Of a stretch of DNA of 33,075 nucleotides, positions 1-33,075 are shown one piece after another (the stretch's first letter is position 1; every line of letters starts with the position of its first letter). Both the position numbers and the translations under genes were made by a program. Under the pieces are notes generated by a model. It made no database searches and was not told the DNA's origin. It was given only the letters and a program-made list of their open reading frames with translations. The DNA is from Verrucomicrobiia bacterium (GTDB lineage Bacteria; Verrucomicrobiota; Verrucomicrobiia; Verrucomicrobiales; DEV007), in assembly GCA_020439925.1 (NCBI GenBank), contig JAGRPC010000291.1, positions 1,412 through 34,486 on the forward strand, written 5' to 3'.

Positions 1-2537
1 AGGTAGATGCTGCGCATCTTCGACGTCTGTTCGTAGTTGTAGTCGTTCGCCGCAGCCGGACGAATCGTGGGGCCGCCCGCGGCGGGATCGAGACGACCGC
101 TCACGAAGAGCAACGCATCCCTCATCGACTCGGCCTCGAGCCGGCGACGCGGAGCCCGGGCGAAGAAGCGGTTCTCGGGATCCTTGTCCCACCAAGGGCC
201 CTCATCGGCGGGAGCGGAGACCCGGTAGGCCTCGCTCAGGGCGATCTCCCTCACCAGCCATTTCATCGACCAGCCTTCCTCGATGAACCGGCGCGCGAGC
301 CAGTCAAGCAACTCGGGATGCGAGGGCGCCTCTCCCGTCGTGCCGAAATTGTCGACCGTCCGCACAAGACCGCGTCCGAACATCCAGTGCCACGCCCGGT
401 TCACCCAGACCCGGGCGGTGAGCGGATTCTCCGACGAGGCGATCCAGTCGGCGAACTCGTGACGGCCGCTCTGACCGGAGGCAACGCTTGTTCCAGTGCT
501 CGTGGAAGGCAAGGTAACCTGCAGGAAACCACGGGGAACCGGCTCACCCGTCGGATTGTGGACGATGCCTCTTCCGAATACCGGAAGATCGGCCGGAGTT
601 TCCGCTTCCTTCACCCCAAGATAGCGGGGGCGAGTCGGTCCACTTTCCTTGAGGGCCGCGATCTCCTTCTTGATTCTTGCCACCTCTGCGACCGCCTCGC
701 GCCGCCGTCTCTCGGCCGCATCATCCACCTCTACCGGCGCCTCGGCGACCGTTCCGACCAGCTCCTCGACGGGAAGAAACTGCACCGCGTCCGCGACGAC
801 GTAGCCGCTCGTGCCCTCGTTGGAAATGAGGACGAAGTTCGCTCCGTTGGTCTCGAAGCGGTATTGTCCGAGCGAGAGGAAACGGCCCTCGATGGGCGGA
901 TCCCCGCTGATATCGATGCGCATGGGAAAATCCCCGTCCGCGCTGGAGATCATCACCGGGACCGAGGAGGACCGCCCCGGTCCCGGAGCCCAGGCGAGAC
1001 GCACTTCATAACGTCCGGCTTTCGGGACCCGAGCCACGAAACTGAGCGTCTTGAGTCCCTTGCCTTGGTTCTCGTCGTGGAGATACCCTTCGCCGATGTA
1101 CGATTTCGTGTGGGTCGATTCCTTCCAGGGTCCCACCTTTTCCGCCTCGCTGTCGTCCACGACGAGGCCCGGCAGGTCTCCGGGAGCGACGACTTCGGGT
1201 CCGGTCGAGGTCTTTCGTCGAGGTGCCGCCGCGACCGCCGCCTCCCTCACCTTCTCCGCCTCCTTCAGTTCCTTCTCCAGCCCGACAAGACGACCTTCCT
1301 GGGCGGCGACCCGGGCCTCCTCCTCGGGATCGAGCGGCAGCGGCAAATCGAGCCAGTTCGACACATTCGCGTGGGAAAGGCTCACGGTGCTCGCGAGAAT
1401 CCCGGCCATGGCATGGTAATCGCGCGTCGGCACGGGATCGAACTTGTGGTCATGACAGCGCGCGCAACCGAAAGTCTGGCCGAGCAGGGCCTTGCCGATC
1501 GTGTCCAGCTGTTCATCCACGATGTCGAAGTCGAGTTGCCGCTTGTCCTGCTCCTCGAGATTGTGGTTTCCGAGCACGAGAAATCCCGTCGCGATGTGGC
1601 GTCTCTGGACATCCGCCACCGGAACCCCGTCGCGCGGCAGGAGATCTCCGGCGATCTGCTCACGAAGGAACTGATCGTATGGCAGGTCGCGATTGAAGGC
1701 GTCGATGACGTAGTCCCGATACCGCCACGCCTCGCGCATGATGAGTCCCCGCAGCGTGAACGACTCTCCGAAACGGGCAAGGTCGAGCCAGTGCCTGCCC
1801 CAGCGTTCCCCGAAACGCGGCGAAGCGAGGAGACGATCCACCTCTCGCTCCCAGGCCTGTGGCGAGGGATCTTCAAGAAACATGGCGATCTCCTCGGGAG
1901 TCGGCGGCAGACCCGTGAGGTCGAAATGCAAGCGGCGCAGGGCCGATTCGGGCGAGGCCGGAGGCGCGGGCTCCATCCCTTCGCGACGCAGGCGTTCCAT
2001 CAGAAAACGGTCGATCGCGGTCCGCGACCAGGTTTCTCCTCCGGCAGCGGGAGGCTCGCTTGTCGACAAGGGACGATAGGACCAGAATTCCCGCCCCTCC
2101 TTGACGGAGAGTCCCGAGACCTTCTTCTTCACCTCACCGTCGCGTGGATCGGGCGCTCCCATCTCCACCCACTTCTCGAGGGCGGCGATTTCCGCCGCGG
2201 GAAGACGGGACTTCGGAGGCATCTCGAGATGGGGATCCTCATAACGAACGGCACGGACGAGGAGGCTACCCGCTGGGTCCCCCGGCATGAGGGCCGGGCC
2301 CGAGTCCCCCCCGGTTTGCCAGCCTTGTCGCGAGTCGAGGACCAGACCACCCTTTTGAGCCGAATCGAGGGAGTGACATTCCTGACAGCGTTCGATGAGA
2401 ATGGGGCGAACCTGCCGCTCGAAGAAGTCGAGCCCTTCCTCTCCCGTATCCGCTCCAGAGGCCACTGAAACTCCAACCGACGCCGTTGCGACGAAGGCAC
2501 GGAACCCCATGGGGAGTATGGATGATCGACGAAACAT
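1..2537 (-). CDS. PSD1 cytochrome-type / DUF1549 / DUF1553 protein with golvesin-like insert, 3' end missing
   Basis: Large exported protein of a family expanded in Planctomycetota and Verrucomicrobiota. At least 845 residues are read before the left edge. The ATG at 2537 starts a Sec-type signal (to about residue 29). A c-type heme motif CQECH follows at residues 51-55, typical of the PSD1 (planctomycete cytochrome C) domain. The DUF1549 region spans about 150-365 and contains FDLTGLPPTPEE and a second heme-like motif CARCHDHKFDP (C358, C361, H362). A golvesin-like beta domain sits at about 445-590, with VDDSEAEKVG and the GYLHD motif. DUF1553 begins near 705 (WVNRAWHWMFGRGLV), and the last visible residues, RSIY, are a conserved DUF1553 stretch. 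The role is unproven; these proteins are usually thought to act in periplasmic polysaccharide metabolism. They often sit beside a DUF1501 gene, which would lie beyond the left edge. Family assignment is firm, function is not. Confidence 0.93.
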   Translation of the reverse strand, partial: MFRRSSILPMGFRAFVATASVGVSVASGADTGEEGLDFFERQVRPILIERCQECHSLDSAQKGGLVLDSRQGWQTGGDSGPALMPGDPAGSLLVRAVRYEDPHLEMPPKSRLPAAEIAALEKWVEMGAPDPRDGEVKKKVSGLSVKEGREFWSYRPLSTSEPPAAGGETWSRTAIDRFLMERLRREGMEPAPPASPESALRRLHFDLTGLPPTPEEIAMFLEDPSPQAWEREVDRLLASPRFGERWGRHWLDLARFGESFTLRGLIMREAWRYRDYVIDAFNRDLPYDQFLREQIAGDLLPRDGVPVADVQRRHIATGFLVLGNHNLEEQDKRQLDFDIVDEQLDTIGKALLGQTFGCARCHDHKFDPVPTRDYHAMAGILASTVSLSHANVSNWLDLPLPLDPEEEARVAAQEGRLVGLEKELKEAEKVREAAVAAAPRRKTSTGPEVVAPGDLPGLVVDDSEAEKVGPWKESTHTKSYIGEGYLHDENQGKGLKTLSFVARVPKAGRYEVRLAWAPGPGRSSSVPVMISSADGDFPMRIDISGDPPIEGRFLSLGQYRFETNGANFVLISNEGTSGYVVADAVQFLPVEELVGTVAEAPVEVDDAAERRRREAVAEVARIKKEIAALKESGPTRPRYLGVKEAETPADLPVFGRGIVHNPTGEPVPRGFLQVTLPSTSTGTSVASGQSGRHEFADWIASSENPLTARVWVNRAWHWMFGRGLVRTVDNFGTTGEAPSHPELLDWLARRFIEEGWSMKWLVREIALSEAYRVSAPADEGPWWDKDPENRFFARAPRRRLEAESMRDALLFVSGRLDPAAGGPTIRPAAANDYNYEQTSKMRSIY

Positions 2538-2682
2538 GAGGTGAAACCATCCCGCCTGTCGAGGGCGGACGAATTTCGGAGAGTTTAAGGATTTCCACCT
2601 TCATGGACAATCCCGCAGCGTGGACGGCTTTGCGTGCCGGGGCCCGTGTCCAAATGTTTCACCAAGTGAATCCCGCCGCGGT

Positions 2683-3774
2683 TCAAGGATAAGGCACGGT
2701 GGCGTGGGGACCGAACTCAGCCTTCACTTCCTTTTCGACTTCCTCCAGGAGAACCGGGTAGTCGCGCGAGGGAATCACCTTCGTCTGCCCCGGGGGAAGG
2801 ACCAGTTCGAGAATTTCCCTCCGTCGAAGATGGGGCTCACAGGACAATTGAAGCATCCCCCGGCAATCGCGGCCACCGACTCGCCGCCAATCACGATCCG
2901 GACCGGGATAGACGCGGGGCCGCGGCTGCTTCCCCGGAAAGAGGTCTCGAACCAGCCAGGGTTCGATAAAACCGTCGTCCAGGCCGATATCGAGGTGGCG
3001 CTTGAGACAGGTCTTTTTTCCCCACCACTTGCCCGCGACCTGGTCCATGGCGCGTTGGTAATCCGCCTCGGAGACGACCCCGAGCGACGCCAGTTCCCGG
3101 TCCAGTTCCTCCGTCACCGCGTCGTTGAACGGCTTCGGCGAGCGGATCGCGCGCAGTGCCACGGTCTCACCGACGGCGTGCGAAACCACATCCTCGTAGG
3201 AGAACGCCGATCCCTTTTCCGGCATGCCCGGAACATTGTGGAACCCATGCCAGGTGAGGATCTCCCGCCAGTTGCTGAAGTCGAAAGAGGCCTCTGCCCC
3301 GCCGCGCAGGGCAATCTCCCCGATGAGGCGCGCCTTCTCCCCTTCCCCGAGCGAGGACCAGAAGGACGGGTAAACGATGTCGATCTGGTAGGTGGTGCGG
3401 TCGATCGACTCGAAGGCGATGTGTGATTCCCCGGACTCAAGCGCCTCCACGAGGCGATGGTGAACATAGGCGGTGAAATCGATCGAACGACGGATGTGGG
3501 CGAGATCGAGAAAACCGCCCCGCAGCGTGTAGAGATGCCCCCGGCTCACCTCGTCGGAAGGTCCCATCCCGAGCGTGTCGATGCGGACGCGGTAGAGGTG
3601 TTGCCCGAAATCCATCGGCGTCGGGAGAATGTGGAGCAGATAATTCTCGTAGGGCGATGCGGCGATGCGCAGCCTCGGTTCCTTTTGCGCCTGCCAGTCT
3701 CTCAACCCCGCGGCAGGAAGCGAGGCGGGCACCCAGAGGGCGATCAGAAGAATCGTTTTTGCAAGAGGGTTCAT
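2683..3774 (-). CDS. Exported DUF4056-family protein
   Basis: A 363-residue protein. The frame stays open upstream to 3864, but the ATG at 3774 directly precedes a good signal peptide (MNPLAKTILLIALWVPASLPAAG), so that start is preferred. The early segment PMDFGQHLYRV, then RGHLYTLRGGFLDLAHIR and DFTAYVHHRLVEAL, match my memory of the DUF4056 pattern: a Gly/His-rich N-terminal segment, then a GGFIDLAH-like block. Several conserved His and Asp residues could form an active or metal site, but this is not established. The C-terminal half has YEDVVSHAVGE and GLDDGFIEPWLV. No partner is visible: the next gene on this strand starts 145 bases downstream, and the upstream gap is a divergent region shared with the delta-60 gene. 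It is probably periplasmic or outer-membrane associated. Function unknown. Confidence 0.8.
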   Translation of the reverse strand: MNPLAKTILLIALWVPASLPAAGLRDWQAQKEPRLRIAASPYENYLLHILPTPMDFGQHLYRVRIDTLGMGPSDEVSRGHLYTLRGGFLDLAHIRRSIDFTAYVHHRLVEALESGESHIAFESIDRTTYQIDIVYPSFWSSLGEGEKARLIGEIALRGGAEASFDFSNWREILTWHGFHNVPGMPEKGSAFSYEDVVSHAVGETVALRAIRSPKPFNDAVTEELDRELASLGVVSEADYQRAMDQVAGKWWGKKTCLKRHLDIGLDDGFIEPWLVRDLFPGKQPRPRVYPGPDRDWRRVGGRDCRGMLQLSCEPHLRRREILELVLPPGQTKVIPSRDYPVLLEEVEKEVKAEFGPHATVPYP

Positions 3775-3909
3775 TCTCTGACAAAACCCTGTCGAACCAC
3801 CGGGAACGGCAAGGCGTAAGCGCGCACGGACCAGAGATTGAAACAAAACCGACACGTTTGTCAAAGGAGGAGACGCTTTAGTACGGAAAACGGCCTCTCC
3901 CGTGCATCA

Positions 3910-3932
3910 CGATTCATCCCGCTGATGAATCG
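3910..3932. repeat. Perfect 9-bp inverted repeat (5-base loop) upstream of the delta-60 gene
   Basis: The arms cgattcatc (3910-3918) and gatgaatcg (3924-3932) are exact reverse complements, separated by ccgct. The element ends 26 bases before the ATG at 3959 in the divergent gap 3775-3958. No T-run follows, so it is not a textbook terminator. It could be an operator or a 5'-leader hairpin. The rest of the gap shows no convincing promoter. An orphan SD-like AAAGGAGGAG lies at 3863-3872 with no start codon in range. Confidence 0.6.
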
Positions 3933-3958
3933 CAGTTTGAACTTTCCCGAGAGAGAAT

Positions 3959-6178
3959 ATGTCCCTATCCTCCCTGCCCATGTTCAGACGAGGCCTCCCA
4001 TTCAAGCTGGCATTTCAAATCCTTCTCGCGAGTGGAGCCAGTCCGCTTCTCTCCGAATCGCCGATAATTGACAACCGGACAACAGTCTATTCGCAGGGAG
4101 ATGCGCACTCCTCGACGGACGAAGCGACGGCGCAGGCTTTCACGACGGGGAACGGAGAGGCCGTCTTATCCGCTGTCGAGGTGGTTCTTGAACTCCGCAG
4201 CGACTCCACGATCGCGGTGAAACTTTGGTCGGGCTCGGAAAACTCTCCCGCGACGGTGGTCGAGGACTTGGGGCAACAGTCAGCAACAGGCAGCGGCTCC
4301 AGCACCCTGCGTTTTGTCTCGTCAAGCCGACCCATCCTCGCCCCTTCCACCCGTTATTGGATCTCGGTGGCAAATGTCTCGGGTGACTTCGACTGGACGC
4401 TCACTGCCGATGCGACGAATCCAGCCGGACCCGGTAGCTTCGTGAATCTCACTCGCGGTTCGAGCAACGGGGGAACCACCTGGCCCGATCCGGGGGCGTC
4501 GGGGGACTTCCGGCGGATGGCGGTGTTTTCGGTGGATCTGGGTGCGCTTGACACGAATTTCAATCCACCAGCTGGATTGAGCAATTCTGTCTACACTCTC
4601 TTGCAACAGGCGAATGGACGAGTGCTCGCGGGAGGTTCCTTCTTAGACGTCGGCGGGAGTGCAACTCGGGACTATATTTTTCGACTCAACGCGGACGGAA
4701 GCCTGGACGAAACGTTCAATCCACCGACTGAGATAAGGGGCGACATATTGTCTCTGGTCCAGCAAACCGACGGACGGGTGCTGGCAGGTGGCGGGTTCCT
4801 ATTCATTGGAACCAACGGAAGTCGCGACCGGCTCATCCGGCTCAATGCCGACGGCGGGCTTGACACAAATTTCAACCCACCTGGCGGATTGAACAACGGT
4901 GTCAACTCGATCACTCCCCTTCCCGATGGACGAATTCTAGTCGGAGGAGCATTCACTAATGTGGCGGGAGACGACATCCGTGATTATCTCATTCGCCTAA
5001 ACTCCGACGGCAGTCTCGACGAGAGTTTTGATACAGAAACCGTGTTGAACGATTGGGTTCGTACGGTAGTGACGGGCACAGATGGTAAAATACTTGTGGG
5101 CGGACGCTTCAGCGATGCAGGCGGAGATATCTACCGAGATCGACTTGTTCGCCTGAATCTCGACGGCAGTCTCGACACATCGTTCAATCCGCCCGCGAGC
5201 TTGAACAACGATGTCATTACTCTCGCGATGCAGTCTGACGGGAGAATCCTGGTTGGAGGAACCTTTACAGATGTAGGCGGAGAGACCGATCGCGATCGGC
5301 TCATTCGACTCAACACTGACGGCAGTCTCGACACAACGTTCATTCCTTTTTCTAATTTGAACTCATCCATATATTCCCTCATTCCTCTAAGTGACGGACG
5401 AGTTCTGGTGGGCGGTTCGTTTGTCAACGCAAATGGAGAGGCCATCCGAGATCGGATCATCTGCATCAACGCCGACGGAAGCCTCGACGAAAGTTTCAAT
5501 CCACCTTCGAACTTAAACAATACGGTGTGGGCGGTAGTTCCACAAAGTGACGGGCAATTGCTTGTCGGGGGGCTTTTCACCGACGTAGGAGGGGAGGTGG
5601 ATCGCGACCGTCTCATTCGTCTCGACTATGAACGAGGCACTAGCAAGCTTAGTGTCCCCGATCTGACTCAAGTGCGCTGGCTACGTGGCGGGGCTTCCCC
5701 GGAGGCTTACCGGGTCGAGTTCGAGGTCTCAACGGACGGAGGAATAAGCTTTTCCTTTCTGGGAGAGGGCAAGCGCATCAACGGAGGTTGGGATCTGCAT
5801 GGACTGCGCCTCCCCGCAACCGCTACCATAAGGGCGCGAGCCCATGTTCCATCGGGAATCTCTAACGGTTCGGTCGCACACTATGAAGAGTCCCTTTCGA
5901 TCAACATGACCGGAACTCCTTCGATACGACTGAAAGGAAAATCCCGGCTCACAACAACACGTTCTAGCATAACCCTCCGAGGTACTGCCAACGATCCGGA
6001 CAACGACTTGCTCTCCGTCCGCTATCGGTCGGGGAAAAGAACGAGGTTGGCGAAAGGCACCTCTGCCTGGAGCGCGAAGGTGAGCCTGAACCCAGGGTTG
6101 AACCGGATCCTCGTGCAGGCCTACGACTCCCGAGGAGTTGTTTCGCGACCGGTGACGGTGATCATCCGCCGCGGATGA
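3959..6178 (+). CDS. Exported delta-60 repeat protein with choice-of-anchor and Ig-like regions
   Basis: A 739-residue secreted protein of no known activity. The N-terminus (MSLSSLPMFRRGLPFKLAFQ, then a hydrophobic stretch to about residue 32) looks like a signal peptide. Residues 40-195 resemble a choice-of-anchor R type beta domain (VYSQGDAHSS, TRYWISVANVSGDFDW). Residues 197-560 are seven delta-60 repeats of exactly 52 residues. Each begins LDxxFxP, has a DGRxLVGGxF core and ends RLNxDGS. Such repeats are predicted to form a beta-propeller-like structure. Residues 560-739 contain further beta-rich sequence and a bacterial Ig-like segment (TLRGTANDPDNDLLSVRYR). GAGAGA at 3950-3955 is a weak ribosome site before the ATG. 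The gene looks less GC-rich than its neighbours, especially in the repeats. It ends 19 bases from the convergent AttH-like gene. Probably cell-surface or secreted. Confidence 0.9.
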   Translation: MSLSSLPMFRRGLPFKLAFQILLASGASPLLSESPIIDNRTTVYSQGDAHSSTDEATAQAFTTGNGEAVLSAVEVVLELRSDSTIAVKLWSGSENSPATVVEDLGQQSATGSGSSTLRFVSSSRPILAPSTRYWISVANVSGDFDWTLTADATNPAGPGSFVNLTRGSSNGGTTWPDPGASGDFRRMAVFSVDLGALDTNFNPPAGLSNSVYTLLQQANGRVLAGGSFLDVGGSATRDYIFRLNADGSLDETFNPPTEIRGDILSLVQQTDGRVLAGGGFLFIGTNGSRDRLIRLNADGGLDTNFNPPGGLNNGVNSITPLPDGRILVGGAFTNVAGDDIRDYLIRLNSDGSLDESFDTETVLNDWVRTVVTGTDGKILVGGRFSDAGGDIYRDRLVRLNLDGSLDTSFNPPASLNNDVITLAMQSDGRILVGGTFTDVGGETDRDRLIRLNTDGSLDTTFIPFSNLNSSIYSLIPLSDGRVLVGGSFVNANGEAIRDRIICINADGSLDESFNPPSNLNNTVWAVVPQSDGQLLVGGLFTDVGGEVDRDRLIRLDYERGTSKLSVPDLTQVRWLRGGASPEAYRVEFEVSTDGGISFSFLGEGKRINGGWDLHGLRLPATATIRARAHVPSGISNGSVAHYEESLSINMTGTPSIRLKGKSRLTTTRSSITLRGTANDPDNDLLSVRYRSGKRTRLAKGTSAWSAKVSLNPGLNRILVQAYDSRGVVSRPVTVIIRRG
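4547..5638 (+). repeat. Seven tandem 156-bp coding repeats (delta-60 units)
   Basis: Units begin at 4547, 4703, 4859, 5015, 5171, 5327 and 5483, a constant period of 156 bases (52 codons) with no indel. Protein similarity between units is high (LDxxFNPP, GRxLVGGxFxxxGG, RDRLIRLNxDGSLD). Nucleotide similarity is moderate, with many third-position differences, so the array is not a recent slippage product. The seventh unit ends divergently (RLDYERG). This is coding sequence, not a CRISPR or satellite array. Confidence 0.92.
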
Positions 6179-6197
6179 TGCGATTCCAGTCTACTTT

Positions 6198-7319
6198 TCA
6201 CCGCAACTTCTCACCGATGTCGTCGGCGTATCCGGTCATCTCGAGATAAGCCCGTCCGACGATTTCCCCGCTGTCCTCGTCCTTCACGTCGCAGGCTCCT
6301 TCCCAATAACTGACGCCTCCGGAGCCCCCGGTCATTTCCTGGGGTTCCAAAATGGGGACGAGCCTGAGGTGGCGAGCTTTCCCGCTTGCCGGATCGGTCG
6401 TGGTGAGGCGGGGAGATACCGGATAGACCGCTCCCGTGGTGGGACTTTCCCAGTGCCCGAGATGTTCCCATTCGTAATCCGGCCAGCGCACGTGGATGAG
6501 GCTGCCATCCGGGTCGATCCAGACGAGCTTCGAATACTCGGAAACGCCCCTTTCCTTGGTGCGAAGGACATAGCCCATGATTTCACGCCCATCGTGGAAC
6601 TGGATGCAGGTCCAGTTCCACCCCACCTGGTTTTCATCGAGCTGGCTGCTGGAGATTTCGTGATCCATCCACGCCTCGCCCGTGACGGCCAGGGTTTCCC
6701 CGTCGAGTTCGAGCGTGCCGGAAGCCTCGAGACGGGGGAAGGTGATGTAGTAGCTCGCGGCGGTGCCTTCCGGCCCCTTCCGGGAAATGCCGTCCTCACC
6801 AAACACGACCGGGCCCTTGCGAGGCAGGAGTTTCAGCGAAAAAGCCGCTTCGGCGCGAACCGAGCCGACGAGTTCCAATCCTTCGCCTTGACGATGCAGG
6901 CGCCAGTTGCCGTTGAAGACCTCGAGGTCGCCGACCCTCGCACCGGCGTCCCAGCCCGCCCGGTTGAGGCGCTCCTCATGGAGGAATTGCCCGGTTTCCG
7001 GATCGCTGATCCCCATATGGGCGAGGTAGAGTTGCCCGGTCCCGAAGGCGACCTTGTCGGGAACCTCACCCGGCTTCTCTCCAAAGCGGAAAAAAGTCGC
7101 CTGGAACCCGAAGCGCCGTTCTCCGGAGAAAAGATGCCCGGTGAGATACCACCATTCGATCTTGAAATCGGGATGGCTGCCGTGGTCCTGTGGGAAGGTG
7201 AGTTGGTGCCCGGCCCGGGGCACACTCCAGACGGCATCGTCCCCCTGCACCGGAACGAAGCCTGAGAAGAATGCGCCACACAGTAGGGACAGCGTGAGGT
7301 TTGAGCGGCTCGGCTTCAT
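6198..7319 (-). CDS. Secreted AttH/CrtC-like (lipocalin-like) protein
   Basis: A 373-residue exported protein. The ATG at 7319 is chosen because it overlaps the permease stop as ATGA and begins a signal peptide (MKPSRSNLTLSLLCGAFFSG, to about residue 27). The frame is open further upstream, but that part lies antisense-free inside the permease gene in another frame. Family signatures are DFKIEWWYLTGHLFSGERRF near the mature N-terminus, GEAWMDHEISSSQL, and VGWNWTCIQFHDGREIMGYVLR. These are typical of the AttH/hydroxyneurosporene synthase (CrtC, carotenoid hydratase) group, a double lipocalin-like fold. In Agrobacterium, AttH is encoded with the AttEFG ABC transporter, and the same order is seen here. 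The substrate is unknown; acid-base catalysis on a hydrophobic ligand is possible by analogy to CrtC. Assignment to the family is confident. Confidence 0.9.
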   Translation of the reverse strand: MKPSRSNLTLSLLCGAFFSGFVPVQGDDAVWSVPRAGHQLTFPQDHGSHPDFKIEWWYLTGHLFSGERRFGFQATFFRFGEKPGEVPDKVAFGTGQLYLAHMGISDPETGQFLHEERLNRAGWDAGARVGDLEVFNGNWRLHRQGEGLELVGSVRAEAAFSLKLLPRKGPVVFGEDGISRKGPEGTAASYYITFPRLEASGTLELDGETLAVTGEAWMDHEISSSQLDENQVGWNWTCIQFHDGREIMGYVLRTKERGVSEYSKLVWIDPDGSLIHVRWPDYEWEHLGHWESPTTGAVYPVSPRLTTTDPASGKARHLRLVPILEPQEMTGGSGGVSYWEGACDVKDEDSGEIVGRAYLEMTGYADDIGEKLR

Positions 7320-9937
7320 TCTTCCCGATCGGAGCGCAGGTTGGCATGACGATACCCCACGATCCAGCCCACGAGCATGGCGGTGGAGAGAGTGACAAGG
7401 GAGAGACCTCCGAAGGTCATCCAGGGAATGGCATAGCGGAGAGTCCAGCCGAAGCTCTGCGGATTGATCACTTCGATAAGAACCCATCCCAGGAAAAAAC
7501 TCACCGCGAGCCCCCCAGCGAGGCCGGCGAAGGCGATGCCGCCACTTTCCCACATTGCGGCTCGGGCGATATCGCGACGCGTCGCCCCGAGTGCGCGCAG
7601 GGTGGAAAGTTCGCTGCGGCGTTCGAGAAGCAAACCGGCAAGGGCCAGCCCCAGTCCCCCCACCGCGATGATCACGGCGATGGCCTCGAGGGCATAGGTC
7701 ACCGCGAAGGTCTGGTGGAAAATACGGATCGACTCCCCGCGGAGCTTCGCATTCGTGCGGGCGACGAGGAAGGGGAACTCCACCCGTAGGCGTTCGAGCA
7801 CTTCCTCCGGATCAATCCCCGGCGAAAGATAGAGGGCGAGATTCGAAACGCCCGTATCCCCGAACCACTCCACGCATCGTTCGCGCGAAACGAGGATGGT
7901 GCCGGACTCGTTTCCATAGTCGGCATAGACACCGGTAACCGGGAGTTGCCGGAGACCAGCCGGAGTCTCGATCTCGAGCAGGTCACCGATCCCCTTTCCG
8001 AAGCGCCGTGAAAAAGGTTCGCTGATCCATGCGCCCTCGACGAGCCCCCGTGGTCCGGGATCGGGAGGGGGCTTTATCCAGAGAAGTTGCAGGTGGCGTT
8101 CCGGATCATCATGATAGTCCGCCCCGCCCAGAAGCACTTCGCGCCCTTCAAAGACGATCGTCTGGCGCAGGAGACTGTCCGCCCCGTCGATGCCCGTCAG
8201 GTCGAGGATCCGCCTCCAGTCAGCCTCGGGGATCAGGTTGTCATTCGATGTCGACGCCGCGCCCGGTGCTGCAACGTATAGGTCGGCTTTGAGGATCTGC
8301 CCGATCCAGGAGGTCAAGGTATGCTCGAAGCTGGCCACGAGAATGGCCATCGCCGCAGACATCCCGATGGCCGCCGAAAGCCCCGCTGCGGTGAGCCGAT
8401 GGCGCCCTCCCACCACAGCGAGTCGGCTTGCCGCATAACGCCGCATTGCTTCCGCGCGCCAGGACAGGAGGTTCGAAACGGGAGTGAAGAGCCGACAAAG
8501 GAGCACGCTGCCCCCCAGCACCGCGGCCAGCGCGGAGAGATACCCCCCGAGAGGGAAGGCGATGTGCCCCGGCAAATCCAGTGGAGGCAGCCACGCCACG
8601 CCAAGAGCCGCACCGAGCAGAACGCAACCGACCGGCCATCGCCTCAGGAGCAAAAGTCCCCCGCCCTGACCTCCCTGGCGCATCGACTGGGCGGGAGGAG
8701 TGAGGGCTGCCTCCCGCGCCGGAATCCAACCGGCGAGGAGACTCGCGCTCACCCCGAATAGGAGGGCAAAGACCACCTCGCCCGGATCCAGTTTCACCGC
8801 TTCCGTCGTCGTCTCGTAGTAGAGCGTGTTCACCGTTCCGGCAATTGCCCCAACCAGGCCCGAGGCAAGTAAACGGCCGAGGACGATCCCGGCGAGGCTC
8901 CCGATGAGACCGAGAACCAAAGCCTCGGTCAGCCAGGTCCGCCGGATCTGCTCCGGCATCACGCCGAGGGAACGCAGGATCGCGATTTCTCCCCGGCGTT
9001 TGGTCACCGCCGCCTCCATCGCCTGCAGGATCAGATAGACGCCGACGAGCAGGGCGAGCCCGGAAAGGATCGCCAGATTGAAGCGAAAGGCCGCACTCAT
9101 TTGGGTGATGGAGCTTTTCCTCTCCTCCGGCGTCTCCAGAAGGAGTCCCTTTTCCCGGGCGAAGTCACTGAGTCTCCCTATGACCTCTGAGGCGAGAGCC
9201 TCCGCCTTTGGTCCAGCCGGGAACCGCACTTCAACTCGGCTGAGTTCGTTTTCGCACCCGGCGAGTTCCTGCAACGCAGGCAGATCCATCAGGCAGAGAT
9301 TCTCCGGGAGCGCGGGCCGGTTCGCCGGATCCGGAAGTATGGCCGCGAGACGGAGGTTCACGGACCGGTCCCGCACCCAGACGGTGAACCCCTCCCCCTC
9401 CTCCACCCCACGTGCCTTGGCAAATCCGTCGCCGGAAAAGGCCGCATTTGATTCACCCAGGAGATTCTGCCCACCCCGCGAACGCGAAAATGACCCCTCG
9501 CCCGAAACCTCCCCCTTCTGTCCCAGCGCGTTCCCGATGGCAACGAGATCGACCCCAACGAGCCGGATTAGTCCCGTTTCCTCCTCACCTGCCGGAGTTC
9601 CCGGCAATTCCAGGACGGGGAAATAATCCACGGGAAGCCTGCCTGTCACTGATCGCAGTTCCCGGAGAACGTTCTCGTGAAACTGACCGCCTCTCGGCCT
9701 CAGGATCAGGTCGCTTTGCCCCGAAACCGATTCGGTGAAGAGTGTAAAACCGGAAACGGCCGCCTTGTTGGCAAGCCTCACCGAAAGAAATACCCCCACG
9801 CCGAGGGCGAGAATTCCACCGAGCATCAGGGTCAACCAGGGCTCCCGACACCAGTGACGCCAGATGATCAAGCTCCAGAGGACCCGGCCAACCCGGCGAG
9901 GGCCGCAATCCTGGCGTAGTGTAGGGCCTTTGCTCAT
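7316..9937 (-). CDS. ABC transporter permease, two fused FtsX-type halves (AttF/AttG- or YbbP-like)
   Basis: An 873-residue inner-membrane protein. A first membrane segment lies at about 34-55 and is followed by a large extracytoplasmic domain. An FtsX-type membrane block (about 285-307, 335-365, 388-408) follows, then further segments to about 535. A second extracytoplasmic domain comes next, and a final FtsX block lies at about 740-770, 795-820 and 838-862. Cytoplasmic loops carry KRRGEIAILRSLGV and ERRSELSTLRALGAT, the duplicated FtsX coupling sequence that contacts the ATPase. It thus resembles a fusion of the separate AttF and AttG permeases. The ATG at 9937 overlaps the ATPase stop as ATGA, and its own stop overlaps the AttH-like start the same way, implying translational coupling. 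It probably extracts or exports a lipid or hydrophobic compound, as for MacB/LolCDE-type systems. The substrate is unknown. Confidence 0.93.
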   Translation of the reverse strand: MSKGPTLRQDCGPRRVGRVLWSLIIWRHWCREPWLTLMLGGILALGVGVFLSVRLANKAAVSGFTLFTESVSGQSDLILRPRGGQFHENVLRELRSVTGRLPVDYFPVLELPGTPAGEEETGLIRLVGVDLVAIGNALGQKGEVSGEGSFSRSRGGQNLLGESNAAFSGDGFAKARGVEEGEGFTVWVRDRSVNLRLAAILPDPANRPALPENLCLMDLPALQELAGCENELSRVEVRFPAGPKAEALASEVIGRLSDFAREKGLLLETPEERKSSITQMSAAFRFNLAILSGLALLVGVYLILQAMEAAVTKRRGEIAILRSLGVMPEQIRRTWLTEALVLGLIGSLAGIVLGRLLASGLVGAIAGTVNTLYYETTTEAVKLDPGEVVFALLFGVSASLLAGWIPAREAALTPPAQSMRQGGQGGGLLLLRRWPVGCVLLGAALGVAWLPPLDLPGHIAFPLGGYLSALAAVLGGSVLLCRLFTPVSNLLSWRAEAMRRYAASRLAVVGGRHRLTAAGLSAAIGMSAAMAILVASFEHTLTSWIGQILKADLYVAAPGAASTSNDNLIPEADWRRILDLTGIDGADSLLRQTIVFEGREVLLGGADYHDDPERHLQLLWIKPPPDPGPRGLVEGAWISEPFSRRFGKGIGDLLEIETPAGLRQLPVTGVYADYGNESGTILVSRERCVEWFGDTGVSNLALYLSPGIDPEEVLERLRVEFPFLVARTNAKLRGESIRIFHQTFAVTYALEAIAVIIAVGGLGLALAGLLLERRSELSTLRALGATRRDIARAAMWESGGIAFAGLAGGLAVSFFLGWVLIEVINPQSFGWTLRYAIPWMTFGGLSLVTLSTAMLVGWIVGYRHANLRSDREE

Positions 9938-10608
9938 GCGCGGGCCTCGCCATCCAGAAGGAGCCCGTCCCGCATTTCGAGGGTGCGCCGACAGATCCGG
10001 GTCACTTGCAAGCTGTGAGTCACAAGCAGCATGGCTGTTCCGTGCCGCTCGCTGAGAGACTCGAGAAGGTCGAGGATGGACTCTCCCGTGGCCGAATCGA
10101 GATTTCCGGTGGGTTCGTCCGCAAGGATGAGGCGCGGTTCAATAACCAGGGCACGGGCGATCGCGACGCGCTGCATCTCGCCTCCGCTCAGTTCGTGAGG
10201 CATCGCACCGGCACGATGATTGAGACCCACCTCCTCTATCAGACTCCCGACCCGCTCCCGTCGCACCATGTCGGAAATCCCGTTGAGGTGAAGCGGAAAC
10301 TCGATGTTTTCCAAGGCGCTGAGCGTGGGGAGGAGGTGAAAAAACTGGAAGATGGTGCTGACTGCTTCGCGTCTCAGGCGGCAAAGTCCCTCCTCTCCCT
10401 GCCCCTTCAGCGACTTGCCAGCCACCTCGATATCCCCGGTATCAGGTCGGTCGATCCCTCCGATGCAGTTGAGAAGCGTGCTTTTTCCCGAACCTGACGG
10501 ACCCATCAGGGCGACCCGTTCGCCCGGGGCGAGGGAGAACGAGACTCCTCGCAGAACCGGAACCGCACCATAGGATTTTGTGACCCTGTCGACTTGCAGC
10601 GCTTTCAT
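9934..10608 (-). CDS. ABC transporter ATP-binding protein (LolD/AttE-like)
   Basis: A 224-residue ATPase. Walker [10 protein letters not shown] is at 36-44, Q-loop Gln88, signature LSGGEMQRV at 140-148, and Walker B LILADE with the following PTGNLD at 160-171. The EPTGNLD sequence is typical of the LolD/MacB/FtsE branch that pairs with FtsX-type permeases. The reading frame stays open for about 410 further codons upstream, but that part is antisense to the E2 gene and has no family resemblance. The ATG at 10608 gives the normal length and is preceded by AGGTGGAG (10613-10620), one of the few clear ribosome sites in the window. It is the first gene of the three-gene operon with the permease and AttH-like protein. 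It is divergent from the E2 gene across 84 bases. Confidence 0.95.
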
Positions 10609-10692
10609 TTTTCTCCACCTTGGTGAGATTACGAGCCTCCGCGTCCGAAAGACAGGATTCCTCGATCTTTCCGGCACGATTGCAACCCTTCC

Positions 10693-11916
10693 ATGGCCCG
10701 ATTCCCCATCAAGATGCCCCAGCTCGGCGAATCCATCGCCGAAGCCACCATCCGCGAGATTCTTGTCGCTCCCGGCGACGAGGTAAAGGCGGACCAGAAT
10801 ATTTTCGAAGTCGAAACCGACAAGGCGATGATGGAGGTGACGACGCCCTGTGGCGGAGTCATCGCAGAAATCACTGCCCAGATCGGGACGAGCTACCCGG
10901 TAGGATCGCCCATCGCCGTCATCGAAGCGAGCGAGGAAGAAGCGCTCAAGGCGGGTCTGATCCGGCCAGCCGAGAGCCCTGAAACCGGCTCCGCACCTTC
11001 CCCTGACGAGAACCTCCACTTCGCCGTCGCCGAGAAGGACGTGATCGATCACAGCGTCCCGGCAGCGGTAAAGCCGACCGTCGAGGGTGGCCTTCCCGTG
11101 CCGGTGCGCTCCAGCGTCTACCTGAGTCCACGTCTCCGCCACCGCATGGAAGAGCTCGGCCTCAATTCCGCGGACCTCGCGGGTCTTCCCGGCAGCGGTG
11201 CCGGCGGTCGCGTCACCGTGGAAGACTTCGAGAAGTTCATCCAGGCCCTCGACCAGAGCCGCATGACCGATGCCTCCCCCATGCGCATCGCCGTGGCCGA
11301 CTCCATGCGCCGAAGCTGGACGCGTCCTCTCGCGAGCGTCACCGTTCCCATCATCATGGACGCCGTGCTCGCCCACCGCAAGCAGGTCGAAGCCAAACCC
11401 GGGGTCAGTCTTTATGCGATGCGGGCCCTGGCCCTCGCCATTTCCGAGAACACCGCCGTGGCCGGACGGCTCATCGGGACAAAAATCGTCCACCCCAACG
11501 CGATCGACATTGGATTCGCCGTCGAGGCTGAGGATGGGGTGCTCGTGCCGGTGCTGAGGAATGTCGACGAAAAAAGTCTCGCCGAGCTTCAGGGCCCATA
11601 CGACGACCTTGTCCGCCTTGCCCGCGAGCGCCGCCTTCCCAAGAATGCGATGGGGGGAGGAGTTGCCACCATTACCAATGTCGGCCCCTTTGGCATCACC
11701 GCGGCAAGTCCCATTCCCCTGCCCGAGCAGAACCTGGTTCTGGGTCTCATGGCGGGACGAAAGACCCCCGTCTGGGACGACACGAAAGGAACCTTTGTTC
11801 CGAGAATGGAATCGAAGTTCATCCTCAGTTTCGACCACCGCATCCTCGATGGAGGAGCGGCCGGACGTCTCCTCCAGAGGATCGGGCAGCTTCTTCAGGA
11901 GCCTGGGAAGCTGTGA
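10693..11916 (+). CDS. Dihydrolipoamide acyltransferase (E2) of a 2-oxo acid dehydrogenase complex
   Basis: A 407-residue E2 subunit, which transfers an acyl group from lipoyl-lysine to CoA. The order is an N-terminal lipoyl domain (1-80; lipoylated Lys44 in VETDKAMMEV), an acidic linker, a peripheral-subunit-binding domain (about 140-180; YLSPRLRHRMEELGL and GRVTVEDF), then the catalytic domain (about 195-407) with the active-site motif FDHRILDGG (H382, D386). The catalytic domain begins MRIAVADSMRRSW, and a SFxLT-type core is less obvious than in classical E2s. No E1 or E3 gene is adjacent, so pyruvate versus branched-chain or 2-oxoglutarate specificity cannot be decided; the Pdh or Bkd type is most likely. 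No Shine-Dalgarno sequence precedes the ATG. It is probably a single-gene unit, convergent with the next gene 36 bases away. Confidence 0.93.
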   Translation: MARFPIKMPQLGESIAEATIREILVAPGDEVKADQNIFEVETDKAMMEVTTPCGGVIAEITAQIGTSYPVGSPIAVIEASEEEALKAGLIRPAESPETGSAPSPDENLHFAVAEKDVIDHSVPAAVKPTVEGGLPVPVRSSVYLSPRLRHRMEELGLNSADLAGLPGSGAGGRVTVEDFEKFIQALDQSRMTDASPMRIAVADSMRRSWTRPLASVTVPIIMDAVLAHRKQVEAKPGVSLYAMRALALAISENTAVAGRLIGTKIVHPNAIDIGFAVEAEDGVLVPVLRNVDEKSLAELQGPYDDLVRLARERRLPKNAMGGGVATITNVGPFGITAASPIPLPEQNLVLGLMAGRKTPVWDDTKGTFVPRMESKFILSFDHRILDGGAAGRLLQRIGQLLQEPGKL

Positions 11917-11952
11917 GACCAGCCTGACTGGATTTCGGGAGAGCCCCCCTCC

Positions 11953-13368
11953 TTACTGCAGGGGAGGAGCAGGAAGCGGCGCCTCGAGTTCGCCGATAAC
12001 AAATTTCTTCCAGAGTTTACTCACGCCTTCGTTCGGGATGAAGGTCTCGTCCTCTCCCATCGGTGCCGCAGGATCGGTGATTTTGAGAACTTCACCCGTC
12101 TCCACGTTGCCGTGGTAGCCTTTGCTTCGGTCCACCTCAACAGGACGGGGTTTTTCCGGCGCAGCGGGAGTTGGTTCCTCCTTAGGCTTTTCCCCCTCCG
12201 CTGGCGTGGATGGTGCCGATCCTCCCTTGTCCTTGCCGTCCTTCCCTTCTCCCTCGGCGGGCGGGGGCGGAGGAGGAGGGGCCTTTTCCGGCAACCGGTC
12301 CGCTAGCACCTCGATGAGGTAACGCTTCCCAAAAAAGTCGGCCACCGGGCTGGGGTCACCCGGTCCACGAAACTCCCGCCCGTTGGTCCAGTTCGGAGCG
12401 AGCGGCGCGGCTTTCGCAAGAACGGATTCGGCGTAGTTCTCGGACTTCCAGAGTTCATGATTGTTGCTGTATTCGCCCCAGACAAACAACATCGGCACCT
12501 TGGCCGACTCGGGCGTGGGCTCGGCATCGTAGAAAGCCCCTTTGCTTACCACCGCGGCAAGGATGCGTTCCGGCTTGTAATGCACAAAGTTGTAGACAAA
12601 GGCGGCCCCGGTCCGCTCTGCACCATAGAGCGCGATCGGCAAATCAATGAGATCCGCAACCTTGGTTTGAACGGCAAAGCTGCTGAGCGCCGACTCCAAG
12701 GCCTTGCCGCTTCCCTTTGCCGCAAAGACAAAATCGTCGATCACGGTGGGATCGAGGTTGCGCTCCCCATCCGCAATATCATACGTGAGGAGGGCAAGGT
12801 CATACTTCGTCTGGAATTCCGCCCAGGGTCCGTTCCCGCGCTGTTGATTGCCAAGTTGCTGAAATGAACGGCCGAAGTCGTCCAGCGAAATCACGAGCAC
12901 CCCGCGAGGTTTGCCCAGAGGAAGCTGCAGCATGAAGGTGAGTTTGCCGACACTGGTATCGAACCATCCCGGATAGCGCGACGCCTTCGCCTTGTCGCCG
13001 CCCTTGTCCGCATCGGGGGCCGCCGGAGGCGCCATGTCGTCGACGGGACGGTCCAGGTTCAAAGGGATCGTTTCGCCCTCCTTCGAACGGAGATAAGCCG
13101 CATAAATGAGTTTGTGCTCTCGCTCGAGCGCCCCGAGATCGAGTTTCTCCCAGGTGATTCCAATCACCGGACCATCGGCCACCATCTGGGCCGTGAGCCC
13201 CTTCGGCGTGGCATCCTTGATGAGATGAAAAGCCACCGCCCGACCGTTCGCGCCGGTGAGACTGATTTCGGCGCAGAGGCGCCCCAGACTCACTCCTGAC
13301 AAAACGAGAACAAGAGCGAATAACGTCGCCTTCCTCCGAGCCTGCGCATTCGAGTCGAACTCTTTCAT
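11953..13368 (-). CDS. Exported alpha/beta-hydrolase-like protein with a degenerate nucleophile elbow
   Basis: A 471-residue protein with an N-terminal signal (residues 1-33, hydrophobic core LFALVLVLSGVSLG) and AGGCGG about 9 bases before the ATG. The central part looks like an alpha/beta-hydrolase: strand-like GVLVISLDDFGRSFQQLG, then PIALYGAERTGAAFVYNF, where a GxSxG elbow would be expected, and VPMLFVWGEYSNNHELW before the C-terminal part. At the elbow, Glu251 replaces Ser, so the usual catalysis is unlikely. Residues about 360-420 are a Pro/Glu/Lys-rich linker with a run of seven prolines. The C-terminal tail (YHGNVETGEVLKITDPAAP) is unrecognised. The SDR gene lies upstream on the same strand with a 72-base gap. 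I do not recognise a named family; the fold assignment is inference. Confidence 0.75.
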   Translation of the reverse strand: MKEFDSNAQARRKATLFALVLVLSGVSLGRLCAEISLTGANGRAVAFHLIKDATPKGLTAQMVADGPVIGITWEKLDLGALEREHKLIYAAYLRSKEGETIPLNLDRPVDDMAPPAAPDADKGGDKAKASRYPGWFDTSVGKLTFMLQLPLGKPRGVLVISLDDFGRSFQQLGNQQRGNGPWAEFQTKYDLALLTYDIADGERNLDPTVIDDFVFAAKGSGKALESALSSFAVQTKVADLIDLPIALYGAERTGAAFVYNFVHYKPERILAAVVSKGAFYDAEPTPESAKVPMLFVWGEYSNNHELWKSENYAESVLAKAAPLAPNWTNGREFRGPGDPSPVADFFGKRYLIEVLADRLPEKAPPPPPPPAEGEGKDGKDKGGSAPSTPAEGEKPKEEPTPAAPEKPRPVEVDRSKGYHGNVETGEVLKITDPAAPMGEDETFIPNEGVSKLWKKFVIGELEAPLPAPPLQ

Positions 13369-13390
13369 GATGGACCGCCTGGTTGGAACG

Positions 13391-13415
13391 CCTCTGTTTT
13401 AGCCGGAATCAGAGG
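13391..13415. repeat. 6-bp inverted repeat between the SDR gene and the hydrolase-like gene
   Basis: CCTCTG (13391-13396) and CAGAGG (13410-13415) are exact reverse complements, separated by 13 bases. They lie in the 72-base gap downstream of the SDR stop on the minus strand. There is no T-run, so it may be a weak attenuator or chance. Confidence 0.3.
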
Positions 13416-13440
13416 GCAAAAGCAAGGGGAAAGCCCAGTC

Positions 13441-14223
13441 CTACCAAAGAGTGTATCCACCATCGATCACGAGAGTCGCTCCGGTCATGTAACGGGAAGC
13501 GTCGCTCGCGAGATAAACGGCGAGAGGTCCGAGGTCTTCCGGTTCGCCGAACTTCCCCATGGGAATCGCCTCGAGAAATCGGTCAATCACCTCGGGGTTC
13601 TCCCGTGCCCAGCGCTGGTTTGGCCCGGTGAAGAAGCCCCCGGGGCAGATCGCGTTTACGGTGACTCCATGCGGGGCCCAGTCCGCGGCGGTTGCCTTGG
13701 TAAAATGGATCAGGGCGGCCTTCGAGGTCTCGTAGCTGCGCCCCCCGATTCCTCGATTGGCGATGAAACCGGATATCGAAGCGGTGTTGATGACTCGCCC
13801 CCCCTGGCCACGGCGAACCATTTCACCGCCGATCAGCTTGGTGCAGAGGAAGGCACTGGTGAGATTGAGATCGAGGATGCGCTGCCAATCCTCCAGCGTC
13901 TGGTCCTCGACCGGCACGTTGACGAGACGCCCGCCCACATTGTTGATGAGAATGTCGATCGGTCCATGATCCGCCAGAGCCTTGCGGCAGGCTTCCTCAC
14001 ATTCTCCCGGGTCCCCGATGTCCGCCCGGATCGCCGTGACTTCGCGCCCGAGACCACGAATCGAAGAGGCCGTTTCATCGAGCGAGTCCCCATCCCTTCC
14101 CGTGAGAATGATATCAGCCCCAGCCTCGGCAATCGCCAAGGCCATTTCGCGGCCGAGTCCGCGGCTGCCTCCGGTGATGAAAAGACGTCTTCCGTGGAGT
14201 GAAAAGCGGTCGAACAAGCTCAT
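13441..14223 (-). CDS. Short-chain dehydrogenase/reductase (SDR), gluconate 5-dehydrogenase-like
   Basis: A 260-residue cytoplasmic NAD(P)-dependent oxidoreductase of classical SDR type. The cofactor-binding motif TGGSRGLG is at 17-24 and NNVGG at 94-98. Catalytic residues are Asn120, Ser149/Ser151 and Tyr164-x3-Lys168 in SYETSK. PICPGG and the C-terminal GATLVIDGGYT complete the family pattern. It most resembles 2-deoxy-D-gluconate or gluconate 5-dehydrogenases, but SDR substrates cannot be read from sequence. The ATG at 14223 is used. An in-frame TTG at 14241 is better placed behind GGGAG (10 bases away) and would add six residues, so the start is not settled. It may share a transcript with the downstream hydrolase-like gene (72-base gap). 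It is divergent from the giant PQQ/cytochrome gene. Confidence 0.92.
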   Translation of the reverse strand: MSLFDRFSLHGRRLFITGGSRGLGREMALAIAEAGADIILTGRDGDSLDETASSIRGLGREVTAIRADIGDPGECEEACRKALADHGPIDILINNVGGRLVNVPVEDQTLEDWQRILDLNLTSAFLCTKLIGGEMVRRGQGGRVINTASISGFIANRGIGGRSYETSKAALIHFTKATAADWAPHGVTVNAICPGGFFTGPNQRWARENPEVIDRFLEAIPMGKFGEPEDLGPLAVYLASDASRYMTGATLVIDGGYTLW

Positions 14224-14407
14224 TGGATCAAATCGAGCCAAACCGACTAAGCTCCCTTTGTCGAAGGCGGATTTCCGTGTCCCGAAGAGGGTGGGTAGAC
14301 AATTAATAGATTTTCCTAAGATCTTGTTAAGGTGATCTAAATATCTTTTTTGTGCTTTTTATTGTTTTTAACTTTCAAACTTGAGATTAGCTCATAAAAT
14401 TTTTCTT
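14224..14407. other. AT-rich divergent intergenic region
   Basis: The 184 bases between the SDR and the PQQ/cytochrome gene become strongly AT-rich from about 14290, with T-runs at 14346-14376, in an otherwise GC-rich window. AGATC (14319-14323) and GATCT (14334-14338) form a small inverted repeat. No exact sigma70 pair or Shine-Dalgarno sequence is seen. The region probably holds the promoter of the large gene. Confidence 0.45.
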
Positions 14408-17400
14408 ATGAGAGTTCTCAAAATTTTTACCCTTCTGCTGTCAATAATGCCTTGGGGAGAAGTGACTGCACAGGATGCGGCAGGTCTTGACCGTGCCGTG
14501 GCGATCGCGCCCTTTCTTAACGGAGCCCTACCACCCCGCCCCCCCCGGCCTTCCACTGGAAGCTGGCGCCTGGTTAACGCCTTTCCCAGTCTGACTTTTA
14601 TCGATCCGGTGCAGATGCTGCCGGTTCCCTTTTCCAACCGACTCATGGTTGTGGAAAAGTCTGGACGTCTTGTCGTTTTTGAAAACAGCGAGTTGGTGAC
14701 AACCAAGACCGTTCTCCTCGACATCCGCAGCCAGGTCGAATCCTCCCACGACAGCGGCATGATGGGACTCGCCTTTCATCCCGAATTCGGGGTTCCGGAC
14801 TCTCCCAACCGAAACTACCTCTACGTCTACTACCGCTTCACCGTGCAAAAGTCAGACACGAACCGCGCCTACTGCCGACTTTCCCGCTTCACCTGGGATG
14901 CCTCGTCCAACTCGATTGCCCCCTCTTCCGAATCCGTTCTCATCAACCAATATGACCGACACAACTGGCACAACGGCGGCGGCCTCTTTTTCGGACTAGA
15001 CGGTTTCCTCTACCTCTCCACGGGCGACGAAGGAGGTGCAAACGATCAATACAACACGGGCCAGCGGATGGATACCGGACTTCTTGCGGGAGTTCTTCGC
15101 ATCGATGTCGATCGCGATCCCACGCGCAGCCATCCCATCCGGCGACAGCCGAGGAATCCGTCCACGCCTCCCTCCGACTGGCCGAACAGCTACTCCGCGG
15201 GTTATTACATCCCGAACGACAATCCGTGGCAAAGTCCAACAGGCGCGCTCCTCGAGGAGTTCTACGCGATCGGCACAAGGAGCCCCCACCGCATGGTGCA
15301 GGACCGTGTCACCGGCGATATCTGGCTGGGAGATATCGGTCAGGGTACCCAGGAAGAGATCAGCAAAGTAGTCCGGGGCGGCAACCTGCAGTGGCCCTAC
15401 CGCGAGGGTAACGTCGCCGGCCCCAAGACAAAACCCTCTCCCCTGATCGGTACCGATGTTACCCCGGTTTATGCCTATGGCCGCACCACCGGCGGATGCG
15501 TCATCGGTGGGTATGTCTACCGCGGAGCCCTGCACCCCGAGTTGTCGGGCAAATATATCTTCGGAGACCACAACTCAAACGCGATCTGGTCCCTCGACAC
15601 CTCCGGAGGGTCGCCGGTGGTCACCCAGATCCTCACACTCTCTCCGCACGGTCCCGGCCCCAAAAATGGAATGGGGTCTTTCGGAATCGATTCCTCCGGA
15701 GAAATCTATGTTCTCAGTCTCGCCGGTACCGATCTGGACGGCGGTCGCATCTACCGCATCGAAAAATCGACCGAAGGAGTTCCCGAACCACCCCACCTCC
15801 TTTCCCAGACCACGGCTTTTCTCGATCTCGCATCCCTCACTCCTGCCGCCGGGCTGGTCCCTTATCGTGTGAACCAGCCACTCTGGTCCGATGATGCCGG
15901 AAAGGAACGCTGGATCGCCATCCCGAACGACGGCACTCCCGACTCTGCCGCCGAACGAATCGGATGGTCCGAGGAGGGAAACTGGTCCTTTCCCGTCGGA
16001 ACCGTGCTCATCAAACATTTCGGATACCCCGACCGTCGTCTCGAGACGCGATTCCTCGTCTACGGGGACGATCTCTCCTGGTATGGATTCACCTATCGAT
16101 GGCTCGAAGACGGAAGCGATGCCGAACTACTGTCCGGAGAACCGGTCGATGCCACGATCACCGTCGGCAGCGAATCCCGGCAGTGGCATTTTCCGGGGCG
16201 CAACGAGTGTGGCACATGCCACTCCTCTGCCGCAGGCCGGGTCCTCGGGGTGAAGGCACGACAGCTCAACGGCGACTTCTTCTATGCCTCCACCGGCCGC
16301 ACCGCAAACCAGATTGTCACGCTTAATCGACTCGGCTTCTTCTCGCCCGCTGTGGACGAAAGCAGACTGCCCACTCTCCTCACGAGCAAAGCCCAGGACG
16401 ATCCGCTCGCGACGCTCGAACGACGGGCGCGCTCCTATCTCGACGTCAACTGCTCACACTGTCACCAGCCGGCTGCCCCCACCCAGGCAGCCTTCGATGC
16501 CCGCCTCGAAACTCCACCCTTTTTCCAGAATCTTATCAACGTTAGTCCAAACAATGCCCTCGGTATCAGCGGGGCTCGTCTCGTTAGTCCCGGTCGCCCC
16601 GATTTGTCCATCGTCCACCGTCGACTCGGCTCGCTCGCTCCCGGCGTTGCGATGCCTCCCCTTGCCAAAAACCTGGTCGACTTGGACGGCCTCGCCTTGA
16701 TCACTGACTGGATCAACAGCCTCGATCCTGCCGTTGTGCCGACCGGTCCGACCTCCGGCACAACGCCTCGCGACCATAGCCCGCCCGTCCTGACACTTAT
16801 ACGAAGCGGCGACACCGCCCCCGTCAACGGCCCGTTTTTCGTGGAGGTGGAAGCAAGCGAATCCGTCCGTGGCCTGACGGCCGGAGACATCGCGATCGAC
16901 AATGGCACCATCACCTCGATAAGCGGTAGTGGAACAAGCTGGACCCTTGGAATTGTTCCGTCGTCACCCGGCACCGGAAGCCTCTCGATCCCCGCAGATC
17001 GCGTTGTCGACCAGAATGGCAATGCCAATCCCGCAACTCCGCCTCTTTCCTTTTTCTACGAAGCTCCCAGCGGCCCCGAAGACCTTCTCACGGGCGGAGA
17101 CTTCGAAAACGGCCTGGAGGGCTGGGACAACGGTGGCGGCGTCACTCCGACGACCAGCGCCCACCTAGGGCTACGGGCCGCGGCGCTTTCTCCCTCTGCC
17201 TACATCGTCCGAACCATCCCGGTCAACGAGCTTCAAAACTACCTCTACACCGGATGGATCGCCTCGTCAGCCCCGGGAGTTCGTGCCGAAGCCGGGCTCA
17301 CCTTCTGGGACGGCAACGGCGTATGGATCCACGATCGCATTCTTTCCTTCGAGCCCGTAAGTGCCTGGTCCCCGTTCGAACTGGCCTTCACGGCACCAGT

Positions 17401-19348
17401 GGCCGCCCGCAGCGTATCCGTCTGGATCCTCGCCAATGCGAGCGGAGGCCTCTCAGTCGATGATCTCCGGATCACCCAGGAAGGAGATGGCGAACCTCGC
17501 CCGATCTTTGGCCCCGCCAGCACCAATCTTCTCTCCAACGGGGGCTTCGAGTCCGGCTTCGCCACCTGGGATCTAGGAGGCACTACTCTTCTCTCGGCCG
17601 CGTCGCGCACGGGGACCGCAGCGGCCGCCCTTTCCGAAGGATCCTTTGTCGTCCAGACCCGGACAGTGAGGCCCGGTGAGATGCTCGCACTCGCCGGAGT
17701 CTACTTCACCGGAGCTCCCGGAGGCAGGGTCGAGGCCGGCTTCTCTTTCTGGAATGCTTCCGGCGATTGGATCACCGATCGCACCCTTGTGCTCCCGGAT
17801 TCATCCTCGTATCGTGAATTCCTCGTCGATACGAGTGCCCCCGAGGGCAGTGCAACGGTCACTCTCTGGGTCTGGCGAAGCAACGGCGACGCGGTCACCG
17901 TGGACGACCTCGTCCTTTTCCGCCCCGACGAATCCACCGGAACTCCCTCCAATCTCTATTCAAACGGGAGCTTCGAGGGCGGCTCGCTCGCTCCCTGGGA
18001 TACGGGCGGGAGCGACGTGATCATGGTCTCCAACGCACATTCGGGGAATAGCGCCGCCCAGATCGGAAGCAATTCCTTCGTCGTGCAGAGTTTTCCTGCG
18101 CTTCCCGGAGAACGCTATCTTCTCGGCGGATACCATTTCAACAACGGGGCGGCAACCGCTCCACGCGAGGCAGGTTTCACTTTCTGGAGTGCAAGCGGTC
18201 AATGGCTCGGTGACACGATCGCCAGCCTGCCGGATTCCTCAGCCTACGCCCCCTTTGCCATCGAGGGAATCGTTCCCGACCAAGCGGCCTCATTTTCCGC
18301 CTGGGTCTGGAGTGGCGAAGGCGGCAACGTCGCTGTCGACGATCTCACCCTGGCCCGCCTCGGTGAAGGAACCGCGAATGCAGATCTCACGGCAACGCCG
18401 GAGGACGCCATCGAGGAACGCCAGGTCATGGACGAGACAACCGAATTGACCATGATTGCTCTGAAGAGTTCCCGAACCATCGAGTTTTCGGGGGAACTCC
18501 CGGTGGAAAAGGACGATGATCTTTCGCTTTTCCTTGGCACTCCCTATCCGGTCTTCACGAATGGATGGCATCCCCTCTACGTCGACGGCCCAAGGGAAGT
18601 CGCGACTTACGGAATCGATCCCGGAGAATCCAAATCCCTCGTTACCTCTTTGAGAGGCTCCGGAATTGTATCCGCCCAATGGCATCTCGACTCCTTGCCC
18701 GGCTACGCAACTCTGAGACTTCTGATCGACGGGATCGAACGCGAACGCTGGACCTCACCAAGCGACACGACTTCTTATCGCACCGTTTCGGCGAAGTTGA
18801 TCGGGGCCGGGATTCACAGCGTCGAGTTCCGACTTGAAGGTCATGGAGTTTCCAGTGATCCCTACCTCGCCGCGACCCTGCGCAACCTTGTCTTTCATCA
18901 GGGCATTCAACGTCTCCAACCCGACCTGGCCGTATCCGATACATCCGGCGGATACTTCATCGGCGAAAACCGCTATCTGACAGGCGGGGCGACCCAACAA
19001 CTGCGCCTCAAAGCACGAGGAAGAAAACCGACACTCTTCACATTAGTGTGGAGCAACGACGCGGACAAACTTGAAGACGGAGCCCTCCTCTCCGGTTCCC
19101 GGGGAGATCGCTTCCACAAAGCCTCTTACTTTCAAGTCGACGCCTACCACAGGAGCAACATCACAGCAGCCATCACTTCCGGAAACTGGGAAACCCGAAT
19201 GGCTGCCCCGGGAGGCACCGAGACTTTCGGAGCGGAGATCCGTCGCACGAGGGCGGGCCGAAGAGGTTTCAAAGGTATCGTGAGAGCAAAGTCACTACTC
19301 GACGAGGCAAAACGCGACGAAGTGAAGCTCCAAACGAGAGGGCGTTGA
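14408..19348 (+). CDS. Giant exported PQQ sugar dehydrogenase-like / diheme cytochrome c / Ig-like / CBM-like protein
   Basis: A 1646-residue secreted protein (ATG 14408; a TTG at 14381 would add nine residues). The signal peptide is MRVLKIFTLLLSIMPWGEVTAQ. Residues about 35-455 match the soluble PQQ-dependent glucose/sorbosone dehydrogenase beta-propeller (HNGGGLFFGLDGFLYLSTGD, GTRSPHRMVQD, GDIGQGTQEEI). Residues about 465-775 match SO_2930-type diheme proteins (YRVNQPLWSDDAGKERWIAI), with heme motifs CGTCH (C601, C604, H605) and CSHCH (C682, C685, H686). A Big-type Ig domain follows at about 794-887, then three CBM4/9-like units at 892-1320. The C-terminal region (1320-1646) is beta-rich and unrecognised. 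The expected activity is oxidation of a sugar or alcohol with electrons passed to the hemes; the substrate is unknown. No sorting signal is obvious. It is preceded by an AT-rich leader without a Shine-Dalgarno sequence. Confidence 0.92.
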   Translation: MRVLKIFTLLLSIMPWGEVTAQDAAGLDRAVAIAPFLNGALPPRPPRPSTGSWRLVNAFPSLTFIDPVQMLPVPFSNRLMVVEKSGRLVVFENSELVTTKTVLLDIRSQVESSHDSGMMGLAFHPEFGVPDSPNRNYLYVYYRFTVQKSDTNRAYCRLSRFTWDASSNSIAPSSESVLINQYDRHNWHNGGGLFFGLDGFLYLSTGDEGGANDQYNTGQRMDTGLLAGVLRIDVDRDPTRSHPIRRQPRNPSTPPSDWPNSYSAGYYIPNDNPWQSPTGALLEEFYAIGTRSPHRMVQDRVTGDIWLGDIGQGTQEEISKVVRGGNLQWPYREGNVAGPKTKPSPLIGTDVTPVYAYGRTTGGCVIGGYVYRGALHPELSGKYIFGDHNSNAIWSLDTSGGSPVVTQILTLSPHGPGPKNGMGSFGIDSSGEIYVLSLAGTDLDGGRIYRIEKSTEGVPEPPHLLSQTTAFLDLASLTPAAGLVPYRVNQPLWSDDAGKERWIAIPNDGTPDSAAERIGWSEEGNWSFPVGTVLIKHFGYPDRRLETRFLVYGDDLSWYGFTYRWLEDGSDAELLSGEPVDATITVGSESRQWHFPGRNECGTCHSSAAGRVLGVKARQLNGDFFYASTGRTANQIVTLNRLGFFSPAVDESRLPTLLTSKAQDDPLATLERRARSYLDVNCSHCHQPAAPTQAAFDARLETPPFFQNLINVSPNNALGISGARLVSPGRPDLSIVHRRLGSLAPGVAMPPLAKNLVDLDGLALITDWINSLDPAVVPTGPTSGTTPRDHSPPVLTLIRSGDTAPVNGPFFVEVEASESVRGLTAGDIAIDNGTITSISGSGTSWTLGIVPSSPGTGSLSIPADRVVDQNGNANPATPPLSFFYEAPSGPEDLLTGGDFENGLEGWDNGGGVTPTTSAHLGLRAAALSPSAYIVRTIPVNELQNYLYTGWIASSAPGVRAEAGLTFWDGNGVWIHDRILSFEPVSAWSPFELAFTAPVAARSVSVWILANASGGLSVDDLRITQEGDGEPRPIFGPASTNLLSNGGFESGFATWDLGGTTLLSAASRTGTAAAALSEGSFVVQTRTVRPGEMLALAGVYFTGAPGGRVEAGFSFWNASGDWITDRTLVLPDSSSYREFLVDTSAPEGSATVTLWVWRSNGDAVTVDDLVLFRPDESTGTPSNLYSNGSFEGGSLAPWDTGGSDVIMVSNAHSGNSAAQIGSNSFVVQSFPALPGERYLLGGYHFNNGAATAPREAGFTFWSASGQWLGDTIASLPDSSAYAPFAIEGIVPDQAASFSAWVWSGEGGNVAVDDLTLARLGEGTANADLTATPEDAIEERQVMDETTELTMIALKSSRTIEFSGELPVEKDDDLSLFLGTPYPVFTNGWHPLYVDGPREVATYGIDPGESKSLVTSLRGSGIVSAQWHLDSLPGYATLRLLIDGIERERWTSPSDTTSYRTVSAKLIGAGIHSVEFRLEGHGVSSDPYLAATLRNLVFHQGIQRLQPDLAVSDTSGGYFIGENRYLTGGATQQLRLKARGRKPTLFTLVWSNDADKLEDGALLSGSRGDRFHKASYFQVDAYHRSNITAAITSGNWETRMAAPGGTETFGAEIRRTRAGRRGFKGIVRAKSLLDEAKRDEVKLQTRGR
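17081..18365 (+). repeat. Three tandem CBM4/9-like coding repeats within the giant protein
   Basis: Units begin at 17081, 17525 and 17951 (148 and 142 codons apart). Each starts NLxSNGxFExG followed by WDxGG, has an AG(L/F)(T/S)FW block, and ends with VDDL. This jelly-roll pattern is typical of carbohydrate-binding modules and would anchor the enzyme to polysaccharide. Carbohydrate binding is inferred from the family. Confidence 0.75.
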
Positions 19349-19368
19349 ACGCGGCAGAATCAACGCCC
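19340..19368. terminator. Perfect 9-bp inverted repeat spanning the two convergent stop codons
   Basis: GGGCGTTGA (19340-19348) and TCAACGCCC (19360-19368) are exact reverse complements, separated by 11 bases. Each arm contains the TGA stop of one of the converging genes. Position and symmetry suggest a bidirectional terminator or RNA-stabilising hairpin, but no T-run follows on either strand. Confidence 0.5.
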
Positions 19369-20223
19369 CCCCGGAGTTTCGAAAGAACCTGACATTGAGG
19401 CGGCACGCTCCAGTTCCTCGCGAAACTCCTGGAAACTCCAGGCGGACTTCGAGAGACCCCACGCCTTCGGCGGTTCCACTGCCGGATCGATCTCCGCGAC
19501 GATCACGTCCTCGACATGACGCCGGCTTTTCACAAGGATCTCACCCCCAGGATCGACCACGTAACTGTCGCCGTAACCCACCGCGTCCGGACGGCTGAGA
19601 CCACTTTTTGAGGGGTCGAGGATGACATTGTTGCCCCGGACGAAATAAACGCCATTTTCGATCGCACGGGCCGTATGATCCGCTCTCACTTTCTCGTAGT
19701 GGGAAAGCAATCCGGCGGGACGGATGGCATTGAAGTGCGGGGCAAAGATCACCTTCGCTCCTTTCAGGGCGAGGATTCGTGCCGGCTCGATGTAGCCACC
19801 ATCCGAACAGATCAGCACGCCGAAGACGAGACCTTCGTGTTCCCACACCGGAAAATCTCGTCCCTGCCGGTGGAACTTCTGATAGGCCGAACACTTCGAA
19901 TACTTTCCTGCGAGATGTCCCCGGTGTGCAACCATCACGGTGTTGTAGAGGTCGTCGCCCCGTAGCTCGTTGAATCCCACGATGGCCAGCGCCTCGTGAC
20001 GGCTTGTCACGTCGAGGACCCGCATCGCCTCCTCGGAGTCGAGGGCGAAGGCGCCCCTTCGTGCTTCCTTCTCCGTGTCGGGATAGCCGGTAAGAAAACA
20101 TTCGGGAAAACTCGCCACCACCGCTCTCTCCGCGTCGGCCCTCGCAAGCCCTTCCTCAAAGCGTGAGAGATTGTGGTCAAAATCCGCATTCCACGACTCG
20201 TACTGACAATGCGCGATCTTCAT
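19360..20223 (-). CDS. Carbon-nitrogen hydrolase (nitrilase superfamily amidohydrolase)
   Basis: A 287-residue cytoplasmic enzyme that should hydrolyse a C-N bond through a Cys nucleophile. The catalytic triad is visible: Glu41 in PECFLTGYP, Lys110 in GKYSKCSAYQK, and Cys139 in VLICSDGGY, all in family-typical context. RADHTARAIENGVYFVRGNN is the usual following block. The ATG at 20223 gives the canonical start (MKIAHCQYE, with a beta strand at the N-terminus). The frame remains open for 193 more codons upstream over the divergent gene, but that portion has no family resemblance. The substrate (aliphatic amide, N-carbamoyl compound or omega-amide) cannot be told. It stands alone on its strand and is divergent from a small membrane-protein gene. 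Confidence 0.92.
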   Translation of the reverse strand: MKIAHCQYESWNADFDHNLSRFEEGLARADAERAVVASFPECFLTGYPDTEKEARRGAFALDSEEAMRVLDVTSRHEALAIVGFNELRGDDLYNTVMVAHRGHLAGKYSKCSAYQKFHRQGRDFPVWEHEGLVFGVLICSDGGYIEPARILALKGAKVIFAPHFNAIRPAGLLSHYEKVRADHTARAIENGVYFVRGNNVILDPSKSGLSRPDAVGYGDSYVVDPGGEILVKSRRHVEDVIVAEIDPAVEPPKAWGLSKSAWSFQEFREELERAASMSGSFETPGGR

Positions 20224-20346
20224 TCCGACAAGTTTGTCGATTTCTGCGCCCGCGGGCAAGCCCGACCGCTCAGGAAGGAATGGCGCGATCACCTCTCCCG
20301 CATCTCCTTGCCAGCAAGGGAATTCTTCTGGTAAAACCTTCTCAAG

Positions 20347-20847
20347 ATGAGCAGCTTCCGAGTTCGCCCCCGCTTCTCGCAGCACCTGCCCTTTCCTCCC
20401 GCCGAGGTCGAGCAGCGAATTGCCTCCAAGCTTGGAGAACGTTGTCATGGATGTGTCCTGCTGCGCTTTCCCGGCTACCTCACCCTGCGGATTCCGGAAG
20501 ACCGCCAGCATTTCTGGTCGCCTCAGCTCACCCTCAGTCTCGATCCCGACGAGTCGGAGGGAACCTGCATCTCCGGCATCTACGGTCCCCGCACCAATGT
20601 GTGGTCGATGTTCCTCTACGGCTACCTCATCGTCGGCGTGCTCGGATCCTTCACCGGCATCTTCGGCATCGCCCAGTGGGTCGTGGGTGCGAAACCCTGG
20701 GGCCTCATCCCCTTCGGCGTCTTCCTGATCCTCGCCGTTGCCCTCTACCTGCTCGCCCAGCTCGGTCAGAAGTTCGGAGCTCAGCAGACTTACACCCTGC
20801 ACCTCGCCTACGAGGCGGCCGTCGGCGAAAGCGCGGAAATCCGCTGA
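20347..20847 (+). CDS. Hypothetical two-TM membrane protein
   Basis: A 166-residue protein I do not recognise. A soluble N-terminal half (1-86; FPPAEVEQRIASKLG, then beta-like LTLRIPEDRQHFWSPQLTL) is followed by two membrane segments at about 88-112 and 118-138 and a short hydrophilic tail. It starts with ATG in the 123-base divergent gap behind the nitrilase gene and has no strong ribosome site. It ends 24 bases before the convergent metal-regulator gene. Codon use looks like that of the neighbours and the competing frames show no family resemblance, so it is probably real. Confidence 0.75.
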   Translation: MSSFRVRPRFSQHLPFPPAEVEQRIASKLGERCHGCVLLRFPGYLTLRIPEDRQHFWSPQLTLSLDPDESEGTCISGIYGPRTNVWSMFLYGYLIVGVLGSFTGIFGIAQWVVGAKPWGLIPFGVFLILAVALYLLAQLGQKFGAQQTYTLHLAYEAAVGESAEIR

Positions 20848-20871
20848 GCCGACTAGGACGCCCGCCCCCCC

Positions 20872-21531
20872 TCAGCCGACAGCTTCGACAAAAACCTGCC
20901 CGGCGACACCGGTGCCCAGTTGCACCGCCGTCCCCTTGCGCCGTGACAGCTCCAGGACTCCCGCAGCCCGATTCGTGTCGGCGAGAACCACTTCCTCACC
21001 GAGACGCAAACCCTTCTCCTGCAGCCAGCCAAGCAGTGCCGGATCTTCATCCGAAACCCGTACAAGACGATAGCGTCCCGCCTCTGCCTCAAGCAGCGAG
21101 ACCGACCGGTTCTTGGCGATGACCCCGTCACGGTCAGGGATGGGATCACCATGCGGATCGTGCGTGGGAGCCCCCAACATCTCGTCCATACGGTCGAGAA
21201 GTCGGTCCGAGATGACGTGTTCGAGAATCTCCGCTTCCTCGTGCACCTCCGACCAGTCGAACCCCATGGCTTCGACAAGGAAAGTTTCGATCAGCCGGTG
21301 CCGGCGTACCACCTTCATCGCCTCGGCTACCCCTCTCGGTTTCAGCGACAATCCACGTCGGGGTTCGTAGGAAACCATCCCGCGCTCCCTGAGGTGACGC
21401 ATCATGATCGTAACCGTTCCCGGTGTCACTTCGAGTTCCCGGGCAATTTCCCCCACCGTGGTACTTCCACGTCCATCCCCCTGGAGACGGAGAATGGCTT
21501 TCAGGTAGTTTTCGACGGTGCTGGACGGCAT
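20872..21531 (-). CDS. DtxR/MntR-family metal-dependent transcriptional repressor with FeoA/SH3-like C-terminus
   Basis: A 219-residue repressor. Winged helix at residues 5-65 (VGEIARELEVTPGTVTIMMRHL is helix-turn-helix, followed by a wing). The dimerisation and metal-binding domain spans about 66-140, and a FeoA/SH3-like domain about 145-219. Metal-site residues matching MntR are His78 (RRHRLIE) and Glu101/Glu104/His105 (EILEH). Asn8 and Lys11 stand where MntR has Asp8 and Glu11, so the metal site differs from Bacillus MntR. The ATG at 21531 gives the canonical N-terminus; an upstream extension to 21603 lacks resemblance. It is divergent from the Tro-type uptake operon across a 101-base gap rich in inverted repeats, as expected if metal-bound protein represses both directions. 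The metal (Mn, Fe or Zn) is not determinable. Confidence 0.93.
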   Translation of the reverse strand: MPSSTVENYLKAILRLQGDGRGSTTVGEIARELEVTPGTVTIMMRHLRERGMVSYEPRRGLSLKPRGVAEAMKVVRRHRLIETFLVEAMGFDWSEVHEEAEILEHVISDRLLDRMDEMLGAPTHDPHGDPIPDRDGVIAKNRSVSLLEAEAGRYRLVRVSDEDPALLGWLQEKGLRLGEEVVLADTNRAAGVLELSRRKGTAVQLGTGVAGQVFVEAVG

Positions 21532-21534
21532 GCG

Positions 21535-21610
21535 TTGAAGACTAATCCCTTTATTTGGATAATGCAAGATTGTTTCTTGACCGTTCAAGATAACTAAATA
21601 CACTCTTCAA
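21535..21610. promoter_or_regulatory. Divergent promoter/operator region of the metal-uptake locus with nested inverted repeats
   Basis: This lies between the regulator ATG (21531) and the troA-like ATG (21633). A perfect dyad TCTTGA-ccgt-TCAAGA spans 21575-21590. It overlaps a second, CAAGA-ttgtt-TCTTG (21565-21579). TTAT-ttgg-ATAA lies at 21551-21562. An outer pair TTGAAGA (21535-21541) and TCTTCAA (21604-21610) flanks the whole. The plus-strand promoter candidate is TTGACC (21577-21582), 16 bases, TACACT (21599-21604). The minus-strand candidate is TTGAAC, 18 bases, CATTAT. Both would overlap the dyads. The element is a plausible repressor operator by position; binding is inferred. Confidence 0.5.
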
Positions 21611-21632
21611 GCACACGATACAGACCAAACCC

Positions 21633-22598
21633 ATGAGACTCTACCTATCCCTCCTGTTCCTGGCTTCGCTCCTCGCCGGATGTAACGACACTCCGTCCCG
21701 GGAAGAGGGTCCCTATCGGGTTGTCGCCACGGTCGGAATGATTGCAGACGTCGTCCGCGAGATCGCAGGTCCCCTCGCTCAGGTAGAGGGGCTTATCGGC
21801 GAAGGTGTGGACCCTCACCTCTACAAGCCGACCGCTTCCGATGTGAAAGCGATGCAGGCCGCCGATGTCGTATTCTACAATGGCTTGCTCCTCGAAGGAA
21901 AGATGACCGACGTCCTCGTGAAGCTCGCCACTTCCGGAAAGCGCGTCCACGCCGTCACCGAAGGCCTCACAGAGGAATCCGGCTACGTCCTCACCGGTGC
22001 CGATGAGCACCACGACCCGCATGTCTGGATGGACGTGAAAGGCTGGATCGCCGCGACCCGGGTGATCGAGGAGGCTCTCGCCGAGTTCGACTCGGCCAAC
22101 GCCGACACCTATCGCACGAATGCGGCCGCCTATCGGGAAAGGCTCGTCGCGCTCGATGATTACGCGAGAAAGTCGCTTGGCTCCGTTCCCGAGCAGCAAC
22201 GCGTTCTCGTCACCGCTCACGACGCCTTCCAGTATCTCGCTCGCGCCTACGGCATCGAAGTGCGGGGGATCCAGGGGATCAGCACCGAGTCGGAGGCGGG
22301 AGTCAAGGATATTGAAGATCTTGTCTCCTTCCTGGTCGAGCGAAAGATACCCGCCGTCTTCATTGAAAGTTCGGTTTCCGACAAGAACGTAAGGGCGCTG
22401 ATCGAGGGTGCCGCCGCCAAGGGACATGCCGTTGTCATCGGCGGAGAGCTCTTTTCCGATGCCATGGGTTCCGCAGGCACCTACGAAGGCACCTACCTGG
22501 GAATGATCGATCACAACATCACCCTCATCACCCGGGCTCTCGGCGGCTCAGCGCCAGAGAACGGTTTCCAGGGAAAACTTTCCGCCCCCCATTCCTGA
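21633..22598 (+). CDS. troA: TroA-like metal ABC transporter substrate-binding lipoprotein
   Basis: A 321-residue periplasmic lipoprotein that captures divalent metal. The lipobox LAGC ends at Cys17 (MRLYLSLLFLASLLAGC). Metal ligands follow the TroA pattern: His62 (DPHLYKP), His130 (DPHVWMD), His196 (TAHDAFQYLARAYG) and Asp276 (ELFSDAMG). The spacing between the last three (66 and 80) equals that of Treponema TroA (His133, His199, Asp279). Three His plus Asp is TroA-like, whereas Mn-specific PsaA has Glu at the third position. There is no long His-rich loop as in ZnuA. Specificity is Mn, Zn or Fe; the DtxR/MntR-type neighbour favours Mn or Fe by inference. First gene of the operon; no clear Shine-Dalgarno sequence. 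Confidence 0.93.
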   Translation: MRLYLSLLFLASLLAGCNDTPSREEGPYRVVATVGMIADVVREIAGPLAQVEGLIGEGVDPHLYKPTASDVKAMQAADVVFYNGLLLEGKMTDVLVKLATSGKRVHAVTEGLTEESGYVLTGADEHHDPHVWMDVKGWIAATRVIEEALAEFDSANADTYRTNAAAYRERLVALDDYARKSLGSVPEQQRVLVTAHDAFQYLARAYGIEVRGIQGISTESEAGVKDIEDLVSFLVERKIPAVFIESSVSDKNVRALIEGAAAKGHAVVIGGELFSDAMGSAGTYEGTYLGMIDHNITLITRALGGSAPENGFQGKLSAPHS

Positions 22599-22633
22599 TC
22601 CTCGCCACCAAGTCGATCGAATCCACCTCCATC

Positions 22634-23464
22634 ATGCACACCGAATCGCTCAGCGGGCAGGCGGTTTTCCCTGCCAAACACACCGAACCCCGTCCCGAGC
22701 ACCCACCGGAGGTTCCCCTGGCGATCCACGATCTTACCGTCGCCTACCACCGCAAACCGGTCCTCTGGGACATCGAACTGAACATTCCCGAGGGCAAACT
22801 CGTCGGTATCGTCGGTCCCAACGGGGCCGGCAAGAGCACGCTACTCAAGGCCTGCCTCGACCTCGTCCCGCGGACCTCGGGTTGGGCTCACATCTATGGG
22901 GTCCCCTATCGGAAGGCCCGGCATCGCGTCGCTTATGTTCCCCAGCGCGAAAGCGTCGACTGGGACTTTCCCGTGAACGCCCTCGATGTCGTCGCAATGG
23001 GTGCCTATCGGCGACTCGGCTGGTTCCGGCGGGTCAACAAGACCGAGACGAAACGGGCCATGGAGGCCCTCGATCAGGTCGGCATTGCCCATCTTGCCCA
23101 TCGCCAGATCAGCCAGCTTTCCGGGGGGCAACAGCAGCGGGTCTTCCTGGCCCGTGCCCTCATGCAGGACGCCGACCTTTACCTGATGGACGAACCCTTT
23201 GCCGCCGTGGACGCGGCGACCGAGCAAGCCATCGTCGACCTCCTGCGCCGCCTCTCCGGCGAGGGCAAAACCTGCCTCGTGGTGCACCACGACCTCGCCA
23301 CGGTGACCTCCTACTTCGACTGGATTGTCCTCATCAACATGCGAATCGTCGCGGCCGGACCGACCGCCGAAACCTTTTCCCGGGAAAACCTCCAGAAGAC
23401 CTACGGCGGCAAGCTCAGCCTCCTTGAAAAGGCCGCCGAGGCCCTCCGCTCCACTCCGCGCTGA
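22634..23464 (+). CDS. troB: Metal ABC transporter ATP-binding protein (TroB/ZnuC-like)
   Basis: A 276-residue ATPase energising the metal permeases. Walker A GPNGAGKST is at 61-69, signature LSGGQQQRV at 162-170, Walker B LYLMDE at 182-187, and the switch-region VVHHDLATV follows. Family-typical QRESVDWDFPVN and GAYRRLGWF are present. An unusual N-terminal extension of about 28 residues (Pro/His-rich, MHTESLSGQAVFPAKHTEPR) precedes the core strand AIHDLTVAY. No internal start would give a much shorter protein, so the extension may be real. The gene follows troA with a 35-base gap and precedes the permease by 2 bases, so a single operon is likely. Confidence 0.95.
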   Translation: MHTESLSGQAVFPAKHTEPRPEHPPEVPLAIHDLTVAYHRKPVLWDIELNIPEGKLVGIVGPNGAGKSTLLKACLDLVPRTSGWAHIYGVPYRKARHRVAYVPQRESVDWDFPVNALDVVAMGAYRRLGWFRRVNKTETKRAMEALDQVGIAHLAHRQISQLSGGQQQRVFLARALMQDADLYLMDEPFAAVDAATEQAIVDLLRRLSGEGKTCLVVHHDLATVTSYFDWIVLINMRIVAAGPTAETFSRENLQKTYGGKLSLLEKAAEALRSTPR

Positions 23465-23466
23465 CC

Positions 23467-24813
23467 ATGCCGGACTTTTCCGACATTTTTGAGGTGCTGC
23501 TGCTGCAGAATTACAACACCCGCCTCGTCGTCCTCAGCACAACCCTTCTCGGGATCGCGGCAGGGCTGGTCGGATCCTTTCTCCTCCTGCGCAAGCGTTC
23601 CCTCATGGGCGACGCCCTTTCCCATGCCACCCTTCCCGGAATCGCCATCGCCTTCGCCGTGATGGTTTCCTTCGGGGGCGAAGGAAAATCCCTTCCCGCC
23701 CTTCTTCTCGGCGCCACCATCTCGGGGGTCGCCGGCATCGCCACGATGCTTCTCATCCGCAACACCACGAAGCTTCGCGACGATGTCGCCATGGGTTTCG
23801 TTCTCTCGGTCTTCTTTGGCGTGGGGGTCGCGAGCCTCCGCATGGTGCAGGATATTCCCGGAGCGAGCGCAGCAGGACTCGAGTCTTTCATTTACGGAAA
23901 GACCGCCGCGATGGTCGCGAGTGATTTCCTCCTCATCGCCCTCGTCGCCGGCGCCGCCTCGCTCCTGTCACTACTCTTCCTCAAGGAATTTCTCATCCTC
24001 TGCTTCGACGACGGTTATGCCGCCTCGCAGGGGTGGCCGACCCTTTTCCTCGACATCCTCCTCCTCGGCCTCGTCACGGCAGTGACCGTGATCGGGCTCC
24101 AGGCGGTCGGGCTGATTCTCGTCATCGCTTTCCTCATCACGCCGCCAACGGCGGCCCGATTCTGGACTCAGCGGCTCCTCCCGATGCTGCTGATCTCCGC
24201 GTTCATCGGTGGGGTAAGCGGATGGCTCGGTGCCTCTCTCAGCGCCCTCACCCCTCAACTCCCGGCGGGTGCAGTCATCGTTCTTGTCGCGGCGGTTCTC
24301 TTTCTGGTCAGCTTGTTCTTCGCACCCGAACGCGGGGTGCTCCCTCGTTTTCTCAATCAGGCCGCCTTGAGGCGAAAGGAGGACCGCCAGCACTTCCTGA
24401 GGGCCGCCTACGAAATCGTCGAAGAGCAGGCTTCGGGAGGCAGCGTCGCCAACCGATCCTTCCCCTTCGAGGCCCTCCTCGCGAAGCGGTCGTGGTCCCC
24501 CCACCAGCTCCGCCGGATTCTGCGTGTCGCCCGGCGCGAAGATCATCTCGAGCCGACACCGCCGGGACGTCTCCGTCTCTCCGAACCCGGCTTTGGTGAA
24601 GCCGCGCGCGTCACCCGCAATCATCGCCTCTGGGAGACTTACCTGATTCAATATGCCGACGTCGCCCCGAGCCACGTCGACCGCGACGCCGATATGGTCG
24701 AGCACATCCTCGGCGCGGAACTGGTCCGCGAACTCGAGGCGAAGCTCGTCGGAGCCCTTCCCGACCTGAGCGTGCCGCCCAGTCCCCACCCTTTTCCTTC
24801 GCCTTCCGCATGA
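23467..24813 (+). CDS. Metal ABC transporter permease fused to a C-terminal DtxR-like module
   Basis: A 448-residue protein. Residues 1-290 are a TroC/MntB/ZnuB-type permease of about eight membrane helices, with family motifs RKRSLMGDALSHATLPGIA and FLITPPTAARFW. Residues about 295-448 are hydrophilic and resemble a DtxR repressor. A winged-helix-like part (SWSPHQLRRILRVARRE and LRLSEPGFGEAARV) is followed by a metal-binding domain (RNHRLWETYL, then DMVEH, with His386, Asp409, Glu412 and His413). The latter aligns with His78, Glu101, Glu104 and His105 of the window's own repressor. It may sense cytoplasmic metal and gate the permease, but this is inference. Permease-DtxR fusions occur in other bacteria but are little studied. 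It starts 2 bases after troB and ends in an ATGA overlap with the next permease. Confidence 0.93.
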   Translation: MPDFSDIFEVLLLQNYNTRLVVLSTTLLGIAAGLVGSFLLLRKRSLMGDALSHATLPGIAIAFAVMVSFGGEGKSLPALLLGATISGVAGIATMLLIRNTTKLRDDVAMGFVLSVFFGVGVASLRMVQDIPGASAAGLESFIYGKTAAMVASDFLLIALVAGAASLLSLLFLKEFLILCFDDGYAASQGWPTLFLDILLLGLVTAVTVIGLQAVGLILVIAFLITPPTAARFWTQRLLPMLLISAFIGGVSGWLGASLSALTPQLPAGAVIVLVAAVLFLVSLFFAPERGVLPRFLNQAALRRKEDRQHFLRAAYEIVEEQASGGSVANRSFPFEALLAKRSWSPHQLRRILRVARREDHLEPTPPGRLRLSEPGFGEAARVTRNHRLWETYLIQYADVAPSHVDRDADMVEHILGAELVRELEAKLVGALPDLSVPPSPHPFPSPSA

Positions 24814-25745
24814 ACTGGACCTCCTTCGACACCTGGATCGTCGTGGTCGGAGCCCTCTGCGCCCTCGCCTGTGCGCTGCCCGGTTGTTTCCTCGTCCTGC
24901 GGAAGATGAGCATGATGGGGGACGCCATCAGCCATGCCGTGCTGCCGGGGCTCGCCATCGCCTTCCTTGTTACGGGAACTCGGGCGAGCGTTCCCATGTT
25001 CCTCGGTGCGGCCATCGCGGGACTGCTCACCGCGCTTTTCACCCAGTGGATCATGCGTTTCGGCAATGTCGACCGGGGCGCGGCAATGGGAATTGTCTTC
25101 ACTACCCTCTTCGCCGTGGGACTTCTCCTCATCCGACGGGCCGCCGACCACGTCGACCTCGACCCCGGCTGCGTCCTTTACGGAGCCATCGAATTGACCC
25201 CTTTGGACACGGTATCCGTCGGCGGACTCGATATCCCACGCGCCGCCCTCGTCAACGGCGGCGTTCTTCTTGCGAACTTGCTTGTCCTGACCCTGCTCTA
25301 CAAGGAACTCAAGCTCAGTTCTTTCGATCCCGATCTTGCCGACACCCTCGGCTATTCCTCACAGTTTCTTCACTACCTTCTCATGACCCTCGTGGCGGTG
25401 ACGACAGTGGCCGCCTTCGAGTCGGTCGGCAGCATCATCGTCATCGCCATGCTCATTGTCCCGCCGGCGACGGCGCTGCTTCTCACCCATCGCCTTCTCC
25501 CCATGTTGCTGCTGTCCGCCGCCGCCGCCGTCCTCGCCGCCGTCACCGGCCACCTCGGTGCCATCGTCGTGCCGCGATGGTTCGGGTTCGAAAGCACGAC
25601 CTCGTCGGGCATGATCGCCCTCGCCTCGGGCCTGATCTTTCTGCTCGCCTGGCTCTTCAGCCCCTCCCAGGGGATCGTCGCTCGGCGTTTCCGACGCGCC
25701 CTCGACCCACCTCCCCTTTCCAACACCGAAACCGAAACCACATGA
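24810..25745 (+). CDS. Metal ABC transporter permease (second, TroD/ZnuB-like)
   Basis: A 311-residue inner-membrane permease with about eight or nine hydrophobic helices. Family sequences are LRKMSMMGDAISHAVLPGLA and VGSIIVIAMLIVPPATALLL, parallel to those of the preceding permease. Two different permeases in one operon suggest a heterodimeric channel, as for TroC/TroD. Its C-terminal tail (RRFRRALDPPPLSN) has no DtxR-like module, in contrast to its partner. The ATG is inside the preceding stop (ATGA, 24810-24813), and its own stop overlaps the next ATG (25742-25745), so translation of three consecutive genes is probably coupled. Confidence 0.94.
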   Translation: MNWTSFDTWIVVVGALCALACALPGCFLVLRKMSMMGDAISHAVLPGLAIAFLVTGTRASVPMFLGAAIAGLLTALFTQWIMRFGNVDRGAAMGIVFTTLFAVGLLLIRRAADHVDLDPGCVLYGAIELTPLDTVSVGGLDIPRAALVNGGVLLANLLVLTLLYKELKLSSFDPDLADTLGYSSQFLHYLLMTLVAVTTVAAFESVGSIIVIAMLIVPPATALLLTHRLLPMLLLSAAAAVLAAVTGHLGAIVVPRWFGFESTTSSGMIALASGLIFLLAWLFSPSQGIVARRFRRALDPPPLSNTETETT

Positions 25746-26566
25746 AACACCTGCTGGCCTCTACCCCGTTTTTCTCCTCGCTCCTGTCAGCCGTCGCCAC
25801 GGCCGGCGATCCCCTTCCCATCGAATCCTCTCGGGAGAAATCAAACACCCTCTTCAATCCGACGCCGCGGGAGCAATGGCGGGACCTCGCTCCCGACCGT
25901 CCCGACACCACCGAGAGCGCCGTCACCGTCGACGCAGGAGCGTGGGTCGTAGAGGCCAGCTATTTCGACTGGCGACGGGACGGCGGCAACGACACCTACA
26001 CCGTGATGGCGACCAACCTGAAAGTCGGTCTCACCGACCGAATCGACCTCCAGACCGTCTTCGACGCCTACACCTGGGAGGATCCTGCAACCGGCGCCGG
26101 AGCCGAGGGCTTCAGCGACGTGACCCTGCGCCTGAAATACAATGTCTGGGGAAACGACGGCAGCACGTCCGCCCTCGCCCTTTTCCCCTTCGTCAAAATC
26201 CCGACCGACACGGCCATCAGCAACGGCGAGGTGGAGGGCGGCCTCATTCTCCCCTTCTCCACGGACCTCGCCGAGGGGGTCGGACTGGGGCTCATGGCCG
26301 AGTTCGACGCCGTCCACGACGGGATCGACGGCTACGACCTTGAATTCGTCCATTCCGCCGTGCTCGGCTTCGATGTCACCGACCGCCTCGGGGTCTTCAC
26401 GGAATATGTCGGTGTCGCCGGCCCAGCGCCCTATCAAACCTACCTAGCCGGAGGAGCGACCCTTACCGTGAACGAAGACCTCGTCTTCGATGCGGGCGTG
26501 CAGGTGGGCCTCAACGGAGCGGCCGAAGACATTGGTCTCTTCGGAGGCTTCACCCGGCGATTCTGA
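25742..26566 (+). CDS. Outer-membrane beta-barrel transporter (phenol_MetA_deg-like), last gene of the metal operon
   Basis: A 274-residue protein. The signal peptide is [22 protein letters not shown]. Alternating beta-strand pattern follows throughout ([44 protein letters not shown]), and the C-terminal residue is Phe (GGFTRRF), the classical outer-membrane barrel ending. The sequence resembles the broad phenol_MetA_deg/transporter family ([20 protein letters not shown]). The ATG at 25742 overlaps the permease stop. The frame is open much further upstream, but that is only a shadow of the permease gene. Being translated with a metal importer suggests a role in passing metal through the outer membrane; this is inference. 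The 3' end overlaps the convergent kbl gene by 17 bases. Confidence 0.88.
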
Positions 26567-27752
26567 CGGATTCCCGGAGATTACCCCAGACTTCGCCAAA
26601 AGCTGCCGCGGCGGCGGCGAGATCATCCTCGCTGTGGGCCGCAGAAACCTGCGTGCGAATACGGGCCTTGCCCTCGGGAACAACAGGGAAGAAGAAGCCG
26701 ATCACGTAAACGCCCTTCTCGAGGAGACGGGAAGCCATCTCCGCCGCCAGCGTCGCCTCACCCAACATCACGGGCACGATGGGATGCTCTCCCGGCAGGA
26801 GCGTCAATCCCGTCTTCGCCATCTCCGCCCGGAAAAAGGCGGTGTTGGACCTTAGACGGTCGAGTCGCTCACTGGACAGGGTCAGGAGATCCAGCGCCTT
26901 CAGCGAACCCGCAACGATGGCAGGGGCTACGGTATTGGAAAAAAGATAGGGTCGCGAACGCTGTCGAAGGAGGTCGATGATCTCTTTCCGGCCGCTCGTG
27001 TAACCCCCGCTCGCGCCTCCGAGGGCCTTGCCCAGCGTGCCGGTAAAGACGTCCACCCTCCCCATCACCTCGCGATATTCGTGCGTCCCCCGTCCCGTCG
27101 CGCCGATCACGCCGACCGCGTGCGAATCGTCGACCATGACCGAGGCGCCATACCGGTCGGCGAGGTCGCAGATGGCCTTGAGGTCGGCGATCGACCCATC
27201 CATGGAAAAGACCCCGTCCGTGGCGATGAGCCGGAAGCGCTGGGACTGGGCCTCCTTCAAGCAGGATTCCAGTTCGCCGAGGTTGCCGTTCGCGTAACGG
27301 TAGCGCTTCGCCTTGCAGAGACGGATCCCGTCGATGATGGAAGCATGGTTGAGGGCATCGGAGATGACCGCGTCGTCCTCGCCAAGGATGGTCTCGAAAA
27401 GTCCTCCATTCGCGTCGAAGCACGAGGAATAGAGGATCGTGTCCTCGGTGCCGAGGAATTCACTGAGGCGCTCCTCCAGCTCCTTGTGGATCGTCTGCGT
27501 GCCGCAGATGAAGCGCACGGAAGACAGCCCGTAACCCCAGCGCTCGAGAGCCTCGTGCGCCGCCGCGACGACATCGGGATGATCGGCGAGACCGAGGTAG
27601 TTGTTTGCGCAGAGGTTGATGACTTCCTTTCCCGAGTTGGTGGCGACATGAGCGGATTGCGGGGTTGTCAGGATGCGCTCGGTTTTGTAAACGCCGGCGG
27701 AGCGTATCGCCTCGAGTTGCGCGGCGAGATGGGTCTGGTATGGCTCGTGCAT
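26550..27752 (-). CDS. kbl: Glycine C-acetyltransferase (2-amino-3-ketobutyrate CoA ligase)
   Basis: A 400-residue PLP enzyme of the alpha-oxoamine synthase family. It cleaves 2-amino-3-oxobutyrate with CoA to glycine and acetyl-CoA, the second step of threonine breakdown. Visible hallmarks are [46 protein letters not shown] and the PLP-binding Lys242 in GTLGKALGG. Length matches the family. It lies 12 bases after tdh, whose product is its substrate, so the two surely form an operon. The ATG at 27752 is preceded by CGGGAAC, a weak ribosome site. Its 3' end overlaps the outer-membrane gene on the other strand by 17 bases. Confidence 0.97.
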
Positions 27753-27764
27753 GTTCCCGTCAGG

Positions 27765-28787
27765 TTACCATTTCAGAATCACCTTGCCCGACTGGCCGCT
27801 CTTCATGACCTCGAAACCCTTCTCGAACTCGGTGTAGTCAAAGTGATGGGTGATCACCGCACTGATGTCGAGCCCTCCCTGGAGCATGACGGTCATCTTG
27901 TACCAGGTCTCATACATGCGTCGCCCGTAGATCCCCGAGATGGTGAGCATGTTAAAAACGACGGTGTTCCAGTCGATCGTAATCTCCTCGGAAGGAATCC
28001 CAAGCATCGCGATCTTGCCTCCGTGGCAGAGGTTGGCGATCATCTCGCGGAAGGCCGAGGCATTGCCCGACATCTCGAGCCCCACGTCAAACCCCTCGGC
28101 CATGCCCAGTTCCTTCTGGACGTCGGCGATGCGCTCGTGGCGAACGTCGATTGTGCGGGTCGCGCCGAGTTTCTTCGCCAGGTCAAGACGCCAGGGATTC
28201 ACGTCGGTGACAACGACATGGCGCGCCCCTGCGTAGCGGCAGATCGCCGCGGCCATGCATCCGATCGGACCCGCGCCCGTGATGAGCACATCCTCTCCGA
28301 GAATCTCGAAGGTGAGGGCGGTATGGACCGCGTTGCCGAAGGGATCGAAAATGGCGGCGAGGTCCCGGTCGATGTCATCGGCGTGATGCCAGACATTCGC
28401 CATCGGCAGCGCGATATATTCGGCAAAGGCACCGGGACGGTTCACCCCGATTCCCTTGGTGTCCTTGCAGAGATGCCGCCGTCCGGCCATGCAGTTGCGG
28501 CATCGCCCACAGACGACGTGCCCCTCCCCGCTGACGATCTCGCCGGGATGAAAGTCGGACACGTTCGAACCCACCTCGACGATCTCGCCGACAAACTCGT
28601 GCCCCACGACCAGCCCCACCGGAACCGTCTTGCGCGCCCAGGCGTCCCAGTTGTGGATGTGCACGTCGGTGCCGCAGATCCCGGTGCGGTCGACCCTGAT
28701 GAGAACGTCGTTGATGCCGATGGTGGGTTCCGGCACCTCCTCGAGCCAGAGTCCGGGTGCGTCTTCCTTTTTGACGAGGGCTTTCAT
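27765..28787 (-). CDS. tdh: L-threonine 3-dehydrogenase
   Basis: A 340-residue zinc-dependent medium-chain dehydrogenase oxidising L-threonine to 2-amino-3-oxobutyrate with NAD. Catalytic zinc ligands Cys38 (GICGTD) and His63/Glu64 (GHEFVG); structural zinc cysteines 93, 96, 99 and 107. The Rossmann motif GAGPIG is followed by DVNPWRL. The family-typical [12 protein letters not shown] and [16 protein letters not shown] are present. It is first in the operon with kbl and divergent from the esterase-like gene across 157 bases. A CATAAT hexamer in that gap lies on the plus strand and has no good -35. Confidence 0.97.
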
Positions 28788-28908
28788 GCAGGATGCGTGG
28801 CCCGCAGGCCGCCATCAATCTGCCATGGGAAGGGCGACGAGGTCGAGCCGGCTTTTTGTCATAATGCGAGACCTTCCGGGCGACTCCGTCTTCGCGCCGC
28901 CTTTTCAC

Positions 28909-28938
28909 TTGAGAGCAATTCCCGGGCTTCGTTATCAT
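28909..28938 (+). promoter_or_regulatory. Candidate sigma70-like promoter for the esterase-like gene
   Basis: TTGAGA (28909-28914) and TATCAT (28933-28938), each 5 of 6 to consensus, separated by 18 bases. The predicted transcription start falls at or very near the ATG (28945), so the mRNA could be leaderless; no Shine-Dalgarno sequence is present. Low certainty, from sequence match only. Confidence 0.35.
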
Positions 28939-28944
28939 CCAGCC

Positions 28945-31065
28945 ATGACCCACCGTCACGCGCTTCTGGCATTCCTTCTGACCATCGCTTCCCCCGGGAT
29001 GGCAGCCGACTACCGCTCCATCCCTACCGAACCCACCGAAGGCGACCGTATCCTCGCCAACTACTTCGACCGGGAAACCCGCCGTCTCACCACGCGGAAC
29101 GCCGCCTTTCTCGAGAACGTCGCCGACTGGGCGGCAACCCAGGCCGAAATGAGACGGCAACTCTTTGAAATGCTCGGCCTGCAACCGCTTCCGGCCCGAT
29201 CGGATCTCAAGGCCGAGGTCACCGGATCGATCGAGCGGGATGGGGTCATCGTCGAAAAGATTGTCTTCCAATCCAGGCCCGGACTCTACGTGACAGCCGA
29301 TTATTATCGACCCGCCAAACAGGAAGGGCCGCTTCCGACGATTCTCTATGTCTGCGGTCACGGTGGAGTGAAGATCGACGGCGTCAGCTACGGCAACAAG
29401 GTCACCTACCAGCATCACGGCAACTGGTTCGCGAAGAACGGCTACACCTGTCTCACAATCGACACGCTGCAACTTGGCGAGATCGAGGGCAAACACCATG
29501 GCACCCACAATCTGGGCCGCTGGTGGTGGAACTCGCGAGGCTACACTCCGGCTGGCGTCGAGGCATGGAACTGCATCCGCGCCCTCGATTATCTCGAGAC
29601 TCGTCCGGAGGCCGACTCGGAGAAGTTCGGAGTCACCGGCCGTTCCGGAGGCGGCGCCTACACCCTCTGGATCGCCGCCCTAGACGAGCGAATCAAGGTC
29701 GCGGCCCCCGTCGCCGGCATCACCTCGATGAAGAACCACGTGTCCGACGGATGCATCGAGGGACACTGCGATTGCATGTTCATGGTCAATACCTACCGAT
29801 GGGATTTTCCTCTGATTACCGCACTAATCGCGCCTCGTCCCCTGATGATTCTCAATACCGACAAGGACAACATTTTCCCCCTCGACGGAGTCGTCGACGT
29901 CTACCAGAAGACCCGAAAGGTCTATGAGGCGATGGGCGCGGGAGACAAGATCGGTTTCGCGATCTACGAAGGGCCCCACAAGGATACCCAGCCCTTGAGG
30001 GTGCCCGCCTTCCACTGGTTCGAGCGGCAGTTCAAGGGCATCGAACTAGGCGACGAGATCGCCGATACCCGCGCGCCAAAACCGTTCGAGCCAGCCGAAC
30101 TGAAGGTGCTGCCGGAAATCCCCGGGAATGAACGAAACACGTTCATTGACGAATACTTCACCAAGAGAGTTCCGACCAGGCTGCCGCTGCCGGAATCCAA
30201 GTCCGACTGGGAGGCATCGAAGGCCCTGCTCTTCAACCGCCTCCAGACACGCAGCTTCCGGGGTTGGCCCTCCGCAGGCGAGGACCTTCACCTCACCGAG
30301 GACTTCCGTGAAGAAAAGGACGGCATCGCTTTTTCGAAATGGTCGTTCGACAGCCAGACCGGCGTGCGACTGCCGCTCTACTTTGCCCATGCTGCCGGCG
30401 CTCCCGTAGGCGATCTGGAACTGATTGTCCTCAACGCGCTTGAGGAGGACGACTGGCAGTCGTTCCTCGCGACCTATGGCCGGGTTTTCTCGGGTGCCTT
30501 CCCGGGGGCGACCCTGCCTGAAACCGACGAGGAGGCTTACTCGTCCGAAAAGGGTCTTCACGCCAGTCAGAAGTGGGGCATGCTTTACCTACCGGTGAGG
30601 GGTGTCGGACCGACCGCCTGGACCACCGACGAAAAGGAGCGCACCCACATCCGCCGCCGCTTCGCCCTGCTCGGACAGACACTCGACGGCATGCGTATCT
30701 GGGACATCCGCCGAGGCATCCAGGCCGTCCGTGAGTTCGACGGTGGCTCAGAGCCAAAGCTGTGGCTCCAAGCTTCGGGAGTCATGGCTGGAAATGCCCT
30801 CTATGCATCGATCTTCGAAAAGGACATCCACCGGATCGACCTCCACCGCCTACCCCTGAGCCATCAGGACGGTCCAGAACTCCTCAATGTCCTTCGCTTC
30901 ACCGACATTCCGCAGATAGCCGGCATCGCCGGAGAACGAAGCCAGCTGCGGATCTATGGAAACCCGGAGGACTGGAGTTATTTGACGGAACTCGCCGGGA
31001 AACTGGAATGGCCTGATAAGCAGTTGCAGATCAGAAAACCCGTTGGCGAAGTTCAAGGGGAGTGA
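28945..31065 (+). CDS. Exported acetylxylan-esterase-like protein with two alpha/beta-hydrolase-like halves
   Basis: A 706-residue secreted protein. Signal peptide MTHRHALLAFLLTIASPGMA at 1-20. The first hydrolase domain (about 30-380) has the nucleophile elbow GRSGG with Ser234, acid candidates Asp306/Asp308 (NTDKDN) and His345 (GPHKDTQP), a complete catalytic set. It resembles acetylxylan esterase/CE7- or CE15-like hydrolases (TILYVCGHGG, AWNCIRALDYLETRPE). Residues about 450-700 look like a second hydrolase-type domain (LLGQTLDGMRIWDIRRGIQAV is the helix usually before the elbow), but the elbow position reads LQASGVMAGN, without GxSxG. It would act on acetylated plant polysaccharide, as often in Verrucomicrobiota; the substrate is inferred. 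The frame is open upstream over tdh, but the signal peptide fixes the ATG at 28945. Confidence 0.9.
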   Translation: MTHRHALLAFLLTIASPGMAADYRSIPTEPTEGDRILANYFDRETRRLTTRNAAFLENVADWAATQAEMRRQLFEMLGLQPLPARSDLKAEVTGSIERDGVIVEKIVFQSRPGLYVTADYYRPAKQEGPLPTILYVCGHGGVKIDGVSYGNKVTYQHHGNWFAKNGYTCLTIDTLQLGEIEGKHHGTHNLGRWWWNSRGYTPAGVEAWNCIRALDYLETRPEADSEKFGVTGRSGGGAYTLWIAALDERIKVAAPVAGITSMKNHVSDGCIEGHCDCMFMVNTYRWDFPLITALIAPRPLMILNTDKDNIFPLDGVVDVYQKTRKVYEAMGAGDKIGFAIYEGPHKDTQPLRVPAFHWFERQFKGIELGDEIADTRAPKPFEPAELKVLPEIPGNERNTFIDEYFTKRVPTRLPLPESKSDWEASKALLFNRLQTRSFRGWPSAGEDLHLTEDFREEKDGIAFSKWSFDSQTGVRLPLYFAHAAGAPVGDLELIVLNALEEDDWQSFLATYGRVFSGAFPGATLPETDEEAYSSEKGLHASQKWGMLYLPVRGVGPTAWTTDEKERTHIRRRFALLGQTLDGMRIWDIRRGIQAVREFDGGSEPKLWLQASGVMAGNALYASIFEKDIHRIDLHRLPLSHQDGPELLNVLRFTDIPQIAGIAGERSQLRIYGNPEDWSYLTELAGKLEWPDKQLQIRKPVGEVQGE

Positions 31066-31148
31066 GTTCGACCTCTCCGGAGGAATTGCCTCACTTCTTT
31101 CGACGGGCGGTCCTTGACCATTCTCCGCGATGCGGCAACTTCCCCGCG

Positions 31149-32507
31149 ATGACAGTCCGCACTCGTTTTGCCCCCTCTCCAACGGGCTTCCTCCATATCG
31201 GAGGGGCTCGGACCGCGCTCTACAACTGGCTCTACGCAAAGCGGCATGGAGGCACCTTTCTTCTGCGAGTCGAGGACACCGATGCCGACCGAAGCACGGC
31301 CGAGTCGATGGAGATCATCCTCGACGGGCTCCGCTGGCTGGGACTTGACTGGGACGAAGGTCCCGGAGTCGGCGGTCCCTTCGGACCCTATTTCCAGAGT
31401 GAACGAATCGAAATCTACGATCGTTACCTCGCCCGTCTCGAGTCCGCCGGACTGGTCTACGAGGACGAAGGCGCGATCCGGTTTCGTGTTCCCGACAAGG
31501 TCATCACGGTCTCCGACTCCGTCTGCGGCGACGTCTCGATCAATCTCAAGGAAGCGGGTTCGCGTCGTTACGACGCCGATCTGAAACGCGAGGTCGAGGC
31601 CAATCCCGATATCGTCATCAAGCGACCCAACGGAGGTTACATCTTCCATTTCGTCAATGTCGTCGACGACATTGAGATGCAGATCACGCATGTCATCCGG
31701 GGAGAGGATCACCTCTCCAACACCCCCAAGCATCTCGCGCTCTTCGAGGCCTTCGGAGCCACTCCTCCCCAATTCGCCCATATCCCGCTGAACCTCAATC
31801 CCAGCGGCACGAAGATGAGCAAGCGCGACCAGGGAGCGCTCATCCATGAGTATCAGGAAGCCGGTTTTCTCCCTTCCGGTGTGAACAACTACATGGCGCT
31901 TCTGGGCTGGTCGGCCAAGGACGACCAGGAAATCTTCACGATGGAGGAACTGAAGGCGAAATTTGACCTCTCCGGTGTGAACAGCTCCAATTCCAAGTTC
32001 GACTTTGACAAGTGCCGCTGGGTCAACGGCGAGCATCTCAAGCGCCTTTCCACCGAGGATTTCGTCGCTCTCGCCGTTCCCTTCCTTTCCAAAGCCGGCA
32101 TCGATCCCGCGGACCCGCGTGTTCCGGAGGCCCTGGGACTTGCCCGCGACCGCGTGCAGACGCTCGGGGAAATCCCCGGCATCATCGGGACGGTCTTTTC
32201 GAGTTCAGTCTCCTACGACGAGACTTCGGTGGCGAAGGTGAAAGAGAAGGGCGACCTCGTGAACGTGATTGCCGCGCTCGTCGACGTTCTTTCCGTCGCG
32301 TCCGATTGGACCGTAGACGGTATCAAGGCTGCCGTATCGGAAGGAGCGGCCACCATTGGCGTCAAGATGGGAGCGATGATGCTCCCCTGCCGTGTTGCGA
32401 CCATGGGCTCAACGGCAGGCGCCGACCTCGTGCCTGTCCTCGTGCTCCTCGGAAAGGAAACCACCCTCAGTCGCCTGCGGGGATTCCAGGAACTTCTTTC
32501 CGCCTGA
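31149..32507 (+). CDS. gltX: Glutamyl-tRNA synthetase
   Basis: A 452-residue class I aminoacyl-tRNA synthetase that charges tRNA(Glu), or tRNA(Gln) in organisms using the amidotransferase pathway. The HIGH-type motif is PSPTGFLHIGGARTA (His16), LLRVEDTD follows, and KMSKR lies at 222-226 in SGTKMSKRDQG. The remaining sequence is the anticodon-binding part (about 320-452). The length is slightly short of the usual 470-490. The ATG at 31149 begins MTVRTRFAPSPTG; an earlier in-frame GTG at 31062 overlaps the esterase stop region and adds unrelated residues. It follows the esterase gene by 83 bases and ends 9 bases from the convergent phospholipase D gene. Confidence 0.97.
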   Translation: MTVRTRFAPSPTGFLHIGGARTALYNWLYAKRHGGTFLLRVEDTDADRSTAESMEIILDGLRWLGLDWDEGPGVGGPFGPYFQSERIEIYDRYLARLESAGLVYEDEGAIRFRVPDKVITVSDSVCGDVSINLKEAGSRRYDADLKREVEANPDIVIKRPNGGYIFHFVNVVDDIEMQITHVIRGEDHLSNTPKHLALFEAFGATPPQFAHIPLNLNPSGTKMSKRDQGALIHEYQEAGFLPSGVNNYMALLGWSAKDDQEIFTMEELKAKFDLSGVNSSNSKFDFDKCRWVNGEHLKRLSTEDFVALAVPFLSKAGIDPADPRVPEALGLARDRVQTLGEIPGIIGTVFSSSVSYDETSVAKVKEKGDLVNVIAALVDVLSVASDWTVDGIKAAVSEGAATIGVKMGAMMLPCRVATMGSTAGADLVPVLVLLGKETTLSRLRGFQELLSA

Positions 32508-32516
32508 TTCGAAAAG

Positions 32517-33075
32517 TCATCCCGCTGTTTGCATGATGAGCCACCAAGTCGCGAAGGGAAGCGAGCGATAACGGACCGCCTCTTCCATTCCCACCTCCCG
32601 GCACTCCGCCCTGACGGAGTCGACCACCTTTTTGACCTCCCGAACGCAGGCTGGATCGTCAAAGACCACATTCAGTTCCCTCGACAGATAAAAGGAGCGA
32701 TAGTTCAGGTTTGCCGACCCCACATAGGCGAGTCGATCATCAACGAGGGCGCACTTGTAGTGAAGCGGACTTATCGCAGAGTCGAAGATCCAGACTCTCG
32801 CACCCGCCTCGAGCAAATCCCGGATGCCGTAGTAGGAGGCGTAGTGGAACCGCGGAGCGCGGACCTGCGTAGAAAGCACCACATTGACCTCGACCCCGCG
32901 ACGGGTCATCCCCTCGATCCCGGAAAGGATCTCGGCATTGGTGAACGTGTAGGGCTGCACCAGCCAAACGGACTTCTTTGCGGAGGCAAAGAGACCGTCA
33001 AGCATGACACCGGTCATCGACTCCCGGGAACGCGTTTCGTCCTGGTCGAAGAACCAGAACTTGAGAGAATCACCA
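32517..33075 (-). CDS. Phospholipase D / cardiolipin synthase-like protein, C-terminal part
   Basis: About 186 codons are visible; the 5' part lies beyond the right edge. The frame stays open to the edge (upstream residues GDSLKFWFFDQDETRSRES), so an internal Met at 33017 is not the start. An HKD motif is present as LHYKCALVDDRLAYVGSANL, followed by NYRSFYLSRELNVVF, typical of the second HKD site in cardiolipin synthases and related PLD enzymes. It would form phospholipid head-group transfers at the membrane. Whether the first HKD motif exists cannot be seen. The 3' end is 9 bases from gltX on the other strand. Confidence 0.88.
   Translation of the reverse strand, partial: GDSLKFWFFDQDETRSRESMTGVMLDGLFASAKKSVWLVQPYTFTNAEILSGIEGMTRRGVEVNVVLSTQVRAPRFHYASYYGIRDLLEAGARVWIFDSAISPLHYKCALVDDRLAYVGSANLNYRSFYLSRELNVVFDDPACVREVKKVVDSVRAECREVGMEEAVRYRSLPFATWWLIMQTAG

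Follow-up and report, generated by a model that had tools for sequence, protein, structure and literature searches.

A conserved Verrucomicrobiota protein that joins a sugar-dehydrogenase-type propeller to a diheme domain and carbohydrate-binding-like units

What might a bacterium do with a single polypeptide that carries a propeller of sugar-dehydrogenase type, a diheme domain and a tail of units resembling carbohydrate-binding modules (CBMs)? The question is raised by one gene in the 33,075-nucleotide stretch of DNA analysed here (the window), which belongs to a genome assembly of 607 contigs that is 93% complete (G000). The best explanation as a whole, to which we give roughly even chances, is that the protein is exported and attached to the surface or matrix, where it binds polysaccharide and transfers electrons.

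The gene lies on the plus strand at 14408-19348 and its translation runs through 1646 amino acids with no internal stop. An alternative TTG start 27 bases upstream of the ATG at 14408 would lengthen the reading frame; the ATG itself is followed by a plausible signal peptide, read by eye. The features are as follows.

14408..19348, plus strand: whole gene, 1646 amino acids and stop; full-length orthologue in G048 (locus L065)
14408..14473, plus strand: putative signal peptide, residues 1-22, by eye from the translation
14555..15790, plus strand: six-bladed propeller of GSDH fold, residues about 50-461, which retains the catalytic-type His and Arg but has lost the PQQ-carboxylate clamp
15791..16192, plus strand: beta-rich subdomain at the start of the SO2930/TIGR03806 match, residues about 462-595 (profile and model)
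16208..16222, plus strand: heme 1 motif CGTCH, residues 601-605, in 41/41 distinct diheme domains
16451..16465, plus strand: heme 2 motif CSHCH, residues 682-686, in 41/41 distinct diheme domains
16652..16660, plus strand: MPP motif, in 41/41, with Met749 as probable distal ligand of one heme
16775..17032, plus strand: Big_12 Ig-like domain, residues 790-875 (Pfam profile)
17069..17488, plus strand: CBM-like unit 1, residues about 888-1027 (fold comparison)
17513..17926, plus strand: CBM-like unit 2, residues about 1036-1173 (fold comparison)
17933..18370, plus strand: CBM-like unit 3, residues about 1176-1321 (CBM_4_9 and NTTRR-F1 profiles, fold comparison)
18515..18904, plus strand: additional beta domain, residues about 1370-1499, with modelled strands that look jelly-roll-like
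18926..19345, plus strand: C-terminal module (alignment A5), residues 1507-1646, multi-copy in its own genome

The original prediction had described one secreted polypeptide with a PQQ dehydrogenase-like propeller, a diheme cytochrome with two CxxCH motifs, an Ig domain and three CBM-like units, and all of these parts are found in this one reading frame behind the signal peptide read by eye. Searched segment by segment, three Pfam profiles scored over their cut-offs: GSDH (PF07995; 85.9 bits against 25, in two stretches, the best at residues 67-247), Big_12, which marks the Ig domain (36.9 against 27), and CBM_4_9 (30.4 against 25.9, in one stretch only). Two NCBIfam profiles fell below theirs. 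TIGR03806, the SO2930 diheme profile, reached 228.7 bits against 313.3, yet it spans profile positions 2-314 of 314 at residues 462-772; none of the 16 TIGR03806 matches in the genome exceeds the cut-off. NTTRR-F1 (NF033675) reached 63.5 bits against 70, from residue 1181. The three CBM-like units are present in the structural model and in fold comparison. Three parts lie beyond the prediction: the beta-rich subdomain between propeller and hemes, the beta domain at about 1370-1499 and the C-terminal module.

An orthologue of 69% identity over residues 1-1646 sits in a syntenic block in G048. Judged by this full-length relative, the gene is a conserved protein and more than the product of chance. 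A second orthologue, in G001, is 55% identical over residues 1-1644, while alignments to the remaining relatives cover part of the tail or the core only. A sample of 58 genomes of the GTDB family gave core matches in 57, many of them to the propeller only, and near-complete core matches are found in G048 (85%), G024 (74%), G012 (72%), G036, G001 and G030 (71%), and G013 and G035 (59%). Identity to relatives is well below this in the tail: 56.3% against 85.3% for the core at L065, 42 against 71 at L068, 38 against 65 at L071, and 33 against 59 at L074. In the phylum sample, 17 of 145 genomes have any match at E 1e-20, and a match spanning the propeller and diheme halves occurs in at least 10, our own included, a count that is a lower bound as at most 7 candidates were scored per genome. 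A contig scan returned 12 loci, 11 of them in Verrucomicrobiota MAGs (the nearest at 85%) and one in a Flammeovirgaceae MAG (44%). Because the fusion recurs in 10 of 145 phylum genomes and at the Flammeovirgaceae locus, the link between propeller and diheme domain looks selected. Within G000, a propeller adjoins the diheme profile at three more places, on contigs C367 and C475 (both cut by the contig end) and C16.

The surroundings of the gene do not form a sugar-use operon, a candidate context that we rejected: both neighbours are on the opposite strand, and the window neighbours rarely recur. Among eight loci compared, they form a block only in L045 (G048, the closest relative), two are kept in L048, one weak match (29.5%) is seen in L047, and they are absent at L046, L049, L051, L052 and L063. 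Two long reading frames of the window, 318-2468 and 11953-13368, have no Pfam match at E 0.01, and the latter is kept beside the gene in L045 and L048. The window also encodes a 739-amino-acid protein (3959-6178) in which DUF5122 propeller repeats occur together with a Glucodextran_B domain. At 23467-24813 the C-terminal domain of an iron-dependent repressor is joined to an ABC-3 metal permease; close to this fusion lie a ZnuA-type binding protein and a regulator of the iron-dependent-repressor type.

The nearest solved relative of the propeller is an animal protein, by a modest margin over PQQ enzymes. We modelled residues 22-791 with AlphaFold2 from 12 sequences (mean pLDDT 69). Confidence is 75-95 in most propeller blocks, 29-45 in the heme part, and below 50 at model residues 187-204, 224-243, 251-268 and 303-329, close to part of the cofactor site. 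By sequence, the nearest solved chain is human HHIP (E 7.9e-17), followed by 3a9g (1.3e-10) and sGDH (4.8e-8). By fold, VIA-align again places HHIP first (7pgm, a heparin complex; Z 34.0, rmsd 3.0, 337 aligned), with 7cgz (Z 31.9) and 3a9g (31.5) next, among HHIP rows of 31-33; sGDH (27.7-29.6) and AA12 (24.4-25.9) follow, so that AA12 folds rank under HHIP, Asd and sGDH, and unrelated propellers score 20-22. Taken together, the bacterial PQQ sugar dehydrogenases score Z 27.7-31.9. Foldseek gives HHIP the better E-value (9.5e-21 vs 1.6e-18 for 3a9g), whereas its target-normalised TM-scores favour 3a9g and 7cgz (0.77-0.78) over HHIP (about 0.6). The lean to HHIP over the PQQ enzymes is real and modest. 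HHIP is an animal signalling protein, not an enzyme. None of the listed VIA-align matches of this model extends beyond model residue 442 into the beta subdomain or the hemes; by sequence, the diheme part finds no solved structure at E up to 1, and the tail finds none either.

Conservation within the propeller suggests that the reaction site has been retained and the site for the cofactor has changed. We collected 63 fused propellers, of which 39 were distinct after exclusion of near-duplicates and truncated fusions (e.g., our own C475 and C16), and aligned them with YliI, 3a9g and 2ism; Arg228, Asn229, Pro248 and Arg406 follow sGDH numbering. The equivalents of the catalytic His144 and of Arg228 are kept in 39/39. 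The Asn229 position holds Ser in 24, Asn in 13 and His in 2, and Pro is found in none at the Pro248 position. Lys is likewise found in 0/39 at the Lys377 position, a column made uncertain by Arg in 3a9g and a gap in 2ism. Arg occurs once at the Arg406 position and never at that of Arg408, and the Arg-x-Arg pair is found in 0/39. Four other propellers of the genome (L013, L014, L016 and L017) also lack the pair, although in that region the remote L014 and L017 align only weakly. The fused family is therefore like sGDH (1c9u), Asd YliI (2g8s) and 3a9g in fold, catalytic-type His and Arg228 equivalent, but lacks their clamp of Lys377 and Arg406/Arg408. A protein-derived quinone (Trp-Cys) was considered as cofactor and dropped: the Trp before the catalytic His and the Cys of a GGC motif occur together in only 18/39, Trp without Cys in 4/39 and Cys without Trp in 3/39, the last also in the stand-alone propeller L013.

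Roles for His144, Lys377 and Arg408 in PQQ enzymes are described in PMC6881789, which also reports that AA12 enzymes hold PQQ differently, by other residues. In CcPDH, the AA12 PQQ-site residues are Arg273, His539, His560, Trp563 and Asn564. Loss of the clamp lowers the odds of PQQ in the fused family, and binding by other residues, as in AA12, may still occur. The PQQ dehydrogenase-like propeller of the original prediction holds as to its sugar-dehydrogenase fold, by profile and fold match; the PQQ label is not supported, with the clamp at 0/39, HHIP nearest and no PqqC match, and the “PQQ enzyme” label is doubtful. Loss of the PQQ-binding residues, which the prediction had named as evidence against itself, is largely what the alignment gives (Arg406 with Arg408 in 0/39, Lys377 in 0/39).

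Cofactor supply was examined across genomes, since a PqqC search of our own genome gave no match in its controls either. Among 145 phylum genomes, PqqC was matched in 5 (4 over cut-off), and in neither G000 nor the other 9 fusion genomes. The overlap expected by chance between PqqC genomes and fusion genomes is only about 0.3, so the absence indicates a lack of own synthesis in these assemblies, not avoidance. For PqqE, nothing in G000 exceeded the cut-off; the best hit had 85.6 of 381.35 bits, and sub-cut-off hits of that kind occur in all 14 controls. PQQ can also be scavenged.

These observations bear on two rivals to the best explanation. The stronger, which we consider possible but rather unlikely, is that the propeller is a non-catalytic, HHIP-like scaffold that binds glycan or protein, the whole being a tethered diheme electron carrier only. 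HHIP is its nearest solved relative by both sequence and fold, the clamp is lost in 39/39, and, according to PMC10916295, the propeller pair of Teredinibacter turnerae TERTU_3803, when tested, neither bound PQQ nor oxidised glucose. However, the strict upkeep of the His144 and Arg228 equivalents argues for chemistry, all the more as the aligned human HHIP fragment has His where the fused propellers keep Arg228, and the HHIP margin in fold is small, with 7cgz and 3a9g ahead in target-normalised TM-score.

The weaker, which we regard as improbable, is that the protein oxidises sugars or alcohols with PQQ, hands the electrons to a cytochrome of its own and is anchored on polysaccharide, in the manner of fungal AA12-AA8-CBM1 proteins. 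A GSDH profile over cut-off and the retained catalytic-type His and Arg228 would fit such an enzyme, scavenging could supply its cofactor, and PMC4133262 reports that the AA12 enzyme CcSDH is PQQ-dependent though several prokaryotic PQQ residues are missing. Against this stand the 39/39 loss of the clamp (judged by prokaryotic sGDH/Asd residues), the lack of a PqqC match in the 10 fusion genomes when 5 of 145 have one, and the lack of PqqE over cut-off.

From 51 diheme domains, removal of near-duplicates left 41, and both CxxCH motifs together with one MPP are invariant in all of them, which supports the predicted diheme domain. Tyr563 is also found in 41/41, Lys536 in 40/41 and His537 in 35/41. 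At residues 590-690, His, Met or Lys rises above 40% only at the two CxxCH histidines; with no other such column, heme 1 has no conserved His/Met/Lys ligand nearby, and candidates for this role are Lys536 or His537 in the beta subdomain. From this pattern, we infer one His-Met electron-transfer heme and one heme with an unusual or open site. Related arrangements were seen elsewhere. Two reading frames of about 2300 amino acids (L062 and L064) have an SO2930-like diheme domain near the N terminus and match the 1646-residue protein only from residue 457, without a propeller. In G000, reading frames of 457-1226 amino acids (L005-L012) match only the last third of TIGR03806, the heme part, and some of them resemble PSCyt-type cytochromes by eye.

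The tail was modelled separately (residues 781-1646; 9 sequences, mean pLDDT 78). Unit 1 matches the porphyran-binding CBM 8xmz (Z 18.2, rmsd 1.8, 131 aligned) and the CBM16 2zew (Z 18.1, rmsd 2.4, 136 aligned), unit 2 the CBM16-1 3oea (Z 18.6, rmsd 2.2, 136 aligned), and unit 3 the CBM22-1 4xuo (Z 15.5, rmsd 2.6, 144 aligned); together, their fold matches comprise CBM16, porphyran-binding CBM, CBM61, CBM4-2 and CBM22. The same fold list holds phage tailspikes and Fbs1, which are not CBM proteins, so a CBM-type fold alone is no proof of glycan binding. After the CBM-like units the model has a disordered linker and then the further beta domain, and the listed fold matches barely reach these last two domains (model residues 542-866).

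Extracellular redox proteins of modular build, TERTU_3803 and Cbp2D among them, are the closest kind to this protein. The nearest described design that we found, TERTU_3803, is large and secreted, as is TERTU_2913, and is built from CBMs, a jelly-roll X122 domain, c-type cytochrome domains and a propeller pair that carries the annotation PQQ glucose/sorbosone dehydrogenase (PMC10916295). By their descriptions in the same source, the two T. turnerae proteins are set apart by X183 and X132 cytochromes instead of an SO2930 diheme, by the pf08450-X173 make-up of the TERTU_3803 propeller, and by the lack of a CBM in TERTU_2913. Cbp2D and Cbp2E of Cellvibrio japonicus likewise combine CBM and redox domains (PMC8981238) and were needed for growth on insoluble cellulose (PMC8981238; PMC12542752), but the passages that describe them give a YceI-like X158 domain and name no GSDH propeller. 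Fungal CcPDH (AA12) is a three-domain protein with a six-bladed GSDH-type propeller and an attached cytochrome, but that cytochrome is a b-type AA8 domain and PQQ is bound in the crystal via AA12-specific residues (PMC6881789; PMC4332668). In the same phylum, PSCyt-CBM proteins of freshwater Verrucomicrobia combine cytochrome c domains with CBM and Ig-type domains; they belong to the PSCyt1-3 families, and “sorbosone” is absent from the main text of that paper (PMC5615132). A literature search on GSDH and cytochrome in PVC phyla gave no “sorbosone dehydrogenase” among the matches listed.

These designs, Cbp2D and TERTU_3803 in particular, would count by analogy for the reading given at the outset, a polysaccharide-binding electron-transfer protein at the surface or in the matrix. 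The three CBM-like units would hold the protein on a glycan. In the propeller, the pocket with the catalytic-type His and Arg may bind the end of a sugar or some other reductant. Electrons from there would reach the fused diheme domain, which would hand them to a further acceptor on the cell surface or outside the cell. PQQ would not be held in the sGDH/Asd manner; if the propeller is redox-active, scavenged PQQ or another cofactor would presumably be bound via different residues. The C-terminal module may place the protein. Electron transfer on polysaccharide is plausible. Against this explanation stand the lack of a sugar-use operon, the poor model at the hemes and in parts of the propeller, the occurrence of CBM-type folds in non-CBM proteins, the fact that HHIP, nearest among solved propellers, is no enzyme, and, in PMC10916295, a TERTU_3803 propeller for which neither substrate nor cofactor was found.

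The original prediction saw a redox enzyme tethered to polysaccharide, perhaps feeding other enzymes. Export by eye, the heme motifs and the CBM-type folds fit the tethered redox protein, but the genome offers no AA10 recipient: LPMO_10 (PF03067, the AA10 family profile only) has no match in this 93%-complete assembly, while the same search matched the Lactococcus lactis control. That the protein donates electrons to lytic polysaccharide monooxygenases (LPMOs) is very unlikely, for although the Cbp2D X183 domain reduces bacterial LPMOs (PMC8981238) and CcPDH drives LPMO action (PMC5960967), its own genome lacks an LPMO_10 match and the TERTU_2913 X183 domains failed to reduce LPMOs (PMC10916295), a result that also counts against the preferred explanation as a whole.

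The last 140 amino acids add a separate question, that of location. Module A5 is not convincingly matched by any Pfam or NCBIfam profile: member 1 gives no hit, and scattered single-member hits have E 0.007 or worse. In its own genome it is matched 32 times at E 0.001 and 26 times at 1e-6, on diverse proteins, and in the best 20 of the 32 it ends no more than 12 residues from the C terminus; L089 and L091 have an additional weak A5 match earlier in the protein. Ten A5-bearing proteins were compared with Pfam: three have NHL repeats, one each has An_peroxidase, beta helix, CAP, PA14 with Big_12, or a Chlam_PMP repeat, and two have no match. The peroxidase (L091:1489-3423) is an animal-type haem peroxidase (An_peroxidase, 435 bits). 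Seven of 56 family genomes carry A5 (G048 31, G054 31, our own 26, G027 13, G001 8, G055 2, G013 1), and among 96 phylum genomes only our own does, by a model built from near relatives that may miss remote versions.

Orthologues in G012, G036 and G030 end instead in an unrelated module of about 290 amino acids, A6.

L067:9153-10034 and L069:9165-10046: A6 module on orthologues

Across 15 genomes, A6 has 10 copies in G012, 28 in G036, 18 in G030, 26 in G024, 11 in G026 and 3 in G018, and 0 in the other 9, among them G000, G001, G048, G054 and G027; at E 1e-6, none of the 15 genomes searched with both modules has A5 and A6 together. Orthologues carry the multi-copy module of their own lineage, A5 in G000, G048 and G001 (26, 31 and 8) and A6 in G012, G036 and G030. 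That one conserved core bears either module is the chief pointer to a role in sorting or attachment. We tentatively propose, at somewhat less than even chances, that the C-terminal module may be the label by which an undescribed system of Verrucomicrobiota sorts proteins to the surface or attaches them, with the redox protein as one of its cargoes, and, coupled to this, that the propeller family may be a redox head without the known PQQ clamp in its cofactor site. A simple sorting rule is opposed by A6 often occurring in tandem, hence not strictly terminal, by the G013 relative (L070), which ends in neither module, and by the 49 of 56 family genomes that lack A5. Both modules could be binding domains instead of sorting labels.

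A GSDH profile hit alone is insufficient to infer PQQ metabolism, as the fused family lacks the known clamp and its genomes have no PqqC match. With this protein, Verrucomicrobiota join Cellvibrio and Teredinibacter as bacteria with modular extracellular redox proteins, whose electron-generating reaction is described as still an open question (PMC8981238). The module swap, in turn, offers a starting point for testing how large proteins may be positioned in these bacteria.
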